Shown here: in pieces, positions 1-64,000 of the stretch
Position numbering within the stretch: the stretch's first letter is position 1
Layout: every line of letters begins with the position of its first letter
Source of the DNA: Myxococcales bacterium
GTDB lineage: Bacteria > UBA10199 > 2-02-FULL-44-16 > JAAZCA01
Reading direction: 5' to 3'
Length of the DNA stretch: 64,000 bases
Assembly: GCA_012513515.1 (NCBI GenBank)
Contig: JAAZCA010000009.1
Location: 1-64,000, forward strand
The notes under the pieces: generated by a model
Database searches by the model: none
Told to the model about the DNA's origin: nothing
Seen by the model: the letters and a program-made list of their open reading frames with translations, nothing else
Made by a program: the position numbers and the translations under genes

Positions 1-461
1 AAAACATAGTCGCTATATCTTCCAGTAAGATGTGTTGCCAAATCACCACTTAAAAGATTTGCGTTTGAACCCGTGATAACAATCTTGTATTTTTCTCTTA
101 ACCTATTGATAAAAAGTTCCCAACCTTTGATGTTTTGTATTTCATCAAACAGTAAATATTCAAAGTCCCCGTAGATTGAATAAAACGTTTCGAGAAGAGA
201 ATTAAAATCTTCCGTTTTAAAAGATATCAATCGTTCATCATCAAAATTAATCGAGGCATATTTGCTACCTTTCAGCAGAAGATGCCCAAATATTGACTTT
301 CCGGCACGTCTTAGACCGCTTAAAAGCAAAACGTTTGGGCTTGCCAGAGTCTTTTTACACTTATCAAATCCTAATCTATTGATAATATTATTGTTTTCCA
401 GCTTCTCCTTAATCAAAGCTTCCTGATCAAAAATGACTTTTTTAATAATATTATTATTCAT
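1..461 (-). CDS. AAA ATPase, DUF4143-type, N-terminal part (runs off window)
   Basis: The reading frame starts at ATG 461 on the minus strand and is open to base 1, so only about 153 N-terminal residues are visible. They hold a P-loop GLRRAGKS, a Walker B segment LLFDEIQN and the following ITGSNA sensor stretch, the pattern of AAA_14 ATPases that usually carry a C-terminal DUF4143 nuclease-like domain. That C-terminal part lies outside the window. The next gene upstream (548-1837) is a homologous ATPase on the same strand, but the two differ clearly, so this is an old pair and not a recent duplication. No ribosome binding site is visible before the ATG, only an AT-rich tract. The cellular role of this family is poorly known. 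Confidence 0.75.
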   Translation of the reverse strand, partial: MNNNIIKKVIFDQEALIKEKLENNNIINRLGFDKCKKTLASPNVLLLSGLRRAGKSIFGHLLLKGSKYASINFDDERLISFKTEDFNSLLETFYSIYGDFEYLLFDEIQNIKGWELFINRLREKYKIVITGSNANLLSGDLATHLTGRYSDYV

Positions 462-547
462 AACGATTATATTTATATATTATTATCGATGTAAATGCAA
501 ATATTAACCGATCTTGTTTTTAACATCGATTCCTCCGACCCCAAAAA

Positions 548-1837
548 TCATAGCAGATATTGCCAGGCCGGAATTATGTCGACATCACCTTCAGCTGAAT
601 AAAGGTTGTCAGAAACGATGCACTTGGTTGAATTTTTAAAATCGGACTTCTCGAGGTTTGAAAATTCCCTCTCAGGCAGAGTTTCGCCGACGGAAACCTG
701 AACGAGGTGGTTTTTACCATCCCGATTGAATACAAAATCTATCTCGGGGGCTTCATTGTATCCGAGCAGCTTTTCCCCTTTGAGTTTGTTATAAACCAAG
801 TTCTCCACCGAAAACCCCTCGTCACTGTCAAAGCTCGTCGCCATGACATTGCGCAATCCCAGATCCACCGTGTAAATCTTCCTGTTGTGCGTCTCGCGAA
901 GCTTGTGCTTCAAAGAAAAAGCAAACGGGGACAAAAAAGAAAATATGCACGCGCGTTCGAAATAGGTGATATATTCCTTGAGAGTATCGACGGCTATTCC
1001 CATGGAGCCGGCAATATTCCTGTAACTTAGGGCCCGCCCCACGTTCGACATCAGATAAAGCGCCAGATTCTCAAGCTTTACGGGCTGGCGAACATTATAT
1101 TTTCTGACAAGGTCGCGATATATTATATCCTGAAAATACTGCCTGAGGAGGCTTTCCTGCAAAGACCGATCTTCGGTCAAAACGACCCCCGGGAAACCTC
1201 CCTCATGAAGATAATTCCGAAAATAATATGCCAGCTCACTTTTTTCGTCGCCGTACTGAGAAAAAGTTTTTTTCTCGACCGAAGTCCCCTTTTTGAAAAA
1301 TATGTATTCCTGAAAATCGAGGGGCTTGATTTCAAAAGAGAGGTTGCGACCCGTCAGAAGCGTCGCAAGCTCGGCCGACTGAAGCGTTGAAGAGGAACCC
1401 GTAAGCAGCAGATGAATGGATTTTTTTTGCTCATAAATCTTATTCGCCCAGCTTTCCCAGCCTGCGACTTCCTGAATCTCGTCGAAAAAGAGATAAATTC
1501 TCCCCTTGGGATTGGTCAGGGATTTTGCAAATTCGAGGATGCTGTCCAAAAAATTCACATCTTCCAGATGCGGCAGGAAGATGTTATTCTCAAAATTCAC
1601 AAATATTATATTTTCGGTCGGGACTTCATCCTCGAGAAGTTTTTGAACGAGCTGATAAAGAATGGTGCTCTTCCCGGATCTCCTCACTCCATAGAGAACC
1701 TTTATCTCATTTAACGAAAAAGATTTATAAATGTTTTCGACATATCTCGGGCGCGGCTTGCCGATAAAGTTATCGAATCGCTTACCATGCCACCAAGGAT
1801 TTGCCTGCTCTAGATATTCTTCGATTCTGGGGTTCAT
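548..1837 (-). CDS. AAA ATPase with DUF4143 C-terminal domain
   Basis: A 429-residue protein with the two-part layout of this family. An N-terminal P-loop ATPase has Walker A GVRRSGKS at residues 50-57, Walker B YLFFDEIQE near 114-122 and sensor LLTGSSS. The C-terminal DUF4143 domain (about residues 230-400) ends in the nuclease-like EIDFVF and LVQVSVGET segments. Such proteins are common in accessory regions and are suspected to act on nucleic acids or as defence or toxin-like modules, but no function is settled. It lies upstream of and collinear with a second ATPase of the same family. No Shine-Dalgarno is visible; a TAGTAT box lies 9 nt before the ATG with TCGACA 17 nt further upstream, so the mRNA may be nearly leaderless. 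Confidence 0.85.
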   Translation of the reverse strand: MNPRIEEYLEQANPWWHGKRFDNFIGKPRPRYVENIYKSFSLNEIKVLYGVRRSGKSTILYQLVQKLLEDEVPTENIIFVNFENNIFLPHLEDVNFLDSILEFAKSLTNPKGRIYLFFDEIQEVAGWESWANKIYEQKKSIHLLLTGSSSTLQSAELATLLTGRNLSFEIKPLDFQEYIFFKKGTSVEKKTFSQYGDEKSELAYYFRNYLHEGGFPGVVLTEDRSLQESLLRQYFQDIIYRDLVRKYNVRQPVKLENLALYLMSNVGRALSYRNIAGSMGIAVDTLKEYITYFERACIFSFLSPFAFSLKHKLRETHNRKIYTVDLGLRNVMATSFDSDEGFSVENLVYNKLKGEKLLGYNEAPEIDFVFNRDGKNHLVQVSVGETLPEREFSNLEKSDFKNSTKCIVSDNLYSAEGDVDIIPAWQYLL

Positions 1838-2124
1838 GTCGTTTATATACTACACTTTAACGCTATTTTTGTCGAGTACATTTGACAGTACGATAATATG
1901 ACACATTAACAAGGAGTTACGACAATAACAAATTGTTCCTTACCTTATTTCTATCAATAGTGATGCAACTAAACGCACATAATATTGCAGTATGTCGCAA
2001 TTACCTGTCATAGCAGCGAGCGTCTTTTTATAACATACTGTTTTTATTAACATATTTCGCTGATTCAAAATGGCACTGATCATAAAAATCCCCGTTGAAG
2101 ACCTCTTATCGAATCTTAAGAGCC

Positions 2125-3246
2125 TTATACATAATACGAAAGATACCAATCGATGAATCTGTCTATTCCATCCCTGATACTCGTCGAGGGTTTAAACCCC
2201 ACATCCCGCATCAGATCATCGACATCGGCATAGGTGGCAGGGACATCGCCGCGCTGCATAGGAAGGAGCTCCATCTTCGCCTTTTTGCCGAGTTTATCCT
2301 CGATCGCCTTTATAAAATCGAGCAGCTCTACGGGGTTGTTGTTGCCGATGTTGTAGACTTTATAAAGATCAGAAGTTAGAGGCGAGAGGCTAGAAACTAG
2401 AGAACCGCTTTTTTCTCGCTTCTCGCTTCTAGAATCTAGTCTCTGCTCCACCTGAAATCTATTCCCTACGCGCAACACCCCTTCGACGATGTCGTCTATG
2501 TAGGTGAAGTCCCTCTTCATGTGCCCCTCGTTGAAGACCTTGATCGGCTCGCCCGCGAGTATGCGCTTGGTGAATTTAAAAAGTGCCATATCCGGCCTTC
2601 CCCACGGCCCGTAGACGGTGAAGAAGCGCAAGCCTGTCGTCGGAATCCCGTAGAGATGGCTGTAGGTGTGGGCCATCAGCTCGTTTGCCTTTTTCGTCGC
2701 CGCGTAGAGCGATATCGGATGATCGACGTTGTCGCTGGTGGAAAATGGCAGCTTCGTGTTGGAGCCGTAGACGGAGCTGGAGCTGGCGTATATTAAATGC
2801 CGACCAACAGAGGCTAGAGGCGAGAGGCTAGAAACTAGAGAACCGCTTTTTTCTCGCTTCTCGCTTCCAGCATCTAGCTTCTGATCTTTCGTCCACTGTT
2901 TCCGGCAACCTTCAAGAATGTGCAGAAATCCGACTAGATTGGACTGCACATAGACATGGGGATTGTCTATCGAATACCTGACGCCCGCCTGCGCCGCCAT
3001 ATGATAGACCTTCGAAAATTCGTGCTCGTTAAAAAGTTTTTCCATGGCGCCGCGATCGGCGAGATCCATTTTCAAAAATTCGAATTTCTCATCCTTCGAA
3101 AGAATTGCAAGGCGGGACTCTTTGAGCGTGACATCATAATAGTCGTTCAGGTTGTCGATGCCGACTACATCATGCCCCTCGGAAAGAAGCCTCTTCGTTA
3201 TATGAAAGCCGATAAAGCCGGCAGCGCCCGTGACCAGTATCTTCAT
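2125..3246 (-). CDS. NAD-dependent UDP-glucuronate/UDP-glucose 4-epimerase-like protein with two repeat-derived inserts
   Basis: A 373-residue extended SDR enzyme. The Rossmann motif GAAGFIG is at residues 7-13, the [13 protein letters not shown] segment near 82-94, and the catalytic YxxxK is Y181/K185. It matches the family converting UDP-glucuronate to UDP-galacturonate, used for capsule or LPS sugars. The start at 3246 was chosen because its ATG overlaps the stop of the upstream regulator (ATGA), which implies translational coupling. Two stretches (about residues 123-146 and 269-292) are not expected for the family, share the peptide [17 protein letters not shown] and are encoded by two copies of one DNA repeat. 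The first interrupts the region between EGCR and HLIYASSSS, normally only a few residues long; the second lies in a variable surface loop before YNIGNN. The frame stays open, so the enzyme is probably still made. Confidence 0.9.
2368..2446. repeat. Palindromic heptad repeat inserted in frame (copy 2 in the epimerase)
   Basis: The left arm is built of degenerate 7-mers of type AGAAGTT, AGAGGCG, AGAGGCT, AGAAACT. The centre is ACCGCTTTTTT, and the right arm reads as the complement (TTCTCGC, TTCTCGC, TTCTAGA). It is nearly the same sequence as 2806-2886. It encodes epimerase residues of about 269-292 on the minus strand without breaking the frame. Confidence 0.85.
2806..2886. repeat. Palindromic heptad repeat inserted in frame (copy 1 in the epimerase)
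   Basis: Same element as 2368-2446 in the same orientation and reading frame. Arms of 7-bp units (AGAGGCT, AGAGGCG, AGAGGCT, AGAAACT) are followed by the core ACCGCTTTTTT and an inverted arm ending CAGCATCTAGCTTCT. It encodes residues of about 123-146 of the epimerase. Confidence 0.85.
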
Positions 3247-3806
3247 TCCAGATTTTCCTCCATTTTGATGATCTTCTTGCGAACACTCGGATCGCTTAAG
3301 ATCTGAATCAGATTTACAACCTTGTGCGAGTCGCTCTCCATGGGCTCGGGTGATGCGTTGAGTATCACGCAATTGCTCTCGCTCTTAAGCGGCATCCCGC
3401 GCCTGAGAGCCCCCCACTTTCCCCTCGCAAAGAAATACTCGATGAGTTCCGCGACCTCTCCATCGCCGTTCAGATAATAGGTTGAGATCCCTTCACCTGA
3501 AAGCTTGTCGAAGATCCCTTCCATCTGAATCTGAATTCCTCGGTACGACTTCACCGTGCGCACGACGTAGCGATAAGAACGCATCGCCGTCTGTGCGAAA
3601 CCTTCCGGTGTGAGAAGATAATCGAGCGAACGGCGGTTCAAGTGGCTGGTCTTTACGTAGCCGGTCTTTACGAGCTTCTTTATGACCGCGTTGATAAGCC
3701 CCACCGAAAGCCCCGTGCGGCGCGCGATCTCGCGCTGCGATATCCCCGAATCGGAATCGTGCAGGGATTCGAGCACAGTAAGTTCATTGTGAGATAGGAA
3801 GGGCAT
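3243..3806 (-). CDS. Winged-helix transcriptional regulator coupled to the epimerase
   Basis: A 187-residue protein with an N-terminal MarR/GntR-like winged helix (residues 5-75; [20 protein letters not shown] is the recognition helix region). A C-terminal region of about 100 residues is unfamiliar. Its stop codon overlaps the start of the epimerase gene (ATGA at 3243-3246), so the two are co-translated and the regulator probably controls the sugar gene or a surface polysaccharide locus. The start codon directly abuts an AGAAGCT heptad array (3807-3849) with no clear Shine-Dalgarno. Proteins of this type (EPS-associated MarR family) sit next to polysaccharide genes elsewhere, but the assignment here rests on fold and neighbourhood. 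Confidence 0.75.
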
Positions 3807-3849
3807 GGGAGAAACTAGAAGCTAGATGCTAGAAGCGAGAAGTGAGATA
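3807..3849. repeat. Heptad array, left arm of the four-helix cassette
   Basis: About six tandem 7-mers on the plus strand: AGAAACT, AGAAGCT, AGATGCT, AGAAGCG, AGAAGTG, AGATAG. It lies between the stop of the four-helix gene and the start of the regulator. Its complement matches the array at 4229-4264 closely, so the two form inverted arms. Confidence 0.85.
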
Positions 3850-3850
3850 G

Positions 3851-4228
3851 TCATTTATAAGTACACCATTTATCGTGAAGAGCAAAAAGCATCTTCCCGA
3901 CTTCGTCATATTGTTGAGAATAGTAATTGTATTTTTCAGAATCGATATAATTGCACCGGAAGGAAAACTCCAGCCAAACCATGGTTTCTTCACATGATCC
4001 GGAGGAATCAATCAAATGGCGTTTAAAGATATTTTCAAAAGTTCTCTTAGCCCATCCTTCAGCTATGTTTGCAGGTATCGACCTTGAGGCCCTTCTGATC
4101 TGATCGGTCAGCCCGTACTTTTCCTCTCTTGGAAAAGTGCTTGTAAGCCGAAAAAGCTCCATCGCAAGATCAAATGATTTTGTATAAACTATCAAATCTC
4201 TGTAAGTTTTAATCTTTTCGCGTGGCAT
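3851..4228 (-). CDS. Four-helix bundle protein (S23/IVS-encoded protein family)
   Basis: A 125-residue protein with the family signature: KIKTYRDLIVYTKSFDLAMEL near the N-terminus, then GLTDQIRRASRSIPANIAEG (residues 40-59), the most conserved stretch. The family (PF05635-type) is best known from intervening sequences inserted in 23S rRNA genes of Leptospira and others, and is related in fold to the Avd protein of diversity-generating retroelements. Here there is no rRNA and no reverse transcriptase. The gene sits between two inverted heptad arrays (3807-3849 and 4229-4264) that touch its stop and start codons, so it looks like cargo of a small repeat-bounded cassette. Function unknown; nucleic acid binding is often assumed. 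Confidence 0.88.
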   Translation of the reverse strand: MPREKIKTYRDLIVYTKSFDLAMELFRLTSTFPREEKYGLTDQIRRASRSIPANIAEGWAKRTFENIFKRHLIDSSGSCEETMVWLEFSFRCNYIDSEKYNYYSQQYDEVGKMLFALHDKWCTYK

Positions 4229-4264
4229 CTTTCTAGCTTCTAACTTCTAGATTCTAGCTTCTGA
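4229..4264. repeat. Heptad array, right arm of the four-helix cassette
   Basis: Tandem 7-mers on the minus strand (AGAAGCT, AGAATCT, AGAAGTT, AGAAGCT, AGAAAG) running right up to the ATG of the four-helix gene. They are inverted relative to 3807-3849; on the plus strand CTTCTAG-nn-TCTAGCTTCT is shared with the complement of the left arm. Confidence 0.85.
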
Positions 4265-4371
4265 TTTAAAACACGCTACCGCCCATATGAGCATCTGGGT
4301 AGATGCGCACTTGCAAGGAACTAATTGATTTTACTACATTTTTTAGAATAAAATCCTTATCCGACAAGAAT

Positions 4372-4386
4372 GTTCATTTCATGAAC
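4372..4386. promoter_or_regulatory. Inverted repeat GTTCAT-TTC-ATGAAC, possible operator
   Basis: Perfect 6-bp arms with a 3-nt spacer in the otherwise featureless stretch 4265-4484, upstream of the minus-strand four-helix, regulator and epimerase genes. It could be an operator for that transcript. No bound protein can be named. Confidence 0.25.
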
Positions 4387-4484
4387 GCTCAGGAGTTGAA
4401 CGCTTGTATTGTGATGGGAATAAAAGGTCAATGATAAAATAGAGGTTCGATGGCCCAGGAGATAACCATCAATTAGAAATCATC

Positions 4485-4952
4485 TGAATAACGGAAAAGA
4501 GGCTCCCGGGGCCCATCTTTCAAGGTACGGTGTCATTTGCGGGTTACGGCCCGCAAATGCACCTCCGCTCTCGATCGGCGTAGCATAACAACCATGGATA
4601 CGCCGATCTCCGAGAGGCCCTTGAAAGATGGGCCCCTAGCGCCTCTTCTTTTCCGTTATTTAAGATGGGCAGTGTTTGATTTCGATGGTTTTGATGGGGT
4701 TCCCCTGTAGGAGACATTGGCGCGTCTACGAGACCGACCGTATTCGGAAGTCAAAAATCAGATCGCTTTCCTGATTTGGAGGCCGACAGCGGAGGACATC
4801 CAAATCAGCTTAAAGCGACTGATTTATGACGACGGATAGGGAGGCGAAGTGCGCCCGGTCGACGAAGGGGGAACCCCGTCAAAAGAGAAGTGAATGCGGG
4901 ACCTCATTATAATTGGTTTTCAGAACTGTTTGATCAAATCTTGATTTGTACA
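4485..4952. ncRNA. Structured ~466-bp direct repeat, copy 1 (two hairpin domains)
   Basis: Domain 1 (4487-4660): outer arms AATAACGGAAAAG and GGGGCCCATCTTTCAAGG pair with CCTTGAAAGATGGGCCCC and CTTTTCCGTTATT. They enclose a perfect 10-bp hairpin CATTTGCGGG/CCCGCAAATG with a 6-nt loop (4534-4559), and a second hairpin CTCTC+GATCGGCGTA / TACGCCGATC+GAGAG (4568-4616). Domain 2 (4689-4884): TTTTGATGGGGTTCCCC pairs with GGGGAACCCCGTCAAAA (one G-U). It encloses AAATCAGATCGCTTT with AAAGCGACTGATTT and, inside that, CTGATTTGGA with TCCAAATCAG. No open frame is convincing. A transcribed structured RNA is the favoured reading; a DNA-level hairpin element is the alternative. I recognise no named RNA family. 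Strand is not determined. Confidence 0.6.
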
Positions 4953-5085
4953 GACAATCGCCTTAGAAGCGGCAAGAAACTGTTTCGCACATTCGACTAT
5001 TTTAATTCAAGATCAGGATTTTGAAGAAGAAAGTTAAGGACCATCCAGACCGGATTTGAAATGAGGGTTTTCGTCAGTAGATTAT

Positions 5086-5123
5086 TATCCATATATATGG
5101 ACAATTATCCATATATACGGATA
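5086..5123. promoter_or_regulatory. Tandem HipB-type operator pair
   Basis: Two copies 20 bp apart. TATCC-ATATATAT-GGACA (5086-5103) matches the E. coli HipB operator consensus TATCC-N8-GGATA except one base, and TATCC-ATATATAC-GGATA (5106-5123) matches it fully. No hipB or hipA is in the window. A short open stretch begins at ATG 5126, three bases after the second site, but after about 19 codons it runs antisense into the NusG-like gene. It may be a remnant of a lost gene. Confidence 0.5.
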
Positions 5124-5182
5124 ATATGTCAAGCGCTGACTTCTTAGAATTGCTTTCAGAAATAGAACTTATCGATGATTGG

Positions 5183-5680
5183 TTATTCCTTCTCTATATC
5201 CGCGGCGGAGATATCGCATTTGATCTGATGATGCATGATCTCCAAAAGGACACGGACGCGGCCTGCTGCGGTGGCGGGTTTTTCGAGTATCCCGATGAGG
5301 TCCTTGAAGGCCCCGCGCCTGATGCGAACGGAGTCCCCCTTCTTCATCGTGAGCCCCTGTTCGATAACTCCCTCCCCACTCATGCGATCAAGTATCAGAT
5401 CCAGCATGCCGTCTGGAAGCGGAACCGGCTTCTCGCCGTCACCCAGTATTTTTCTGACCCCGCGTGTATAGCGAATCATCCTATGGAGGTTGGTGTCACT
5501 AAGATCGGCAGCCACGAATATATAAGATGGAAAGAGAGACTTCACGCGGCAGGTGGAGCAGCTCTTTCCCCGAACCGCACTGCGGATCTTCGGGGAGCAG
5601 GCCTCTATGCCCGCATTTTTAAGAAGGGCGCAAACACCGTCTTCCGACATAGGCTTTGTCTGGATCACGTACCATTCCAT
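5183..5680 (-). CDS. NusG paralog, RfaH/LoaP-like transcription antiterminator
   Basis: A 165-residue protein. The NGN domain covers roughly residues 1-105, opening MEWYVIQTKP and containing LFPSYIFV, the counterpart of the conserved FPGY segment of NusG. A C-terminal KOW domain (MKKGDSVRIRRGAFKDLIG) follows. Stand-alone NusG paralogs of this size (RfaH, UpxY, LoaP) bind paused RNA polymerase and let it read through long polysaccharide or biosynthetic operons. The start at 5680 was chosen because MEWYV is the family N-terminus; ATG 5689 is in frame three codons earlier. A perfect TATAAT lies 11 nt before the chosen ATG and there is no Shine-Dalgarno. The gene is alone on its strand between the two structured repeats. 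Confidence 0.85.
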   Translation of the reverse strand: MEWYVIQTKPMSEDGVCALLKNAGIEACSPKIRSAVRGKSCSTCRVKSLFPSYIFVAADLSDTNLHRMIRYTRGVRKILGDGEKPVPLPDGMLDLILDRMSGEGVIEQGLTMKKGDSVRIRRGAFKDLIGILEKPATAAGRVRVLLEIMHHQIKCDISAADIEKE

Positions 5681-5829
5681 AGGGATCATCTATTATATGA
5701 GAACGGTCAAAGCAATGTACAAATGAAGAGATTACGAAGGTTGAGGTTGAGTGTAACTATCAAAATATTTTACGACATATTTTATTTTCACTCATAATCA
5801 AATCTACAAGTAAGGATAATACCATTCAG

Positions 5830-6295
5830 TGAATAACGGAAAAGAGGCTCCCGGGGCACATCTTTCAAGGTACGGTGTCATTTGCGGGTTACGGCCCGCA
5901 AATGCACCTCCGCTCTCGATCGATGCATCTTATAGCCATTGACGCATCGATCTGCGAGAGGCCCTTGAAAGATGGGCCCCTAGCGCCTCTTCTTTTCCGT
6001 TATTCAGATGGGCAGTGTTTGATTTCGATGGTTTTGATGGGGTTCCCCTGTAGGAGACATTGGCGCGTTTACGAGACCGACCGTATCCGGAAGTCAAAAA
6101 TCAGATCGCTTTCCTGATTTGGAGGCCGACAGCGGAGGACATCCAAATCAGATGAAAGCGAATGATTTGTGACGACGGATAGGGAGGCGAAGTGCGCCCA
6201 GTCGACGAAGGGGGAACCCTGTCAAAACAGAAGCGAATGTAAGAGCCCATTGTAACTAGTTTTCAGAATTGCTCGATCAAATATTGATTTATACA
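5830..6295. ncRNA. Structured ~466-bp direct repeat, copy 2
   Basis: Same orientation and order as 4485-4952. Domain 1 is 5832-6004, domain 2 is 6032-6227. The hairpin b stem reads GATCGATGC (5918-5926) with GCATCGATC (5944-5952), while copy 1 has GATCGGCGTA with TACGCCGATC: three base pairs changed on both sides, so pairing was kept. The outer stem of domain 2 has C to T giving a G-U pair instead of a mismatch. The first copy-2 arm carries one mismatch (GGGGCACATC). An 80-codon open frame from 5875 runs through the hairpins and is considered fortuitous. Confidence 0.6.
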
Positions 6296-6333
6296 TATTG
6301 CGGTTAAGATTTTCTCAGCATTAACCCGCTTTT

Positions 6334-6375
6334 CCATCGGTCAACCAATGGTCAATAGTCGATGGTCAATGGTCG
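6334..6375. repeat. GGTCAAT-type heptad repeat
   Basis: Degenerate tandem 7-mers of type GGTCAAC, CAATGGTC, AGTCGAT, GGTCAAT, GGTCG. The same family occurs at 10562-10592 and 16661-16687. A short CCCGCT-cgaca-AGCGGG-type hairpin follows near 6391-6408. Confidence 0.7.
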
Positions 6376-6432
6376 TTTTTAAAAGGATATCCCGCTCGAC
6401 AAGCGGGCGGCTTTCTGTTCTTAATCCGCGCC

Positions 6433-7335
6433 ATGCCATACTTGGGAGAAATCGCAGCGCTGCTTACGGCCTTCTCATGGTCGGCCTGCGCGCTGTTTTT
6501 TACGGCGGCGAGCCGCAAGATCGGCTCCTTCTCCATGAGCCACTACAGAATGCTGTTCGGCTTCATCATGATCTCTACGGCACAACTCATTTCGAAGGGA
6601 ACCTTGATTCCCATCGAAATTTCCAACTCCGATTTTCTCCTTCTGGCTGCCAGCGGAATCGTCGGATATTTCATATGCGACACATGCCTATTTCAAAGCT
6701 ATGTCGATATCGGTCCTAAACTCGGGATCTTGTTATTCAACCTCTACCCCTTCGGAAGTGCACTGATGGCCCGCATCTTTTTAGACGAAGTGCTATCCTT
6801 TTCGGCCTGGATCGGGATGACGGTGACGCTGTTCGGGGTCTGTTTCGTTTTGATAGACGGCGGCGGAGAACACCTAAAAATCAAGAGAGCGCATCTCGTA
6901 CGGGGAATATCACTCGCACTTGCGGCGGCCCTGATCCAGGGGGTCAGCTTCACGCTTGCAAAGCCGGCGATGGCAACCGGAGGGGCGGACCCGCTCACGG
7001 CTACATTTATAAGGGCTCTTTTCGGCGGCAGCTCGTTTTGGCTCGTCAGCATGTTCCGGGGCAGGCTCGGAAGCGTGCTGTCGAAATTTAAGCAGAGGCG
7101 CCCTATCCTTCTAATTCTCGCGGGAGCTGTTATCGGACCATTTATCGGCGTCTGGCTCTCGATGACGGCTTTAAAACTGGCTCCGGTCGGAATAGCATCG
7201 ACGCTGATGTCGCTGATGCCTATCCTAATATTGCCGATGAGCGCATTAGTGCATAAAGAGAGGATAAGCTGGCGGGCGCTAGTTGGCGCCGCAATATCAT
7301 GTGCTGGGGTCGCAATTCTGCTAAATGGCGCATGA
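6433..7335 (+). CDS. EamA/DMT-superfamily transporter
   Basis: A 300-residue, very hydrophobic inner-membrane protein with about ten predicted transmembrane helices in two EamA halves (residues 1-137 and 152-299). The opening IAALLTAFSWSACALFF and the second-half LALAAALIQGVSFTLAKPA are typical of drug/metabolite exporters. The substrate cannot be read from sequence; amino acids and metabolites are usual. The gene stands alone on the plus strand after copy 2 of the structured repeat. There is no clear ribosome binding site before the ATG; the start was chosen because the first helix begins right after it. Confidence 0.88.
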   Translation: MPYLGEIAALLTAFSWSACALFFTAASRKIGSFSMSHYRMLFGFIMISTAQLISKGTLIPIEISNSDFLLLAASGIVGYFICDTCLFQSYVDIGPKLGILLFNLYPFGSALMARIFLDEVLSFSAWIGMTVTLFGVCFVLIDGGGEHLKIKRAHLVRGISLALAAALIQGVSFTLAKPAMATGGADPLTATFIRALFGGSSFWLVSMFRGRLGSVLSKFKQRRPILLILAGAVIGPFIGVWLSMTALKLAPVGIASTLMSLMPILILPMSALVHKERISWRALVGAAISCAGVAILLNGA

Positions 7336-7440
7336 GTTCAAAAAAACTTGCCATTTTGCTAAGGATTCGTTAGGAAGCGGCACTCAAATCGTCATCTGGT
7401 TAATAACCCTGTAAATATGACGATTGCTGAAACGGTAGAC

Positions 7441-7604
<164 letters not shown>

Positions 7605-7605
<1 letters not shown>

Positions 7606-8489
7606 CATTTCTTCTTCGCTGCCTTTTTCCACGCATAATTCGGGCTCGCCATCGCGAGCATAGTCCCCTTGTCGACCTTGAGATTGTGCGCGACCACGTC
7701 GCATTTCACCGCAAAAAGGAAGAAGATCGGCAGCTTCTCATCTATCATCGTCTCAAAATTCCCCTGCCCCTTGCTTATTATAACGTCGGCGTTCTTGCAC
7801 GCAGCGCGAAATTCCTTGGAACAGCTCTTTATAAGCGTCCCCGGAATCGTAGAACCGGACTCCATGATCTCGGCAAACTCGCCGATTCCGGCCTCGACTG
7901 CGTCCTCCAAAAGGGAATCGTTTAAAATAGGGGCAGAGCGCACGGCGTAGATGTAGTCGATCTTTTTCGGGAGAAATTCCAGCATCAGACGATCAAAATA
8001 TATCTCGCCCGTATTATCACCGACGATTAAAACCTTTTTGGCGTGGGAGAGCCTCTTTTTCAGAAGATCGATATCGAGGCGCCCGAATTTTTTCATCGCA
8101 AGTTTTGTTATGGCATTTTTCAGCTCAAGCATGACCGGCAGGCCGTAATCGATAACGTTTGAGACGGTGGCAAAGCGCACCGCCATCTCAAGTGGGGATT
8201 TCGATTTTTTTATTGCGGCCCTGCATTTCGGCAGCATCTCCGCCGCGCGCTCATTCTCCATCTTTTTTACCAGCTTAAACGGATCGTGAATGCCGGCAAA
8301 TTTCTTCTTAACCATGTCGAGGACCTGCACGGAGAGCTCTGGAGGGGTACTCTCCAAATCCAGATCCTTTACCATAGCCGCGAGGATGCGAAAGAGTTCT
8401 ATCGACTCGCTCCTTGGCATAGCGCTGTATTTGCATATGCGGTTTAGCTGGTTGAAAAGGCAAAGTATGCATTCCGGTTCGGTTCTCAT
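7605..8489 (-). CDS. DUF89/ARMT1-type damage-control phosphatase family protein
   Basis: A 294-residue protein of the DUF89 family of metal-dependent phosphatases. The N-terminal CILC segment (residues 7-10) is typical of the prokaryotic subfamily, as are the core motif VLIVGDNTGEIYFD (Asp and Asn bind metal) and the later ISKGQGNFET segment near the C-terminus. Members dephosphorylate damaged or excess phosphometabolites; the natural substrate here is unknown. The start was set at MRTEPEC (8489) although the frame is open further upstream, because family homology begins there. A TATACT box lies 10 nt before this ATG and no Shine-Dalgarno is visible. The gene converges on the tRNA. Confidence 0.85.
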
Positions 8490-8625
8490 GGTGGGCGGTA
8501 GTATACGAAATGGATAGATCAGTCCATGGTAAAAGAATAGATAGTTGGGCCGCATTATTTCTAGCAACTTGGAATCCCGCAGCAACCGATAACTAGATTG
8601 GGAGAGGGGCACTCGAGAGGCGGAG

Positions 8626-8835
8626 ATGCCTGCGTTTGAGGACGAGATCACCGATCGCGCCAAGGTCGAGGAGGAAAAAGACGATTCCGACACCTCCGAA
8701 AAGGAACATAAACATAAGCGCACGATTCTAGAATTTATAATAGATGCAAACGAAGAGGACGAGGACTTCTGGGAAGAGGAATTTTACGAATCCATCGTCA
8801 GGATAAAAAAACGCCACCCTGCAGAGGGGTTGTAA
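8626..8835 (+). CDS. Small acidic hypothetical protein
   Basis: A 69-residue, strongly charged protein rich in Glu, Asp and Lys (EEEKDDSDTSEKEHKHK, then NEEDEDFWEEEFYE). It has no membrane segment and no recognised domain. A purine-rich GAGAGGCGGAG precedes the ATG, and a strong hairpin terminator follows the stop by a few bases, which together support a real gene. It is divergent from the DUF89 gene and convergent with hcp. Function unknown. Confidence 0.5.
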   Translation: MPAFEDEITDRAKVEEEKDDSDTSEKEHKHKRTILEFIIDANEEDEDFWEEEFYESIVRIKKRHPAEGL

Positions 8836-8865
8836 AAAAAGAGCCGCCCGAAGGCGGCTCTTCTC
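8834..8865. terminator. Bidirectional intrinsic terminator
   Basis: Stem GAGCCGCC (8841-8848) and GGCGGCTC (8853-8860) with a CGAA tetraloop. It is flanked by an A-run on the left and TTCT on the right, between the small acidic gene and the end of hcp, so it can serve both strands. Confidence 0.9.
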
Positions 8866-8886
8866 ATTTGCATACGATTTCAAAAA

Positions 8887-10509
8887 CTAGCCGAGTATCG
8901 CCTTGAGGTCCTGCTGAGCCGTAGTCGTGGGCATTATGTTGAATTTTTCCACGAGGACGTTAAGCACCGCAGGGGTTACAAAGGCCGGAAGACTCGGCCC
9001 AAGCCTTATATTCTTTATTCCAAGATGAAGAAGCGTGAGAAGTATGCATACGGCCTTCTGTTCATACCATGAAAGAATCAGCGACAGAGGAAGATCGTTT
9101 ACGCCGCACTTGAATGCGTCGGCAAGCGCCACCGCAATCTTTATCGCCGAGTAGGCATCGTTGCACTGCCCGATATCGAGAAGCCTCGGAATTCCGCCGA
9201 TATCGCCAAACTCCATCTTGTTAAAACGATACTTGCCGCAAGCCAGCGTCAGTATCACCGAATCTGAAGGAACGCTTTCGGCAAACTCGGTATAATAATT
9301 GCGCCCCGGCTTCGCGCCGTCGCAGCCCCCTATGAGGAAGAAGTGCTTGACCGCGCCGGATTTAACCGCATCGATCACCTTGTCGGCAACGCCTAGCACC
9401 GCATTTCTGCCGAATCCTACAGTGATATATTTCTCTTCGCCATCGGCGGCAAAGCCATCGGATGAAAGCGCCATCTCTATCGCTGGAGCGAAGTTCTTAT
9501 CCGCTATGTGATGGACGCCGGGCCATGCGACAAGGCCTGTCGTGAATATCCTGGCCTTGTAGCTGTCGCGCGGCTTCTGGATGCAATTGGTGGTCATTAT
9601 TATCGAACCCGGAAATGCGTCGAACTCCTTCTGTTGGTCCTGCCATGCGCCACCGTAATTTCCGACGAGGTGTTTGTATTTCTTGAGCTGCGGATATCCG
9701 TGGCACGGCAGCATCTCTCCGTGCGTGTAGACGTTTATCCCCTTCCCTTCCGTCTGCTTGAGTATCATCTCGAGATCTTTTAGGTCGTGCCCTGAAACGA
9801 GCACCGCCTTCCCCTTCACCGGCGTGACGCGAACCTTGGTTGGAACTGGGTGGCCATAGGTGCCAGTGTTGGCGGCGTCTAGAAGTTCCATGACGCGGAG
9901 ATTGACCTCGCCGCACTTGAGAATCTTTCCGAGAAGTTCGTTGACGTCGGAAGGGTTGGAGGCGAGGAATGAAAGCGCCTCGTGGAAAAACGCGAATACC
10001 GAATCGTCCTCCTGGCCGAGCACGTGAGCATGGTCAGCATAGGCCGCCATCCCTTTAAGACCGTACACCAGAGTCTCATGCAATCCGACGATATCTTCGC
10101 CGAGCTTGGTCTTGCGATCTGGAATTGAAAAGTGTCCAGCCTGTTTCTCGAGCGAGGCCAGGTCCTTTGCCGGTTCGAATGAAGGGGCTGGCGCATCCTT
10201 GCCGAGGGCATCTGCCAGATTTTTTCTGATCGACTTGTATTTCTCTATAAATGGAAGATATCTATTCTCGTCGAAATTCACGTTCGTGACTGTCGTAAAA
10301 AGCGCCTCTACGACGAAAAGGTCGGCATCTCTCGTCTTGATGCCTCGTTTTCTAGCTTCGTGTGCCAGCACAGAAACGTCCTTTGCGCTCTGCACCAACA
10401 GATCTATCATCGAGGATACCTCGGGCTCCTTGCCGCATACCCCCTTCATCGTACATCCCTTGCCTCCGACCGTCTGTTCGCACTGATAGCAAAACATTTT
10501 CGTGTCCAT
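8887..10509 (-). CDS. hcp: Hybrid cluster protein (hydroxylamine/NO reductase)
   Basis: A 540-residue protein. The N-terminal cluster motif is CYQC-x8-C-x5-C (residues 7-22), the class I arrangement without the insertion of class III. The hybrid-cluster ligands follow in the C-terminal half (GGCDGAKPGR, LACGKYRF, GQCNDAYSA). Hcp reduces hydroxylamine in vitro and nitric oxide in vivo and protects anaerobes from nitrosative stress. The start at MDTKMF (10509) has a strong AAAGGAG seven bases upstream; an earlier in-frame start lacks one. It lies 91 bp downstream of the ferredoxin gene on the same strand, which probably supplies electrons, and a Crp/Fnr regulator follows the same direction upstream. 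Confidence 0.96.
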   Translation of the reverse strand: MDTKMFCYQCEQTVGGKGCTMKGVCGKEPEVSSMIDLLVQSAKDVSVLAHEARKRGIKTRDADLFVVEALFTTVTNVNFDENRYLPFIEKYKSIRKNLADALGKDAPAPSFEPAKDLASLEKQAGHFSIPDRKTKLGEDIVGLHETLVYGLKGMAAYADHAHVLGQEDDSVFAFFHEALSFLASNPSDVNELLGKILKCGEVNLRVMELLDAANTGTYGHPVPTKVRVTPVKGKAVLVSGHDLKDLEMILKQTEGKGINVYTHGEMLPCHGYPQLKKYKHLVGNYGGAWQDQQKEFDAFPGSIIMTTNCIQKPRDSYKARIFTTGLVAWPGVHHIADKNFAPAIEMALSSDGFAADGEEKYITVGFGRNAVLGVADKVIDAVKSGAVKHFFLIGGCDGAKPGRNYYTEFAESVPSDSVILTLACGKYRFNKMEFGDIGGIPRLLDIGQCNDAYSAIKIAVALADAFKCGVNDLPLSLILSWYEQKAVCILLTLLHLGIKNIRLGPSLPAFVTPAVLNVLVEKFNIMPTTTAQQDLKAILG

Positions 10510-10561
10510 ACATATTCTCCTTTTGAAAGTTAAGCGACAATTCACGAACCTATTTAGGTTT

Positions 10562-10592
10562 TGGTCAATTGTCTATGGTCAATAGTCCATAG
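10562..10592. repeat. GGTCAAT-type heptad repeat between ferredoxin and hcp
   Basis: Tandem degenerate 7-mers (GGTCAAT, TGTCTAT, GGTCAAT, AGTCCAT, AGTAAC), same family as 6334-6375 and 16661-16687, within the short gap of the hcp transcript. Confidence 0.7.
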
Positions 10593-10600
10593 TAACAGAG

Positions 10601-11407
10601 CTAATCATCTTCCCTGACTCCTCCTTCCAGGCTTATGATCGTCTTTTTGATGCGCACCCTCACTCCTGACGATTCCGCAGCCCTCTGCACAAGCGAAAAA
10701 AGTCCGGCGCAGCAAGGCACCTCCATCATGACGACCTCGATTGAACGAAAATCATTTGTCTGTATCATCGCGGCGAGTTTTTGCACGTAGGGATCGGTGT
10801 TGTCTAGCTTGGGGCAGGCCATCGCAACGACTCTCCCCCTGATAAAATCGTGATGTAGATTTGCATACGCGACAGCGGTGCAGTCGGCCAGAAGAAGCAG
10901 ATCGGCGTTTTTCAGATAGGGGGCATTGACCGGGATCAGGGCCAGCTGAACGGGCCAATGCGTAAGTTCGCTCGCAATTCCACAGCACTTGTTGCGCTGC
11001 GCCTCAACCTTAGCCTCAGCCTTAGCCTTTCCCGCAACCTTGAGTTCCTTCGCCATCGTGCCGGGGCAGCCGCATGGAAGCGGTGACTCGTTACTCGTAA
11101 CTCGTGACTGGTTGGAAGAACTGCACCCCTTAGTTTCATCAGGGATAGTACTACTGCCTTCGCGCATCGCCTGTTTCTCTACAGCTGTTTCATCGAAGGC
11201 CTCGGCCTCACGTTCCTCTATAGTGATGGCGCCGCGCGGGCACTCGCCTAGGCATGCGCCAAGGCCGTCGCAATAGACATCGCTTACCAGCCTCGCCTTG
11301 CCGTCCACGATCTGAAGCGCCCCCTCCTTGCATGAGGGAATGCACAGCCCGCAGCCGTCGCATTTTTCTTCGTCTATCTTGATGATCTTCCTGATGACCT
11401 TTGGCAT
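10601..11407 (-). CDS. 4Fe-4S ferredoxin-domain protein partnered with Hcp
   Basis: A 268-residue protein. The N-terminus holds two [4Fe-4S] motifs: CDGCGLCIPSC (residues about 16-26), then CDGLGACLGEC with a following CP. The C-terminal half (about 150-268) contains conserved Cys in MACPKLDN and EVPCCAGL and is a domain often found in stand-alone ferredoxins next to hcp. The likely role is electron donor to Hcp, in place of the Hcr flavoprotein of enterics. The linker (residues about 85-145) is low in complexity and holds an in-frame 7-bp repeat (11083-11112). An FNR-like dyad lies 56 bp upstream. Confidence 0.88.
   Translation of the reverse strand: MPKVIRKIIKIDEEKCDGCGLCIPSCKEGALQIVDGKARLVSDVYCDGLGACLGECPRGAITIEEREAEAFDETAVEKQAMREGSSTIPDETKGCSSSNQSRVTSNESPLPCGCPGTMAKELKVAGKAKAEAKVEAQRNKCCGIASELTHWPVQLALIPVNAPYLKNADLLLLADCTAVAYANLHHDFIRGRVVAMACPKLDNTDPYVQKLAAMIQTNDFRSIEVVMMEVPCCAGLFSLVQRAAESSGVRVRIKKTIISLEGGVREDD
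11083..11112. repeat. GTNACTC-type heptad repeat inside the ferredoxin coding sequence
   Basis: Tandem 7-mers GTGACTC, GTTACTC, GTAACTC, GTGACTG, encoding SRVTSNES-like residues near 99-109 of the linker. Related repeats lie in intergenic DNA at 16612-16635 and 50682-50705. Confidence 0.75.
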
Positions 11408-11462
11408 CCCTGTCTCCTCTGTTATCCGGGCTGGAACCTACAGCCAAAAAAAAGCGATGTAA

Positions 11463-11476
11463 TTGACTGAGATCAA
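11463..11476. promoter_or_regulatory. FNR/HcpR-type binding site
   Basis: TTGAC-TGAG-ATCAA, close to the FNR dyad TTGAT-N4-ATCAA, lies 56-69 bp before the ferredoxin start. Its right end overlaps the stop of the Crp/Fnr regulator gene. It is probably the target of that regulator for the ferredoxin-hcp transcript. Confidence 0.55.
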
Positions 11477-12165
11477 TTTTCAGATTTTTTACACCCGGAG
11501 GCGATGCGAGACAACTCCTTGATATTCAATATCTTTACCTTGCCGCCCGAGATCTGCAAAAACCCCGCTTTCAAAAATTTCTTTAAATTTCTTGAAAAAG
11601 TTTCCGGAACCGTCCCCAATCTGGAGGCGAGCTCACGTTTTTGCATCCCCAAAAAAAACTCCGCCCCCTGTTTTCGGGCGCGCTTTACAAAGTAGGCGGC
11701 AAGACGCGCCTCGACGCTGTCGAGGGAGAGCTCCGATAAAAGGGAATTCAAATGTCTGAGAAGGGATGACATCACGCCCATCATCTTCATCGAAACATCG
11801 GGATGTTTCCTTATGAATGATGAGAGTCGGTCTTTTCTTATCGCAACCACCCTGGAATCTTTTCTAGCTACCGCGGTGGCCGGATATTCCTCGCCTGAAA
11901 AAACGGCGGCCTCGGCAAATATTTCCACCGGAGAGACGCTGCGAACAAGCCTCTCCCTCCCTTCCGAAGAATATTTCACCAAATCGATCGCTCCGGATTC
12001 GAGGATAAAAAGAAAGGCGGCCTCATCCCCTTCCGAAAATAGAATTTCACCATCTGCAAGAGATTTTTCCGATGCGAGGGCGGCGATACCCGATATCGAC
12101 CGAGGGTCGAGCTCGGCAAAGAGATGGCATTTCTTTAGAACGGAATCTATTTTAGGTTTTGTCAT
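11473..12165 (-). CDS. Crp/Fnr family transcriptional regulator (HcpR/Dnr-like)
   Basis: A 230-residue protein: an N-terminal cyclic-nucleotide-binding-like beta barrel (residues about 10-125) and a C-terminal winged helix (ELASRLGTVPETFSRNLKKF, about 172-191). The cysteine set needed for an Fnr iron-sulfur cluster is missing (only one early Cys), so it is not an Fnr proper. Position beside hcp suggests a nitrosative-stress sensor such as HcpR or Dnr. Its start overlaps the stop of the TSUP transporter gene by the ATGA arrangement, so both are on one transcript. A dyad between it and the ferredoxin gene fits direct control. Confidence 0.85.
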   Translation of the reverse strand: MTKPKIDSVLKKCHLFAELDPRSISGIAALASEKSLADGEILFSEGDEAAFLFILESGAIDLVKYSSEGRERLVRSVSPVEIFAEAAVFSGEEYPATAVARKDSRVVAIRKDRLSSFIRKHPDVSMKMMGVMSSLLRHLNSLLSELSLDSVEARLAAYFVKRARKQGAEFFLGMQKRELASRLGTVPETFSRNLKKFLKAGFLQISGGKVKILNIKELSRIASGCKKSEN

Positions 12166-12950
12166 AACACCCCAGCTGCGATTCCAAACCCCAATGCTAT
12201 AAGCATCGCACCAACCAATCTATTGATAAATTTCATCGTAACTTTTTTCAAGATCCTCGCACCTGTAAATGAACCTATGAATGCGAATATTATTCCCGCG
12301 GCGACCAGTCCCCTTATCGCCGAATCTCCGGAGGAAAAAAGTTCCAGCCGCATAAATGTGAAGCCATAGACGGCTATCCTGAAAACATCCACAATCACCG
12401 CGGAGAGAACAACGGTACCGACGAATTCCTCCTTCGGCATCCCCAGGCGCATGAGAAATGTGGTCCTTAAAGCCCCCTGATGGCCGGAAAGCCCGCCGAA
12501 GAATCCGGAAAGAAATCCTCCGAGAGGGATATATTTGGAATCGAGGGCGATAGTTTCAAAAAACGGAATTATCTCCAAGAGACCGAAGATAACGATCAGA
12601 ATGCCTATCGTAAGTTTTACCGCGGTAAGATCGAGGCTTCTTCCGAAAAGCTCGTATGAGTAAATCGGTGCGATATCGACGAAATATCCAAGGCAAAGCG
12701 CTCCGATCACGGCGGCGATCGTGGCAGGAATTGCGAAGGCGGCAACGACCTTGAGCCTCGCCTTTCTGCCCACGAGAAAGACCTTGAAAATATTGTTGGC
12801 AAGGTGGACGATCGCAGTCGCGGCGATGGCGAGTTCCACCGGGAAAAAGAGCGCAAAGACCGGCATAAGCAGCGTGCCGAGGCCAAATCCCGAAAAAAGA
12901 GTCAGGGCCGAAACCACCAGCGATGCCAAGGCAACTAGGATGTAGGCCAT
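12162..12950 (-). CDS. TSUP-family membrane transporter (TauE/SafE type)
   Basis: A 262-residue inner-membrane protein with about seven or eight hydrophobic helices and the duplicated TSUP pattern (GLGTLLMPVFALFFP near the start, GGFLSGFFGGLSGHQGALR in the middle). The family exports sulfite, sulfoacetate and other organosulfur or C2 anions; the substrate here is not determined. A strong GGAGG precedes the ATG. It is the first gene of the transcript leading into the Crp/Fnr regulator, with a 4-bp overlap. Confidence 0.88.
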   Translation of the reverse strand: MAYILVALASLVVSALTLFSGFGLGTLLMPVFALFFPVELAIAATAIVHLANNIFKVFLVGRKARLKVVAAFAIPATIAAVIGALCLGYFVDIAPIYSYELFGRSLDLTAVKLTIGILIVIFGLLEIIPFFETIALDSKYIPLGGFLSGFFGGLSGHQGALRTTFLMRLGMPKEEFVGTVVLSAVIVDVFRIAVYGFTFMRLELFSSGDSAIRGLVAAGIIFAFIGSFTGARILKKVTMKFINRLVGAMLIALGFGIAAGVL

Positions 12951-13068
12951 TTAATCCTCCTTCGCAGTTAGGCCCCGAAATGAACATAGATCTGTGGCCG
13001 ACTCAATAGAAAACTAAAAAGCTTGCTATTGTCTTTTTTGTCGAAGAGATGGATAGTCCGACTCACAC

Positions 13069-13506
13069 ATGGAGATACGATTCATAAATACGCAAGACCC
13101 GCTATACCCCATGGAACGCGCTTTGCGGGTCGAGGTCCTGAGAAAACCTTTGGGCCTCGATGCCGGAACCGAGGAATTCCCCTTCGAAAGGGAGAGCCTT
13201 CATCTGATAGCGCTCGACGGAAAAATTCCGGTCGGCTGCGTTCTCTTTCGCCCTCAGGGAAAAACTGGGAGGCTCTATCAGATGGCGGTACACGAAAAAT
13301 ATCGCGGCCAAGGTTTGGGGGCCATGCTGGTGAGGAAGATGGAAAAAAGGCTGATATCCGAAGGAATCGAGGAGGTCTATCTGCATGCACGTCACACCTC
13401 TGCGCCATTTTTCGAAAAGCTCGGATATAAAATAGAGGGTGAACCGTTCATAGAGATAGGAATCGAACACAGGATGATGAAAAAAAATTTCAGGAAGATA
13501 TCATGA
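13069..13506 (+). CDS. GNAT family N-acetyltransferase
   Basis: A 145-residue protein with the GNAT fold. Beta-4 leads into the acetyl-CoA loop KYRGQGLGAMLV (Q/RxxGxG/A, residues about 78-89), and the C-terminal SAPFFEKLGYKIEGEPF segment is typical of ElaA/YjcF-like members. The substrate is unknown. The stop overlaps the start of the DUF2156 gene (ATGA), so the two are translationally coupled. Only a weak ribosome binding site precedes the ATG. Confidence 0.85.
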   Translation: MEIRFINTQDPLYPMERALRVEVLRKPLGLDAGTEEFPFERESLHLIALDGKIPVGCVLFRPQGKTGRLYQMAVHEKYRGQGLGAMLVRKMEKRLISEGIEEVYLHARHTSAPFFEKLGYKIEGEPFIEIGIEHRMMKKNFRKIS

Positions 13507-14429
13507 AAGACCTTGGCCTGATATCGATGGAGCACAGGGATATCGCACTCGAAGCGCTCGCGGCATTTCCACCAATTGCGTCCGAACAGACCTTTACCAA
13601 CCTCTATGCCTGGAAGGAATCGCATCCTGTCGGCATAATCTCCGACTCAAAAAACGGACTGATATTCTACGCCGACCACGGGGAATTCATGTCGATATAC
13701 GGCGCACCGCTGGGGAATATCGAACTTGGCGATGCGGCTACGGTAATTCAAAAGATATCGGGAAAGCCAGTGATCGCCGCCGAAAGAATTCCGCATAACA
13801 TAGCTATTCGCGGCTTCGAAAGGTCGGATGACAGAGCAAATCATGATTATGTTTATATGAGAGAAGAACTCGCATCACTCTCAGGAAACAGATTTCACGC
13901 CAAGAAGAACCTTCTCAACCAGTGCCTGGAAAACTACGAATGTTCCTACGAGGAGATCGGCTCTGAAAACCTGAGCGAGGTGACGGAATTCATGAAGAGA
14001 TGGTGCGAATCGAGAAAATGCGGAACCGAGCCCGGCCTCTGTCACGAATATCGCGCAATAAGGACGATCCTTGAAAACTACGACAGTTTCCCGGTAACAG
14101 GGGCCGCGATAAGGATCTATGGAAAAGTCGAGGCGTTCACAATCGGGGAAAAACTGAACTCCGAGACCGCCGTCATCCACTTCGAAAAGGCCTCGGGAAA
14201 TTTCAAGGGGCTGTACCAGCTGGTCAACAACTGGTTTGCGAAAAATCACCTCGCTGAATTTAAATTCGTAAATCGCGAGCAGGATCTGGGAATAGAGGGA
14301 CTGCGCAAGGCAAAGGAAAGTTATAACCCCCATCACATGGTGGAAAAATCGAATGTCTTTTTTTCCAAAGATGCGCATGCAAGGCTAAAAGCGCAGGTAG
14401 AAAAGCGCTGCGGGGATGTCGGGGCTTGA
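13503..14429 (+). CDS. DUF2156 domain protein (phosphatidylglycerol lysyltransferase C-terminal-like)
   Basis: A 308-residue soluble protein of the DUF2156 family, a double-GNAT fold related to the aminoacyl-transferase domain of MprF. Family marks are YMREELASLSGNRFHAKKNLLNQ in the centre and the C-terminal FVNREQDLGIEGLRKAKESYNP block. There is no membrane flippase part, so it is the short cytoplasmic version. Its role is unknown; aminoacyl-tRNA-dependent transfer is possible. It is coupled to the GNAT gene upstream and convergent with transketolase, with only 2 bp between stops. Confidence 0.87.
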   Translation: MKDLGLISMEHRDIALEALAAFPPIASEQTFTNLYAWKESHPVGIISDSKNGLIFYADHGEFMSIYGAPLGNIELGDAATVIQKISGKPVIAAERIPHNIAIRGFERSDDRANHDYVYMREELASLSGNRFHAKKNLLNQCLENYECSYEEIGSENLSEVTEFMKRWCESRKCGTEPGLCHEYRAIRTILENYDSFPVTGAAIRIYGKVEAFTIGEKLNSETAVIHFEKASGNFKGLYQLVNNWFAKNHLAEFKFVNREQDLGIEGLRKAKESYNPHHMVEKSNVFFSKDAHARLKAQVEKRCGDVGA

Positions 14430-14431
14430 TC

Positions 14432-16429
14432 TTATTGCCCCTTCCCGACCAACTCCATAGCTACCGACACTACGTGATCAATCGTAAAACCCATCTTTTC
14501 CATAACCACTGGCCCCGGCGCCGAAGCGCCAAACCTGTCGATCCCTATCGCACGCCCTTCACTTCCAATATACCTCTCCCATCCCAGCGTGATACCAGCC
14601 TCTATTGAAATCCTTTTTTTCGCATCGGCTGGAAGGACCTTCTCTTTGTATCCGACATCCTGCATCTCGAATATCTTCCAGGACGGCATGGAGACCACTC
14701 TTACATTGAGATCCTTTTTCTCCAAAATTTCCGCAGCCGCCATGGCAAGATGGACCTCCGAACCGGTGGCTATGAGTATAAGGTCCGGCCACGCCCTTCC
14801 CTTCAGTATGTATGCCCCTCTTGCGACACCGGCGTGCACCGGATATTCATCGACCGGTAGAACGGGAAGATTCTGCCTCGAGAGAATAATCGCTACAGGG
14901 CTCTTGCACTCGAGCGCGAATTTCCACGCCGCGGCAGTCTCATTCGCATCCGCCGGGCGAATGACAAAAAGTCCCGGAATCGTTCGAAGCGACATCAGAT
15001 GCTCAATCGGCTGATGCGTCGGGCCGTCCTCACCGACACCTATCGAGTCATGGGTGAATATGAAGATGCTGTGCAGATCCATTAGCGCTGCAAGGCGTAT
15101 CGCTGGCCTCATGTAATCGGAAAAAACCAGAAAGGTCCCACAGTACGGAATAAAGCCGGAATGAAGGGCAATGCCATTGGTAATCGCAGCCATGGCATGT
15201 TCCCTCACCCCATAGTGGATATTTCTTCCTTCTGGAAACTCATGTGATGCATAGCTTGCGCCGGATATCTCGGTATTGTTAGATGGCGCTAGGTCAGCCG
15301 AACCGCCGACCAAGTTCGGCACAAATGGGGCAATTGAATTGATGACCTTTCCAGAAGCACTTCTCGTAGCGATATTCTCGCCGGAGGAAAATTCCGGAAT
15401 CTTCAAATCCAAACCATCGCACAGAACCGATGCAATATCCCTCTCGAAACACTTGGCCTCGTCGGGATAGAGCTTCGAATAGCTTTCAAAAAGTTCCTGC
15501 CAGCTCGCCGCAAGCCCCCCTCCCCGCTTCGAAAGTTCTTCGACGCGCAGGCGCACATCGTCGGGAATGAAAAAACTCCTGTCGGCTGGCCATCCGTAAA
15601 ATTCCTTAGTGATGCGAGAAGCGCCAGCCCCCAGAGGTGCGCCGTGCGCAGATGCGCTGTCCTGCTTCGGAGAACCAAAACCTATATGCGTTCTGACCGA
15701 TATAAAGGAGGGACGGTCTTCCTTCATAGCCTCTTTTATCGCGGCAGAGATCGAACCCATGTCGTTGCCGTCCCTGACTCTATCGACATGCCATCCATAG
15801 GCCCTGAAGCGCTTTCCGATGTCCTCGGTAAAGGCCAGCTCCGTCTCCCCTTCGATGGATATATGATTATCATCGTGAAGGCAGATTAGTTTACCAAGAC
15901 GCTGGTGCCCCGCAAATGATGCGGCCTCATAGGCGACCCCTTCCATGAGATCCCCGTCAGAGCACAAGACGAATGTCCTATGGTCGACGATGGGAAATCC
16001 CTCCCTGTTATACCGGGCAGCCATCGACCTTTCAGCAACAGCCATCCCGACAGCCATGGCAATCCCCTGACCCAGAGGCCCCGTGGTAGCCTCTATCCCC
16101 AGATTTATATTGTACTCCGGGTGGCCGGGGGTGCGGCTTCCCCACTGCCTGAAATTTTCGAGTTCGGAAATCGGTAGATCATAGCCGAACAGATGAAGAA
16201 GCGCATACAGGAGGGCTGATCCATGCCCTGCTGACAAGATGAATCTATCCCTGTTGGGCCATGAGGGATTTTTTGGATTGTGTCTCAAAAACTCGGCCCA
16301 TAGCAGATAAGCCATAGGTGCGGCCCCCAGCGGCATTCCGGGGTGACCCGACTTAGCGCGCTCCACCTGATCGATAGCCAACATCCTCAGCGTATTCACG
16401 CATCTAATGTCTATCATCGAATTTTTCAT
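14432..16429 (-). CDS. tkt: Transketolase
   Basis: A full-length 665-residue ThDP enzyme of the pentose phosphate pathway. The N-terminal [13 protein letters not shown] substrate loop is followed by the ThDP motif [16 protein letters not shown] to HDDN (about residues 155-190). The pyrimidine-binding domain has the GVREHAM active-site Glu near 400, and a C-terminal transketolase domain follows. GGAAAGAG precedes the ATG. The gene stands alone; the 387 bp upstream are filled with repeats. It exchanges two-carbon units between ketose and aldose phosphates. Confidence 0.97.
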
Positions 16430-16816
16430 AAGCTCTTTCCGGGGTCAGCATCCCCTGAAGAAGATCAAGATGTAACAAAAAATCAAGATGTAACTTGCAG
16501 TTTTTCAAACTCCATCCAGATGGCTTTAGTAACCTCTGAAAAATCAGCAAATTCAGGGCGACTCTAAAAGCTATGCGCTTGTCATCCCCGAGTGGTGTAA
16601 TCGGGGATCCCGTAACTGCCGTGACTGGTGACTGGCGGAAAAACAGAAGCTAGAGATGTTGGTCGATGGTCAATCGTCCATGGTCGAAGTCATTGACGGC
16701 TTTCATAGATAGTTTTTAGAGGCGCTTACCGGTGGTTTCTCAGAGGCTCCTTTAATAAATCCGTCGAAAAACAATCACGGTAAATGTGGAGAGGCTTACA
16801 GCAAACTCTATAGCGA
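16430..16816. repeat. Intergenic stretch with stacked short repeats
   Basis: No gene is visible. It holds a 13-bp direct repeat ATCAAGATGTAAC (16464-16476 and 16482-16494). A composite of a TCATCCCCGAG..TCGGGGATCC hairpin and GTGACTG heptads follows (16578-16635), then an AGAAGCT-type fragment near 16644-16657 and GGTCGAT heptads (16661-16687). The composite recurs inverted at 50682-50744. The rest shows nothing. Confidence 0.7.
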
Positions 16817-17896
16817 TCAATGACCACAGCAGCTCTTATCCCCTCCGCCCTTTCCCGCATTCCTGATAGATACGAGCAGTATCAACGCTAAAAAGATGAT
16901 AGTTGAAGAATCTGAAACCCATGATGGAAGCATAGGCCCGTGCGTCATCGCGTGCAATGGCGGTGAAGAACCCTTTTCCCAGAGTAGATCGAGGACAAGC
17001 CCCATCAGCAAGCTCATAACAGCTATGCAGGTCACGTATATTACAGCAGCACCCTTGCCGAGCTCCCTGGCCACGACCGTAAAAGTAACGGCATTTGTCG
17101 CCGGTCCGGCAAGAAGGAAAACGAGACCGACCCCCGGACTCATCCCTTTGAAGATCAGCGCCGCAACGATTGGAATCGAGCCGGTGGCGCAGATGTACAT
17201 GGGAATTCCCACCAACATCATTATCAGCATCGGCTGCAAGCCTCCGCCCAGATACCTCTGTATGATATTCTCTGGAACGAAGTAGGATATCACACCTCCG
17301 ACTATCAGGCCGATCACCAGCCACTTCCAAATATCCCCCAAAAGCTCAATGAAAGCGTACCTGAAGAGCGTTCTGATTCTGTGGTGTATTTTCATCGATC
17401 TCTTTGCAGCCTCATCGTGGCAGCACTGAGGATCATCCGACATGGGAGGATAATGATGGACATGCATTACCAATTCTTCCTTGGGAAGAAGCAGATTTCC
17501 CATGATGCCGGTCACAATGGCAGTCACCGAAGAGGCGATCACGCGAAATACGGTAAAAAAAAGCCCCATCAACGAATAGGTGGCCATTATCGAATCTATA
17601 CCTGTGATGGGAGTAGCGACCAAGAAACTCAGAATAGCTCCACGGCTCGCGCCTCTCCTACGCAAGAGTATTGCGGATGGAATTACGCTGCACGAACAAA
17701 GGGGAAGGGGGATCCCAAAAATCACAGCCTTTATGACGGACCAGAAACCTCTCTTTCCCAAATGCCTCGCAAAGGCATCGATCGGAAAAAGCACGTGAAG
17801 AATTCCCGCGAAGATAAAGCCGAAGAGAAGATACGGACTCATTTCATTCAGAAGATCAAAGATTGCGTCTGAAATTCCATAAAGGATCTGAAGCAT
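16817..17896 (-). CDS. DUF318-family permease, SO_0444-type metal efflux candidate
   Basis: A 359-residue membrane protein with two conserved permease repeats (GIPLPLCSCSVIPSAILLRRRGAS near 60-83; GIPMYICATGSIPIVAALI near 225-243). The CSCS motif is characteristic of the ArsP/SO_0444 group. A central soluble loop rich in His and Cys (HVHHYPP, QCCHDEA; about 145-168) and a C-terminal CCGH tail suggest soft-metal binding. Related proteins export Cu/Zn or organoarsenicals; the substrate here is inferred. AGGAG precedes the start. It is 9 bp downstream of the FAA hydrolase gene on the same strand. Confidence 0.85.
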   Translation of the reverse strand: MLQILYGISDAIFDLLNEMSPYLLFGFIFAGILHVLFPIDAFARHLGKRGFWSVIKAVIFGIPLPLCSCSVIPSAILLRRRGASRGAILSFLVATPITGIDSIMATYSLMGLFFTVFRVIASSVTAIVTGIMGNLLLPKEELVMHVHHYPPMSDDPQCCHDEAAKRSMKIHHRIRTLFRYAFIELLGDIWKWLVIGLIVGGVISYFVPENIIQRYLGGGLQPMLIMMLVGIPMYICATGSIPIVAALIFKGMSPGVGLVFLLAGPATNAVTFTVVARELGKGAAVIYVTCIAVMSLLMGLVLDLLWEKGSSPPLHAMTHGPMLPSWVSDSSTIIFLALILLVSIRNAGKGGGDKSCCGH

Positions 17897-17905
17897 CTCA
17901 TGCTC

Positions 17906-18565
17906 CTAGGTTCGCAAGATCCTGAGCTGAAGAGAGGGGCAAGGCTCTATCTCCGCAATTACCGAGTCGCCATTGTACAGAGGGCCCACCCCTTCAGGGG
18001 TCCCCGTCATCACGATATCACCGGCCTCGAGGGTTATATAGCTGGAAATATAACTTATTATTTTCGCCGGCGAGAAAATCATCTGGGATGTATTCGAGCG
18101 CTGTCTGAAATCACCGTTTACCTTGAGCAAAATCTCAAGGGCCATAGGATCAGGAATTTTGGAGGCTGGAATGAAACCGCCAATCGGAGCGGAGCCGTTA
18201 AAACCTTTGGAAAGAGTCCACGGCCATCCAAATTTCTTTGCCGCTGACTGCATGTCGCGCAAGGTTAGGTCCAGCCCAACGCAATACGCTGATACAAATG
18301 TCATCGCATCAGCCTCTTTCACAAAGCTGCACTCATCGCCTATAAGCATGCAAAGTTCTACCTCGTAATGAATGAGCCCAAAGCTTTCAGGAATCACAAT
18401 CTCATCCTCCCCGAAAGAAATGGCAGAATTGGGCTTTATGAATATTGCCGGCTCCGAGCCCGCGCCGGCGCCCCCCATCTCGGCGATATGCGCGCGATAA
18501 TTTTTACCGACGCATACGATTTTAGAGGGAGATATTTCCACCTCGCCAAATATTATCTTTTTCAT
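17906..18565 (-). CDS. Fumarylacetoacetate hydrolase family protein
   Basis: A 219-residue single-domain FAH protein. Motifs: KIVCVGKNYRAHIAEMG at the N-terminus, FIKPNSAI, the metal ligands in HYEVELCMLIG (about 66-76), and GDIVMTGTPEGVGPL near 185-199. Members hydrolyse or decarboxylate fumarylacetoacetate, acylpyruvates or oxaloacetate; the YcgM-like size favours acylpyruvate hydrolase or oxaloacetate decarboxylase activity. It is followed by the metal permease in what looks like a two-gene transcript. Confidence 0.9.
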   Translation of the reverse strand: MKKIIFGEVEISPSKIVCVGKNYRAHIAEMGGAGAGSEPAIFIKPNSAISFGEDEIVIPESFGLIHYEVELCMLIGDECSFVKEADAMTFVSAYCVGLDLTLRDMQSAAKKFGWPWTLSKGFNGSAPIGGFIPASKIPDPMALEILLKVNGDFRQRSNTSQMIFSPAKIISYISSYITLEAGDIVMTGTPEGVGPLYNGDSVIAEIEPCPSLQLRILRT

Positions 18566-18642
18566 GGCCGCAAGATGTCACATCGGCGCACTCTATTCAT
18601 CACTTTTCTGACGCGCCCCCTTCTTGCGACATCGGCATTTTG

Positions 18643-18790
18643 TCAGACGCATTTTATCAGACGGAGCGAGGTTTTTCGCCGGACTGAGGAAATAATAATA
18701 ATGATAACAGGAAGTTAAATTGCTCCGTCTGACAAAGTTAACTTGCTCCGTCTGACGAAAGTCTCTGTTCGTCTGACGAAAGTCTCTGTT
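18643..18790. repeat. 21-bp tandem repeat with inverted copies after the rubredoxin gene
   Basis: GTCTGACGAAAGTCTCTGTT is present twice in tandem (about 18750-18790, 21-bp period). It is preceded by two related TGCTCCGTCTGAC units (18721 and 18744), with inverted fragments TCAGACG (18643) and ATCAGACGGAGC (18657). The 21-bp period is three heptads. Confidence 0.7.
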
Positions 18791-18793
18791 ATA

Positions 18794-18952
18794 TCACATC
18801 TTGGAAAACTGGTCTTTCCCGACCCCACATTCGGGGCACGCCCAATCTTCCGGGATGTCCTCGAATTTGGTGCCTGGAGCAACGCCATTTGTGGGATCAC
18901 CCGCCTCCGGGTCATACACATAACCACACACATCGCATATCCACTTATCCAT
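18794..18952 (-). CDS. Rubredoxin
   Basis: A 52-residue rubredoxin with both iron knuckles CDVCG (residues 6-10) and CPECG (39-43), and the conserved YDPEAGDP and DIPEDWACP segments. Its start overlaps the end of the flavin reductase gene by 8 bp, so the pair is translationally coupled. It is a one-electron carrier, probably between the flavin reductase and the flavodiiron protein, superoxide reductase or rubrerythrin encoded nearby. In Moorella the same two modules are fused as high-molecular-weight rubredoxin. Confidence 0.95.
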
Positions 18953-19469
18953 TCTTCGCTCCTTTTTTGATTACCTTCCTGTACTCATTATAGGTCAGAG
19001 GTTCGCCATCCTCGCGCACCCCGGCGCGCACGACGCTCCCTACGAAGAGCATGTGCGTGCCGAGATCTGAAGAGAGCTCCCTTTCCACCCTGCATTCGTA
19101 AAATGCCTTTGCCTCCGGAAGTATCGGGACGCCGAGCTCTCCAAGCTCATAGAGATAGTCATGAAACTTATCGACATGTCTTCCGCTTTGGAATCCGAAC
19201 CATTTAACCTTGTCATAACAGCCCGGCTCCAATCGATCGATCACGTTCGCCACGAAAAGCCCGCTCTCCGATATCATCTCGCATGTGAGCGTCCTCTTGC
19301 CCACGCCGATCGCTATTCGCGGTGGTATGCTCGTCACCTGCATAAGTGCATCAAGGCATTGTCCGTTTAACCTCCCGCCCGAGGTGGAGGTTAAAATATA
19401 AAGGCCGTGCGTAACCTGAAAAAGCGCCTGGTTTATAGCTGAATTTTCTGAAACTATTTTAAATTCCAT
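18945..19469 (-). CDS. Flavin reductase domain protein (Hrb-like NAD(P)H:rubredoxin reductase module)
   Basis: A 174-residue FMN-binding split-barrel protein of the flavoredoxin group. The N-terminal [30 protein letters not shown], quoted here in part only, is the FMN-binding face, and [11 protein letters not shown] lies near 133-143. It belongs to the family fused to rubredoxin in Hrb proteins that pass electrons from NADH to flavodiiron protein. Here the rubredoxin is a separate overlapping gene. It is at the 3' end of the PerR-led stress operon. Confidence 0.88.
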
Positions 19470-19479
19470 GTTTCACCTG

Positions 19480-19971
19480 TTACGGTCCAACAAGCTGAAT
19501 GTCGTCATTGTTTAAATACCAATCGCGATCGCGCAGAAAGGCTGCCTTCTCCTCAGCAAGCATAGCCTCGTGCGCTCGCTCTATACCCGCGAGATACTCG
19601 AGAGTGCGCTTCCCGCTGGGATCCTTTGAAAACGAGGCCGCTTCTGAATAAAAACGCGAGGACTCCTGCTCCCGGAAGATAGCGAAATTCAGCAGCTCCT
19701 CCATATCCTCGACATCGATGAGGACTCCGCCCTTTTCAGCCGTATCGGGCTCGCCCGGTATCTGCGGAGGATTTTTTTCACCGGTAATTTTCTGGTACAT
19801 GGCTACGAGCATCGCCTTATGCCCTACCTCCTCCCGCGCGAGCTGTTCAAATTTAGCTCTCACAAGGGGGTTCTTAACTTTCTTGGAAACTTTTCCATAG
19901 AAGGCAGCGGCATCCTGTTCGCTCCTTATTCCCATTCCTATCACCTCAACTGCGGTAAGATCGTTTTTCAT
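19480..19971 (-). CDS. Ferritin-like (rubrerythrin-type) diiron protein without rubredoxin domain
   Basis: About 163 residues forming a four-helix diiron domain. Ligand motifs are ExxxxxFY (RSEQDAAAFYGKV), EExGHK (AREEVGHKAML), EQESSRFY and ERAHE. It lacks the C-terminal rubredoxin of classical rubrerythrin, and is followed by a short tail. The start at MKNDLTAVEV (19971) follows GGGGGG and fits the family N-terminus. It probably takes part in peroxide removal or iron handling in the same operon as ferritin and rubrerythrin. Confidence 0.85.
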   Translation of the reverse strand: MKNDLTAVEVIGMGIRSEQDAAAFYGKVSKKVKNPLVRAKFEQLAREEVGHKAMLVAMYQKITGEKNPPQIPGEPDTAEKGGVLIDVEDMEELLNFAIFREQESSRFYSEAASFSKDPSGKRTLEYLAGIERAHEAMLAEEKAAFLRDRDWYLNNDDIQLVGP

Positions 19972-20052
19972 CAACCCCCCTCTGTATTCGAAAGGCCGGA
20001 CGCCAAGCACATCCGGCCCTCCCATTGAGATATGAAAAAGCTGACCCTCGAT

Positions 20053-20571
20053 CTACTCAGCCGTCGTTGCAGCGGGATAGGTGAATGTCCTGACGCCGAG
20101 TTCACGATCGATCATCATCATGCCATGTCCTGAAGATCCAAGACGTTCCAGCTCGCCAACAATCTTGGAAACGGACGCCTCTTCCTCTATCTGCTCCTCG
20201 ACAAACCAGCTGAGCATCGGAAAGGCTGCGTAATCCTTTTCCTCGTGCGCGATCGTCATGATGTTATTTATCGATGCCGATATCATCTTCTCATGCTCGT
20301 ACGCTGCCTTGAACGCCTCCAGCGGAGAAGCCCATTCGGTAGCCGGTTTTTCGAGCGCCAACAGCTCTACCCTGCCTTCACGATCCTTCAAGTGATCGAA
20401 AAATTTCATCGCATGAAAAAGCTCCTCCTGCGACTGAACCCTCATCCAAGAGGCCATCCCGTCAAGCCCGACTGAATCGAAATAAGCGGCCATCGACAGG
20501 TAGAGGTACGACGAAAAAATTTCTTTTTGGATTTGGACGTTCATCGCGTCCCTTACCCTTTTATTCATCAT
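20053..20571 (-). CDS. ftn: Bacterial non-heme ferritin
   Basis: A 172-residue FtnA-type ferritin. Ferroxidase ligands lie in EIFSSYLYLSMAAYF (Glu near 17), EELFHAMKFFDHL (EExxH near 50-54) and FVEEQIEEE. It oxidises Fe(II) and stores iron in a 24-mer shell, limiting Fenton chemistry. The start at 20571 has AAAGGGGAAAG upstream and begins 2 bp after the desulfoferrodoxin stop, so the genes are tightly coupled. Confidence 0.94.
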   Translation of the reverse strand: MMNKRVRDAMNVQIQKEIFSSYLYLSMAAYFDSVGLDGMASWMRVQSQEELFHAMKFFDHLKDREGRVELLALEKPATEWASPLEAFKAAYEHEKMISASINNIMTIAHEEKDYAAFPMLSWFVEEQIEEEASVSKIVGELERLGSSGHGMMMIDRELGVRTFTYPAATTAE

Positions 20572-20573
20572 AA

Positions 20574-20954
20574 TTAGCTTTCCCCTTTCCAAAGTCCATG
20601 CAGGTTGCAGTATTCGCGGACGGTAAAAGCCCCATCCGGTTTGCAAAAAGCGGCTTCTGGCTTGTCGCCGGGCTTCAAAAATTTTCTGAAGGCCTTGTCA
20701 CCAGCTATCAGCTCTATCCATTCGATATAGTGCTTTTCTTCCATAGGATGCACCGCGCTGCCAACCTTGACCAGGATGCGACCGTCCTGAGTTTCGACCA
20801 CCGGGACATGTTTTTCCTTGGCGCCATCGGTCGTGTTTTCAGCGAAGAGCCTCATCGGCTGATTGCAGCAGACAAGAGAACCCGCGCCGGCATGGATCAT
20901 CTCGACCATATTGCCGCATATCTCGCACTTATAAATTTCCAATTTCTTCGTCAT
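20574..20954 (-). CDS. dfx: Desulfoferrodoxin (2Fe superoxide reductase)
   Basis: A 126-residue class I superoxide reductase. The desulforedoxin domain has Cys10, Cys13, Cys29, Cys30 for centre I. The catalytic centre II has Glu47-Lys48-His49, His69, His75, Cys116 and His119, a complete His4Cys site. It reduces superoxide to peroxide without making oxygen, with electrons from rubredoxin; the peroxide is then handled by rubrerythrin and Tpx of the same operon. Confidence 0.96.
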
Positions 20955-20972
20955 CGTTTTCTCCTTTCTTCT

Positions 20973-21488
20973 TTAAAGCAGCTCTTTTAAAGCCGCCAGA
21001 ACCTCTTCATAATTTGGTTCCTTGGTAATTTCTCCAACCAGTTCGTTGTATCTGACATACCCTTCACGATCCAAGATGATGACGGATCTGGCGAGCAGCC
21101 GCAACTCCTTTATGAGAAGGCCGTACTCATTTCCGAAGAGGGCCTCTTTATGGTCAGACATGAGGTGAACCCTCTCGACCGAGGCCGCGCCGCACCAGCG
21201 TTTCTGGGCAAACGGAAGATCCATGCTTACGGCTATGATGTGAACGTTAGAACCCAGTTTCTCGGCCTCCAAGTTGAAACGCCGGGTTTCGATATCACAC
21301 ACGGCAGTATCGAGCGAAGGAACGGACAGGATAACGCAAACCTTGCCGCGGAAAGAGGAGAGCTTTACCTCGTTCATATCCGTGCCGGTGAGCGAGACGT
21401 CGGGCGCAAGATCGCCGATCTTCACGGTATTTCCAACCAAAGTCAGCGGCACGCCCTGAAATGTAACAGCACCCTTGTGTTCCGACAT
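20973..21488 (-). CDS. tpx: Thiol peroxidase, atypical 2-Cys peroxiredoxin
   Basis: A 171-residue Tpx. The peroxidatic Cys lies in SLDTAVCDIETRRFN (near residue 64) and the resolving Cys in FAQKRWCGAASVERV (near 98), the Tpx spacing. The N-terminal TFQGVPLTLVGNTVKIGDLAPD is typical. It reduces H2O2 and alkyl peroxides using thioredoxin. It lies between rubrerythrin and desulfoferrodoxin on one transcript. Confidence 0.96.
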   Translation of the reverse strand: MSEHKGAVTFQGVPLTLVGNTVKIGDLAPDVSLTGTDMNEVKLSSFRGKVCVILSVPSLDTAVCDIETRRFNLEAEKLGSNVHIIAVSMDLPFAQKRWCGAASVERVHLMSDHKEALFGNEYGLLIKELRLLARSVIILDREGYVRYNELVGEITKEPNYEEVLAALKELL

Positions 21489-21497
21489 TTTTCCTCC

Positions 21498-22070
21498 TTA
21501 CCAGTTTTCGCCCAGAATCTCGAAGTGGGCCCTTGGATGCGCACATGCTGCGCACTTCTCAGGGGCTTCGTTTCCTTCATGCAGGTATCCGCAATTGCGA
21601 CAGCGCCACATGGTCTTGCTATCGCGCTTGAAGACGCGTCCCTGATCGATATTCCTCTTGAGATCGAGATAGCGCTTCTCATGCTGCTTTTCCGCGACTG
21701 CGATCGCCTCGAATACATCGGCAATCTCTTTGAAGCCCTCCTCACGCGCAATTTTTGCGAATGAGGGGTACATCTCTGTCCACTCGTGATTTTCTCCGCC
21801 AGCGGCCTCCTTGAGATTCTCGGAGGTCGTGCCGATGACTCCGGCCGGGAAAAAACCCGTAATCTCAACCTCACCCCCCTCCAGAAATTTGAACAACCTC
21901 TTGGCGTGTTCCTTTTCATGGTTGGCAGTCTCTTCGAATATGTCCGATATCTGCATGAAGCCTTCGTTTTTCGCCTTTGACGCATAATAGGTGTACCTGT
22001 TTCTGGCCTGCGACTCTCCGGAGAAAGCCGTCAGCAAATTCTTTTCTGTCCTGGTTCCTTTTAAAGCCAT
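21498..22070 (-). CDS. rbr: Rubrerythrin
   Basis: A 190-residue classical rubrerythrin. The diiron domain has [27 protein letters not shown] and a second ExxxxH half, followed by a C-terminal rubredoxin domain with [10 protein letters not shown] and CAACAHP. It reduces hydrogen peroxide with electrons from rubredoxin or NAD(P)H-dependent reductases. The start at [10 protein letters not shown] (22070) has AAGGAGAG upstream and lies 1 bp after the PerR stop. Confidence 0.97.
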
Positions 22071-22071
22071 T

Positions 22072-22500
22072 TTAATCTCTCCTTTCCGCCTGTTTTGGCA
22101 GCTGCGAATTGTTTCTGCACTTGCTACAACGTCCGAAGAACTCAATATTATACCCCTCGACGCTCAGATCGTGATCTGCGACCCCCTCCAGGCGGTCGAT
22201 GATGGTGCTAATAGAGGGGATCTCAAAGTCATGGACCGCACCGCAATCCCTGCACCTGAAATGACAGTGATCGCTCAGGTCGGCATCGAATCTCTTCTGT
22301 TTTCCGGCCACCTCTATCTTTTTGATTATTCCAGCCTCGGACATCTGTTCCAAATTCCTATAGACCGTGGCAAGGCTTATGTTAGGCAGGCTCCTCCTGA
22401 CCATCGAGAAGAGTTCATCCGCAGTAGGATGGCTCTTGACGCTGCGAATGGCCTCCAAAATCACCTTCTTCTGAACAGTATTTCTTGAGGAAGCTCTCAT
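22072..22500 (-). CDS. perR: Fur-family peroxide regulator, PerR-like
   Basis: A 142-residue Fur-family repressor. The winged helix ([14 protein letters not shown], then the [16 protein letters not shown] recognition helix) precedes a dimerisation domain with the structural zinc site CRDC and CSKC. It was called PerR and not Fur from context: it heads an operon of rubrerythrin, Tpx, superoxide reductase and ferritin. A Fur/PerR-like dyad lies just upstream, so autoregulation is likely. No Shine-Dalgarno is visible and the leader must be very short. Confidence 0.87.
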
Positions 22501-22510
22501 ATAAATATCA

Positions 22511-22536
22511 TTTATTAAGAATCATTATCGTTAAGA
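22511..22536. promoter_or_regulatory. PerR/Fur-type operator
   Basis: TTATTAAGAATCATTATCG followed by TTAAGAA, AT-rich with an AATCATTATC half as in Fur/PerR boxes. It sits 10-35 bp upstream of the perR start where it would cover the promoter of the operon. Confidence 0.55.
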
Positions 22537-22574
22537 ACATATTAGAGGAGATGAGTCAAGCTAATTAAATTGGC

Positions 22575-23783
22575 TCACATGCACGATGGACATTGTTTAA
22601 GTTTTTCAACTACTTTCTGACCAAGAGTAAAGCAGTGCTTCAAATCACCTTCAGTGGGAGAACACCTTGATTCGATGATAGGTTCTATCAAATCCCAACC
22701 TATAGATGATGCAAAATCCCTTAAAGAAGATACCCCACCTCCGCTCCAGCCGTAGGTCCCAAAAAGCCCTAAGATTCTATTCTTAAGCTGCTTATGACTC
22801 AGCATTTTCACGAAGTTATCCATAGTGGGGAAGAGTTTGGTATCGTAGGTCGGGCTGCCGAGTATCAGGGCCTTGAAACGCCAGGCATCCCTTATAAGAA
22901 ATGAAATATGAGTTCGAGAGACGTCATGAATCCTGATTCTCGAGACATCCTGCTCAGCCAGGCCGCTAGCTACCGCCTCCATCATCTTTTCGGTGTTGCC
23001 GTACATCGATGCGTAGGCAATTACGACTCCGGCCTCAGCCTGATGGCGGCTCCACCTGTCGTAGCGATCCACTATCCAACCGGGATTCGAGCGCCACACG
23101 GGGCCGTGTGTCGGAGCGATGACGGATATGTTTATGTGTTTTAGCTTTTCGATCGCCTTTTGCACCATAGCGCAGTATTTGCCGACGATGTTGGAAAAAT
23201 AGCGAAGTATCTCATCCTCGAAATAGGCGATGTCGACCTCGTCATCGAAGATGCCGCCGGTCAGCGCGCCGAAGCCACCGAAGGCATCCGCAGAAAAGAG
23301 GATCTTCTCCTCGGACTCATAGGTGACCATCGTCTCCGGCCAGTGCACCATCGGCGTGAGATGAAAAGAAAGTCTGTGTTTTCCGAGATCGAGTGAGCCA
23401 CCATCGGCTACCGTCACGACATTTTCGCTGATTCCGAAAAAACTCTTCAAAAATTCCGCGGTCTTCTTGTTGCCGACTATCTTCATCTCCGGATGAAGGT
23501 TTAGCAATAGCCCTATGGCACCGGAATGATCGGGCTCCATGTGATTTACGATGAGGTAGTCGATCTTGCGCCCTAAACCTATCACGCTGTTGATTTTATC
23601 CAGAAATTTTTCAAAGGAATTCTGTTTCACGGTGTCAATTACAGCTACTTTATCATCATCTATAATGTAGGAATTGTAGGAAACTCCACGAGGCAGCGGC
23701 CAAATCCCCTCGAATATGTCCGTAGTCCTGTCATTAACCCCTATCCAATAAATTCCGTCGCGAATCTTAACCGCACTCTCCAT
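22575..23783 (-). CDS. fprA: Flavodiiron protein (class A, NO/O2 reductase)
   Basis: A 402-residue protein. The metallo-beta-lactamase domain has a complete diiron set: HMEPDHSG (H-x-E-x-D-H near 81-86), VHWPETM, FSADAFGG and APTHGPVW. A flavodoxin domain follows from about 255 (YASMYGNTEKM, LGSPTYDTKLFP). It reduces O2 to water or NO to N2O using rubredoxin electrons. It is on the same strand upstream of perR with a 74-bp gap that holds the operator, so it is a separate but adjacent unit of the defence island. AGGAGG-like sequence precedes the start. Confidence 0.96.
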   Translation of the reverse strand: MESAVKIRDGIYWIGVNDRTTDIFEGIWPLPRGVSYNSYIIDDDKVAVIDTVKQNSFEKFLDKINSVIGLGRKIDYLIVNHMEPDHSGAIGLLLNLHPEMKIVGNKKTAEFLKSFFGISENVVTVADGGSLDLGKHRLSFHLTPMVHWPETMVTYESEEKILFSADAFGGFGALTGGIFDDEVDIAYFEDEILRYFSNIVGKYCAMVQKAIEKLKHINISVIAPTHGPVWRSNPGWIVDRYDRWSRHQAEAGVVIAYASMYGNTEKMMEAVASGLAEQDVSRIRIHDVSRTHISFLIRDAWRFKALILGSPTYDTKLFPTMDNFVKMLSHKQLKNRILGLFGTYGWSGGGVSSLRDFASSIGWDLIEPIIESRCSPTEGDLKHCFTLGQKVVEKLKQCPSCM

Positions 23784-23903
23784 TTTTCCTCCAGATTAAA
23801 GTGCCCCCTTATACGGCAGCGCGCGGATAAGTACAAGAAGGAAGGAGTTCACTTGAAAATAAACTGGATCGCACTATAACCCGCATAGTCGAAGGGGGAA
23901 TTT

Positions 23904-24644
23904 GTGAGGACCAACCCGGTCGAAAAAATAATAGATACGCTGCGCGGTGACCATCCTGTCACCGATGTGAGGATCTGCCAAAGATCGGTAATGGTAAAAA
24001 GCAAAAGGCTTGGGCTCGCATATCTCTTTCCGAGAGATGCCTCTTCGAATGAGAAAAGAAACCAAATCCGCGGCTGCGGTTCGCTAACAAAACTCGGTGC
24101 CAAAGAACTCTCCGCTTACGCCCTTTCAGACGACCTGACCGAGGCATCAGTAGGAGTGGCGGCAATCAACTCTCTCATAGATATTGAAGAAAAGAAGGTC
24201 CAAGTTAGGAATGGTAAAAAATCATTGTATGAAAGGTGCGCTGGAAAGCGGGTGGCGATGGTTGGGCGTTTCAAATTCGCCGAAGAGTTGAAAAAACTCT
24301 GCGCGCATCTCGACATCCTCGAACTTCACCCCTCTCCCGGCGACCTGCCCGCCGGCGCCGCCGACGATGTGATACCCCTCGCTGAAGTCGTGATCATCAC
24401 CGGAACAACCCTAATAAACGGCACCTTCACCCACATCGCCGATCTCACCAAGAACGCATTTGTAAGCATGCTCGGCCCATCATCGGTAATATCTCCCGTT
24501 CTGTTCGAATACGGAATAGATGAAATATGCGGATCCAGGGTCATCGATGACGAAATGGTCATTCGATTCGTGAGTGAAGGAGGAAGTTTCGGGGATCTGT
24601 CGGGTGTCGAACAGATAGTGCTTTCCAGAGAGGACAATAATTAA
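23904..24644 (+). CDS. DUF364/DUF4213 protein (putative heavy-metal chelation)
   Basis: A 246-residue protein. The N-terminal DUF4213 (enolase-like fold) region covers about 1-95 and ends in SVGVAAINSLID; the C-terminal DUF364 Rossmann-like domain has GKRVAMVGRFKFAEEL and VVIITGTTLINGT. The family is linked to metal or molybdenum metabolism by neighbourhood elsewhere, but activity is unknown. The start is GTG 23904 after GAAGGGGG. It converges with phosphofructokinase. Confidence 0.8.
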   Translation: MRTNPVEKIIDTLRGDHPVTDVRICQRSVMVKSKRLGLAYLFPRDASSNEKRNQIRGCGSLTKLGAKELSAYALSDDLTEASVGVAAINSLIDIEEKKVQVRNGKKSLYERCAGKRVAMVGRFKFAEELKKLCAHLDILELHPSPGDLPAGAADDVIPLAEVVIITGTTLINGTFTHIADLTKNAFVSMLGPSSVISPVLFEYGIDEICGSRVIDDEMVIRFVSEGGSFGDLSGVEQIVLSREDNN

Positions 24645-24655
24645 TCAGGTCAAGT

Positions 24656-25729
24656 TCAGACTCCAAACGACGTGCCGAGGGATTTTGCGGCGACAACTAG
24701 CTCATCGTTTTCCTTTACGAGCTTGAGCCCGGCTGTGACCTCATCGAGGCTCACCGGAACCATTCTGCCCTCTCGCATAGCGGCCATCGTTCCAAACTTC
24801 CCCGCATACGCCATTCTCACGGCAGCGACTCCGTATTTTGTGGCAAGTATCCGGTCGAAGAAACTCGGCGACCCGCCTCGCTGCAGATGTCCGAGCACGG
24901 TGACGCGCGATTCAATCCCTGTTTCCAGTTCGATCCTGTCTGCGACTACCTGCCCTATTCCGCCGAGCCTAATCGGATCGGGGCTGTCCTTTATCAGCTT
25001 GCGGACGACCATCTTTTCCCCGGCAGGATGTGCCCCTTCAGAAACAACTACTATGCTGAATCGTTTGCCAATTCTGGAACGTCTATTAATGGCCTCGCAA
25101 ATCGCTTCCCACTTAAACGGTATTTCCGGTATCAGAATGACATCTCCACCACCGGCAAGGCCGCCAGCCAGGGCGATCCATCCAGCATAGCGCCCCATCA
25201 CCTCTATGACCATCGCTCTGTGGTGAGACTGCGCAGTGGAATGTATTCTGTCGAGCGACTCGGTAACAAACGCACACGCAGTATCGAATCCGAATGTCTG
25301 GTCGGTGCAGAGCAGATCGTTGTCTATCGTCTTTGGAACGCCTATGATATTAGGCCAAACCTTTGATATCTTGTTGGCAACCGTGTTCGTACCATCCCCA
25401 CCGATGCAGAAGAGCGCGTCAACCTCCCACTTGTCGAGGTTCTCAAGGACGCTTTTGGAAAGAATTTCCGCGCCGCTCACGCTCTTCTCGAATGGATCCG
25501 CCTTGTTTGAAGTCCCAAGGATCGTGCCGCCAAGCGTGAGTATATTGGAAACATCGGCCGGTTTTAAATTTCTCTTTTTGCCGGAAATTAGCCCCTGATA
25601 TCCGTCAAGGATTCCGATGACGTTCCAGCCATAGTCATACATCGCCGTCTTGGCTATCGCCCTTATTGCCGCATTCAACCCAGGGCAGTCACCGCCGCCT
25701 GTCAGTATCGCAATGTTTTTTATCCCCAT
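24656..25729 (-). CDS. pfkA: 6-phosphofructokinase
   Basis: A 357-residue PFK-A family enzyme. The phosphate loop is GGGDCPGLNA (11-20), the phosphoryl donor motif GGDGTN (110-115) and the catalytic PKTIDND (132-138). The Gly in GGDGT is the ATP-type residue while Lys133 in PKTIDND is seen in PPi-type and some ATP-type enzymes, so ATP is the likely donor but the combination is mixed. The start at MGIKNIAILT (25729) was chosen by homology. It is followed upstream by pyruvate kinase on the same strand, giving a small glycolytic cluster. Confidence 0.94.
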   Translation of the reverse strand: MGIKNIAILTGGGDCPGLNAAIRAIAKTAMYDYGWNVIGILDGYQGLISGKKRNLKPADVSNILTLGGTILGTSNKADPFEKSVSGAEILSKSVLENLDKWEVDALFCIGGDGTNTVANKISKVWPNIIGVPKTIDNDLLCTDQTFGFDTACAFVTESLDRIHSTAQSHHRAMVIEVMGRYAGWIALAGGLAGGGDVILIPEIPFKWEAICEAINRRSRIGKRFSIVVVSEGAHPAGEKMVVRKLIKDSPDPIRLGGIGQVVADRIELETGIESRVTVLGHLQRGGSPSFFDRILATKYGVAAVRMAYAGKFGTMAAMREGRMVPVSLDEVTAGLKLVKENDELVVAAKSLGTSFGV

Positions 25730-25886
25730 ACCCAGCCTCCGGAAACGCAATTTATACGGAAGATTTCATCTTTGCAATGCAAAGACACGAGCTTTGATCT
25801 AGAAGAACTTGCGTCCTGTTATTTTCCATCCCGCCGAGGGAAAGGTCTCCACGATTAAGAATACGTTCAGATGATCGAGCAAACCT

Positions 25887-27308
25887 TTAGACCGTTCTGA
25901 TTTCGAGCAGCCTTGTGATATCATCTTTTTTGCCGTGAGCTCCGCTGACGATCACTATCGAATCACCCTTCTTGATAAATCGCGACCTCATAATAGCAAC
26001 CTTCTCCGCGTGTGAGAGCATCTCATCCACCGTATTGAAGGGTGGCATTATAAGCGGAACGACGCCCCAATAAAGATTCATCCTCCTGGCAACCGATTCA
26101 TGTTGGGTCGGAGCCAGTATCGGCGAACGTGGCCTCGCCGAACTTATAAACAGCGCCGTCCTGCCGCTCCTGGTCGGAGTCACTATCGCCTTCGCTGATA
26201 TCTCATCCGCCACTACCGCTGAAGCATAGCTTATGACCTGCCCCTGCAACTCCTTTTTCTCCTGCTTGGGTTCGGGATAGGAACTTTGGGGGATGTTGCG
26301 CTCCGCTTCGAGCGCTATCCTGGCCATTGCACTAACGGCTTTAGCCGGGTTCCAACCTATGCTCGTTTCCTCCGATAGCATCACAGCATCAGTCCCCTCC
26401 CATACCGCCATAGCGACGTCAGTGGCTTCCGCCCTGGTTGGACGAAGGGAGCTGACCATCGATTCCATCATCTGAGTGGCGGTGATGGCGGGTTTACACA
26501 GTGCCCGGCAACTCTCGATTATCATCTTTTGTATCGTAGGAATTTTGTCGAATGGCATTTCAACGCCGAGATCGCCGCGTGCTATCATCACCGCATCCGA
26601 GAGCTTGATGATCTCTTTAAGTTCGAGGAGTGCCTCAGGCTTTTCGATCTTTGAAATAATGCCAATCTCAGGGGCACGACGCGCCAGAAGGTTTTTCATA
26701 TATTTCACATTGGCGGCGTTGCGCACAAAGGAGAGTCCAACGTAGTCAACTTCATTCTTTATCGCAAAGTCCAGAAGCTTTCTGTCCTTGGGAGTAAGAG
26801 TCGGAATCGGAAGTTTTATATTGGGAAGATTGATCCCTTTGCGCGACCTTATCTCCCCGCCGACGATCACTTTGCATTCAATATAACTACCGTAGACCTT
26901 CATCACCTTCAGTTCGACTATTCCATCGTTTATAAAAATCCTGCTTCCGCTTTTAACCGCCCGCGCCACAAATTTATCTTGAACCGGAATTTGCCCTGCC
27001 GGAGCACGCTTTTTCCCACACACAAGCACGACGCTGCGCCCCTTTTTGAGCTGCACCGACTCCTGAAGGAGTTCCCCCAGCCTTATCTTGGGACCGGGGA
27101 GGTCAAAAAGAATTCCTATCGGAGCTTTCATCGATTTAGCGACCGAGCGAATAAGATCTATTACCTCCTTATGCTCTTTACTGTCCCCATGAGCACCGTT
27201 TATCCTGAATATGTCGGCCCCTGCACTTATCATGGCCCGCATGACCCGCCTCGAATTGCTCGCCGGTCCTATCGTCGCTACTATTTTGGTTCTGTTTGAA
27301 AACGGCAT
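25887..27308 (-). CDS. pyk: Pyruvate kinase
   Basis: A 473-residue enzyme. Marks: TKIVATIGPASNS at the N-terminus, the B domain (about 70-165), the active-site KIEKPEALLEL and VMIARGDLGVEMP (about 215-250), and the signature ITATQMMESM. The C-terminal regulatory domain is complete (TRSGRTALFISSARP). It makes ATP and pyruvate from PEP. It is upstream of pfkA on the same strand. The 289 bp before it (27309-27597) show no gene or structure. Confidence 0.97.
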   Translation of the reverse strand: MPFSNRTKIVATIGPASNSRRVMRAMISAGADIFRINGAHGDSKEHKEVIDLIRSVAKSMKAPIGILFDLPGPKIRLGELLQESVQLKKGRSVVLVCGKKRAPAGQIPVQDKFVARAVKSGSRIFINDGIVELKVMKVYGSYIECKVIVGGEIRSRKGINLPNIKLPIPTLTPKDRKLLDFAIKNEVDYVGLSFVRNAANVKYMKNLLARRAPEIGIISKIEKPEALLELKEIIKLSDAVMIARGDLGVEMPFDKIPTIQKMIIESCRALCKPAITATQMMESMVSSLRPTRAEATDVAMAVWEGTDAVMLSEETSIGWNPAKAVSAMARIALEAERNIPQSSYPEPKQEKKELQGQVISYASAVVADEISAKAIVTPTRSGRTALFISSARPRSPILAPTQHESVARRMNLYWGVVPLIMPPFNTVDEMLSHAEKVAIMRSRFIKKGDSIVIVSGAHGKKDDITRLLEIRTV

Positions 27309-27597
27309 GATCCCCCCGTTATGTCAGGCAAACCGACAACGCCGAAGACTTTATATAGATTAACAGCCAAAATTGAAATGGAAATTTGGTATCCTCACAC
27401 GGCATCTCATATCGAAACGCAAATCAGGAGCGCGGCATCTCCACCTGCACAATCAAATGGCAGAAAGGCCATAATCACCCGATCGATAATCCCTTGATCA
27501 GCAGTTGCGAGATTGGATTGCGACTGGAAATGCGGGTTGTCAGGTCGGGCTGCAGCTAGTGCGGTTTAAATTGGTGGCAACGTGAAAATTTCCACTA

Positions 27598-28950
27598 TCA
27601 CTGCACGTATTCCTCGACATTCAACTCCTCGACAGGAACACGCACTTCCATTTCCCTTCCAAAGCCGGTCCCATCGGGCCGATAGATACGATAGACGACA
27701 TCGTTTCCAGGCAGTACGCCCATTATTATGCGTTGCATCTTGCCGGACTCGAAAGAATTCTGATAATCGATGTCGAAGCTTTCTGTCATAATCCCATCGG
27801 AATATGTATCGATGCTAACCACAATATCGCCGGGCAGTATGCCGTACGAATCGGCGGGTGATCCCGGATCAACCCTTTCCACTACGGCACCGGTATCGTC
27901 ATCGAAACCGTTGACCTCCAGAAATCCAACGTCGTAACGATCGGAGAGCGGAAACGGAGCCAGGTTCACCCCAGTGTAACCGCGTCTCTTTCTACCATGA
28001 ACCGCGACTTCAACAAGGTCGTCGCGAAGCACATCTATAGGCTGCGCACACGCGGTATTCTCCGCGCCCGGATAACCATAGGTGGAAATTCCAATGACTT
28101 CACCCTTCATGTTAAACATCGGCCCGCCCGAGTTGCCGGGATTTATCGCCGCATCAGTCTGCAAGCCAGGGGCGACCATTCCTGTCTCAGCCTCGTTCTG
28201 GCTGATTCTGCCGAAGGTTACGGTGTGTCGCGGAAGCCCCAGGGGATGACCAGAGACCACAACAGGATCCCCCTGTTCCACCTCTCTTGAAAAACCGAGC
28301 CTCGCCTTACGATACTCCCTCTTCGGATAGACCACCAAAAGAGCGACGTCGTCCACCTTATCCATAAGCGGAGCGCCATTTCCAGCGGTGGCAACTTCTG
28401 CAAAATATTCCTTTCCATCCGGCATCGCAACCGTAAGCCTTCCACCGTCATTCTCAACATGCTGGCAGGTCAGGATGAAGTGAGCCCCAGCCTTATACAT
28501 CTCACTCTGCACCGGAAGATCCGCCGAATCGACGATCACACCTGAACCGGACCAGCGTTGCTGGCCGTGCCTACCGCTTATAAAGACAGTGGTCGAACGT
28601 GCAATCTTAACCACCTCGCTCAAGTCGCCACTTGCCGAGGAGAGCCTTTCCAGTCGCCCGAAATTTACCAGCTCAACCTCCACCACCTGTGCGCTATCGA
28701 CTTCACCTGATGCATCCATCATGGGAACGAACACTCTCTTCACCGGAGCTCCATCGTTGAAGATCTGTGGCCATCTTGCCACCAGGGACGGGCGCGCATT
28801 CGCACCGCCGTCGGATCCCACCAGATAAGCGTCGCGTGGGAATTGAACTGAAGAAGATGTGCACGTAAAAGCCTCGCCTGCCGACTCCTTCATTCCAAAA
28901 TCTTTGGAAGTTGCAGAAGCGGATGTCCCACCTTCGACTTCGCACAACAT
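27598..28950 (-). CDS. Trypsin-like serine protease with PDZ domain (HtrA-like), no signal peptide
   Basis: A 450-residue protein. An N-terminal region of about 115 residues is unfamiliar. A chymotrypsin-fold protease follows, with His164 (TCQHVEND), Asp200/201 (DKVDDVALL) and Ser274 (INPGNSGGPMF), then a PDZ-like domain (about 335-430; VERVDPGSPADSYGILPGD). The start MLCEVEG (28950) is preceded by AAAGGAG at good spacing, and no signal peptide or membrane anchor follows it, unlike DegP/DegS. It may act in the cytoplasm or be exported by a non-Sec route. It is alone on its strand. Confidence 0.87.
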   Translation of the reverse strand: MLCEVEGGTSASATSKDFGMKESAGEAFTCTSSSVQFPRDAYLVGSDGGANARPSLVARWPQIFNDGAPVKRVFVPMMDASGEVDSAQVVEVELVNFGRLERLSSASGDLSEVVKIARSTTVFISGRHGQQRWSGSGVIVDSADLPVQSEMYKAGAHFILTCQHVENDGGRLTVAMPDGKEYFAEVATAGNGAPLMDKVDDVALLVVYPKREYRKARLGFSREVEQGDPVVVSGHPLGLPRHTVTFGRISQNEAETGMVAPGLQTDAAINPGNSGGPMFNMKGEVIGISTYGYPGAENTACAQPIDVLRDDLVEVAVHGRKRRGYTGVNLAPFPLSDRYDVGFLEVNGFDDDTGAVVERVDPGSPADSYGILPGDIVVSIDTYSDGIMTESFDIDYQNSFESGKMQRIIMGVLPGNDVVYRIYRPDGTGFGREMEVRVPVEELNVEEYVQ

Positions 28951-29430
28951 AAGAGCTCCTTTCAAAAAATTCGACCACGATCACGGAGGAGGTTTTTCGG
29001 AATAGAAAACCTCAGCGGCACGAAAAGAGAGCCGCCTCCGAATGCCCGAAGACTGATATGTGAAATCACCCAAAATCGATAGTGTACCAATTCCCCTGCC
29101 ACTTCCATTCGACGGGAGGTTTTGGAGGGACTATCTTAAAGCCAGGCAAGTACTGACATGACGCTGAAAATATATCGAGCGAAACACAGCGATCATTCAG
29201 ACAGGATTGTATGGAAACAGATCGGTGAAACTTTGTGGTCCTAAACGATGTTCGCATATTCGATTTTCTCACTTAACCTTACAAGCTGCTCGAGATACGA
29301 ATCGAAGTTGCACGAAGTATAGCACCGCACCTCGCCATCCACAAACCTTTTTTGGGCAGAAATAGCTTTTCAAAACGGGCAACTTTTTCTAGTTATCGGC
29401 GATAAAGGTGCTTGGAAAGGGGATATATAT
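28951..29430. other. 480-bp intergenic region
   Basis: No convincing gene. A minus-strand frame of about 63-68 codons (29066-29257 or 29272) encodes a Cys-containing peptide ending PPVEWKWQGNWYTIDFG, but has no Shine-Dalgarno and no recognised family. It is left as doubtful. No hairpin terminator was seen. Confidence 0.4.
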
Positions 29431-30114
29431 ATGAAGGCTCTGACAATTGGAATTGCTGGGGGATCGGGCTCAGGGAAGACCACAATCGCTCAGAAAATCA
29501 TCAAAGGCGTCGGAGAAAAGAGGATAAGCTATCTGGAAATGGATGCTTATTACAGGGACTTATCCCACCTTCCGCTGGATGAACGAGCTCTCACAAACTT
29601 TGACCACCCCGCTGCCTTCGATACTGAACTCTTCGTCCAGCATATAGACATGCTCAGAAGCGGGATGGATGTCGAAAAGCCGGAATACGATTTCACAATC
29701 CACTCGCGAAAAAGGAGCACGGTAAGGGTGAAAGCGCGCCCGGTGGTCTTCCTCGAAGGGATACTTCTTTTTGAAAATCAATATGTTCGCGAACATATAG
29801 ACATCAAGATATACGTGGAAACCCCATCCGATCTGAGGTTTATAAGGAGGCTCACCCGCGATCTCAGCGAGCGCGGCAGAACGACCGATTCCGTCGTAAA
29901 ACAGTACTATAAGACGGTGCGCCCCATGCACCAAGCCTTCGTGGAACCCTCCCGCGAATACGCCGACATAATAGTCCCGTGGCAGGGATACAACGAGGTA
30001 GCCATAGAAATGGTAACCAGCAGAATCGAACAGAGCCTCGCAAAGCGCGAGGAAGAAGAGAGCTTTATCGTCCCGCCAGATGAAGATATAAAAGAGGCAA
30101 TTCTGAAGCAATAG
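29431..30114 (+). CDS. udk: Uridine kinase
   Basis: A 227-residue P-loop kinase. Walker A is GGSGSGKTT (residues 10-18), followed by YLEMDAYYRDL, the uridine-binding NFDHPAAFD segment and the VVFLEGILLFEN strand. It phosphorylates uridine and cytidine in pyrimidine salvage. AAAGGGG lies before the ATG. The tail beyond residue 205 (REEEESFIVPPDEDI) is longer than in E. coli Udk. Confidence 0.93.
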   Translation: MKALTIGIAGGSGSGKTTIAQKIIKGVGEKRISYLEMDAYYRDLSHLPLDERALTNFDHPAAFDTELFVQHIDMLRSGMDVEKPEYDFTIHSRKRSTVRVKARPVVFLEGILLFENQYVREHIDIKIYVETPSDLRFIRRLTRDLSERGRTTDSVVKQYYKTVRPMHQAFVEPSREYADIIVPWQGYNEVAIEMVTSRIEQSLAKREEEESFIVPPDEDIKEAILKQ

Positions 30115-30131
30115 AACCTGAAAGTGATAAA

Positions 30132-30275
30132 TTAGGCAAACTCAGTGGGTTCATAGCTATCGGAGCCATCTTCGCAGTATCTTTCAAGGTCAGAGCTGTC
30201 TGGCATAAAACTCCAACAAGAGAGAAATATCGCCAGAATAATAGCCCCTGCTATAACCGCAAAAATTCTCCTCAT
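30132..30275 (-). CDS. Small putative lipoprotein
   Basis: A 47-residue protein: MRRIF followed by a hydrophobic helix AVIAGAIILAIFLSC (a lipobox-like end at Cys20), then an acidic tail. GGGAGGATC at ideal distance supports the start. It is convergent with udk. Function unknown. Confidence 0.55.
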   Translation of the reverse strand: MRRIFAVIAGAIILAIFLSCWSFMPDSSDLERYCEDGSDSYEPTEFA

Positions 30276-30619
30276 AAAGGATCCTCCCTGCAACCTCATA
30301 TCTATTATCGGCAGTAAGCGAGGGGGAAGTTGCCTAACCTCTCTTAACCATTCACCTTTCATACGGTACCGCAAAACTCCGAAGCAAGCCCTCAACCCAT
30401 TGATTTAATTAGATAATATCTGTTGAATATTTTTCACTCCCTATAGTGTGTAATCCAAATAGATACCCTCTCATCGCTAATAAATTTTCTAAATAATCCA
30501 GATAACACCTCAAAATATGAGCGTAATAATCCCAATAAAAAACACGAAACTCTTAGATCTCTGCGGTCGATAAGTACTTGAACCTAAGAAATCTTCAAAA
30601 AAAGAAAAGGGGAGAGGAG
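30276..30619. promoter_or_regulatory. 344-bp AT-rich intergenic region
   Basis: No gene is visible. It is AT-rich between the divergent small lipoprotein and lytic transglycosylase genes and presumably carries both promoters (for example TTGATT..TAATAT-like sequence near 30401-30422). No repeat or hairpin stands out. Confidence 0.4.
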
Positions 30620-31144
30620 ATGAATTCAAAAAGATACAAGGGGATGTTCCTAAGCCTCTTTGGCGTAGGGCTGCTCTATCTCGTTTCGTTTTGCTACGGC
30701 CACTACATGCAGCGGGCCTTCCAAAGCAGGTCGATCCTTTTTGCCGACGAAATCACCGCAGCAGCGCGCCTTCATAATGTGAGTCCGGCGCTTATAACTG
30801 CCATAATTCATGCTGAATCCAACTTCAACCCAAACGCCCGGTCTAACGCCGGCGCCAAGGGGCTGATGCAGATAAACACGCCGACCCAACGTTATCTGAA
30901 GGTAAGCAATGTTTTCGATCCATCTCAGAATGTCGAGGCCGGGGCCCGCTACATAAAAGAACTCCTCGTGCAGTTCGATGGAGACCTCACGCTGGCACTT
31001 GCCGCCTATAACGCCGGTCCGGGAGCGGTTAAGCGCTTCAAAGGAATCCCGCCTTATAGAGAAACGAAAAACTACGTAAAAAAGGTCATGGTCTATTACC
31101 ATCAATACAGGCAGGCATTCGCATCCGGCAGCATACTCTCATAA
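30620..31144 (+). CDS. Lytic transglycosylase, SLT domain
   Basis: A 174-residue exported or membrane-anchored murein hydrolase. The N-terminal hydrophobic helix is at residues 8-28 (GMFLSLFGVGLLYLVSFCYG). The SLT lysozyme-like domain follows: IIHAESNFNP with the catalytic Glu, AGAKGLMQINTPT, and ALAAYNAGPGAV. It cuts peptidoglycan glycan strands, giving anhydromuropeptides. The start at 30620 has GGGGAGAGGAG directly upstream. Confidence 0.92.
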   Translation: MNSKRYKGMFLSLFGVGLLYLVSFCYGHYMQRAFQSRSILFADEITAAARLHNVSPALITAIIHAESNFNPNARSNAGAKGLMQINTPTQRYLKVSNVFDPSQNVEAGARYIKELLVQFDGDLTLALAAYNAGPGAVKRFKGIPPYRETKNYVKKVMVYYHQYRQAFASGSILS

Positions 31145-31167
31145 AGGCTCAAAGATCCTGAATCTAC

Positions 31168-31196
31168 ATGACAATTTTACAAACGGCATGTATAAA
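31168..31196 (+). promoter_or_regulatory. Promoter for the CHASE2 cyclase gene
   Basis: ATGACA (31168-31173), 17-nt spacer, TATAAA (31191-31196), 8 nt before the ATG at 31205. Transcription would begin at or within two bases of the start codon. Confidence 0.5.
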
Positions 31197-31204
31197 TTCA
31201 TGCC

Positions 31205-33271
31205 ATGAATTTCATCTTTGCAACCTTCAGGAGACTGTTTCGAAATGAGTGGGTCCTGATCTTTTTTCTGCTGCTCATCTGCTCGTTCCCCTTATCCCTA
31301 TCCGCACGGCTATCGGAATGTTTCGGCGATCTCCTCATGAAAATTGCGATCATCGCCGGGGGTAGAACTGCATCGTCATCCGGAGAAGTAGTCATCATCG
31401 ATGCAAGGCACAAAAACGGCGCCAAAAGAGGCTTTGCCTCCACGATGGATGCGGTCAAAAAAACCGGGGCAAAACTACTGGTGATGGATTCCGGCTCGGC
31501 TAAAATGCTCGGAATATACGATGGAGCAAGGCAGTCCGGGGAACCCGTAGCCATGGTCGTCCCCTTCAACTTCATTCCAACCCTCTCTGAAATGGGGAAT
31601 GACTCAGACAGATCTGCGCTAAAAAGCGGGGACTCGCTCGAAAGGCTGTCATTTCCTTCGGTACCCGGCAAAGGCTCACTTCTAAAAGGGATGCTTGGAG
31701 TAGAGAGTACGCAGATTCTCCCTTCCCCGTCAGGATACATCAGACAAGGGTTCGAAAACATCTTCCCCGATGAAAGAGGGGTCATCAGCACGGCCCTGCT
31801 GGCGGTGAGATTTGCCGATAGAGCATTTCCCTCTCTCGCCCTCTCTAGCTTTGCAGCGTGGAAAGGCTTCACGCCAATCATATCGGAAGACACGGCCGGT
31901 CTAATCGCCGGAGTTCGAGTTGGAAATACCCTCGTAAGAACTTCCTCTGACGCATCCGTGCGCATCAACTTCAAGAGATTCGCAGGCTCTTTTCCATCGA
32001 TATCGCTCAATGACATTGTGGATGAAAAAGCTCCTCCAAATCTTCTTCGGGATAAAATCCTCATCATCTCTTCAACCAGTTCCGTGATCATGACCCCGGT
32101 TGGAGAAATGACACCCGCAGAGTTGCAGTCGAGCGTAGTCGAAAACCTGATCCATGACGAATTCATCAAATCTTTCAGAGAATGGAAAATCACTATCCCC
32201 GCAATGGCCCTTGCCGGAATCATTTTTCTGATTTCGATCTCTAAGCTCAAAGGCACGAGAAAAATATATGTCTCTGCAGCAGCTTCAGCGCTGATCGCGT
32301 GCATCTCCATAGCAGCCCTAATCGTCTTCAACCTGATGCTCCCCGGAATGGAAATCGCGTCTTTCATCATGCTGGCAGCCATCGCATCGACCGCGTGGAG
32401 ATATCTATTCGCGGACAACTCTCAAAAAAAACTCTCCCAAGCCTTTGGGTGGAGACTCGGCCGTGAGGCGATAGAACGCCTGTCAAAAAAACCCGAACTC
32501 GTCTCGACCTCGACCCGAGCGCGCGAAGGCTCCGCGCTAGTGCTTGATATCAAGGCATTCGGAAAAATATCTGAGCTTGGCTCCGAAGATGACTTCAGAA
32601 ATTTTCTGATAGATTACAGGACGATCACAACCGGCATCATAACGAGGCGCGGAGGATTCATCGAAAGCTGGAGCGCTGACGAATGTACCGCCATCTTCGG
32701 CGCTCCTGTGCCGCTCAAAAACGATGCGCTGCAGGCAGCGCTATCGGCTGTTGAAATCAAGAAGGCTGCCGAGTCTCATACTGAGGCATGGAGGCATAAG
32801 TTTGGCATCGAAAAGGTACGAGTCGGGATAGGAATAAGCCGCGGTAAAATTATTTCCAGCGATTTCGGACTCGGCTTCGGTTTCGCGGGAAGCGCAATAG
32901 AAGGCGCCAAACAGCTGAATCGGCTCAACAGACTTTATAAAACCTGGGGGCTTGCATCCGGCACCGTCGTCTCCGAAACCGAAAAGGAACTCGAATACAG
33001 GACGCTCGACCCGGTCAAGATATGGGGTATACAAAACCCGTCGGTCATATTTGAAATCGTGGGTGAATCAGGGACGCTACTCCCATCTATCCGTGGTTAT
33101 GAGGAAGCGCGCGACGCCTATCTGCAAGGAAACTTCACAAAGGCCGCCGAGCTGTTCAGCAGGATACTTGAATTCCATCCAAATGACGGCCCGTCCAAAC
33201 TCTTTTGCAGGAGATCAATAGCCATGGCCAGCAACCCGCCCGAAAAATGGGGCGGCGTATGGAAGCAATAG
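31205..33271 (+). CDS. CHASE2-domain class III nucleotidyl cyclase homolog with altered active site
   Basis: A 688-residue membrane protein. Segments: TM helix about 16-33, extracytoplasmic CHASE2 sensor about 50-320, further hydrophobic helices about 328-346, 355-378 and 383-402, a cyclase domain from about 440, and a TPR-like tail (610-670). Both metal-binding Asp are present (D448 in VLDIKAF, D492 in SADECTAIFGAP). However, the transition-state pair normally in VNxAxRL reads IEGAKQL here, so Asn is Glu566 and Arg is Gln570. It may be inactive as a cyclase and serve as a signal-binding or regulatory protein. A frame of 406 codons on the other strand is a shadow. Confidence 0.85.
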   Translation: MNFIFATFRRLFRNEWVLIFFLLLICSFPLSLSARLSECFGDLLMKIAIIAGGRTASSSGEVVIIDARHKNGAKRGFASTMDAVKKTGAKLLVMDSGSAKMLGIYDGARQSGEPVAMVVPFNFIPTLSEMGNDSDRSALKSGDSLERLSFPSVPGKGSLLKGMLGVESTQILPSPSGYIRQGFENIFPDERGVISTALLAVRFADRAFPSLALSSFAAWKGFTPIISEDTAGLIAGVRVGNTLVRTSSDASVRINFKRFAGSFPSISLNDIVDEKAPPNLLRDKILIISSTSSVIMTPVGEMTPAELQSSVVENLIHDEFIKSFREWKITIPAMALAGIIFLISISKLKGTRKIYVSAAASALIACISIAALIVFNLMLPGMEIASFIMLAAIASTAWRYLFADNSQKKLSQAFGWRLGREAIERLSKKPELVSTSTRAREGSALVLDIKAFGKISELGSEDDFRNFLIDYRTITTGIITRRGGFIESWSADECTAIFGAPVPLKNDALQAALSAVEIKKAAESHTEAWRHKFGIEKVRVGIGISRGKIISSDFGLGFGFAGSAIEGAKQLNRLNRLYKTWGLASGTVVSETEKELEYRTLDPVKIWGIQNPSVIFEIVGESGTLLPSIRGYEEARDAYLQGNFTKAAELFSRILEFHPNDGPSKLFCRRSIAMASNPPEKWGGVWKQ

Positions 33272-33353
33272 TCGGCGGCTCTCTGACCGATCCCCATACG
33301 AGAGATTTTTTTGAATTCTCGCCGGATGTTCATATGTCGATTCAGCGAAAGGG

Positions 33354-34478
33354 TCACAATATCTCAAGCTGCTTGGGATACCTGCCGAGAAGATCGAAAC
33401 CCTCCTCTGTCACATAGACGAGATCCTCTATTCTCACCCCCCCTATCGATGGGTAGTAGAGACCAGGTTCAACGCTTGTAACATTCCCCGCGGCGAGCAC
33501 GTACTTACTCTTGTTGATTCTTGCAGGCTCCTCATGGACCTCCAGCCCGACGGCATGCCCCGTCCCATGGAAAAAGCCAACCATGCGCCCTTTTTCTTCC
33601 CTAGTAGGATACCCACGCTCAGTGAAAAAATCGCTAACCGCGCTGTGTATAACATCTCCGACGACGCCGGCCTTCACCATGCTAAGTGCAAGCTCCTGCC
33701 CCTTTTTCACTGTGGCATATAGCTTCTTAAGCGCCTCTGGTGCGCGCCCTTTACAAAACGTCCGCGTAGCATCGCCGAAGTATCGCGTCTCCCGAGATTT
33801 TGGGAATATATCGACTACTATAGATGTGCCGGCTTTGATCGGACCATGACCGACACAATGCGGATCACAGGCATCGACCCCCGAAGCTATGATTGTATCC
33901 TCGGCAATGAAACCCCGTTCCGCCAAAAAGAGATCGACCTTGGCGCGCAAAATTTCCGAAGTCAGCACCTTTCCGCCGCACACCAGTTTACCGGCGGAGA
34001 CTTTCGAGGCGGCTATGATACTCCGCACCATCTCGATCGCCCTGAAGGTCATCTTCTGAGACATCGCTATGAGTTTTTTCTCCTCAAGACTTTTAATATG
34101 CCTTTCCTGAAAAAATGGTCTCTTGCCCGCAGTTATGGAATAACCAAACCCCCTCAGCGCGTCGACCAGAACGAACGACGTATCCGGATGAAGCTCGAGC
34201 TTCCTGATTCTGAAACTCCTCAAAAGCGCATCTATCATCTCCGCTATGCCGGGAGAGGAGACGCGCCCCTTCGCCTTTTCAAAATACATTGATGATTTAA
34301 GAACCTCGCATCCACGCGATTCTTTCTTAGCGCGATCGATCTCCAGATCGCTCATCACCATATATTTTTTACCAGAGGCCTCCAAATAAACGAAGGGATC
34401 CCCTACCAAAAATCCGGTCGCGTAGTACAAGTCGGCGTTTTTACTGGATGAATCGAAAATCAGCCTCGCTTTAGCCAT
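33354..34478 (-). CDS. M24 family aminopeptidase (Xaa-Pro peptidase type)
   Basis: A 374-residue protein. The N-terminal creatinase-like domain covers about 1-130, and the C-terminal pita-bread domain carries the metal ligands: DIFPKSRETRYFGDATRTF (two Asp), GTGHAVGLEVHEEP (His, Glu) and VTSVEPGLY (Glu). It removes N-terminal residues before proline or cleaves Xaa-Pro dipeptides. The start at MAKARLIF (34478) follows GGGGGAAA; the frame is open upstream but without a ribosome site. Divergent from rlpA. Confidence 0.92.
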   Translation of the reverse strand: MAKARLIFDSSSKNADLYYATGFLVGDPFVYLEASGKKYMVMSDLEIDRAKKESRGCEVLKSSMYFEKAKGRVSSPGIAEMIDALLRSFRIRKLELHPDTSFVLVDALRGFGYSITAGKRPFFQERHIKSLEEKKLIAMSQKMTFRAIEMVRSIIAASKVSAGKLVCGGKVLTSEILRAKVDLFLAERGFIAEDTIIASGVDACDPHCVGHGPIKAGTSIVVDIFPKSRETRYFGDATRTFCKGRAPEALKKLYATVKKGQELALSMVKAGVVGDVIHSAVSDFFTERGYPTREEKGRMVGFFHGTGHAVGLEVHEEPARINKSKYVLAAGNVTSVEPGLYYPSIGGVRIEDLVYVTEEGFDLLGRYPKQLEIL

Positions 34479-34521
34479 ATTTTCCCCCGACAAAAAATTT
34501 TCCGTCAGAGTTATTTTGAAA

Positions 34522-34551
34522 TTGATCAATTGTCAAAAAAAGTTGTAGACT
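34522..34551 (+). promoter_or_regulatory. Promoter for rlpA
   Basis: TTGATC (34522-34527), 18-nt spacer, TAGACT (34546-34551), 9 nt before the ATG at 34561. No Shine-Dalgarno fits in between. Confidence 0.4.
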
Positions 34552-34560
34552 CTCGCCATA

Positions 34561-35091
34561 ATGAAAAAAGGAAAGGTCACATGCCGGCTTATGCCGGCTC
34601 TTATATTTTTGGTGCTGGCAACATCCCTGCTCCCTGGTTGCGCCCCCTATCATGCTACCAGCAGGCCTGTTCATTACAAGGCGGAGGGAAAGGCATCTTG
34701 GTACGGACCCGGATTCTCTGGCAAAAAGACTGCCAGCGGAGAACGTTTTAACCCGAATGCGATGACCGCAGCCCACAAGACGCTTCCGATGGGAACGACC
34801 GTCAGGGTGACCAATTTGGATAACGACAAATCCGTTATCGTGAGAATCAATGACAGGGGACCTTTTGTCAGAGGGCGGATCATAGATCTTTCAAAGGCCG
34901 CAGCTCATGAAATCGATATAATAGGAAAGGGAACCGGCAGAGTTGTGGTTGTGGCAATAACCGCCCCTCCTGACAAATTAGAAAGAGATGAGAAGAAAGA
35001 GCAAAAGTCCGCAGTAAACGGCAAGAAAAGATCAACATCCTCCCAACATCCTGAAAAAATAGCTGAAATTATGGAAAAACCACACTTTTAA
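34561..35091 (+). CDS. rlpA: RlpA-like septal ring lytic transglycosylase lipoprotein
   Basis: A 176-residue protein. The lipoprotein signal peptide ends in the lipobox LLPGC (Cys27). The double-psi beta-barrel follows, with [21 protein letters not shown] and the catalytic region [17 protein letters not shown]. The C-terminus is a charged Lys-rich tail with no SPOR domain, so binding to denuded septal glycan is not predicted. It acts on peptidoglycan in the periplasm from the outer membrane. Confidence 0.94.
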
Positions 35092-35221
35092 AGACCCTGC
35101 AAAATTCAACATCGGCAGCATCCACGCCTGAAAGCGAACCTCGCTGGCGTTGACTTTCAAATTCCCATCAACTAGACCTCGTATACATCTCAAATCATTA
35201 ACCTTTTCCCGGGAGGATAAG

Positions 35222-36772
35222 ATGTCGCGCGAATTCAGAAACGAAGCACTGACAGATTTTACCAAGCCCGAAAACAGAGAGAAGATGGAGGCGGCGCTTT
35301 CAAAGGTCGCGAACGAATTTGGAAAGGAATACCCCCTTCTCATAGGCGGGAAAAGAATCACCACCGAGAAGAAGATCAAATCTTACAATCCCGCAAGGAA
35401 AAGCGAAGTAGTAGGGATAGCACAAAAGGCCTCCAAGGCCGACGCCCTCGCAGCCCTCGATGCGGCGTGGAAGAGCTTCGAAAGCTGGAAGCGCGTCAAC
35501 GCCGAGGAACGTGCCGGATATCTCTACAAACTCGCAGAAAAGATGCGCGCGAAAAAATACGAGCTCGCCGCGACTATGGTATATGAGGTGAGCAAGAGCT
35601 GGGCTGAAGCCGATGCCGACGTCGCCGAAGCGATAGATTTCTGCGAGTTCTACGCTGACGAGGCCATAAGATATTCAAAGGGCTCCCCATGCGTCCAGTA
35701 CCCTGGAGAGACGAATGAGCTTCGCTATATCCCGATAGGTGTAGGCGCCGTAATTCCGCCATGGAACTTTCCGTTGGCCATACTCGTAGGCATGACGACT
35801 GCGGCAGCGGTGACGGGCAATACCGTCGTACTAAAGCCTGCCAGCGATGCTCCTATAATAGCCGCGCGCTTCATCGAACTCGTAGAGGAGGTAGGAATAC
35901 CTGTTGGAGTCATAAACTTCGTATCCGGCAGCGGCTCTGAAGTTGGCGAGACACTGATAACCAATCCCAATGTCCGGTTCATATCATTCACCGGTTCCAA
36001 GGAGGTCGGCCTTCACATCGCGGAGGAATGCGGAAAGACGTATCCCGGACAGAAATGGATAAAGAGACTCGTATCTGAAATGGGTGGTAAGGACGCCACG
36101 ATCGTTGACAGCGAAGCGGATATAGATGCAGCGGTGGAAGGCGTCGCCATCTCCGCATTCGGTTTCCAGGGGCAAAAATGCTCAGCCTGCTCCCGCGCCA
36201 TAGTCGACGCAAAAATCTACGACCAGTTCGTCGAAAAACTCGCGGAGAGAGTCAAAAAGATTGTCGTCGGAGATCCTAGCAAGTACGGAAATTACATGGG
36301 TGCGGTGTCGAGCAAGAACGCCTTTGAAAAGATCTGCGAATACATAGAAATCGGCAAAAAGGAGGGGAAGCTCCTTACGGGCGGCGAGGCATCCTCTGAA
36401 AATGGCTATTTCATTCAGCCGACCGTATTCACGAACATAGATCCCAAAGCGCGATTGGCCCAGGAAGAAATATTCGGGCCAGTGCTCGCAGTTATAAAAG
36501 CCAGGGATTTCAACCACGCCATTGAAATCTTCAACAACACCGACTACGGCCTGACCGGTGGAATCTTCAGTAAAAACAAAGACAAGCTCTTCCGCGCCAA
36601 AGAAGAGTGCTATTGCGGCAACTTCTACATCAACCGGAAGATCACCGGCGCACTGGTCGGCGTCCAGCCCTTCGGCGGATACAATATGTCCGGCACCTGC
36701 TCCAAGGCGGGAGGCAGAGATTATCTCGGCCTCTTCCTGCAGGGTAAATCGATCTGCGAGAAGATTTTATGA
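35222..36772 (+). CDS. rocA: L-glutamate gamma-semialdehyde (1-pyrroline-5-carboxylate) dehydrogenase
   Basis: A 516-residue aldehyde dehydrogenase. Catalytic Cys lies in GFQGQKCSACSR, general-base Glu in LVSEMGGKDA, and the NAD site in FTGSKEVG. The N-terminal FRNEALTDFTKPENREKM is typical of P5C dehydrogenases (RocA/PutA C-terminal type). It oxidises P5C to glutamate. The start (35222) follows GGGAGG. The stop overlaps the start of proline dehydrogenase (ATGA), so the two proline-degrading enzymes are co-translated. Confidence 0.94.
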   Translation: MSREFRNEALTDFTKPENREKMEAALSKVANEFGKEYPLLIGGKRITTEKKIKSYNPARKSEVVGIAQKASKADALAALDAAWKSFESWKRVNAEERAGYLYKLAEKMRAKKYELAATMVYEVSKSWAEADADVAEAIDFCEFYADEAIRYSKGSPCVQYPGETNELRYIPIGVGAVIPPWNFPLAILVGMTTAAAVTGNTVVLKPASDAPIIAARFIELVEEVGIPVGVINFVSGSGSEVGETLITNPNVRFISFTGSKEVGLHIAEECGKTYPGQKWIKRLVSEMGGKDATIVDSEADIDAAVEGVAISAFGFQGQKCSACSRAIVDAKIYDQFVEKLAERVKKIVVGDPSKYGNYMGAVSSKNAFEKICEYIEIGKKEGKLLTGGEASSENGYFIQPTVFTNIDPKARLAQEEIFGPVLAVIKARDFNHAIEIFNNTDYGLTGGIFSKNKDKLFRAKEECYCGNFYINRKITGALVGVQPFGGYNMSGTCSKAGGRDYLGLFLQGKSICEKIL

Positions 36773-37656
36773 GACTTGGTTCGGCGCTGTCCAAGATAGC
36801 GGCTCCGCTCACACGCCGTTTCAGAGCGGGAACGACTCTCAAGGAAGCGCTTGACTGTGCATCGAAACTCTCTCGCGAAGGTTTTCTATTCACGCTCGAC
36901 CATTTGGGCGAGCACGTTTCGGGCAAACGTGAGGCCGATGCCGCAACCGAGCTGTATGTGGTTTTACTCAAGGCGCTGAAGGAATACTCTCTTCCAAGAA
37001 ATATCTCGCTAAAGCTCTCTCAGCTTGGGATGGGCGTCGATAGTGAGTTGTGTTTAAAAAATCTGGAACGCATCGTTAATGCCACGGAAGAGCTGAAGGG
37101 TTTCGTCCGGGTCGATATGGAAAATTCCGCATCGACCGACGTGACGCTCCGGATGATAAAAAGCGCTCACAAAAATCGCCTGACTCCTGTCGGAGCCGTG
37201 CTTCAAGCAAAGTTAAAAAGAACCCCCGACGATCTACTTTCGATGCTCGAAAGCGGGATATCCGTCAGGCTCTGTAAAGGAGTGTACGACGAACCCACGG
37301 AAATAGCATTCCAAAGTCGTTCGGATATAAGACGGGAATTTCTGGCCCTAGCAAAAAGGCTTCTCACATCCGACATGACTCATGGCATAGCGACTCATGA
37401 TGAGTTCATAATAGATGAGGTCAAAAAATTCATCCTCTCGAATGGAATCGAAAAAAGCTCCTTCGAGTTTCAGATGCTTCTGGGCATACGCATCGGTTTG
37501 GCAAAAAAACTTTTAGCGGAGGGATGGAAGGTCAGAATCTACATCCCGTTCGGAAAAGCATGGCTCCCGTATACCATAAGAAGGATCCGGGAGATAAAAA
37601 ACCGAATAGCCATTTCGGATTTGTTCCGACGCGACAAACGAAACAAGTTCGCTTAA
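36769..37656 (+). CDS. Proline dehydrogenase, monofunctional
   Basis: A 295-residue FAD TIM-barrel enzyme of the short PutB/FadM type. Motifs are RLCKGVYDEPTE, GIATHDEF, FEFQMLLGIR and the C-terminal YIPFGKAWLPYTIRRIREIKN, here quoted to show the substrate-binding RR pair. It oxidises proline to P5C, which the coupled dehydrogenase takes on to glutamate. The next gene, ornithine aminotransferase, also makes P5C, so the operon channels proline and ornithine into glutamate. Confidence 0.93.
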   Translation: MRLGSALSKIAAPLTRRFRAGTTLKEALDCASKLSREGFLFTLDHLGEHVSGKREADAATELYVVLLKALKEYSLPRNISLKLSQLGMGVDSELCLKNLERIVNATEELKGFVRVDMENSASTDVTLRMIKSAHKNRLTPVGAVLQAKLKRTPDDLLSMLESGISVRLCKGVYDEPTEIAFQSRSDIRREFLALAKRLLTSDMTHGIATHDEFIIDEVKKFILSNGIEKSSFEFQMLLGIRIGLAKKLLAEGWKVRIYIPFGKAWLPYTIRRIREIKNRIAISDLFRRDKRNKFA

Positions 37657-37677
37657 AAATTCAAAAAGGAGAACAAA

Positions 37678-38883
37678 ATGTCACGCACACAGCAGTTCAT
37701 CGATCAGGTAGAGGTCGTATCAGCCCACAACTACCACCCCCTTCCCGTCGTGATAGCTAAAGCCGATGGTATATGGGTCACCGACGTAGATGGCAAACGC
37801 TACATCGACATGCTGTCGGCATACTCGGCGGTGAACCAGGGACACAGGCATCCTAAAATAATAAATGCGATGATTGAACAGGCGGAAAAACTAACTCTCA
37901 CATCGCGCGCATTCCACAACGACAGGATGGGGCCGTTTCTCGAAAAGCTCACCAAGCTCACCGGATACGACAAAGGGCTCATGATGAACACAGGCGCGGA
38001 AGCTGTGGAAACCGCGATCAAAGCCGCACGCAGATGGGGATACACCAGGAAAAATATCCCAGAAAATAAAGCGAAGATAATCGTATGCTCGGGTAATTTC
38101 CATGGAAGGACGACGACGATAGTAAGTTTTTCCACAGACTCCACCTGCCGCGAAGGCTTCGGCCCGTTCACACCCGGTTTCGAGGTGATACCCTACGACG
38201 ATCCGGCAGCCCTTGAAAACGCGATCGACTCCAACACGGTGGCGTTCCTCGTCGAACCGATACAGGGGGAGGCGGGAGTCAAGGTGCCATCGGACGGCTA
38301 TCTGAAAAAATGCCGCGATATAACTAAAAAGCATGGCGTACTGCTAATCTGTGATGAAATCCAGACTGGGTTCGGAAGAACAGGCAAGCTCTTCTGCTCC
38401 GAATGGGACGGCGTGCGTCCAGACATAATCTGCATGGGCAAGGCTATGGGCGGCGGAGTGTATCCGGTCTCCGGAATCGTCGCTGATAACGAAATCATGT
38501 CAGCAGCATTTTCCCCGGGTAATCACGGATCCACATTTGGCGGAAACCCCATGGCATGCGCGGTGGCATCGGCATCGATAGACGTTATAATCGACGAACA
38601 TCTCCCGGAGAGATCCCACGAGATGGGAGAGTTTTTCAGGGGAGAGCTTCGCAAAATTCAAAATTCCAACATAAAAGAAGTTAGGGGCCGCGGCCTCCTC
38701 ACCGGCCTTGAATTTCACACCGAATGCGCGCATGACTATTCCGTCGAATTGATGAAGCACGGCATCCTGGCAAAAGACACGCACGGAACTACTATACGAT
38801 TTGCGCCTCCGCTGATCATAGGAAAAGATGAAATTTCCGAGGCCATAAAGATCATACGCAAGGTAATCGAAGGCGGAAGATGA
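37678..38883 (+). CDS. rocD: Ornithine--oxo-acid aminotransferase
   Basis: A 401-residue class III PLP aminotransferase. DGKRYIDMLSAYSAVNQGHRHP marks the N-terminus (quoted in part of the family block), MNTGAEAVETAIKAAR binds the cofactor phosphate, ICDEIQTGFGRTG holds the PLP Asp, and MGKAMGGGVYPVS holds the Schiff-base Lys. The SAYSAVNQGH block distinguishes ornithine from acetylornithine aminotransferases. It follows proline dehydrogenase by 21 bp with AAAAGGAG, and its stop overlaps the NUDIX gene. Confidence 0.94.
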   Translation: MSRTQQFIDQVEVVSAHNYHPLPVVIAKADGIWVTDVDGKRYIDMLSAYSAVNQGHRHPKIINAMIEQAEKLTLTSRAFHNDRMGPFLEKLTKLTGYDKGLMMNTGAEAVETAIKAARRWGYTRKNIPENKAKIIVCSGNFHGRTTTIVSFSTDSTCREGFGPFTPGFEVIPYDDPAALENAIDSNTVAFLVEPIQGEAGVKVPSDGYLKKCRDITKKHGVLLICDEIQTGFGRTGKLFCSEWDGVRPDIICMGKAMGGGVYPVSGIVADNEIMSAAFSPGNHGSTFGGNPMACAVASASIDVIIDEHLPERSHEMGEFFRGELRKIQNSNIKEVRGRGLLTGLEFHTECAHDYSVELMKHGILAKDTHGTTIRFAPPLIIGKDEISEAIKIIRKVIEGGR

Positions 38884-39386
38884 AAAAAGAAACGATTTAC
38901 TCCGGAAAGACAGTTACGCTCGCCAGGGAGGAGACAATCCTCCCTAGCGGCGTGCGTTACACACAGGAAATAATCCACCATCCCGGCGGAGCATGCGTGC
39001 TTCCCATATTCGACAATGGTGACGTGCTATTGCTTCGCCAGTACAGATATGCCGCTGGCGGATATATCTGGGAGGCCCCGGCAGGAAAGCTTGACGTAGC
39101 CGGAGAAAATCCAGCGCAGTGCGCCTCGCGCGAGCTGATTGAAGAGGCAGGATACAGGGCATCCAATATCGAGCACCTCATCACCATCCTCACCGCGCCG
39201 GGATTTTGCGATGAAAGACTTCACCTGTTCAAGGGAAGCGGACTGACCCCTGAAAAGCAGGATGTGGAAGAAAACGAGGTAATCGAGGTGCACAGATTCG
39301 CCCGTGCTGAAATTTCCAAAATGCTGGCGTCGAAAGAAATTCTGGACGCAAAAACCTTAATAACCCTCAAGCTGTGTGGATATTAA
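38880..39386 (+). CDS. NUDIX hydrolase, ADP-ribose pyrophosphatase-like
   Basis: A 168-residue protein. The Nudix box is GKLDVAGENPAQCASRELIE followed by EAGY (about residues 61-84), preceded by LLRQYRYAAGGYIWEAPAG, the ADP-ribose pyrophosphatase signature. The spacing before the first Glu is one residue longer than consensus. It hydrolyses ADP-ribose or related sugars. The ATG overlaps the rocD stop (ATGA). Its place at the end of an NAD-using catabolic operon may reflect ADP-ribose clean-up, which is inference. Confidence 0.9.
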   Translation: MKKETIYSGKTVTLAREETILPSGVRYTQEIIHHPGGACVLPIFDNGDVLLLRQYRYAAGGYIWEAPAGKLDVAGENPAQCASRELIEEAGYRASNIEHLITILTAPGFCDERLHLFKGSGLTPEKQDVEENEVIEVHRFARAEISKMLASKEILDAKTLITLKLCGY

Positions 39387-39445
39387 TCCGCCGCACGATC
39401 GATCAGAAGTGGATGCGGACAGTCGGATTCCATTGACAATTCAGG

Positions 39446-39460
39446 GGTTTAGACCTAAAC
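39446..39460. promoter_or_regulatory. GTTTAG-AC-CTAAAC dyad before valS
   Basis: A short perfect inverted repeat between a TTGACA (39433-39438) and TATGAT (39464-39469). That hexamer pair is too far apart (25 nt) for a standard promoter. Possible operator. No T-box leader is present. Confidence 0.3.
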
Positions 39461-39508
39461 GCCTATGATACTTATGCACTGAAATTCCCAGGGTAAAAAG
39501 GAGATCGC

Positions 39509-42157
39509 ATGAGCGAAAAAGAGATGCCTAAGGCCTACGAGGCCAAAGAGACTGAATCCAAGTGGTATAAATATTGGGAGGATAACGGCCTCTTTCACGT
39601 CCAGGATATCCCTGAAAAAACTTCATACACGATCGTAATACCCCCGCCGAACGTGACCGGCGCACTTCACATGGGACATGCTCTAAATAACACCCTTCAG
39701 GACATCCTGATAAGGATGAAGAGGATGCAGGGTTACTCGGCGCTTTGGCAGCCAGGGACCGATCACGCCGGTATCGCCACCCAAAACGTCGTCGAGCGAC
39801 AGCTGATGGAAAAGGAGGGTAAGAAACGCCACGATATCGGCCGCGAAGCACTCATAGAGAGGATTTGGAAGTGGAGGGATGAATATGGCGACAGAATTCT
39901 AAAACAGCTTCGCAGTTTGGGAGCAAGCTGCGACTGGGAGCGCACCCGCTTCACGCTCGACGAGGGGCTTTCTCGGGCGGTGCGCGAAGCCTTCGTCAAG
40001 ATGTACGAAGAGGGGCTTATCTACCGAGGGAAATACATAGTCAACTGGTGCCCGCGCTGCCACACAGCGCTTGCCGATGACGAAGTCGATCACGAGGATG
40101 AAAATGGAAAACTGTGGCACATACGTTATCCATTCGCGGAAAGAGAAGGGTACGTGGTGATCGCCACGACTCGACCTGAAACGCTTCTCGGAGACACCGC
40201 GGTCGCCGTCAACCCAAAGGATGAACGCTACGCGAATCTCATCGGCGAGATGCTCCTTCTGCCGGAAACCGACCGCAAGATACCGCTTCTGGCCGACGAC
40301 TTCGTGGACGCATCATTCGGAACTGGCGCTGTAAAGGTCACTCCGGCCCACGATCCAAACGACTTCCAAATAGGTGAACGCCACAATCTCCCTCGCATCA
40401 ACGTGATGAATGAAGAGGCTGTCATGAATGATGAGGCGGGTGAAAAATACAAAGGACTTTCGCGCGACGACTGCCGAAAAAAGATCGTCAGGGAGTTGGA
40501 AATACGGGGGCTGTTGGAAAAAATCGAGGATCACGCCCACGCTGTAGGTCACTGCTATAGGTGCAAGACAACGATAGAACCTTGGCTATCCGACCAGTGG
40601 TTCGTACGCATGCGCCCTCTCGCTGAAAAGGCTATTCGCGCTACCGAAGAAGGCAAGGTCAGTTTTCATCCAAAGCGCTGGACGCAGTTCTACATGCAGT
40701 GGCTTGAAAACGCGCGCGACTGGTGCATCTCTCGCCAGATATGGTGGGGACACCGCATACCGGTATGGTATTGCAGCGAGGAGAGGTGTCCTCCTATCGT
40801 GGCGAAAGAAACTCCCGCGAAATGCCCGCACTGCAGCGGGACGGAGATCCGCCAGGATGAGGACGTGCTCGACACATGGTTTTCATCTTCGCTGTGGCCG
40901 TTTTCAACGTTGGGCTGGCCCGGCGATACGGAGCTTTTAAAAAACTACTACCCTACATCGACGCTGGTCACCGACCGCGGCATCATATATTTCTGGGTAG
41001 CACGTATGGTGATGATGGGATTGGAGATGATGGGAGAGGTCCCCTTCTCAGATGTCTATATCCACGGCACGATCCTGGACGAACAGGGGCGCAAGATGAG
41101 CAAGTCCCTCGGCAACGGGATAGACCCGCTTGAGATAATCGAAAAGTACGGTTCGGACGCGATGAGATTTTCGCTCGTTGTCCTCTCCACCGAAGGGCAG
41201 GACCTCAAACTATCCGAGTCTAAATTCGAGATGGGGAGAAACTTCTGCAACAAGCTTTGGAACGCAACCCGCTTTGCGCTCATGAATCTCAAAGGTTTCG
41301 ACGGCAACGCACAAAATGACTCGGAAAGAACTCTCGCAGACAAGTGGATCATCTCCAGGTTGGAACAAACTATAGCGGACGTAACATCAGCGATGAACGA
41401 TTTTAGATTCAGCGTAGCAGCTCAAACGCTGTATCATTTCGTCTGGAACGACCTCTGCGACTGGTATCTGGAAGCCAGCAAGCTCACCATGACAGGTAAT
41501 GACGCCAAGGCAAAACATGCAGCACAGGCCACGCTATTTCACGCCCTCGGCACGACGCTGAAACTGCTCCATCCATTCCTCCCTTTCATAACGGAAGAGC
41601 TATGGCACCAGATAAACCCAGAGGCAGGCAGCATAATGGCCGAAGCCTATCCTGAAGCGGCTAAGGAAATCCCATTCAAGGAGGAGGCTGAGGAATTCGA
41701 CATCGCACGCGAAATAATAAGCTCGCTCAGAAACATACGCGGTGAACACAATGTAAAACCTTCGAACAGGATAGATTGTTTCATAAAAACTCCGAACAAG
41801 CTCACATCGAAAATGCTGGAAGCCTGCAGGGGCTACATCGAACACCTCTCCAGGATAGCTGACCTGCATATAGGGGAAAATATCGCGCCCCCAAAAGAGG
41901 CTGCGACAGCAATGGTATCCGGATGCGAAATCAGCATACCCTATGCAGGATTGATCGATATCGAGGCGGAAAAAGCCAGGCTGAACAAGGAGATTTCCAA
42001 AGCGGAAGCCGAAACGGAATCGGTCAGAAAAAAACTCTCCAACGAAGGTTTTACCGCCAGGGCTCCGAAGGGGATAGTCGACAAGGAACGCGCGAGGCTC
42101 GCCGAAGGGGAAGAAAAACTCTCCAAGCTTCGTGAGGCTCTCGCAAAACTGGATTGA
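39509..42157 (+). CDS. valS: Valyl-tRNA synthetase
   Basis: A full-length 882-residue class Ia synthetase. HIGH motif in PPNVTGALHMGHALN (about 46-60), KMSKS in GRKMSKSLGNG, an editing CP1 domain with TTRPETLLGDTAVAVNP, an anticodon-binding domain and the C-terminal coiled-coil arm (EAEKARLNKEISKAEAETES). AAAAAGGAG precedes the ATG. It charges tRNA-Val and hydrolyses mischarged Thr. nadC follows within 16 bp. Confidence 0.98.
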   Translation: MSEKEMPKAYEAKETESKWYKYWEDNGLFHVQDIPEKTSYTIVIPPPNVTGALHMGHALNNTLQDILIRMKRMQGYSALWQPGTDHAGIATQNVVERQLMEKEGKKRHDIGREALIERIWKWRDEYGDRILKQLRSLGASCDWERTRFTLDEGLSRAVREAFVKMYEEGLIYRGKYIVNWCPRCHTALADDEVDHEDENGKLWHIRYPFAEREGYVVIATTRPETLLGDTAVAVNPKDERYANLIGEMLLLPETDRKIPLLADDFVDASFGTGAVKVTPAHDPNDFQIGERHNLPRINVMNEEAVMNDEAGEKYKGLSRDDCRKKIVRELEIRGLLEKIEDHAHAVGHCYRCKTTIEPWLSDQWFVRMRPLAEKAIRATEEGKVSFHPKRWTQFYMQWLENARDWCISRQIWWGHRIPVWYCSEERCPPIVAKETPAKCPHCSGTEIRQDEDVLDTWFSSSLWPFSTLGWPGDTELLKNYYPTSTLVTDRGIIYFWVARMVMMGLEMMGEVPFSDVYIHGTILDEQGRKMSKSLGNGIDPLEIIEKYGSDAMRFSLVVLSTEGQDLKLSESKFEMGRNFCNKLWNATRFALMNLKGFDGNAQNDSERTLADKWIISRLEQTIADVTSAMNDFRFSVAAQTLYHFVWNDLCDWYLEASKLTMTGNDAKAKHAAQATLFHALGTTLKLLHPFLPFITEELWHQINPEAGSIMAEAYPEAAKEIPFKEEAEEFDIAREIISSLRNIRGEHNVKPSNRIDCFIKTPNKLTSKMLEACRGYIEHLSRIADLHIGENIAPPKEAATAMVSGCEISIPYAGLIDIEAEKARLNKEISKAEAETESVRKKLSNEGFTARAPKGIVDKERARLAEGEEKLSKLREALAKLD

Positions 42158-42172
42158 ATCAAGGTGCCTCAA

Positions 42173-43003
42173 ATGAACAATACCGATGAGATCATCAATA
42201 TCGCCCTGAAGGAAGATATCGGAAATGGCGACATCACAACAGAAGCCACAATTTCCAGAGATTCAATGGGATTTGCTAAAATCATAGCGAAGAGCGATCT
42301 AATCCTCTCTGGAATTCTGGTCGCCGGTCGCGTCTTTGAAATTCTCGACCCTGAAACTGTTTTTACACCGCAAAAATCTGACGGAGAGCCATGTCGCGCC
42401 GGAGAAACGTTGGCATCCCTTTCCGGACGAATCCAGATCCTGCTCACTGGGGAAAGAACAGCGCTGAACTTCCTTCAACACCTTTCTGGAATAGCTACTG
42501 CCACAAAACATCTCGTAGAGATGACATCACAGTACGGCATAAAGATCTTGGATACCAGAAAAACGACACCTGGGCTTCGTATTCTTGAAAAGGACGCAGT
42601 AAGGCACGGCGGAGGAACCAACCACAGGATGGGTCTCTATGACCACTTCCTGATCAAGAACAACCACATCACGGCTGCAGGCTCCCTTTCAAAGGCCGTC
42701 GCCGCTGCCAAAAGGAACATGATCAAGGGGCAGAAAATTGAAGTCGAAGCAAGAGATATGGATGAAGTAAAAGAGGCGATCGCCTCAGGAGCCGACATCA
42801 TAATGCTGGATAACATGGAACCGGAGCAGGTGAAGACCGCGGTGACTGTAATTGGCGGAGCAGCAAATACCGAGATATCTGGAAACATGACCGAAGAGAA
42901 GATCGTACGCTATCTCGATAGCGGAGTAGATTTCATATCTGTGGGCGCCCTAACACATTCGGCGAAGGCCGCGGACATTCACATGCTGATAAAAATGAAC
43001 TGA
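42173..43003 (+). CDS. nadC: Nicotinate-nucleotide pyrophosphorylase (quinolinate phosphoribosyltransferase)
   Basis: A 276-residue NadC. EDIGNGDITTEAT at the start, LNFLQHLSGIAT, the catalytic TRKTTPGLRILEKDAVRHGG and KIEVEARD / IIMLDNMEPE segments are all present. It converts quinolinate and PRPP to nicotinate mononucleotide. ATG 42173 was chosen because AAGGTG lies six bases upstream; GTG 42164 is in frame but lacks a site. nadA lies 6.6 kb away on the other strand, and no nadB is in the window. Confidence 0.95.
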   Translation: MNNTDEIINIALKEDIGNGDITTEATISRDSMGFAKIIAKSDLILSGILVAGRVFEILDPETVFTPQKSDGEPCRAGETLASLSGRIQILLTGERTALNFLQHLSGIATATKHLVEMTSQYGIKILDTRKTTPGLRILEKDAVRHGGGTNHRMGLYDHFLIKNNHITAAGSLSKAVAAAKRNMIKGQKIEVEARDMDEVKEAIASGADIIMLDNMEPEQVKTAVTVIGGAANTEISGNMTEEKIVRYLDSGVDFISVGALTHSAKAADIHMLIKMN

Positions 43004-43019
43004 CCTCTCGTGAACTATG

Positions 43020-44342
43020 TCATATCGGGGGAGATAAGCAGTTTGTGTCCTCCAAGGAGATTCGTTTTTCAAGCTGCTTTCTGTACAGATCCATATCATT
43101 AATCTTTCGCGTGGCCACCCCCGAACGCATTGCCGCCTCAGCCACCGCAGGGGCCTCCCAAAGAAGCACCCTCGGATCAAGCGCCTTAGGAATTAGATAG
43201 TCCTTACCGAACTCGAGGTGATCCAGACCGTACGCCTTCAAAACCTCCGGCGGAACCGGCTCCTTCGCCAGTGAAGCAAGGGAAAGAGCTGCTGCCCTTT
43301 TCATCTCTTCATTTATCTTGCTCGCAACAACATCAAGCGCCCCGCGAAATATGAAGGGGAAACCAAGCACATTATTAATCTGATTCGGATAGTCGGATCT
43401 TCCTGTAGCAACTATTGCATCGGGACGCACAGCCATGACATCCTCAGGCATTATTTCCGGATCAGGGTTTGCCATCGCAAAGACCACCGGGCATTTCGCC
43501 ATGCTCTTTATCATCTCCTTTGAAACAACACCGCCTGCGGAAAGTCCAATGAAAACGTCCGCGCCGTACATGATTTCAGCCATTTCCGTATGGGGAATGC
43601 ACTTGGCAAACCGACCTCGGTGCGACTCGGCCCCTATCCTATCGCAGGTGACGAGGCCATGGATATCGTACATGAAGATATTATCTTTATTAACGCCGAA
43701 AGATTCCAACATATGAGCACAGGCCACGGCAGCAGCGCCGGCTCCGGAAAAGACAACTTTGACCTCCGACGCCTTCTTCCCAACGAGCTCCATCGCATTT
43801 ATGAAACCGGCCGCGACTATGATAGCCGTCCCATGTTGATCATCATGAAAGACCGGAATCTTCATCGAATCTTTCAGCGCGTTTTCTATATCAAAGCACT
43901 CCGGCGACTTCACATCCTCCAGATTGATACCGCCGAATGTAGGCTCTAGCGAACGAACTATCTCGATGAACTTTTCAGGATCCTTTTCATCGATCTCGAT
44001 ATCGAAGACGTCGATATCCGCAAACCTCTTGAAGAGGACCCCCTTCCCTTCCATTACAGGTTTTCCGGCTAGCGGGCCGATATCGCCCAATCCCAAAACC
44101 GCAGTCCCGTTAGTGATTACGCCAACGAGATTTCCTCTGGCCGTGTATTCGTGGACGAGGGCCGGATTCTTTTTGATCTCACGGCATGGCTCCGCCACTC
44201 CGGGGGTATATGCGAGTGAAAGATCCCACTGGCTTTTGCATGGCTTTGTGATCCCCAGCTCGATTTTCCCGGGACGCCCCTCGGAATGATACTTGAGCGC
44301 TGCAGCTTTTATAGACTCCTTCTTATCCAGACAATTTGACAT
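43020..44342 (-). CDS. NAD(P)-dependent malic enzyme
   Basis: A 440-residue short-form malic enzyme. The malate-binding block [42 protein letters not shown] (nucleotide and metal region), [14 protein letters not shown] and [11 protein letters not shown] are all intact. It decarboxylates malate to pyruvate. No phosphotransacetylase domain is attached. The start was set at MSNCLDKK (44342) because GAGAGG lies at good distance; GTG 44351 is three codons earlier. Convergent with nadC. Confidence 0.94.
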
Positions 44343-44407
44343 AGGAAGCACCTCTCGAATTGAAGCTGTACTGCCTACATCTTATGGCCGAAAAAGGCAA
44401 GAAAACC

Positions 44408-44962
44408 TTAGAAGAGAAGATGTTCCAAAGGATCCAGGTTGATCCCAGATTTGGAAATTTCAAAATGCAGATGATTTCCAGTCGCCCTGCCGCTGTCGCC
44501 AACGAGTCCGAGCGGACTTTCTGCTACGACCCTCTCTCCGACGCGAACGAAAAACTTGGATAGATGGCAATATTTAGTGGCAAAGCCATCCTCATGTTTT
44601 ATCAGCACGGCAAGCCCACACCCCCTGCGCCATCCGGCATCGGATACTCTTCCGGAATCCGCCGCCCTCACGACCTGGCCACGCGCCGCAGCGATATCTA
44701 TACCTGCATGATGCGCTGATATATTCCGCACGGGATCTACACGCCATCCGAAGAAGGAGGATATTCTTCCATCGACCGGGAATAGAAAATATTTTTTATA
44801 GTCGGGTTCTGAATTAGCCAGGAACACGGTGAGATCCTCGATCAGCATATCTACATCTGGCGAAGAGGGGAGTGATAAAAAATGTTCGCTTATTTGAACA
44901 GCGGCATTCGCAGAGTTTGAAATCAGGAACAGGAGGATAGATATTTTAAATATTTTTAACAT
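44408..44962 (-). CDS. M23 family metallopeptidase, exported
   Basis: A 184-residue protein. The signal peptide KISILLFLISNSANA is followed by a short spacer and a LytM/M23 domain with metal ligands HAGIDIA (H-x3-D) and HLHFEI (HxH). The domain is compact and has no LysM or coiled-coil part. Likely a peptidoglycan endopeptidase or an EnvC-like activator, acting in the periplasm. It is divergent from the FHA-sigma54 regulator. Confidence 0.9.
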   Translation of the reverse strand: MLKIFKISILLFLISNSANAAVQISEHFLSLPSSPDVDMLIEDLTVFLANSEPDYKKYFLFPVDGRISSFFGWRVDPVRNISAHHAGIDIAAARGQVVRAADSGRVSDAGWRRGCGLAVLIKHEDGFATKYCHLSKFFVRVGERVVAESPLGLVGDSGRATGNHLHFEISKSGINLDPLEHLLF

Positions 44963-45087
44963 CTGCGATTCAACACATGCACACTCAGTGCCACATCGCG
45001 ATCATATTAAAACGCCTAGTTAGGTTGTGAGAGGTGTATCGAATTCGATCATCTGCATTATTTTTGCACACTAACCCATGTTATATA

Positions 45088-45117
45088 TTGACATAAGCTG
45101 CACGTAGAAAATATAGA
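45088..45117 (+). promoter_or_regulatory. Sigma70-type promoter, start codon at +1
   Basis: TTGACA (45088-45093), 18-nt spacer, TATAGA (45112-45117), then 6 nt and the ATG of the FHA-sigma54 regulator at 45124. The transcript would begin at the start codon. Confidence 0.55.
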
Positions 45118-45123
45118 TCACGC

Positions 45124-46722
45124 ATGGTTTTGCTGAGGGTCAAATGCGAAGGTGAATTGTCATTTCAAATGACGATCGAAAGCTTTCCAATCACGATAGG
45201 AAGATCGCCTAACAACACGATATCGCTGCCAGACAAGTCGATCTCAAGAAAACATTGTTCAATCAGTTTTCAAAAAGGAAAATATAAGGTAGAGAATCTG
45301 TCCGCAACCGCATCAATGAATCAGGCAGAGGGCCCGAAGGAATTCAGCATCTCCGCAGGCGAAACAATAGATATAGGACGCTGGTCCATAGAAATACTGG
45401 AAGAACCCTCTGGTGCAGAAGATATCACCATATCATCGCCACTAGAAAAAACATCGGTGATGAGCTACGACCCCATGCGCTCAGTGATATCATCGCAAAA
45501 AATTGAAATATCTGCAAAGCTATCGGGGAAGAAATTAAAAAAAGTTCTGCAAGGGTCCAATTTCACATTCGGGTCAGATCCGGCCTGCGACGTAACGCTT
45601 GCAGATCCCTACGTCTCAAGAAAACACTGCCGTCTTTTCATACATGGGAATGCGATAAAGGTCATCGATCTGTCATCCACCAACGGAACTTTTTATAATG
45701 AAGAAAGGCTGCCTGTTTTTTCTACCTCCGGAAGTGACAGCTTCAGAATCGGCAATTCTCAGATAGACTACAGGTTGATCAACACCGCTGAAAAAATCAG
45801 ACCGCAGATTGAAAGCCGCCTTGGGGAAATGGTGGGGGCATCAAGGGAGATGCGAAAACTTTTCACAATTTTAAAAAAGGTCGCCGATGCAAAATGCACC
45901 ATCTGCATAACCGGGGAAAGCGGAACTGGAAAAGAACTCGCAGCGCATGAAATCCACCGCATCGGACAGAGGCCGAGGGCGCCATTTATTCCTGTCAACT
46001 GCGGAGCAATCCCCAAGGAGATAATAGAAAGCCAGTTGTTCGGCCATGAACGCGGGTCCTTTACAGGCGCTATCGAACGCATGATAGGTTTTTTCGAACA
46101 GGCAAACGGCGGCACTCTCTTTCTCGACGAAATAGGCGAGATGCCCCTAAATCTTCAGACGCGCATGCTCAGGGTTCTCGAAAGCGGCACGCTGCGTAGA
46201 ATCGGAGGAAAAGAGGATATAGCGATAAACTGCAGAATAATCTGCGCCACCAACCGCGATCTTAAAAAACTGGTATGCACCGGATCGTTTCGTGAGGATC
46301 TCTTTTTCAGGCTGTACGTCTTCCCCATCACGATTCCGCCACTCAGGGAAAGAAAATCCGATATACCTATCCTCGCATCGCGTATTCTAAAATCTATATC
46401 CGGAGAGGAAATAAAGCTGAGCAAGGAGGCGCTGAAAAAATTAAACGACCACGACTGGCCAGGCAACGTGAGAGAGTTGAAAAATACCATCACCAGAGGA
46501 GTCATCTCATGCAATGGCTGCGTCATAGGAGAAAAGGACATCCATATAATCCCAATTGAACGCCATTTCAGCTCTTACGAAAACATAGGTGCCGTAGAAA
46601 AGGGGCTGATCGTATCCTCCCTGAAGGAAAACAAAAACAACATTTCAAAAACCGCAAAACGCCTCGGGATGGCCCGAAGCACCCTTCAACAGAAGATAAA
46701 ACGACTTGGAATCGAAACATAA
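45124..46722 (+). CDS. Sigma54-dependent activator with two FHA domains
   Basis: A 532-residue enhancer-binding protein. FHA domain 1 is about 24-90 (TIGRSPN, SRKHCSI). FHA domain 2 is about 144-215 (GSDPACD, VSRKHC, DLSSTNGTF). The AAA+ core is about 235-470, with Walker A GESGTGKE (264-271), GSFTGA (311-316) and Walker B LFLDEIGE, followed by a Fis-type HTH at the end (ISKTAKRLGMARSTLQQKI). FHA domains bind phosphothreonine, so activity should answer to a Ser/Thr kinase, an arrangement well known in Myxococcus. GSFTGA is the Ser variant of GAFTGA. There is no Shine-Dalgarno. Confidence 0.94.
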   Translation: MVLLRVKCEGELSFQMTIESFPITIGRSPNNTISLPDKSISRKHCSISFQKGKYKVENLSATASMNQAEGPKEFSISAGETIDIGRWSIEILEEPSGAEDITISSPLEKTSVMSYDPMRSVISSQKIEISAKLSGKKLKKVLQGSNFTFGSDPACDVTLADPYVSRKHCRLFIHGNAIKVIDLSSTNGTFYNEERLPVFSTSGSDSFRIGNSQIDYRLINTAEKIRPQIESRLGEMVGASREMRKLFTILKKVADAKCTICITGESGTGKELAAHEIHRIGQRPRAPFIPVNCGAIPKEIIESQLFGHERGSFTGAIERMIGFFEQANGGTLFLDEIGEMPLNLQTRMLRVLESGTLRRIGGKEDIAINCRIICATNRDLKKLVCTGSFREDLFFRLYVFPITIPPLRERKSDIPILASRILKSISGEEIKLSKEALKKLNDHDWPGNVRELKNTITRGVISCNGCVIGEKDIHIIPIERHFSSYENIGAVEKGLIVSSLKENKNNISKTAKRLGMARSTLQQKIKRLGIET

Positions 46723-46779
46723 TTTTCTCTGGACATATTCTCGCCCTCGGATAGCCTCTGCACCCACACGGGGAAGAGC

Positions 46780-47808
46780 ATGAAAGAGGCGATGTTATAT
46801 ACTAAGGAAGAAAATGGAGCGGCACGTTGCGGAATGTGTCGCCACACCTGTCTCATCCGCGATGGTGAAAAAGGTATCTGCGACGTGAGGATAAATCGGG
46901 AGGGACGGCTGTACTCCATCTTCTACGGAAAACCGATAGCCGTCGCCGTAGATCCCGTTGAGAAAAAACCACTCTTTCATTTCATGCCCGGCACAAAAAC
47001 CCTTTCTATAGCCACGAGAGGCTGTAACTTTCACTGCGACTTCTGCCAAAACTCGGACATATCACAGTTCAAGGGAGGGTCGAACGACGAGCTTTCGGGC
47101 AGCGAGTTCACGCCAACTAAAATCGTCGCTGCCGCAAACTCCGGGCGCGCCAAAAGCATATCATACACATACACCGAACCGACCGTATTTTTCGAATACG
47201 CCTACGACACCGCAAGGCTAGCAAAAGAATCCGGGCTCGGAAACATCTTCGTCACCAATGGCTACATGACACGCGATGCGATAGATGCGATCTCACCCTT
47301 TTTGGACGCCGCCAACATCGACCTTAAGTCATTCCGAAATGACACCTACCGCTCGGTTATAGGCGCAAGGCTTGACGGAGTTCTCGATTCCATAAAATAT
47401 ATGAAGTCTACAGGCATATGGATAGAGATAACGACACTCGTCATCCCAGGAATGAATGACAGCGAAGCTGAACTCTCGGACGTGGCTAATTTCATAGTTG
47501 AAACCGGACGCGATATACCATGGCATATAAGCAGGTTTACGCCTCGATATAAAATGAGTGACCGCCAGCCAACTCCGATTAAAACACTGCAACGCGCGCA
47601 TGAGATAGGCAAAAAAGCGGGATTAAAATACATCTATATCGGGAACCTTCCCGGCGATTCTTCTGAAACGACATTCTGCGCAGCGTGCGGATTTCAACTC
47701 ATTGAAAGGTGCAGATACGAAATTACGCTTAACAACGTACCCCACGACGGGAACTGTCCAAAATGCGGCGCCAAAGTCGATGGGATCATGCTAAAAACGA
47801 AATCATAG
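46780..47808 (+). CDS. amrS: AmmeMemoRadiSam-system radical SAM enzyme
   Basis: A 342-residue radical SAM protein. The cluster motif is CNFHCDFC (Cys82, 86, 89). It is preceded by a Cys-rich N-terminal segment (ARCGMCRHTCLIRDGEKGICDVR), shortened here to show its four Cys, and followed by the conserved SYTYTEPTVFFEYAYDTA. The C-terminus holds a zinc-ribbon-like FCAACGF..CPKCGA. The family is the PflA-like AmrS, usually paired with AmrA/AmrB, but neither is next to it here. Its substrate is unknown. The next gene follows by 9 bp. Confidence 0.9.
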   Translation: MKEAMLYTKEENGAARCGMCRHTCLIRDGEKGICDVRINREGRLYSIFYGKPIAVAVDPVEKKPLFHFMPGTKTLSIATRGCNFHCDFCQNSDISQFKGGSNDELSGSEFTPTKIVAAANSGRAKSISYTYTEPTVFFEYAYDTARLAKESGLGNIFVTNGYMTRDAIDAISPFLDAANIDLKSFRNDTYRSVIGARLDGVLDSIKYMKSTGIWIEITTLVIPGMNDSEAELSDVANFIVETGRDIPWHISRFTPRYKMSDRQPTPIKTLQRAHEIGKKAGLKYIYIGNLPGDSSETTFCAACGFQLIERCRYEITLNNVPHDGNCPKCGAKVDGIMLKTKS

Positions 47809-47817
47809 GAGATAGAT

Positions 47818-48414
47818 ATGCTTAAACAGGCTTCATTTTTGGTCTTAATTTTACTTTTCTTGTCAGCCTCCGCGTCGGCGCAGGATACGACCGCAGCCTC
47901 GATAACGCTTACAAGCCCTGACGCCGCAAAGATCGCGTCGCTTTGCGAATCTCAGCAGTTCAAAGGTAAAAAGCTATACTGGAAGGGGGTCATAGACGGA
48001 CGCACGGAGAAATCAGTGGGAGTTCAGGATCAAAAAGGGAAAGAATCAATCAAAGTCTATGCCGACCCGGAGATATCGGCTGTCCTTAGCGACTCGCTTG
48101 CAGGTCTTTTCAGAACATGCGGCATGGAACTTATGAAAAAACCCGAAGAGGAAGGTAACTCTCTCTCGGCTACGCTGCACGAATTTTTCGTCGATGTGGA
48201 TAAAAAATTGATGTCGGGGATAAGCGCCTCAAAGGCCTCTATTACATTCTCGATGGACAGATCCGGCATAGCACAGTCGATCACCCTCGGCACTGAAATA
48301 GATTCAAAGGGAGTGCGCTCCAGAAAACTCAAACAGCTTCAGAAATCCGCCGACCTTCTTCTCATGGAGCTCATCGAAGCTATAGCGGAAAGCGATGATT
48401 TAAAGAAGATGTAA
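47818..48414 (+). CDS. Exported hypothetical protein
   Basis: A 198-residue protein with a signal peptide (SFLVLILLFLSASASAQ, cut near residue 21) and a mature part resembling YajG-type outer-membrane-associated proteins in layout: two repeated segments around VDGRT and LSATLHEFFVDV, though similarity is only by pattern. AGGAGATAG precedes the start. It is followed by a strong terminator, so it ends the transcript begun upstream. Function unknown. Confidence 0.7.
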   Translation: MLKQASFLVLILLFLSASASAQDTTAASITLTSPDAAKIASLCESQQFKGKKLYWKGVIDGRTEKSVGVQDQKGKESIKVYADPEISAVLSDSLAGLFRTCGMELMKKPEEEGNSLSATLHEFFVDVDKKLMSGISASKASITFSMDRSGIAQSITLGTEIDSKGVRSRKLKQLQKSADLLLMELIEAIAESDDLKKM

Positions 48415-48451
48415 ACAAGCGCTCGATTCGCTGACTCATTACAGAAAAATA

Positions 48452-48482
48452 AAAAAAGCCGCTACAACTCAGCGGCTTTTTG
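48452..48482. terminator. Bidirectional intrinsic terminator
   Basis: A-run, stem AGCCGCT (48457-48463), 7-nt loop, AGCGGCT (48471-48477), T-run. It lies between the exported protein gene and the convergent coiled-coil gene. Confidence 0.93.
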
Positions 48483-48502
48483 TAAGATTATAGACCGAGA
48501 CA

Positions 48503-49501
48503 TCACAACACTACGTCCATGGCCCCATCTTCCATCCTGGTCCTGGTTTCCTCTATTCTCTCCTCAAGATCGGACTCGCGCGACGCGGCGAGGGCAAGCT
48601 GTTCCTCAAACTTGGCCCTGTTCGTATCCATTCGGTCGGACAGCAGCGATTTCTGTTCATCGACTCTAGTCGAAGCATCCGCAAGTTTTCTCTCCGAAAG
48701 CGCAAGGTTATCCCTCTCCCCTACGAAGCTGTCGTTCAGCGCATTTCTGCTGCTTGCGACTTTATTTCTGCTAGCCTGCACCTGATCGGATTGAGATTGC
48801 ACAGCAATACTTCCCTGCCTAACATCGCCCTCCGCATCTTCCGCGGATTTCTCAGCCATAATAGCGCTTTGATCGCTGGGCTTCTCCCCGGCCATGGTTC
48901 GGACTTCGCGGGTAGAGGGCATGGTAGGTCTGAAATTGCTATCTGAACCCACCTGCGCCGCCGCCATAAGTTGATTTATGTATGTTAGTTTGAGAAAGAT
49001 CCAGTCGTTCATCTCCGCAAGCCTTTCCACGGCATCGCGCTTCAGGAGAAAGGCGTAGTCGCGCACGGCCTCCGAAAATAGATTGCGCATGGTAACTGCG
49101 TATTCCCTGGCGCGCATGGCTGAGTTCTGACGCTCCGCCTGACGGGCTTTTTCGTGCACGACCTGCTGCTCCTGAGCGTCTATCTCTCGAGACTGCGCGT
49201 CAATCTGTTTTGACTGGCTGTCGAGTTCCTGGTTTTTGATGCGATTTTGTTCGCGCACCTGGGAGAGCTGGCGCCCCAACTCTTCTCGCTGATTATTTAG
49301 TTCAGCAACCTGAGTATCATGTTCTCTGAATGAGGTGCTCTGCTGGGATTCTATAGCAGCAATTTCATTTTCGATATCTTTGATGGCATTTTCAAGGCTC
49401 GATATCCTGTCCTGATAGTTCTCACGGCGCGCACGCCTGTTCTCTTCAATCTGGCGTGCAGCATCAGAACCCCTTACGGGCATTTGACCACCAGCTCGCA
49501 T
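48503..49501 (-). CDS. Coiled-coil hypothetical protein
   Basis: A 332-residue protein made mostly of predicted coiled coil (residues about 15-125 and 225-320), rich in Glu, Gln, Arg and Ser, with register-like repeats (LDSQSKQIDAQSREIDAQEQ). The middle (130-175) is more globular with FLLKRDAVERLAEMNDWIFL. There is no signal peptide, membrane helix or known domain. GGAGGGA precedes the start. It is downstream of nadA by 87 bp on the same strand. A structural or scaffold role is plausible but not shown. Confidence 0.7.
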   Translation of the reverse strand: MRAGGQMPVRGSDAARQIEENRRARRENYQDRISSLENAIKDIENEIAAIESQQSTSFREHDTQVAELNNQREELGRQLSQVREQNRIKNQELDSQSKQIDAQSREIDAQEQQVVHEKARQAERQNSAMRAREYAVTMRNLFSEAVRDYAFLLKRDAVERLAEMNDWIFLKLTYINQLMAAAQVGSDSNFRPTMPSTREVRTMAGEKPSDQSAIMAEKSAEDAEGDVRQGSIAVQSQSDQVQASRNKVASSRNALNDSFVGERDNLALSERKLADASTRVDEQKSLLSDRMDTNRAKFEEQLALAASRESDLEERIEETRTRMEDGAMDVVL

Positions 49502-49588
49502 ATAGACTTCCCTCCAGCAATATTATCGACAGCGGAGATGGCAGAGTTGCGTGTGGATATCAAATAATTATTCAATAATATCAATAAG

Positions 49589-50641
49589 TTATAGATAAAG
49601 CATGCGCTCCAGGGCGAGTTTAGCATATTTTAAGATATCTTCGGGGACGATGACCTCATTGATATCCCCCAGCCTGTCCAGAGTCATCAGCAGGTCGCCT
49701 AGCCCTATTTTCATCATATTCGGACAAAGGGATCTTGCCAGAGGGATGATATTCTTATCGGGATGCAGATTGGCAAGCCTCGACACCATGTTGATCTCAG
49801 TCCCGATCGCGATCGTAGATCCTGAACGGGCGTTCTCCACAAACTCCTTTAGATATCCGGTCGAACCTGCGCCATCGGCCGCCATAACGACCGAGGGTGA
49901 GCACTCCGGATGAACGATCACCTCGCAACCTTTATGAGCGCGCCTTACTGCTTCGACATGTTCGACTGTGAAAAATGTATGGATGTGGCAATGCCCCTTC
50001 CAGAGGATGAGTTTTTTCTCCAAAAGAGAATTTACATCGAAAGAACTCATCTTTAGATGAGGATCCCAGAGGAAGGTTGCGGATTCGTGAATGCCGAAAT
50101 CACGCGCAGCGTTTCTGCCAAGATTTTCGTCGGGGAAAAAAAATATTTTTTTATTCTGTTCCAAGGCCCACCTAAATGCCTTTCCTGCCGATGACGAGGT
50201 ACAGACAAGCCCCCCGTTCCTGCCGCAGAACGCCTTTAGCTCCGCCGAAGAATTCATATAGACGATTGGGATAAAATTCGATGAAATATTTAGATCGCTA
50301 AGCACCTGCCATGCAGCCTCGACCTGATCTACAGATGCAAAATCAGCCAGAGGGCAGCCCGCCGTCGGATCAGGGATAAAGACGCGCTGCCACTCTTTCG
50401 CTAGAATGGAGCTCGCCTCCGCCATAAAATAAACGCCACAAAAGACTATAAACTTGGCATCGGTATCGGATCCTGCTTTTGCTAGCTGCAAGCTATCTCC
50501 TTCATAGTCGGCGAGGCGAACTATCCCTTCACGCTGATAGAAGTGACCGAGGATTTTGAGATCTCCACCCAGACGTTTTTTATGTTTGAGTATTCGCGCA
50601 ATAAGCTCATCCTCTTGAAGCGACATATATTTTTCCTGCAT
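49589..50641 (-). CDS. nadA: Quinolinate synthase
   Basis: A 350-residue NadA. Family marks: ILGHFYQREGIVRLADYEGDSLQLA (quoted in part), FCGVYFMAEASSIL with the first cluster Cys, CTSSSAGK with the second region, HCHIHTFFTVEHV, VIVHPECSPSVV and LCPNMMKIG for the remaining Cys. It condenses iminoaspartate and dihydroxyacetone phosphate to quinolinate, the substrate of NadC. The start 50641 follows TTAGGAG. Related NadA enzymes are oxygen-sensitive, which fits the anaerobic gene content. Confidence 0.95.
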   Translation of the reverse strand: MQEKYMSLQEDELIARILKHKKRLGGDLKILGHFYQREGIVRLADYEGDSLQLAKAGSDTDAKFIVFCGVYFMAEASSILAKEWQRVFIPDPTAGCPLADFASVDQVEAAWQVLSDLNISSNFIPIVYMNSSAELKAFCGRNGGLVCTSSSAGKAFRWALEQNKKIFFFPDENLGRNAARDFGIHESATFLWDPHLKMSSFDVNSLLEKKLILWKGHCHIHTFFTVEHVEAVRRAHKGCEVIVHPECSPSVVMAADGAGSTGYLKEFVENARSGSTIAIGTEINMVSRLANLHPDKNIIPLARSLCPNMMKIGLGDLLMTLDRLGDINEVIVPEDILKYAKLALERMLYL

Positions 50642-50681
50642 GAATTCTCCTAATCGGGATGCGTGTCCCCCGAAGTTTGTA

Positions 50682-50779
50682 GCCAGTCACAAGTTACGAG
50701 TCACGGAGTTTCCGGATCCCCGACAACATCGCTCGAGGATGACAACCTTCTTAATCCTTAATCCTTAATCCCTAATCCT
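50682..50779. repeat. Composite repeat: hairpin plus GTGACTC heptads plus TTAATCC heptads
   Basis: On the minus strand it reads GTCATCCTCGAG..TCGGGGATCC, then CGTGACT/CGTAACT-type 7-mers (50682-50744), the same order as 16578-16635. Next to it TTAATCC occurs three times, then CTAATCC (50752-50779). It fills the gap between nadA and ligA. Confidence 0.75.
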
Positions 50780-52685
50780 AACTGATCATCTCCAGAAATT
50801 CTTTTTCTGAGATTATCTTAAGACCTTCTCCATCCGCCGCTATCTTCTGAGCTTTGGCGAGCTTAGAGCCCGCCCCGCCACCATCCCCTACGACCAGATA
50901 ATCCAGATTTTTACTGACGCCGCTGGCGATATTGCCGCCTAGCTCCTCGACGCGTTTTGCCGCTTCATCGCGGCCCATCGAAAGCATCTTTCCGGTGAAG
51001 AGAAAGTTCTTTGATGCATAGCCCCAGCCATACGCCGGTCCAGAATCGGAAGCTTTCTCTACCTTCAAATGCGAAAGCAATCTATCGATTAGCGCGGACT
51101 TCTCTCTTAGACCGGAAACAACTTCGCGGGCTATGACTGGACCGATGGTATGTATATCAGAGAGTTCGGCCTCGGAAAGTTTGCGTATTTTTTCAACGCT
51201 GCCAAATTGTGCCAAAATCTTCGCTGCGTGTTTTCCGAGCTCCCTTATCCCAAGGCTCTTCAAAAAATCGGCCAGCAAGATGTTTCTGGAAGCATCGATA
51301 TTTCTGATCAGCTTATCGGCAAGTGTATCGCCCATGCGCTCGAGCCCTAAAAGATCTTCCTTTGAAAGCTCATAAAGTTCCGAAGGGTCGGTGACAAGCC
51401 CTTCATGATAAAGTCTTTCCAGCAGTTTTTCGCCAAAGCCGTCTATCCCTGCAGCCTTTACAAAATGGTATAACTCACCGACTTTCCTGCTAACGCAATT
51501 ATCGGGATCGGTGCAATACAGGAAATCATCATGCATCTCCACCGGCGAGTCGCAGGATGGGCATCTGTCCGGAATTTCAATCCGATCCGATCCGGGTTCA
51601 GCAACCGATTCCAGATTTGGAATCACCCCTCCCCTTCTCATCATGACTACCTTCGCCCCTTTTGACAGGCCGAGTTCTTTCATGATTCCCACATTATGAA
51701 GCGAGGCCCGCCGCACCTTCGCCCCGGAAAGCTCGACCGGCTCTACAATGGCCACAGGGGTGATCACGCCCGTTCGCGACACGCTCCATTCGACATCGAT
51801 GAGCCGGGTCGTACCGGAGTCCCCCTGAAATTTATATGCTATGACATATCTAGGATGATGCGCCGTGATCCCAAGCCTCTCCTGCTCGGAAAGATCGTCA
51901 ACCCTAAAGACAACTCCATCCAATTCGAAATCGTAGCTGTCGCGCCTTGAAAGAAAATATTTATAGACATCTGAAATTTCGTTTCTGCCGATCTTCTTCC
52001 ATTCGACGACATCGAAACCCAAAGTCTTGAGCCGTTTGTATTTTTCATTTTCGAACTCATCGTCGGAGCCGATCATGTCGTAGGCAAAAAATGACAGATT
52101 GTACGCACCGGTTCTTTTGGGATCCTTCTGCTTTATCGCACCCGCCGCCAGATTCCTGGGATTTGAGAATGTATCTTTAAAACCGGCAAAGACGGAGAGC
52201 GGCATATATATTTCGCCACGCACCTCGACCTTGCCGAAGCTGATTTTCTGTGGAATCGAGGAAATAAATTTAACATTATTTGTAATTTCTTCCCCTTCAA
52301 CTCCATCGCCGCGCGTCGCTCCCTGAAAGAGCTTTCCATTTGCATCGTATTTCAGACTGACCGCACATCCGTCTATCTTCGGACTCGCCACTATCCCGCC
52401 TTCGAATTTGGCAGCCCAATCCAGCGCACCCTTATCATCGTAACATTTGTCCAGTGAGAGCATAGGTCGGTCGTGGCGCACCTTTTTTGCCGAAGAAGAA
52501 ATATCCGAAATTATGTCATGCAACACCTTTGAATCCGGCTTACGACGGCGCAGCGCCTCAACCATCCTGTCGAATTCGTAGTCTGAAATCTGCGGAGAAT
52601 TCTCAACAAAGTAGAGGCGGTTATGGCGCTCGATTTCAGCCTCAAGCTCAGCGATGGGAATTTTTTTATAGTCTACATCCGTCAT
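50778..52685 (-). CDS. ligA: NAD-dependent DNA ligase
   Basis: A 635-residue LigA with all parts. The N-terminal Ia domain has HNRLYFVENSPQISDYEFD. The adenylation site is PKIDGCAVSLKY with Lys103. The OB fold follows, then a zinc finger CPSC..CTDPDNC, four HhH motifs and a BRCT domain (about 560-635; FLFTGKMLSMGRDEA). It seals nicks in replication and repair. The start at MTDVDYKK (52685) is 1 bp after the stop of the phosphatase gene; longer in-frame starts would overlap that gene. Confidence 0.96.
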   Translation of the reverse strand: MTDVDYKKIPIAELEAEIERHNRLYFVENSPQISDYEFDRMVEALRRRKPDSKVLHDIISDISSSAKKVRHDRPMLSLDKCYDDKGALDWAAKFEGGIVASPKIDGCAVSLKYDANGKLFQGATRGDGVEGEEITNNVKFISSIPQKISFGKVEVRGEIYMPLSVFAGFKDTFSNPRNLAAGAIKQKDPKRTGAYNLSFFAYDMIGSDDEFENEKYKRLKTLGFDVVEWKKIGRNEISDVYKYFLSRRDSYDFELDGVVFRVDDLSEQERLGITAHHPRYVIAYKFQGDSGTTRLIDVEWSVSRTGVITPVAIVEPVELSGAKVRRASLHNVGIMKELGLSKGAKVVMMRRGGVIPNLESVAEPGSDRIEIPDRCPSCDSPVEMHDDFLYCTDPDNCVSRKVGELYHFVKAAGIDGFGEKLLERLYHEGLVTDPSELYELSKEDLLGLERMGDTLADKLIRNIDASRNILLADFLKSLGIRELGKHAAKILAQFGSVEKIRKLSEAELSDIHTIGPVIAREVVSGLREKSALIDRLLSHLKVEKASDSGPAYGWGYASKNFLFTGKMLSMGRDEAAKRVEELGGNIASGVSKNLDYLVVGDGGGAGSKLAKAQKIAADGEGLKIISEKEFLEMIS

Positions 52686-52686
52686 A

Positions 52687-53307
52687 TCAGAGGTCGTTTC
52701 CAAATCCGTTTCTATGGTTGTAGAGTATGATGCGCGGGCCAATATCCGGATCTATTCTCACAAGAGTCATCGAACAGTTATCCACTCCAAATTGATAGAT
52801 TCTGTCCATGTCCATGGAAAGGAGGTTGAGCAACGCCACCTTGATTACATCGGCATGGCTGACAAAAACCACCCTTCCCTTCGAATAGGATGAGATCACG
52901 TCATCTATCAGCTCCTTCGTTCGTTTTGCCACATCAGCGATGGACTCCCCGCCCGGGATCTCCACCTTTGCGGGTTTCAGATGATAGTTTTTCCATACCT
53001 CGGGGTACTCCCTTTCGACATCGGCAAAACTCTTTTTCACCCAGTCACCGTAGTTTATCTCGGAAAGGCGCTCATCCATGATGATTTTTATTTTGGGATG
53101 CTTCGATGCAATCGCCTGAGCCGTCTGTGCGGCACGAAGGACGGGGCTAGCATGTATCGCATCTATCTTAGCGCTGGCAAGATACTGCGCGATTCCCTCC
53201 GCCTGTTTTTTTCCGATATCATTGAGCGGCACGTCGAGCCGCCCCATCACCCGCTTCTCTACATTCCAATCGGTCTGTCCGTGCCTGACAAGAAGAATCT
53301 CCAACAT
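52687..53307 (-). CDS. Histidine phosphatase family protein (phosphoglycerate mutase-like)
   Basis: A 206-residue protein. The phosphohistidine motif is LVRHGQTDWN (residues 6-15), with RLSEINYGDW and a second His in VSHADVIK near 150. This is the GpmB/CobC-like branch, not dPGM proper, so the substrate may be a phosphosugar, alpha-ribazole phosphate or similar. The start at MLEILLVR (53307) follows GGAAAG. The gene is immediately upstream of ligA on one transcript. Confidence 0.9.
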   Translation of the reverse strand: MLEILLVRHGQTDWNVEKRVMGRLDVPLNDIGKKQAEGIAQYLASAKIDAIHASPVLRAAQTAQAIASKHPKIKIIMDERLSEINYGDWVKKSFADVEREYPEVWKNYHLKPAKVEIPGGESIADVAKRTKELIDDVISSYSKGRVVFVSHADVIKVALLNLLSMDMDRIYQFGVDNCSMTLVRIDPDIGPRIILYNHRNGFGNDL

Positions 53308-53420
53308 TTCACTTTCCTTTCCCATTTTCGAATGATAAAAATTCCGCATGAAACTAGCAAATTCCTTTGAAATATCAACAAGATTTGCTTCATGACCGAA
53401 ACGGGTCGATCGGGGGTAAA

Positions 53421-55967
53421 ATGGCTAGGAAAGAGTTCAAACTCAAAAACGGAATGCACGTCCTTCTCGAAGAAAACCACAACGCCAAGGTAGTCTCCTT
53501 CACCGCGCTCGTCAACGTCGGCAGCGTCGACGAGACCGATGATGAGGCCGGAATCTGCCACGTCATCGAGCATATGCTTTTCAAGGGAACGCCGAAGCGC
53601 CCTGAAGGGACCATCGCAATGGAAGTGGAGGCCGCAGGCGGCGACATGAACGCCTACACCTCCCTCGACCAGACCGTTTACTACATAAACATGGCGACGC
53701 GCTTTGCAGCAAAGGGGCTTGAGATACTCGCCGATGCCGTAATGAACCCCCTGTTCGATTCAGAAGAACTGAAAAGGGAATCTGAGGTTATCCTCGAAGA
53801 GATAAGGCGTGAACAGGACAACCCCTCAAGGATGGCGGCGGAATACCTCTTCCAGCATGCATATAAAGTTCACAACTACAGAAGGCCTATCATCGGATAT
53901 CCGAAAACGGTAAAATCCTTCACACATCAGGATCTCACATCCTTTCACCGCAGATGGTACACACCAAAAAACATATCCTTCATCGTAGTCGGCGATTTCA
54001 ACACAAAGAAAATGTTATCCGATATCGAAAAGGCATTCGAAGGTTTTGAAGGAGACGAGATACCGTCAAGGATATCGAAGCCGGAGCCGCGCCAATCCAG
54101 CCCCCGCATAATAGTCAAAGAGATGAACGTTCAGAGCACATATCTATCGATGGGATTTCACATCCCCAATTTCGTTTCCGCAGATACTCCGGTTCTTGAC
54201 CTGCTTTCGCACATACTGGGCGGGACGGATTCGTCGCGCCTTGAACAGGTGGTTAAGGAAAAAAAGAGATTGGCACATGCGATACATTGCAGCGCATATA
54301 CACCAAAACACCCCGGCCTATTCTATGTCGGAGCCATGGTTTCCGACTCCAACGCCGCAAAAACCATCAACGCTATTAGTCAGGAAGTTGGAAAACTTAA
54401 GACGAATTTCGTCGCTTCCGATGAACTCGCACGTGCCAAGATCAACATGAGATCAAATGAGATCTACGAAAAGGAAACGGTCGGCGGTCAGGGCGCCAAA
54501 ATAGCATCGTTCATAGCATCGTCTGGAGAGGCCTCGTTCGAACGAACCTACTATCAGAGGATGGCGGAAGTCACGCCAGAAGACATCTCCGAAGCGGCTA
54601 AAAAATACTTAAACTTTTCTTCGGCAACAACCGTCCTGATCGTTCCGAAGAAATCGAAATGGACGAAGAACAAATCGCAGATAAAATCTGCTCTCAGCTC
54701 CAAAAAAACAATCCCCCTGAAGAAATCTTGCGACAAGAGTGAGCCAAGACAGATCATGCTGAAAAACGGCGCAAAGCTGATCGTAAGGGAGATAAAAAAC
54801 ATACCGGTGGTATCCATCTGTTCAGCGGCTTTGGGAGGAATAAGAAGCGAAACCAGGGCTAAAAACGGCGTCTCCGCCATGCTCGCGCGCACGCTTACAA
54901 AAGGGACGCGCGAAAGAAAGGCCCTTCGCATCGCACGCGACATCGAAAAGATCGCCGGCAGCATTGACGGATTCTGCGGAAAAAACACATTCGGAGTCAG
55001 ATGTGAATTTTTGAGCGAATACGTCTACGACGGATTTGAACTTTTTGCCGATGTTTTAACGCATCCATCATTCGAACCGGAAGAGGTAGCCAACGAAAAG
55101 CAGATATTGCTCAAGGCGATAAAAGATCAGGAAGACAACCTTTCCTCGCTGGCATTCGCAAAATTTCTGCAAACCCTCTATCCGAGGCATCCGTACGGAC
55201 TGCGTTCCATCGGAATGGAAAAGAGCGTAAAATCGCTGACTAGAAACGACCTCATCGCGCACCACCGTGAAATGACGAAGGCATCGGGGACGGTGATAGC
55301 GGTAGTGGGAGATGTATGCACCGATGAGATAGAGGCGCTGGCCAACGAATATCTCTGCGACATGAGCCTTGGTAAACCGAAAAATCTTGCACTTAAAAGC
55401 GACCCAAGGCCCAAGTCCCCAAGGCTATGCACAATCAAAAAAGATGACAAACAGCAGGCGCATATCGTCATGGGTTTCCAGGGAACGCGCTTCTCCAATC
55501 GTGATAAATACGCCATGACAGTCCTAAACAACATCCTCTCAGGACAAGGGGGGCGTCTCTTCCGCGTACTCCGCGATCAGATGAGCCTCGCTTATGCCGT
55601 AAGTTCGGTAAATCAGGAGGGAGTCGAACCTGGATACTTCGCTGTATACATCGGCACCGATCCGTCCAAAATAGACATCTCCGTCGATGCGATGAAAACC
55701 GAACTCATAAAGGTCTGTGAAAAAAAGATTACAAAGGAAGAGCTTTCACGCGCAAAGCAGTACCTGGTTGGCACCTACGATCTCGAACTGCAGCGCTACG
55801 GTGCCATTGCCAATATGTACTGCTTCTACGAACTCTACCATCTAGGGCTGAAGGAGATCGACAAATACCCCGAAAGGATAATGTCGGTAACGGCTGAAGA
55901 AGTCCTGGCAGCCGCCAAGCGCTATATCGACATAGATAACTACACCATGGCGATAGTGAAACCGTAA
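53421..55967 (+). CDS. M16 family zinc peptidase, two tandem units
   Basis: An 848-residue double-length insulinase-type protein. The first unit has the inverted zinc motif HVIEH (about 45-49) and the downstream Glu in EVILEEIRREQDN. The second unit (from about 455; MLKNGAKLIVREIKNIP) has lost HxxEH, as expected for the inactive half, but keeps the RxxY region GRLFRVLRDQMSLAYAVSS. Such proteins degrade peptides or process exported proteins. The start at MARKEFKL (53421) follows GGGGGT. No signal peptide is present, so it is probably cytoplasmic. Confidence 0.93.
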   Translation: MARKEFKLKNGMHVLLEENHNAKVVSFTALVNVGSVDETDDEAGICHVIEHMLFKGTPKRPEGTIAMEVEAAGGDMNAYTSLDQTVYYINMATRFAAKGLEILADAVMNPLFDSEELKRESEVILEEIRREQDNPSRMAAEYLFQHAYKVHNYRRPIIGYPKTVKSFTHQDLTSFHRRWYTPKNISFIVVGDFNTKKMLSDIEKAFEGFEGDEIPSRISKPEPRQSSPRIIVKEMNVQSTYLSMGFHIPNFVSADTPVLDLLSHILGGTDSSRLEQVVKEKKRLAHAIHCSAYTPKHPGLFYVGAMVSDSNAAKTINAISQEVGKLKTNFVASDELARAKINMRSNEIYEKETVGGQGAKIASFIASSGEASFERTYYQRMAEVTPEDISEAAKKYLNFSSATTVLIVPKKSKWTKNKSQIKSALSSKKTIPLKKSCDKSEPRQIMLKNGAKLIVREIKNIPVVSICSAALGGIRSETRAKNGVSAMLARTLTKGTRERKALRIARDIEKIAGSIDGFCGKNTFGVRCEFLSEYVYDGFELFADVLTHPSFEPEEVANEKQILLKAIKDQEDNLSSLAFAKFLQTLYPRHPYGLRSIGMEKSVKSLTRNDLIAHHREMTKASGTVIAVVGDVCTDEIEALANEYLCDMSLGKPKNLALKSDPRPKSPRLCTIKKDDKQQAHIVMGFQGTRFSNRDKYAMTVLNNILSGQGGRLFRVLRDQMSLAYAVSSVNQEGVEPGYFAVYIGTDPSKIDISVDAMKTELIKVCEKKITKEELSRAKQYLVGTYDLELQRYGAIANMYCFYELYHLGLKEIDKYPERIMSVTAEEVLAAAKRYIDIDNYTMAIVKP

Positions 55968-56165
55968 TCGTTATGGAGAGATCTCAAAAATCAGAAAATT
56001 TCTTATCTCTACGCAGCCAAATATTTTTAAATTTTCTACATCCTAAAAAACTATCTGCTGTCGTCGCCTGCCCAGGGCAATTTTTGAATCTGGAGCAAGC
56101 TTCACCTGCGAAGATACGTGAATTCCCCGAGGCAGGCGGCTTCATAACCGATATCGAAACAGTAA

Positions 56166-56813
56166 CTACCTATTCCAATTTCCAAGCGGGCAGGCGTCAC
56201 AGTGCGGAATCTTGCGGCAGAAATTTTTGCCCGTCTCTACGATGAGCGCATGGTATTCGTTAAAAAGCGGCACATCCCATTCAAGGTTATCCATAAAAAT
56301 TTGCTGAATTTCAACGTACCCATCTTCCTCGCAGCAAAGCGAGTGTCTTAGAAGAATTCTCTTCGTGTACGCGTCGACGACAAACATGGGCCTATTAAGC
56401 GCATAGAGAAGAATCGAGTCGGCCGTCTCGGGACCTATTCCCTTCACGGAGAGAAGCTCTTCGCGCAAGGTCGAAGTTGAAATCTCTTTCATCCTCTCGA
56501 CATCGCCGCCGTAATTTAAAATAAAATATTCTATGAAGTTTTTCAGCCGCCCAGCCTTCAACCTGAAATATCCGGCAGGTCTTATGAGTTCTGCAAGCGC
56601 CGCATGCTCGCACCCATGAATCGCATACACGTCGAGCATTCCGGCATTTTTAAGGTTTTCTATCGCACGCTCGACGTTTTTCCAGTTGGTATTCTGTGTG
56701 AGCATCGCGCCAACCATAACCTCAAAGGGGCTCTGCGCCGGCCACCAGCCCAGATGGCCGAAATGCGACAGCATCGCATCATACGCCTCTTTAAGAGTTT
56801 TCCTCGATGCCAT
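56166..56813 (-). CDS. HhH-GPD DNA glycosylase (endonuclease III-like) with incomplete cluster motif
   Basis: A 215-residue base-excision repair glycosylase. It has the HhH LLSVKGIGPETADSILLYAL (about 113-132) with the catalytic Asp near 141 in PMFVVDAYTKR. The C-terminal cluster loop reads FCRKIPHCDACPLGNWNR: three Cys are present but the fourth position is Asn before the stop, so a [4Fe-4S] site would lack one usual ligand. It belongs to the short EndoIII-domain family whose members usually have four Cys. Alone on its strand after a terminator. Confidence 0.88.
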   Translation of the reverse strand: MASRKTLKEAYDAMLSHFGHLGWWPAQSPFEVMVGAMLTQNTNWKNVERAIENLKNAGMLDVYAIHGCEHAALAELIRPAGYFRLKAGRLKNFIEYFILNYGGDVERMKEISTSTLREELLSVKGIGPETADSILLYALNRPMFVVDAYTKRILLRHSLCCEEDGYVEIQQIFMDNLEWDVPLFNEYHALIVETGKNFCRKIPHCDACPLGNWNR

Positions 56814-56830
56814 CAGGACCTCGCATGGAA

Positions 56831-56862
56831 AGAAAAATCGCCCATCCTCTGCGAATGGGCGA
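56831..56862 (-). terminator. Intrinsic terminator of the zinc-motif protein gene
   Basis: On the minus strand: TCGCCCAT, 9-nt loop, ATGGGCGA, then TTTTTCT. It separates the small zinc-motif gene from the DNA glycosylase gene. Confidence 0.85.
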
Positions 56863-56897
56863 AATTATCACACAAAAACCAGAAACCACATCAGCAC

Positions 56898-57176
56898 TTA
56901 AGCCCCCGTGGGAGCCGCTTCCGGTGCGACAGCAGGAGCCTCGGCGGCAGCAGCCTGCGGACGTTTGGATGCTATCCAAGCCTCGTAGTGCTGTTTGCAC
57001 ATGCCTCCCTTGAAAGTCTCTGTGCGGCAATTCTCCGCGCTGCAGATCCTATAGTGGGGCTTTTTCGGCATCTCGCCGCGACGCCACTTGCGGAAGTGGA
57101 TGTTGCAATACCCTTTCGCCCTATATGGCCTCTTGCACCCTTCGACTTTACACGTTCTCTCTTTGCTGACTTCCAT
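56898..57176 (-). CDS. Small protein with two Cys/His zinc-binding repeats
   Basis: A 92-residue protein with two similar units: TCKVEGCKRPYRAKGYCNIH (residues 8-27) and ICSAENCRTETFKGGMCKQH (45-64). Both have the form C-x4-C-x9-C-x2-H, likely to bind one zinc each. An Ala/Pro-rich tail follows. Proteins of this type are annotated as vegetative proteins in myxobacteria and relatives, without known function. It lies 15 bp downstream of a one-helix membrane protein gene, probably on the same transcript. Confidence 0.8.
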   Translation of the reverse strand: MEVSKERTCKVEGCKRPYRAKGYCNIHFRKWRRGEMPKKPHYRICSAENCRTETFKGGMCKQHYEAWIASKRPQAAAAEAPAVAPEAAPTGA

Positions 57177-57191
57177 CGTAAAATCTCCTTT

Positions 57192-57533
57192 TTATTTCAC
57201 GGGCTGAGCTGCCTCGACCTTTTGAGGAGGTAAAGCCTCCTGTCCCGGAGCTCCATCGATCTTGGTGCCCTTGTTCAGTTCCTCTTTTAAAACATCCTCG
57301 AGCTGCTTGCGCTCTGAATCAGTGATATCCTCGGAAATTGCCTCACCTGCCGCTTTCAACCCCTCTCCTACGAGCGACCTGATATCGTGCACGGCATCTT
57401 TGACCATGGGAGTCTCGGTCAAGGGTTTCAGATGTTCCTGAATCGTTTTTCCACCCACTTTATAGCCTGTTATCCAGAGGAGTATCCCGGCCACAATAGC
57501 TATAAAAAGCAACCACTTGATAAGTCTGAACAT
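57192..57533 (-). CDS. Single-pass membrane hypothetical protein
   Basis: A 113-residue protein with an N-terminal transmembrane helix (residues 4-23, LIKWLLFIAIVAGILLWITG) and a soluble part with amphipathic helices (DAVHDIRSLVGEGLKAAGEA) ending in a Pro-rich tail. No domain is recognised. GGAGGG precedes the ATG. Upstream of the zinc-motif gene on the same strand. Confidence 0.7.
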   Translation of the reverse strand: MFRLIKWLLFIAIVAGILLWITGYKVGGKTIQEHLKPLTETPMVKDAVHDIRSLVGEGLKAAGEAISEDITDSERKQLEDVLKEELNKGTKIDGAPGQEALPPQKVEAAQPVK

Positions 57534-57675
57534 AAAACCCTCCCCCTGGCAAATTTCGGCAGAAGATAGAGGGACAAATAGCCCCTGTCAATACAGTATT
57601 GGCGGGACGATCACCAATCCGCAACTCCATGCAACTGTAAAAGCGCTCGACCAAGAAAACTATCCGCGGAGATTA

Positions 57676-57704
57676 TAGACATAACCGACCGACTTTGTTA
57701 TACA
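57676..57704 (+). promoter_or_regulatory. Promoter of the HD-GYP gene, start codon at +1
   Basis: TAGACA (57676-57681), 17-nt spacer, TATACA (57699-57704), 6 nt before the ATG at 57711. Same geometry as 45088-45117. Confidence 0.5.
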
Positions 57705-57710
57705 ATTCGC

Positions 57711-58664
57711 ATGCGAAAACCACTGATACTCATCGTCGATGACAACCCCACGATAATCGAGCTCCTGAAGTCCCAGCTCAAGGCCTACGATTTCGACCTG
57801 CAGGTCGCCTATGATGGAGAAGAGGCTCTCGAAAAGATCCGCAATAGGGCCCCAGACCTCGTGCTTCTGGACCTCATGATGCCCAAAATTTCGGGATTCG
57901 AAATATGCAAGAGGATCAAGGAAAACAAAAACACTCAGTTCATCCCGATAATTGTCATAACGGCGCTTCATGAACAGCATGACAAACTGCGCGCGATAGA
58001 GCTCGGCGCCGACGATTTCCTTATTAAACCCATAAACAAGATAGAGTTGATCACCAGGATCAAGTCGCTGCTTCGAATGAAACTTTTACATGACGATGTG
58101 GATACCAGCGAAAGCATACTTTTCTCTCTGGTCGTTGCACTCGAGGCAAAGGATTTCTACACCAAAGGACACTCGGAAAGAGTTGCCGATATCGCAGTTG
58201 GCATCGGCAAAACGATGTCTCTCCCAGAAGCGCAGATCGACGCCCTCAAAAAGGGAAGCCTGATACACGACATCGGTAAAATAGGGGTAAAAGAGTCGGT
58301 GCTTCTCAAGCCCGGTCGACTCACCGACGAAGAAATGTCCCACGTCAAAAGCCATCCGAGGCTCGGATTCGACATCTGCTATCCTCTGAAAAGTCTCGAG
58401 AAATGCCTCTGCATAATAAGATCCCACCATGAACGCATGGATGGCAACGGATATCCGGACGGCCTGCAGGGAAGCGAAATTCCACTGCTTTCGCGCATAG
58501 TCGCCGTTGCCGACGCATACGACGCCATGACGACCGACAGACCCTATCGAAGCGGGATGGGGGAGAACAAGGCCATGGCCATTTTCAAAAATGAAATCAA
58601 CAGCGGGCAGTGGGATCCCGATTGTGTAAAAGCCTTCCTCACCATGCAAAAAAGCGCTTCCTGA
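57711..58664 (+). CDS. Response regulator with HD-GYP domain (cyclic-di-GMP phosphodiesterase)
   Basis: A 317-residue RpfG-type protein. The receiver domain (5-120) has acidic pocket D10/D11, phospho-acceptor D54 and K107. The HD-GYP domain (about 135-310) has HDIGK (186-190), HHERMDGNGYP (239-249) and DAYDAMTTDRPYR. All metal ligands are present, so hydrolysis of c-di-GMP is predicted. No partner kinase is next to it. No Shine-Dalgarno; a promoter ends 6 nt before the ATG. Confidence 0.94.
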   Translation: MRKPLILIVDDNPTIIELLKSQLKAYDFDLQVAYDGEEALEKIRNRAPDLVLLDLMMPKISGFEICKRIKENKNTQFIPIIVITALHEQHDKLRAIELGADDFLIKPINKIELITRIKSLLRMKLLHDDVDTSESILFSLVVALEAKDFYTKGHSERVADIAVGIGKTMSLPEAQIDALKKGSLIHDIGKIGVKESVLLKPGRLTDEEMSHVKSHPRLGFDICYPLKSLEKCLCIIRSHHERMDGNGYPDGLQGSEIPLLSRIVAVADAYDAMTTDRPYRSGMGENKAMAIFKNEINSGQWDPDCVKAFLTMQKSAS

Positions 58665-58670
58665 TATAAC

Positions 58671-59669
58671 ATGGCAGCCTCAGAAAAAATACTGGTCACC
58701 GGGGCCGGAGGGCTCATAGGATCCGCAGTCTGTTCAAGGCTGTATTCGATGAATATCGAGTTCAGGGCCATGTTGTGGAATGATGAATCGGAAGAAAATA
58801 TCTCCCATCTGGATGGAATAGAGAAAATTCGCGGCGATGTCAGAGACCGCCAATCCATAAAAAAGGCGCTCTCGGGATGTACGGGCTGCGTCCACTGCGC
58901 CGCACTAAACCGCCTCTGGAATGAAGATCCTCGCGAATTCTTGGAGATCAATATAGATGGCACCAGAAATATCTGCGATGAATCCCTCTCTTCCGGCATA
59001 AAAAAAATCGTATTCACGAGCAGCTGCGATGCAATGGGCCCATCCACGGATGGCAAACCCAGAAACGAAGACTCCCCAATAAATCGCGCCTCGGTAAAAG
59101 GCGGATACGAACGCAGCAAGTTGGAATCTGAAGAGATAATAGCATCGCTGTCCGGAGAAAAGATAAGCCATGCGATAATCAGGCCGGCGGCGGTAATAGG
59201 CCCCGGCGATATACACCTCACTCCACCAGGAAAGCTGATAAGAAATTTTTTAAGCGGAAAGCTACCAGCCTATTACAACGCCGGAATCAATTTCGTAGAT
59301 TCGCGGGACGTAGCAGCGGCTCACGTCAAGGCAATCACCACCCCCGGCATCGAAGGAACCTTCATCCTGGGCGGACACAATATCTTTTTGCATAAACTTT
59401 TCACAATGTTGAAAAAAATTTCCGGCATAGATTCGCTACCTGTAAAAATTCCTTATCCACTTGCGCTAGCTACGGCATTTGTACTAGAGGTCAAGGGTGA
59501 TGTGTCCAGGTCCGACCCTGGTATAACCGTAAACGGCGTAAAGACGGTAAAACATCCGTGGTTTTTTGATTCAACAAAGGCTGAAAAAATGCTAGACCAC
59601 CGTCCGAGACCGATAGAACAAACGCTCAGCGATGCGATGGAATGGCATAAAAGGAGGATGACATTATGA
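58671..59669 (+). CDS. NAD-dependent epimerase/dehydratase (dihydroflavonol reductase/HpnA-like)
   Basis: A 332-residue extended SDR with GAGGLIGS at residues 10-17 and SS in TSSCDAMGPS. The position of the catalytic Tyr-Lys falls in GGYERSKLESE. It resembles hopanoid-associated HpnA and dihydroflavonol-4-reductase-like enzymes. The stop overlaps the start of a CruF-like carotenoid gene, which suggests a lipid or terpenoid substrate; this is inference from place. It is 6 bp downstream of the HD-GYP gene. Confidence 0.87.
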   Translation: MAASEKILVTGAGGLIGSAVCSRLYSMNIEFRAMLWNDESEENISHLDGIEKIRGDVRDRQSIKKALSGCTGCVHCAALNRLWNEDPREFLEINIDGTRNICDESLSSGIKKIVFTSSCDAMGPSTDGKPRNEDSPINRASVKGGYERSKLESEEIIASLSGEKISHAIIRPAAVIGPGDIHLTPPGKLIRNFLSGKLPAYYNAGINFVDSRDVAAAHVKAITTPGIEGTFILGGHNIFLHKLFTMLKKISGIDSLPVKIPYPLALATAFVLEVKGDVSRSDPGITVNGVKTVKHPWFFDSTKAEKMLDHRPRPIEQTLSDAMEWHKRRMTL

Positions 59670-60400
59670 TAAATGAATTTTTAACATCGGTAATACACAG
59701 GCCCTACGTATTCATTTTCCTGGCCTCATATCTTGTGCTTGCAAAAATTCGTTGGGGCACGACGAAAACCCTGATCTGGCTTGTTTCAGGGTATATCATA
59801 GCCTGGCTCAGCGAATACTCCTCTATCAACACCGGCTTTCCTTACGGAGAATACCACTACATATACGCCAGCATGCCCGGGGAACTGATGATAGCGGGGG
59901 TTCCATTCTTCGACTCCCTCTCCTACCCGTTCATGATATTCGCAGGCTTCACGACGGCAGCCCTGCTGATGAAAACAGAGCGAGGGTTGAAGGTCGCATT
60001 CCTCGGGGCTATTTTCACGACCCTGCTCGATGTGATCATAGACCCAATATCCAAGCTGGGGTCCCAGTGGTTTTTAGGAAAGATCTACTACTACGTGGAG
60101 AATGGATTCTATTTCGGAATACCCTTTTCAAACTTCGCCGGATGGTTCCTAGTATCCCTCGCGGTTATTTTGTTCAATCAGGGGATATGGCAACTTGTCG
60201 GGGAGAAGGGAAAACCCTTGAGCATGAGCAAGAGGGAGATTTTATATCCGGCGTTCTACATAAGCATAGGGCTTTTCGGAGTAGCGGTAGCGGCCTACAT
60301 ATCCGCCTACCGGATATTCGCGGCGAACTTCATAATCGTGATAGTCATGATGATTGCGACAATGAAATCTCTTAGAAGTTCTATACGCGCTCTTCCTTAA
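59666..60400 (+). CDS. Carotenoid biosynthesis protein, CruF/DUF422 family
   Basis: A 244-residue integral membrane protein with about seven helices. Conserved family segments: SEYSSINTGFPYGEYHY (about 50-66), FFDSLSYPFMIFAG, DVIIDPISKLGSQWFLGKIYYY and PFSNFAGWF. The family hydrates the 1,2 double bond of acyclic carotenoid ends. No other carotenoid genes are in the window, so pathway completeness cannot be judged. The ATG overlaps the epimerase stop (ATGA), and its 3' end overlaps the convergent spoVR gene by 20 bp. Confidence 0.85.
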   Translation: MINEFLTSVIHRPYVFIFLASYLVLAKIRWGTTKTLIWLVSGYIIAWLSEYSSINTGFPYGEYHYIYASMPGELMIAGVPFFDSLSYPFMIFAGFTTAALLMKTERGLKVAFLGAIFTTLLDVIIDPISKLGSQWFLGKIYYYVENGFYFGIPFSNFAGWFLVSLAVILFNQGIWQLVGEKGKPLSMSKREILYPAFYISIGLFGVAVAAYISAYRIFAANFIIVIVMMIATMKSLRSSIRALP

Positions 60401-61898
60401 CCTCTGTTCCGTCGTAGCTGATCAGCGTGGGAACTCCATCGCTCAAGGTCTCTACCGCAACCGGCCTTTTCCAGATGTTAAAAAGCCTCTTCAGAGTTTC
60501 GCATGCATAATCGTGCTTGAGCTCCCTTCCCTCGTGCGAATGCTTGAGCAGCAGTTCGCCGCGGTTTCGGAAGTTGCCATCAACCACGTTGATTATAGGA
60601 TGGCCGAAGTTAGTGAGCTGAAAGAGAAGCTGCTGTTTTATTTTGCTGAACTCTCGGCTGGCTATCTCATACTGGTCCGATGAGATATTGTAGGAATATA
60701 TGAAAAGTTTATGTTTCTCGCAGAACTCCGGCGTGAGAAATTCATCTATGAACATGACGTCATTATACAGCTTCCTTACCTCAAAAATTTTCTGACGGCC
60801 CAGACCCAGCTTCAAATCCCAGTTGGCCTTGGCAACCATATCGGTACACTCCTCATAGGCCTTGCCAAAGCGGCCGGTGTTCCATCTCTCTTCGACATCG
60901 CGGAACAACTCTATACCCACCTTGTAGGGATTGAAATTTCTGGCGCTCATCGCAACCGTGCCGGAATGATGGTCGGCATAGTCGATAACCTCGGAATCGG
61001 TAAGGGCGCGCTCGGTCATTATCTTGGAATGCCAATAACTGGCCCACCCTTCGTTCATTATTTTGGTCAAGCCCTGAGGGGCAAAATAATACGCCTCTTC
61101 GCGTATTATCGAGAGGATATCCCGTTCCCATTTCTCCAACGGAGCATAGTCGAGCAGGAATAGTAAAACATCCTTTTCTGGATGCTCCGGAAATTTCTTT
61201 TCCAGCTGCATCTCATCCTCTATTGCTTTTCTCTGTTCCTCCATGAATTCCTGAGGGTTGATATACTTATCCATGTACTGATGATTTATCTTCAGTTTTC
61301 TTATCGGACGCCTCGGACCTTCGAGTTCTCTGCCTGCTGGAGCGCGCCGCCTTATTGCATGGGCATGGTGATCTATAAGATCCTCTATCGCCAAGCAACT
61401 ATCTATAAAGCTCTCTACGCGGTCCATGCCATATTCATCTATGTATCTCAGAACGCGGGTCTTGTGATTTGCCATCTCGTCCATCATCTTGCGATTGGTA
61501 TGTGCAAAAAACAGGTTGTTCTTGAAAAAATCACAGTGCGCGTAGACGTGCGCCATCACCAGCTTCTGATCCACCATGCCGTTTGAATAGAGAAGATATG
61601 CATAACAAGGATCGGTATTTATGACCATCTCGTATATCTTGGAAAGGCCGTAGGCATAGCTTTTTGAGAGCTGTTCGTATTCCATCCCAAAGCGCCAATG
61701 AGGATACCTGTTCGGAAACCCCCCATAGGCTGCCACTTCATTGATCTGGTTCCAATCTAGAACCTCGAATATGACATCGTAGAAATCGAGTCCGAATTCG
61801 CGGGCGTACCCCTCTATTTTAACCCTCTCCGCCTCAAGATCGGCAGGAAGATGGGTGTCGTACTTCGTAGGCCTGCTTTTTCTGAAACTTCTTCGCAT
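60381..61898 (-). CDS. SpoVR family protein
   Basis: A 505-residue SpoVR/YcgB protein. Marks: EVLDWNQINEVAAYGGFPNRYPHW near 45-68 (quoted in part), AHVYAHCDFFKNN, and GWASYWHSKIM near 295. The family is needed for spore cortex in Bacillus but is widespread in non-sporulating bacteria, in a conserved set with PrkA and YhbH that answers nutrient stress. All three are present here in the order prkA-yhbH-spoVR. The start is 13 bp after the yhbH stop, with no Shine-Dalgarno, so coupling is likely. Confidence 0.95.
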   Translation of the reverse strand: MRRSFRKSRPTKYDTHLPADLEAERVKIEGYAREFGLDFYDVIFEVLDWNQINEVAAYGGFPNRYPHWRFGMEYEQLSKSYAYGLSKIYEMVINTDPCYAYLLYSNGMVDQKLVMAHVYAHCDFFKNNLFFAHTNRKMMDEMANHKTRVLRYIDEYGMDRVESFIDSCLAIEDLIDHHAHAIRRRAPAGRELEGPRRPIRKLKINHQYMDKYINPQEFMEEQRKAIEDEMQLEKKFPEHPEKDVLLFLLDYAPLEKWERDILSIIREEAYYFAPQGLTKIMNEGWASYWHSKIMTERALTDSEVIDYADHHSGTVAMSARNFNPYKVGIELFRDVEERWNTGRFGKAYEECTDMVAKANWDLKLGLGRQKIFEVRKLYNDVMFIDEFLTPEFCEKHKLFIYSYNISSDQYEIASREFSKIKQQLLFQLTNFGHPIINVVDGNFRNRGELLLKHSHEGRELKHDYACETLKRLFNIWKRPVAVETLSDGVPTLISYDGTEVKEERV

Positions 61899-61911
61899 AT
61901 ATTATATAAAC

Positions 61912-63015
<1,104 letters not shown>

Positions 63016-63024
63016 TTACGCCTT

Positions 63025-64000
63025 TCAGTTCTGCGATCTCTTCTCGCGTATATCGCCGCGAGCGAATATCGAGGCGACGAAGTTGAGGACATCGGTAGAG
63101 CAGGTCTCGCAGTATCCGTAATTCTTGATGAGCCTGCTCTTTACCACATCTATCTTCTCCTGCGTATCCTTGTCGATTACGCTGGAAACGAGGCTCGTAA
63201 GTTTTATCGAATCCTTCTGATCCTCGAAGAGTTTCAGCTCAAGCGCTTTATGAAGGCGCTCGTTGGTCCGGTAGCTGAACTTCTTTCCTTCCAGAGATAG
63301 CGCGCCGATGTAGTTCATTATCTCGCGCCTGAAATCATCCTTGCGGCTCTCAGGAATATCTATTTTTTCCTCGATCGAGCGCATTAGTCTCTCGTCGGGC
63401 TCCTCATTCTGACCGGTGTATGGATTCTTGACCTTCTCCCTCTGCGTATAGGCCTTGAGGTTATCGATATAGTTCGAGCACAGTCTGGATATCGCCTCTT
63501 CATCGGCGGATATCGCCCTCTGCACTTCGTTCTTCACGATATCTTCATATTCCTCTTTGACGACGGTGAGCATCTCAAGGAATTTTTTTCTCTGCTCATC
63601 GCTTTTAATCATGGAGTGATGGCGCAGGCCGGACTCAAGTTCATTGATTACCATGAAGGGATTTACACACCCGCCGCCGACATCAGAAACCAGGGCGTTG
63701 GAAATTTTATCCTGAATGTAACGCGGCGATATCCCCTCGAGCCCCTCGCGCTTGCCTTCCTTGCGCAACTCCTTGACGTTGTCCTCGGTAAAACCTGGGA
63801 GAGACTTGCCGTCGTAGAGCTTTAGCTTCTGCATCAGGGTAAGGTTGGCTTTCTTCGGCTCTTCAAGCCTAGTGAGAATCGCCCACATCGCCGCCATCTC
63901 GATCGTATGCGGAGCTATATGCTTTCCGCTGACGCGATTCGGACCGTAGTCCTTCTGATAAACCTTAACCTCCTCTGAAAGTTTGGTAATATACGGGATA
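63025..64000 (-). CDS. prkA: PrkA serine protein kinase, C-terminal part (cut by window edge)
   Basis: The frame is open to the window end, so about 325 C-terminal residues are seen. They contain the [20 protein letters not shown] segment, [15 protein letters not shown] and the PrkA C-terminal domain ([31 protein letters not shown]). The N-terminal AAA+ part lies beyond base 64000. PrkA is an AAA protease/kinase-type stress protein. It is first in the set prkA-yhbH-spoVR, with intergenic gaps of about 10 bp. Confidence 0.95.

Follow-up and report, generated by a model that had tools for sequence, protein, structure and literature searches.

The branched hairpin at positions 4487–4660 (+) of the window (the whole 64,000-nucleotide stretch of DNA analysed here) forms the left arm of a foldback repeat that is non-coding and built of two arms. 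We favour the reading that the pairing pattern of the repeat is more in keeping with a folded DNA strand than with RNA, because G-U pairs are scarce in its variable stems, the branched arm has no strand preference and the orientation relative to neighbouring genes is unbiased.

Two copies of the repeat in the window

The window holds two copies of the element, at 4485–4952 (+; a repeat match of 91–100%) and 5830–6295 (+), both intergenic and lying between protein genes. The repeat exceeds the hairpin with which we began: the second half of each copy is a separate, rod-shaped module. Copy 1 thus comprises the branched hairpin, here called Y (domain 1), a rod-shaped hairpin with conserved internal mismatches, called B (domain 2; 4689–4884, +), and a right tail (4885–4952, +) that terminates in TTGATTTGTACA and is common to several copies. 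Within Y, inner hairpin a (4534–4559, +) has a 10-bp stem (arms 4534–4543/4550–4559) which is replaced in other genomes, and a fixed loop, (G)UUACGG(C), at 4544–4549 (TTACGG in the DNA). Inner hairpin b (4573–4608, +; arms 4573–4582/4599–4608) has fixed UCUC and UCCGA on its flanks. The apical loop of B, GGAGGCCGACAGCGGAGGACATCC (4778–4801, +), carries the motif GGYYGACR..RGGARGAY. Two covariance models were used to follow the modules: R1 describes the 136-nt core of B, and R2 is a 99-nt model of Y built from six sequences. Y scores 108 bits against R2 in copy 1 and 101.7 bits in copy 2 (5832–6004, +), and the B cores (4719–4854 and 6062–6197, both +) each score 159.7 bits against R1.

A preliminary description of this DNA had proposed that domain 1 folds into two inner hairpins held by a long outer stem, and this fold was recovered in both copies, with stems a and b and the outer stem where they had been placed. 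As RNA, domain 1 folds at -107.6 kcal/mol (z -13.0), a value reached by none of 200 shuffles; with DNA parameters the fold is at -67.6 (z -14.3), and the full elements fold with z -13.3 (copy 1) and -12.3 (copy 2). The three pairs of stem b that were said to differ on both sides between the copies do so (G-C/A-U, C-G/U-A and U-A/C-G). However, domain 1 of the two copies has about 13 differences inside a patch of about 27 nt at the tip of hairpin b, against only about 2 in 149 positions outside it, and a single replacement of this patch, instead of three separate compensatory events, may account for all three paired changes. Since its changes form one patch, the window pair is by itself weak evidence for the earlier claim of selection on structure; what stands is that paired change conserves the structure among homologues, as described below. 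Copy 2 also has C replaced by A at one position of its left arm, which breaks a pair of the outer stem.

A gene for a NusG-domain protein, resembling specialised NusG paralogues, lies exactly between the two copies (5183–5689, -). NusG paralogues are known to read hairpins, and a link between this gene and the repeat is conceivable. Directly past the end of the gene is an AT-rich 20-nt tandem/inverted repeat (5083–5126; ATTATCCATATATAYGGAYA twice).

Conserved loops and replaced stems across genomes

The homologue collection and covariance modelling proposed as a check were carried out for both modules. An initial search with a pattern around the Y loop found 11 copies in genome G012, with 0–1 matches per genome for the reversed control, and among these copies stem a is fully replaced. 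R2 raised the count in G012 to 17 and matched 14 of the 46 genomes of the phylum at E 0.01, or 13 if the weak match in G034 (30.8 bits) is set aside. In a sample of 385 genomes, R2 matched 13 of the same phylum and one of another phylum (G223); the latter has six Y copies, and its aligned copy retains the loops. Across 14 genomes, the loop GUUACGGC (UUACGG) and the UCUC and UCCGA segments are nearly invariant, while the stems around them are fully replaced. In the six sequences of R2, both partners are changed in 20 of the 30 pairs, and the covariation is 0.707, compared with 0.07–0.13 when the partners are slid.

R1 likewise matched 14 of the 46 genomes, with 43 copies in G012. Because R1 describes one long hairpin, reading a true copy on its opposite strand still gives 30–42 bits, and weak matches were retained only if the loop motif was visible by eye. 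Three genomes (G018, G022 and G044) have matches of 30–42 bits only, within this opposite-strand range, and we therefore regard B as secure in at least 10 genomes of the phylum, although the loop motif is present in the alignment of these three as well. Within the apical motif, GAC and two A's are invariant in 68/68 rows and GG is present in 67–68 of them; the rod also holds fixed mismatches, and 14 of its 48 pairs covary in an alignment of only eight sequences. Searching 84,980 genomes with the B pattern gave 14 stretches, and only two species, both of this phylum, pass R1; the named public carriers are the "Deltaproteobacteria" MAGs CG11_47_16 and NC_groundwater_1218. Scans of viral sequences found no B and a single Y-pattern match, which lacks an R2 match and is a chance hit, and blastn against phages and plasmids gave no match to the repeat.

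Folded DNA strand or RNA

Covarying stems are usually taken as proof of a functional RNA, and RNA was also the initial reading here. The composition of the pairs goes against it. At variable stem positions of non-redundant copies, Watson-Crick, G-U and A-C combinations number 580, 4 and 6 in Y (0.7% G-U) and 1021, 20 and 10 in B (1.9% G-U), compared with 218, 25 and 1 (10% G-U) in the SRP RNA of 20 genomes of the same phylum. The difference in G-U relative to Watson-Crick pairs is significant for Y (p ~1e-10) and B (p ~2e-8), with the filters favouring SRP RNA a little, as its variable positions were counted without the 75% Watson-Crick requirement. Relative to A-C, G-U shows no excess in Y (4:6), a weak one in B (20:10) and a strong one in SRP RNA (25:1). 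Counting all pairs, the same three classes number 404/70/2 in SRP RNA, 660/29/7 in Y and 1369/55/21 in B, and most of the G-U pairs of Y and B sit at a few fixed positions. Strong covariation thus coexists here with a G-U scarcity that points to DNA, a case in which a caution for RNA discovery can be put to the test.

Strand and context add to this. The two strands of Y fold equally well, with no strand bias, and a comparison of the elements with their neighbouring genes (simple ORF calling) gave 12 cases with both genes in the same orientation as the element, 16 with both opposite to it, 14 convergent and 8 divergent, so that sense and antisense are about equally frequent. In Rfam 15, at the gathering threshold, only a tRNA was found in the window, in agreement with the preliminary description, which recognised no named RNA family; diverse copies of the repeat gave no gathering-level match either, and nothing at a permissive threshold.

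We consider it about an even chance that the repeat is a foldback DNA element that is not autonomous and depends on a protein acting in trans, which would recognise the arms as folded single strands. The repeat would spread through intergenic DNA as a non-autonomous mobile element, and its arms would fold when single-stranded, as on the lagging strand for instance. Recognition of the folded arms could then resemble that of REP hairpins by TnpA-REP or of attC by IntI, with the protein reading loops and mismatches, so that the stems would need only to pair. The copies themselves display the spreading, the fixed loops and the paired stems; we infer movement itself from their dispersal, and likewise the single-stranded step and the enzyme. 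If the arms are indeed substrates of a folded-strand recombinase, REPIN- or attC-like recognition would extend to branched hairpins of 100–250 nt, hinting at a novel enzyme in a little-studied phylum. Several observations speak against this reading: our searches found no enzyme, the G012 elements show no consistent target duplication, and B folds better on its motif strand (34/35) and carries conserved G-A and G-U positions. In addition, there are loops similar to RNA motifs (UNCG-like UACG, and GNRA-like).

Those last features would suit a structured non-coding RNA family, either an sRNA or an mRNA element carried on dispersed repeats, whose conserved loops would serve for protein binding or for tertiary RNA contacts. 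The conserved non-canonical pairs and the strand preference of B would be expected of such an RNA, and some copies lie within apparent operons, judging from the flanks as read (e.g. loci L109 and L262). We nevertheless think an RNA family unlikely, given variable stems in which G-U is near absent and hardly biased, unlike in SRP RNA, as well as the balanced gene orientation, the symmetric folding of Y and the lack of an Rfam match.

It is also improbable, in our estimation, that the repeats are functionless MITE-like palindromic debris, with arms kept complementary by template switching (quasipalindrome correction). Template switching makes, maintains and rewrites stems (PMC8794818) and could also remove G-U steps, which would account for the missing G-U intermediates, and the window copies do differ mainly in one patch. 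Such correction would, however, erase mismatches, yet no positions are better conserved across the phylum than the mismatches and loops.

Element architecture and known mobile repeats

Within the genome from which the window derives, 1.79 Mb in 42 contigs, a DNA search recovered two full copies of the repeat and about eight partial ones, B being the commoner part. The copies sit in unrelated intergenic contexts, and their composition varies: two copies on contig C19 consist of B with sequence similar to the right tail on both sides and without Y, and on contig C37 B is preceded by a different Y-shaped hairpin. The combinations follow a rule, with Y(+) or B(-) on the left and B(+) or Y(-) on the right. 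It holds for each of the roughly 17 arm pairs that could be listed by hand; these were read off tables rather than computed, and related copies among them are not independent. No fewer than two other types of hairpin are found in these arm positions (L073, L213 and L221 in G012; L026 on contig C37 of G000), one of them with CACGGAATCCTTCCGCG / GCCTCGGCTTTCCATG.

Whole elements in G012 share common ends, TGCAAAT..CACCTAAAAAG and AAAAGACGTG..ATTTGCA, with no consistent target duplication, and a DNA search found no longer element or coding counterpart with these ends among the match spacings seen. In G031, two copies (L103 and L104) are bounded by inverted ends of the GGGCGTGTCGTC type, and L104 has CTAG on both sides, a duplication judged by eye and as seen in an insertion-sequence-derived MITE. 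The outer arms travel with the core in G000 and G012. In G001, G003, G004 and G010 the cores are related but the outer arms are unrelated between copies, yet matched to their own partner: copies G001_3 and G001_4 score 102/136 in the core and 6 (random level) between their arms, whereas each arm scores 32–33/45 against its own partner. This pattern would be expected of a new class of mobile foldback DNA that passes on nothing but its hairpin core and, with every insertion, builds a fresh outer stem specific to the locus by copying target DNA in inverted form; we regard such a class as quite unlikely. In G013, the outermost stems of several copies (L097–L100 and L265) have CGTATAA and TATGT in common, placed around a stretch of about 6 nt that varies between copies and matches within each copy, somewhat like a Xer/dif spacer.

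REP hairpins measure 20–50 nt and carry GTAG (or CGTC) at their foot; a REPIN is a pair of such REPs, inverted, which RAYT / TnpA-REP mobilises. REP pairs occur in inverse orientation, require conserved mismatches in the REP stem and are bound by TnpA-REP as folded single-stranded DNA in a strand-specific manner (PMC8266576). Our repeat resembles REPINs and BIMEs in being intergenic and of high copy number, and in having two inverse hairpins (here as B(-)/B(+), Y(+)/Y(-) and Y(+)/B(+) pairs), combinations of hairpin types, fixed stem mismatches and compensatory changes (PMC3116915, PMC8266576). It differs in having one branched arm type (Y), in size, with cores of 99 and 136 nt and whole arms of about 175–260 nt, and in the foot, as 9 of the 14 Y copies lack GTAG/CTAC in either 60-nt arm and the motif is never at one conserved place. 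Nor is a RAYT linked to it among 30 sampled RAYT loci, which have neither B nor Y nearby, and on these three grounds (size, foot and RAYT linkage) we do not class the repeat as a REPIN. The likeness to attC lies in structure and in unpaired bases that would be expected to be read while the letters of the stems vary. We do not class the repeat as an attC site either, because neither window copy has GTTRRRY / RYYYAAC boxes; moreover, it is far longer, has paired arms and is not accompanied by a cassette array. MITEs, ERIC and Correia/NEMIS elements are likewise non-coding, intergenic inverted repeats, from which ours is set apart by internal mismatches that are conserved while the stems are replaced wholesale, by outer arms that are often unique to a copy, and by the lack of a consistent target duplication in G012. 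We favour, by analogy, a repeat that would work like a very large REPIN/BIME or attC and belong to neither.

As a mover of the repeat, RAYT (Y1/HUH) was rejected: besides being unlinked in the sampled loci, it occurs in almost every genome of the phylum, whether or not the repeat is there as well. Reverse transcriptase was rejected as well, with none in G000, G003, G012 and G013. A gene for a Y1 transposase (RAYT-like) does occur on contig C29 of G000 (L196, 1050–2660), amid many REP-like CGTCAGACGGAGCA copies that are unrelated to the Y/B repeat.

The intervening sequences of 23S rRNA are foldback elements too. Derivation from them, with their four-helix bundle protein (IVP) as partner, is suggested by divergent IVP gene pairs inside repeat copies on contigs C4/C29 and C30, and by an IVP-type gene that adjoins copy 1 (3851–4228, -), but it is very improbable and largely refuted by G013, which has both B and Y and no IVP gene; G012 has dozens of repeat copies and one IVP gene, most IVP pairs do not have these ends on their flanks, and the repeat lies outside rRNA. 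The IVP-type gene beside copy 1 is itself flanked by 39-nt inverted repeats of TTCTAGCTTC-like units (3812–4267). In G000 and G003 (L134, L132, L127 and L131), IVP genes form divergent pairs about a central palindrome, with a ribosome-binding site on each side and short direct repeats in the flanks.

Follow-up and report, generated by a model that had tools for sequence, protein, structure and literature searches.

Two copies of a palindromic element in the window

The window, by which is meant the whole 64,000-nt stretch analysed (positions 1 to 64,000 of contig JAAZCA010000009.1, forward strand), carries two copies of an element that consists of a three-way-junction palindrome, domain 1 (D1), followed by a rod-like hairpin, domain 2 (D2). 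An antiterminator gene lies between the copies, and both rods fall within a direct repeat whose 293-nt and 93-nt blocks are 92% and 99% identical at a spacing of 1343-1345.

4485..4661, plus strand: D1, copy 1, a three-way-junction palindrome that lies 5′ of the rod and has inverted ends of its own, TGAATAACGGAAAAGA; model match 4520-4632 (R3 105.2 bits, E 7.5e-38)
4689..4884, plus strand: rod (D2), copy 1; model core 4716-4861 (R2 141.6 bits, E 7.9e-40)
4750..4830, plus strand: rod helix 4, 20 bp, flanked by the apical stem on one side and by the GAA/GA internal loop (4747-4749 with 4831-4832) on the other
4771..4808, plus strand: rod helix 5, 10 bp (4771-4780 with 4799-4808)
4781..4798, plus strand: rod apical loop GGCCGACAGCGGAGGACA
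4885..4952, plus strand: right outer arm of copy 1, ending GATTTGTACA
5183-5689, minus strand: RfaH/LoaP/UpxY-related antiterminator gene
5830..6004, plus strand: D1, copy 2; model match 5865-5976
6032..6227, plus strand: rod (D2), copy 2; model core 6059-6204 (R2 144.7 bits, E 8.6e-41)
6228..6295, plus strand: right outer arm of copy 2, ending GATTTATACA, placed by sequence reading and the direct repeat

A link between the element and the antiterminator gene was considered and discarded, since the genes next to other copies do not belong to any recurrent family. Other repeats are found nearby: a strong tandem palindrome, TTATCCATATATATGGACAATTATCCATATATACGGATAA, lies at 5083-5126 by the 3′ end of the antiterminator gene, and a short dispersed repeat, CTAGAAGCTAGATGCTAGAAGCGAGAAG, occurs in both orientations at 2370-2448, 2808-2886, 3812-3850 and 4225-4267, around sugar-nucleotide and four-helix-bundle genes.

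Fold of the rod

The first-pass annotation described the rod as a stem of 17 positions with two further stems nested inside it, and each of these can be read in the sequence. The outer stem pairs TTTTGATGGGGTTCCCC (4689-4705) with GGGGAACCCCGTCAAAA (4868-4884) through 16 Watson-Crick pairs and one T.G, the nested stem pairs AAATCAGATCGCTTT (4755-4769) with AAAGCGACTGATTT (4812-4825) around one bulged A, and the innermost stem joins CTGATTTGGA (4771-4780) exactly to TCCAAATCAG (4799-4808). The C-to-T change reported for copy 2 (6032-6227) is also present and leaves two G.T wobbles in its outer stem; the same copy has lost one inner pair (CTGATTT to ATGATTT), which was absent from that description. 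From the tip, the rod comprises the apical loop, the 10-bp helix, the 20-bp helix, the GAA/GA internal loop, a short helix, a second GA-rich internal loop, a GC-rich helix and the outer stem, together 196 nt to which the outer arms are added.

Against dinucleotide shuffles, copy 1 folds at -104.4 kcal/mol (z -9.8) and copy 2 at -102.6 kcal/mol (z -11.6), values equalled by none of 200 shuffles in either case, and the entire 4485-4920 stretch reaches z -12.7 (0 of 100 shuffles). The reverse strand of the rod folds well too (z -6.4), as does the rod strand folded as DNA (z -8.6); since this is expected of a near-palindrome, energy alone cannot tell which strand or which polymer is folded. The earlier opinion that the element is neither a simple terminator nor a REP agrees with a terminator scan that returned no terminator-like site within either rod, and with the size of the rod, which is far bigger than a REP palindrome of 20-40 bp.

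Distribution and covariation of the rod family

In the host genome BLAST recovers seven rod copies and fragments, and two other genomes give weak matches, one of them to D1 only. A covariance model built on nine copies (R1) has matches in 13 of the 46 genomes of the class, and a second built on 54 matches (R2) has matches in 16 of the 46, with 59 matches in G012, 26 in G017, 17 in G018, 14 in G031, 10 in G003, 9 in G013 and 7 in the host. When 385 genomes were searched with R2 (E 1e-6, eight candidates scored per genome), all 16 positives were class members and none was found among the at least 339 genomes outside the class; a phylum-wide search gave the same number of genomes (46) as the class. 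The taxonomy of the carriers is based on valyl-tRNA synthetase relatives and on identical match coordinates, the latter equating G001 with JAJZQH01 (bacterium SKS1.bin41) and G021 with JAUYJH01 (Deltaproteobacteria bacterium C24_metabat.bin.128). There was no match to the apical-loop motif in a scan of genome contigs, none in phage and plasmid collections and none in exact-motif scans of viral collections, and literature searches outside subscription journals returned no description of this hairpin family. So far, all matches to this hairpin element family come from one lineage of uncultured bacteria.

The best-conserved part of the rod is the apical loop, which reads YGAC..GGARGA in alignments A2 and A5 and is 17-20 nt long in 51 of 54 rows. 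The two helices below it are fixed in length and, at least for helix 5, free in sequence: helix 5 has 96.3% of its cells paired, a change on both sides in 9 of its 10 pairs and a 5′ strand of 10 nt in 53 of 54 rows, and helix 4 has 96.2% of its cells paired, a change on both sides in 19 of its 20 pairs and a 5′ strand of 21 nt, bulged base included, in 49 of 54 rows. This rigid head (apical loop, two helix lengths and internal loops) is kept in nine families of the class, and the outer stem sequence varies among genomes and often among copies as well.

Over the whole of alignment A5, in which all 54 rows were counted (48 sources; weaker and opposite-strand matches were left out by the E-value limit and the choice of sources), 92.1% of cells are paired and both sides change in 43 of 46 pairs, with 593 such cells where shuffles average 171 and slid controls do not exceed 108. 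The fit of A5 to the structure biases these counts in its favour; the nine-copy MAFFT alignment, in which both sides change in 17 of 55 pairs, points the same way. In the weak G003 matches the stems have been swapped wholesale with pairing retained. Homologs that keep only part of the stems, the outcome named in advance as contrary to the proposed structure, were not what was seen: all core stems are kept, through double changes.

The element as a composite of modules

From the presence of two domains in one 466-bp unit, the first-pass annotation had suggested that the element was a large structured RNA. That suggestion is not supported, as D1 is a separate family with rod neighbours in at least 7 of its 87 matches. 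These 87 matches to the D1 model (R3) are spread over 13 of the 46 genomes, and the pairs with a rod within about 150 bp comprise both window copies, 4 of 17 matches in G012 and 1 of 5 in G013, a lower bound that leaves uncounted D1 relatives, diverged in sequence, that adjoin D2 in G021 (supported by BLAST) and G022 (recognised by fold only). All seven listed pairs have D1 on the 5′ side of the rod and on the same strand. D1 occurs without the rod in four genomes (G008, G010, G019 and G036), and the rod occurs without an R3 match in seven (G001, G003, G018, G022, G023, G031 and G044). There are 17 copies of D1 in G038 and 14 in G036, and because G036 has no rod match, D1 is itself a multi-copy family.

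What stands beside the rod also changes. At host loci L005 and L006 the rods lack D1 and lie within a longer palindrome ending TGTACAAATC...GATTTGTACA; the left partner of the right outer arm is present at these loci, and in the window copies D1 stands in place of that left partner. In G012, the site 5′ of the rod is filled by D1, by a reversed second rod or by a third head (D3), and the joining centre is the palindrome CTGCAAATATTTGCAG or a variant of it. Within 382 kb of this genome 37 of 50 long palindromes form one similarity cluster, and identical inverted ends are borne by different heads. The independence of D1 and the rod, together with the exchange of heads, indicates that the 466-bp unit is a composite of modules. 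The rod is probably a head that can be exchanged for others in a family of hairpin-shaped mobile DNA elements with dispersed copies, and not half of one big RNA.

Two further repeats were noticed in the course of these comparisons. An unrelated repeat, TGTCATTGCGAG...CTCGCAATGACA, lies within the heads of palindromic elements in G012 (L293 3258-3475 and L305 7922-8434), and another palindrome family, with ends like GGGNACNTCTAAAAA, is found at L309 2711-2834 in G012 and at about 1308-1445 of host L007, where it adjoins a rod.

Base pairs, arm evolution and the case for RNA

A new structured RNA family is an unlikely explanation. On this reading the rod would be transcribed, with its conserved apical loop and GA internal loops acting in trans or within messages, and would spread as a passenger or as an RNA-based element. 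The very strong covariation backs the helices as it would in a structured RNA, although arm copying can yield the same pattern. The constant helix lengths and the conserved, GA-containing internal loops count against a DNA reading, since RNA with tertiary structure shows them too. Large ornate RNAs such as GOLLD, ROOL and OLE share with the rod a large covarying fold in bacteria (PMC12286853), whereas the rod family is multi-copy and dispersed, with few G-U pairs, no promoter-length common upstream stretch and no Rfam match.

The base pairs themselves are informative in two ways. G-U is scarce, at 29 of 1611 cells (1.8%) in the variable inner helices and 98 of 2455 (4.0%) overall, compared with 94 of 928 (10.1%) in the RNase P RNA obtained from 12 of the 13 rod-bearing genomes that were searched; with variable pairs only, the figures are 28 of 1341 and 24 of 396. 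G-U nevertheless outnumbers A-C in the stems (89 against 36 in the outer stems of the 107 copies with well-aligned arms, and 102 against 48 in another count, arm alignments scoring below 24 being excluded from both), as it does in RNase P RNA (94 against 20). This asymmetry marks the plus strand as the folded one and is expected of RNA too; it also argues against pure arm copying of double-stranded DNA, which would not give it.

The two arms of a stem evolve in concert, indels included, which weighs against RNA. In G018 arm lengths correlate (r 0.92) over the 15 of 17 copies with recognisable ends; L165 and L170 were omitted because their ends were unrecognised, and L172 was kept, although its arms have 8 mismatches and its position close to the start of a contig makes an assembly chimera possible. 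In G012 the two arms of one copy agree at 98.4% along about 30 nt, without a gap in any of 24 copies, and by one global measure arm identity is 79% within copies and 60% between copies. Template switching has been described as able to create and maintain perfect hairpins with the loop retained (PMC8794818) and to homogenise the arms of inverted repeats (PMC8794818; PMC8604942). Its prediction that G-C and U-A should be enriched on the 5′ arm gave a mixed result, with G:C at 1.69 and T:A at 1.35 over the 107 copies and G:C below 1 in the host, G001, G003 and G013.

The surroundings of the rod also speak against RNA. Conservation among G018 copies extends about 14 nt to the 5′ side of the hairpin (CAGCACAGTGGTA) and about 40 nt to its 3′ side, with unique sequence beyond, and 14 nt leaves no room for a common upstream promoter. 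At the gathering score of Rfam 15 the sole match in the window is a tRNA, and the 16 loci with relatives have none; weak matches in the window (E up to 10) cluster around 5015-5127, none of them within the rods. Matches to the reverse transcriptase family PF00078 are absent from the host, G003, G012, G013, G017, G018, G031 and G038, which makes spread via a host-encoded reverse transcriptase unlikely there; spread by reverse transcription was rejected because the host and most rod-bearing genomes have no PF00078 match (6 of 20 genomes have one). At the level of sequence comparison, the few G-U pairs, the concerted arms and the lack of a promoter-length common upstream stretch in G018 lead us to favour DNA over RNA, though the rod may have a role as RNA.

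Insertion sites, ends and mobility

The presence of the element varies at orthologous sites. G021 carries a rod together with a D1 relative between two genes that we take, from reading the aligned sequence, to be murG and murC, and G036, G026 and G017 have both genes without such a palindrome. At a second site, the flanks of an intergenic rod in G022 stand close together in G027, G018 and G032: a short spacer separates them in G032, an unrelated palindrome in G018, and in G027 a palindrome whose outer stem is similar but bears a Y-shaped head. The outer stems under the D2 head of G022 and the Y head of G027 differ by indels and one substitution that are mirrored in both arms, an observation from a single site.

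The elements have terminal inverted repeats, exemplified by the 46-nt and 88-nt arms at host loci L026 and L027 and by the 50 palindromes in the G012 stretches. Candidate target duplications, a weak signal, flank 3 of these 50 palindromes in 382 kb, against 0.8 expected; one element with GTAATGCC ends has an 8-bp flanking direct repeat, and two more with similar ends have near-matches. Copies show no preferred orientation with respect to GC skew (7 of 20, p 0.26, with 4 of 24 matches omitted for weak skew). No gene family recurs next to rod copies in the loci examined, where ORF clusters are common to at most 4 loci and several of them are ORFs overlapping the rod, and no autonomous parent element was seen there.

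The inverted ends, the 8-bp repeat with its near-matches and the presence or absence at orthologous sites recall bacterial MITEs, which are likewise short and gene-less. An ordinary MITE, meaning an insertion sequence that has lost its interior, has inverted repeats of unusual length, is moved by a DDE transposase and folds only as a by-product of those repeats, is nonetheless improbable: a by-product fold would not hold the apical loop, the lengths of two helices and the internal loops over nine families while all ends and stems change, and no parent element was seen. The rod family also departs from MITEs in that its heads and ends are exchangeable modules, its ends differ by genome and duplications are rarely visible.

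REPINs and BIMEs with RAYT transposases resemble the rod element in being intergenic, high in copy number, hairpin-forming, often arranged as inverted pairs and non-autonomous (PMC3116915 and PMC3733652), whereas the rod element is several times longer, has a rigid head with internal loops and stems that are very different among copies, and had no link to the RAYT genes examined. Mobilisation by a RAYT tyrosine transposase is accordingly very improbable, despite Y1 transposases in most of these genomes, divergent rod pairs that resemble REP doublets and a GGTAG preceding most G018 hairpins: the rod is about 200 nt against 20-40 bp for a REP (PMC3733652), Y1 genes occur in 18 of 20 genomes tested, including 6 of 7 rod-less ones, no rod adjoins the two host loci and one G013 locus examined, and, of the unpaired end tags GTAG and CGTC that characterise REPs, GTAG is missing from host and G012 copies. 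Repeats like TCAGACGGAGC lie near the Y1 (RAYT-like) transposase genes of the host (L120 and L121) and at 18652-18760 of the window, and these repeats are probably the host's true REP family.

A probable mobile DNA element with a conserved head

Copies are dispersed, relatives lack one of the insertions, G-U pairs are few and no promoter-length stretch is common to the sequence upstream, all of which favours a mobile DNA element. The rod is probably the conserved head of a non-autonomous palindromic mobile DNA element, and one module of a combinatorial family with heads D1, D2 and D3 and many stems and inverted ends. The folded molecule would be DNA: in single-stranded form the element would fold into a long hairpin, and its head (apical loop, 10-bp and 20-bp helices and GA internal loops) would be held by selection, most likely as a shape read by an enzyme supplied in trans, the putative agent that moves the family. 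Stems may drift freely, with pairing restored each time one arm serves as the template for the other, whether by template switching at replication or by hairpin-primed synthesis. As arm copying alone would erase fixed internal loops, the head must, we infer, be under selection. Apart from the constant helix lengths and internal loops discussed above, several observations count against the mobile-DNA reading, namely that no transposase is tied to the family, that target duplications are rare, that strand bias is absent and that the G022/G027 comparison concerns one site.

Parvovirus-type terminal hairpins and hairpin-primed synthesis offer a parallel, in that a Y-shaped and a rod-shaped hairpin occur side by side and the arms must stay complementary. 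The resemblance carries no claim of membership, and unlike such systems the rod copies have no recurrent gene beside them. Both are mentioned in PMC8794818. A bolder proposal, which we put forward tentatively and regard as rather unlikely, is that the family is bacterial selfish DNA of a new kind, hairpin-headed and processed as folded single strands, in which exchangeable Y and rod heads would serve as recognition structures and hairpin-primed copying would renew the arms, making the process a cellular counterpart of rolling-hairpin replication.

Implications

Covariation is standard evidence for a functional RNA. The rod family has overwhelming covariation, yet its few G-U pairs, mirrored indels and a stem kept under a changed head suggest copying between DNA arms. 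The family would make a natural test case for telling selection on RNA apart from arm copying, and it cautions those who look for new RNAs in uncultured bacteria. Should the heads prove to be recognised as folded DNA, this lineage would hold a mobilising enzyme yet to be described.
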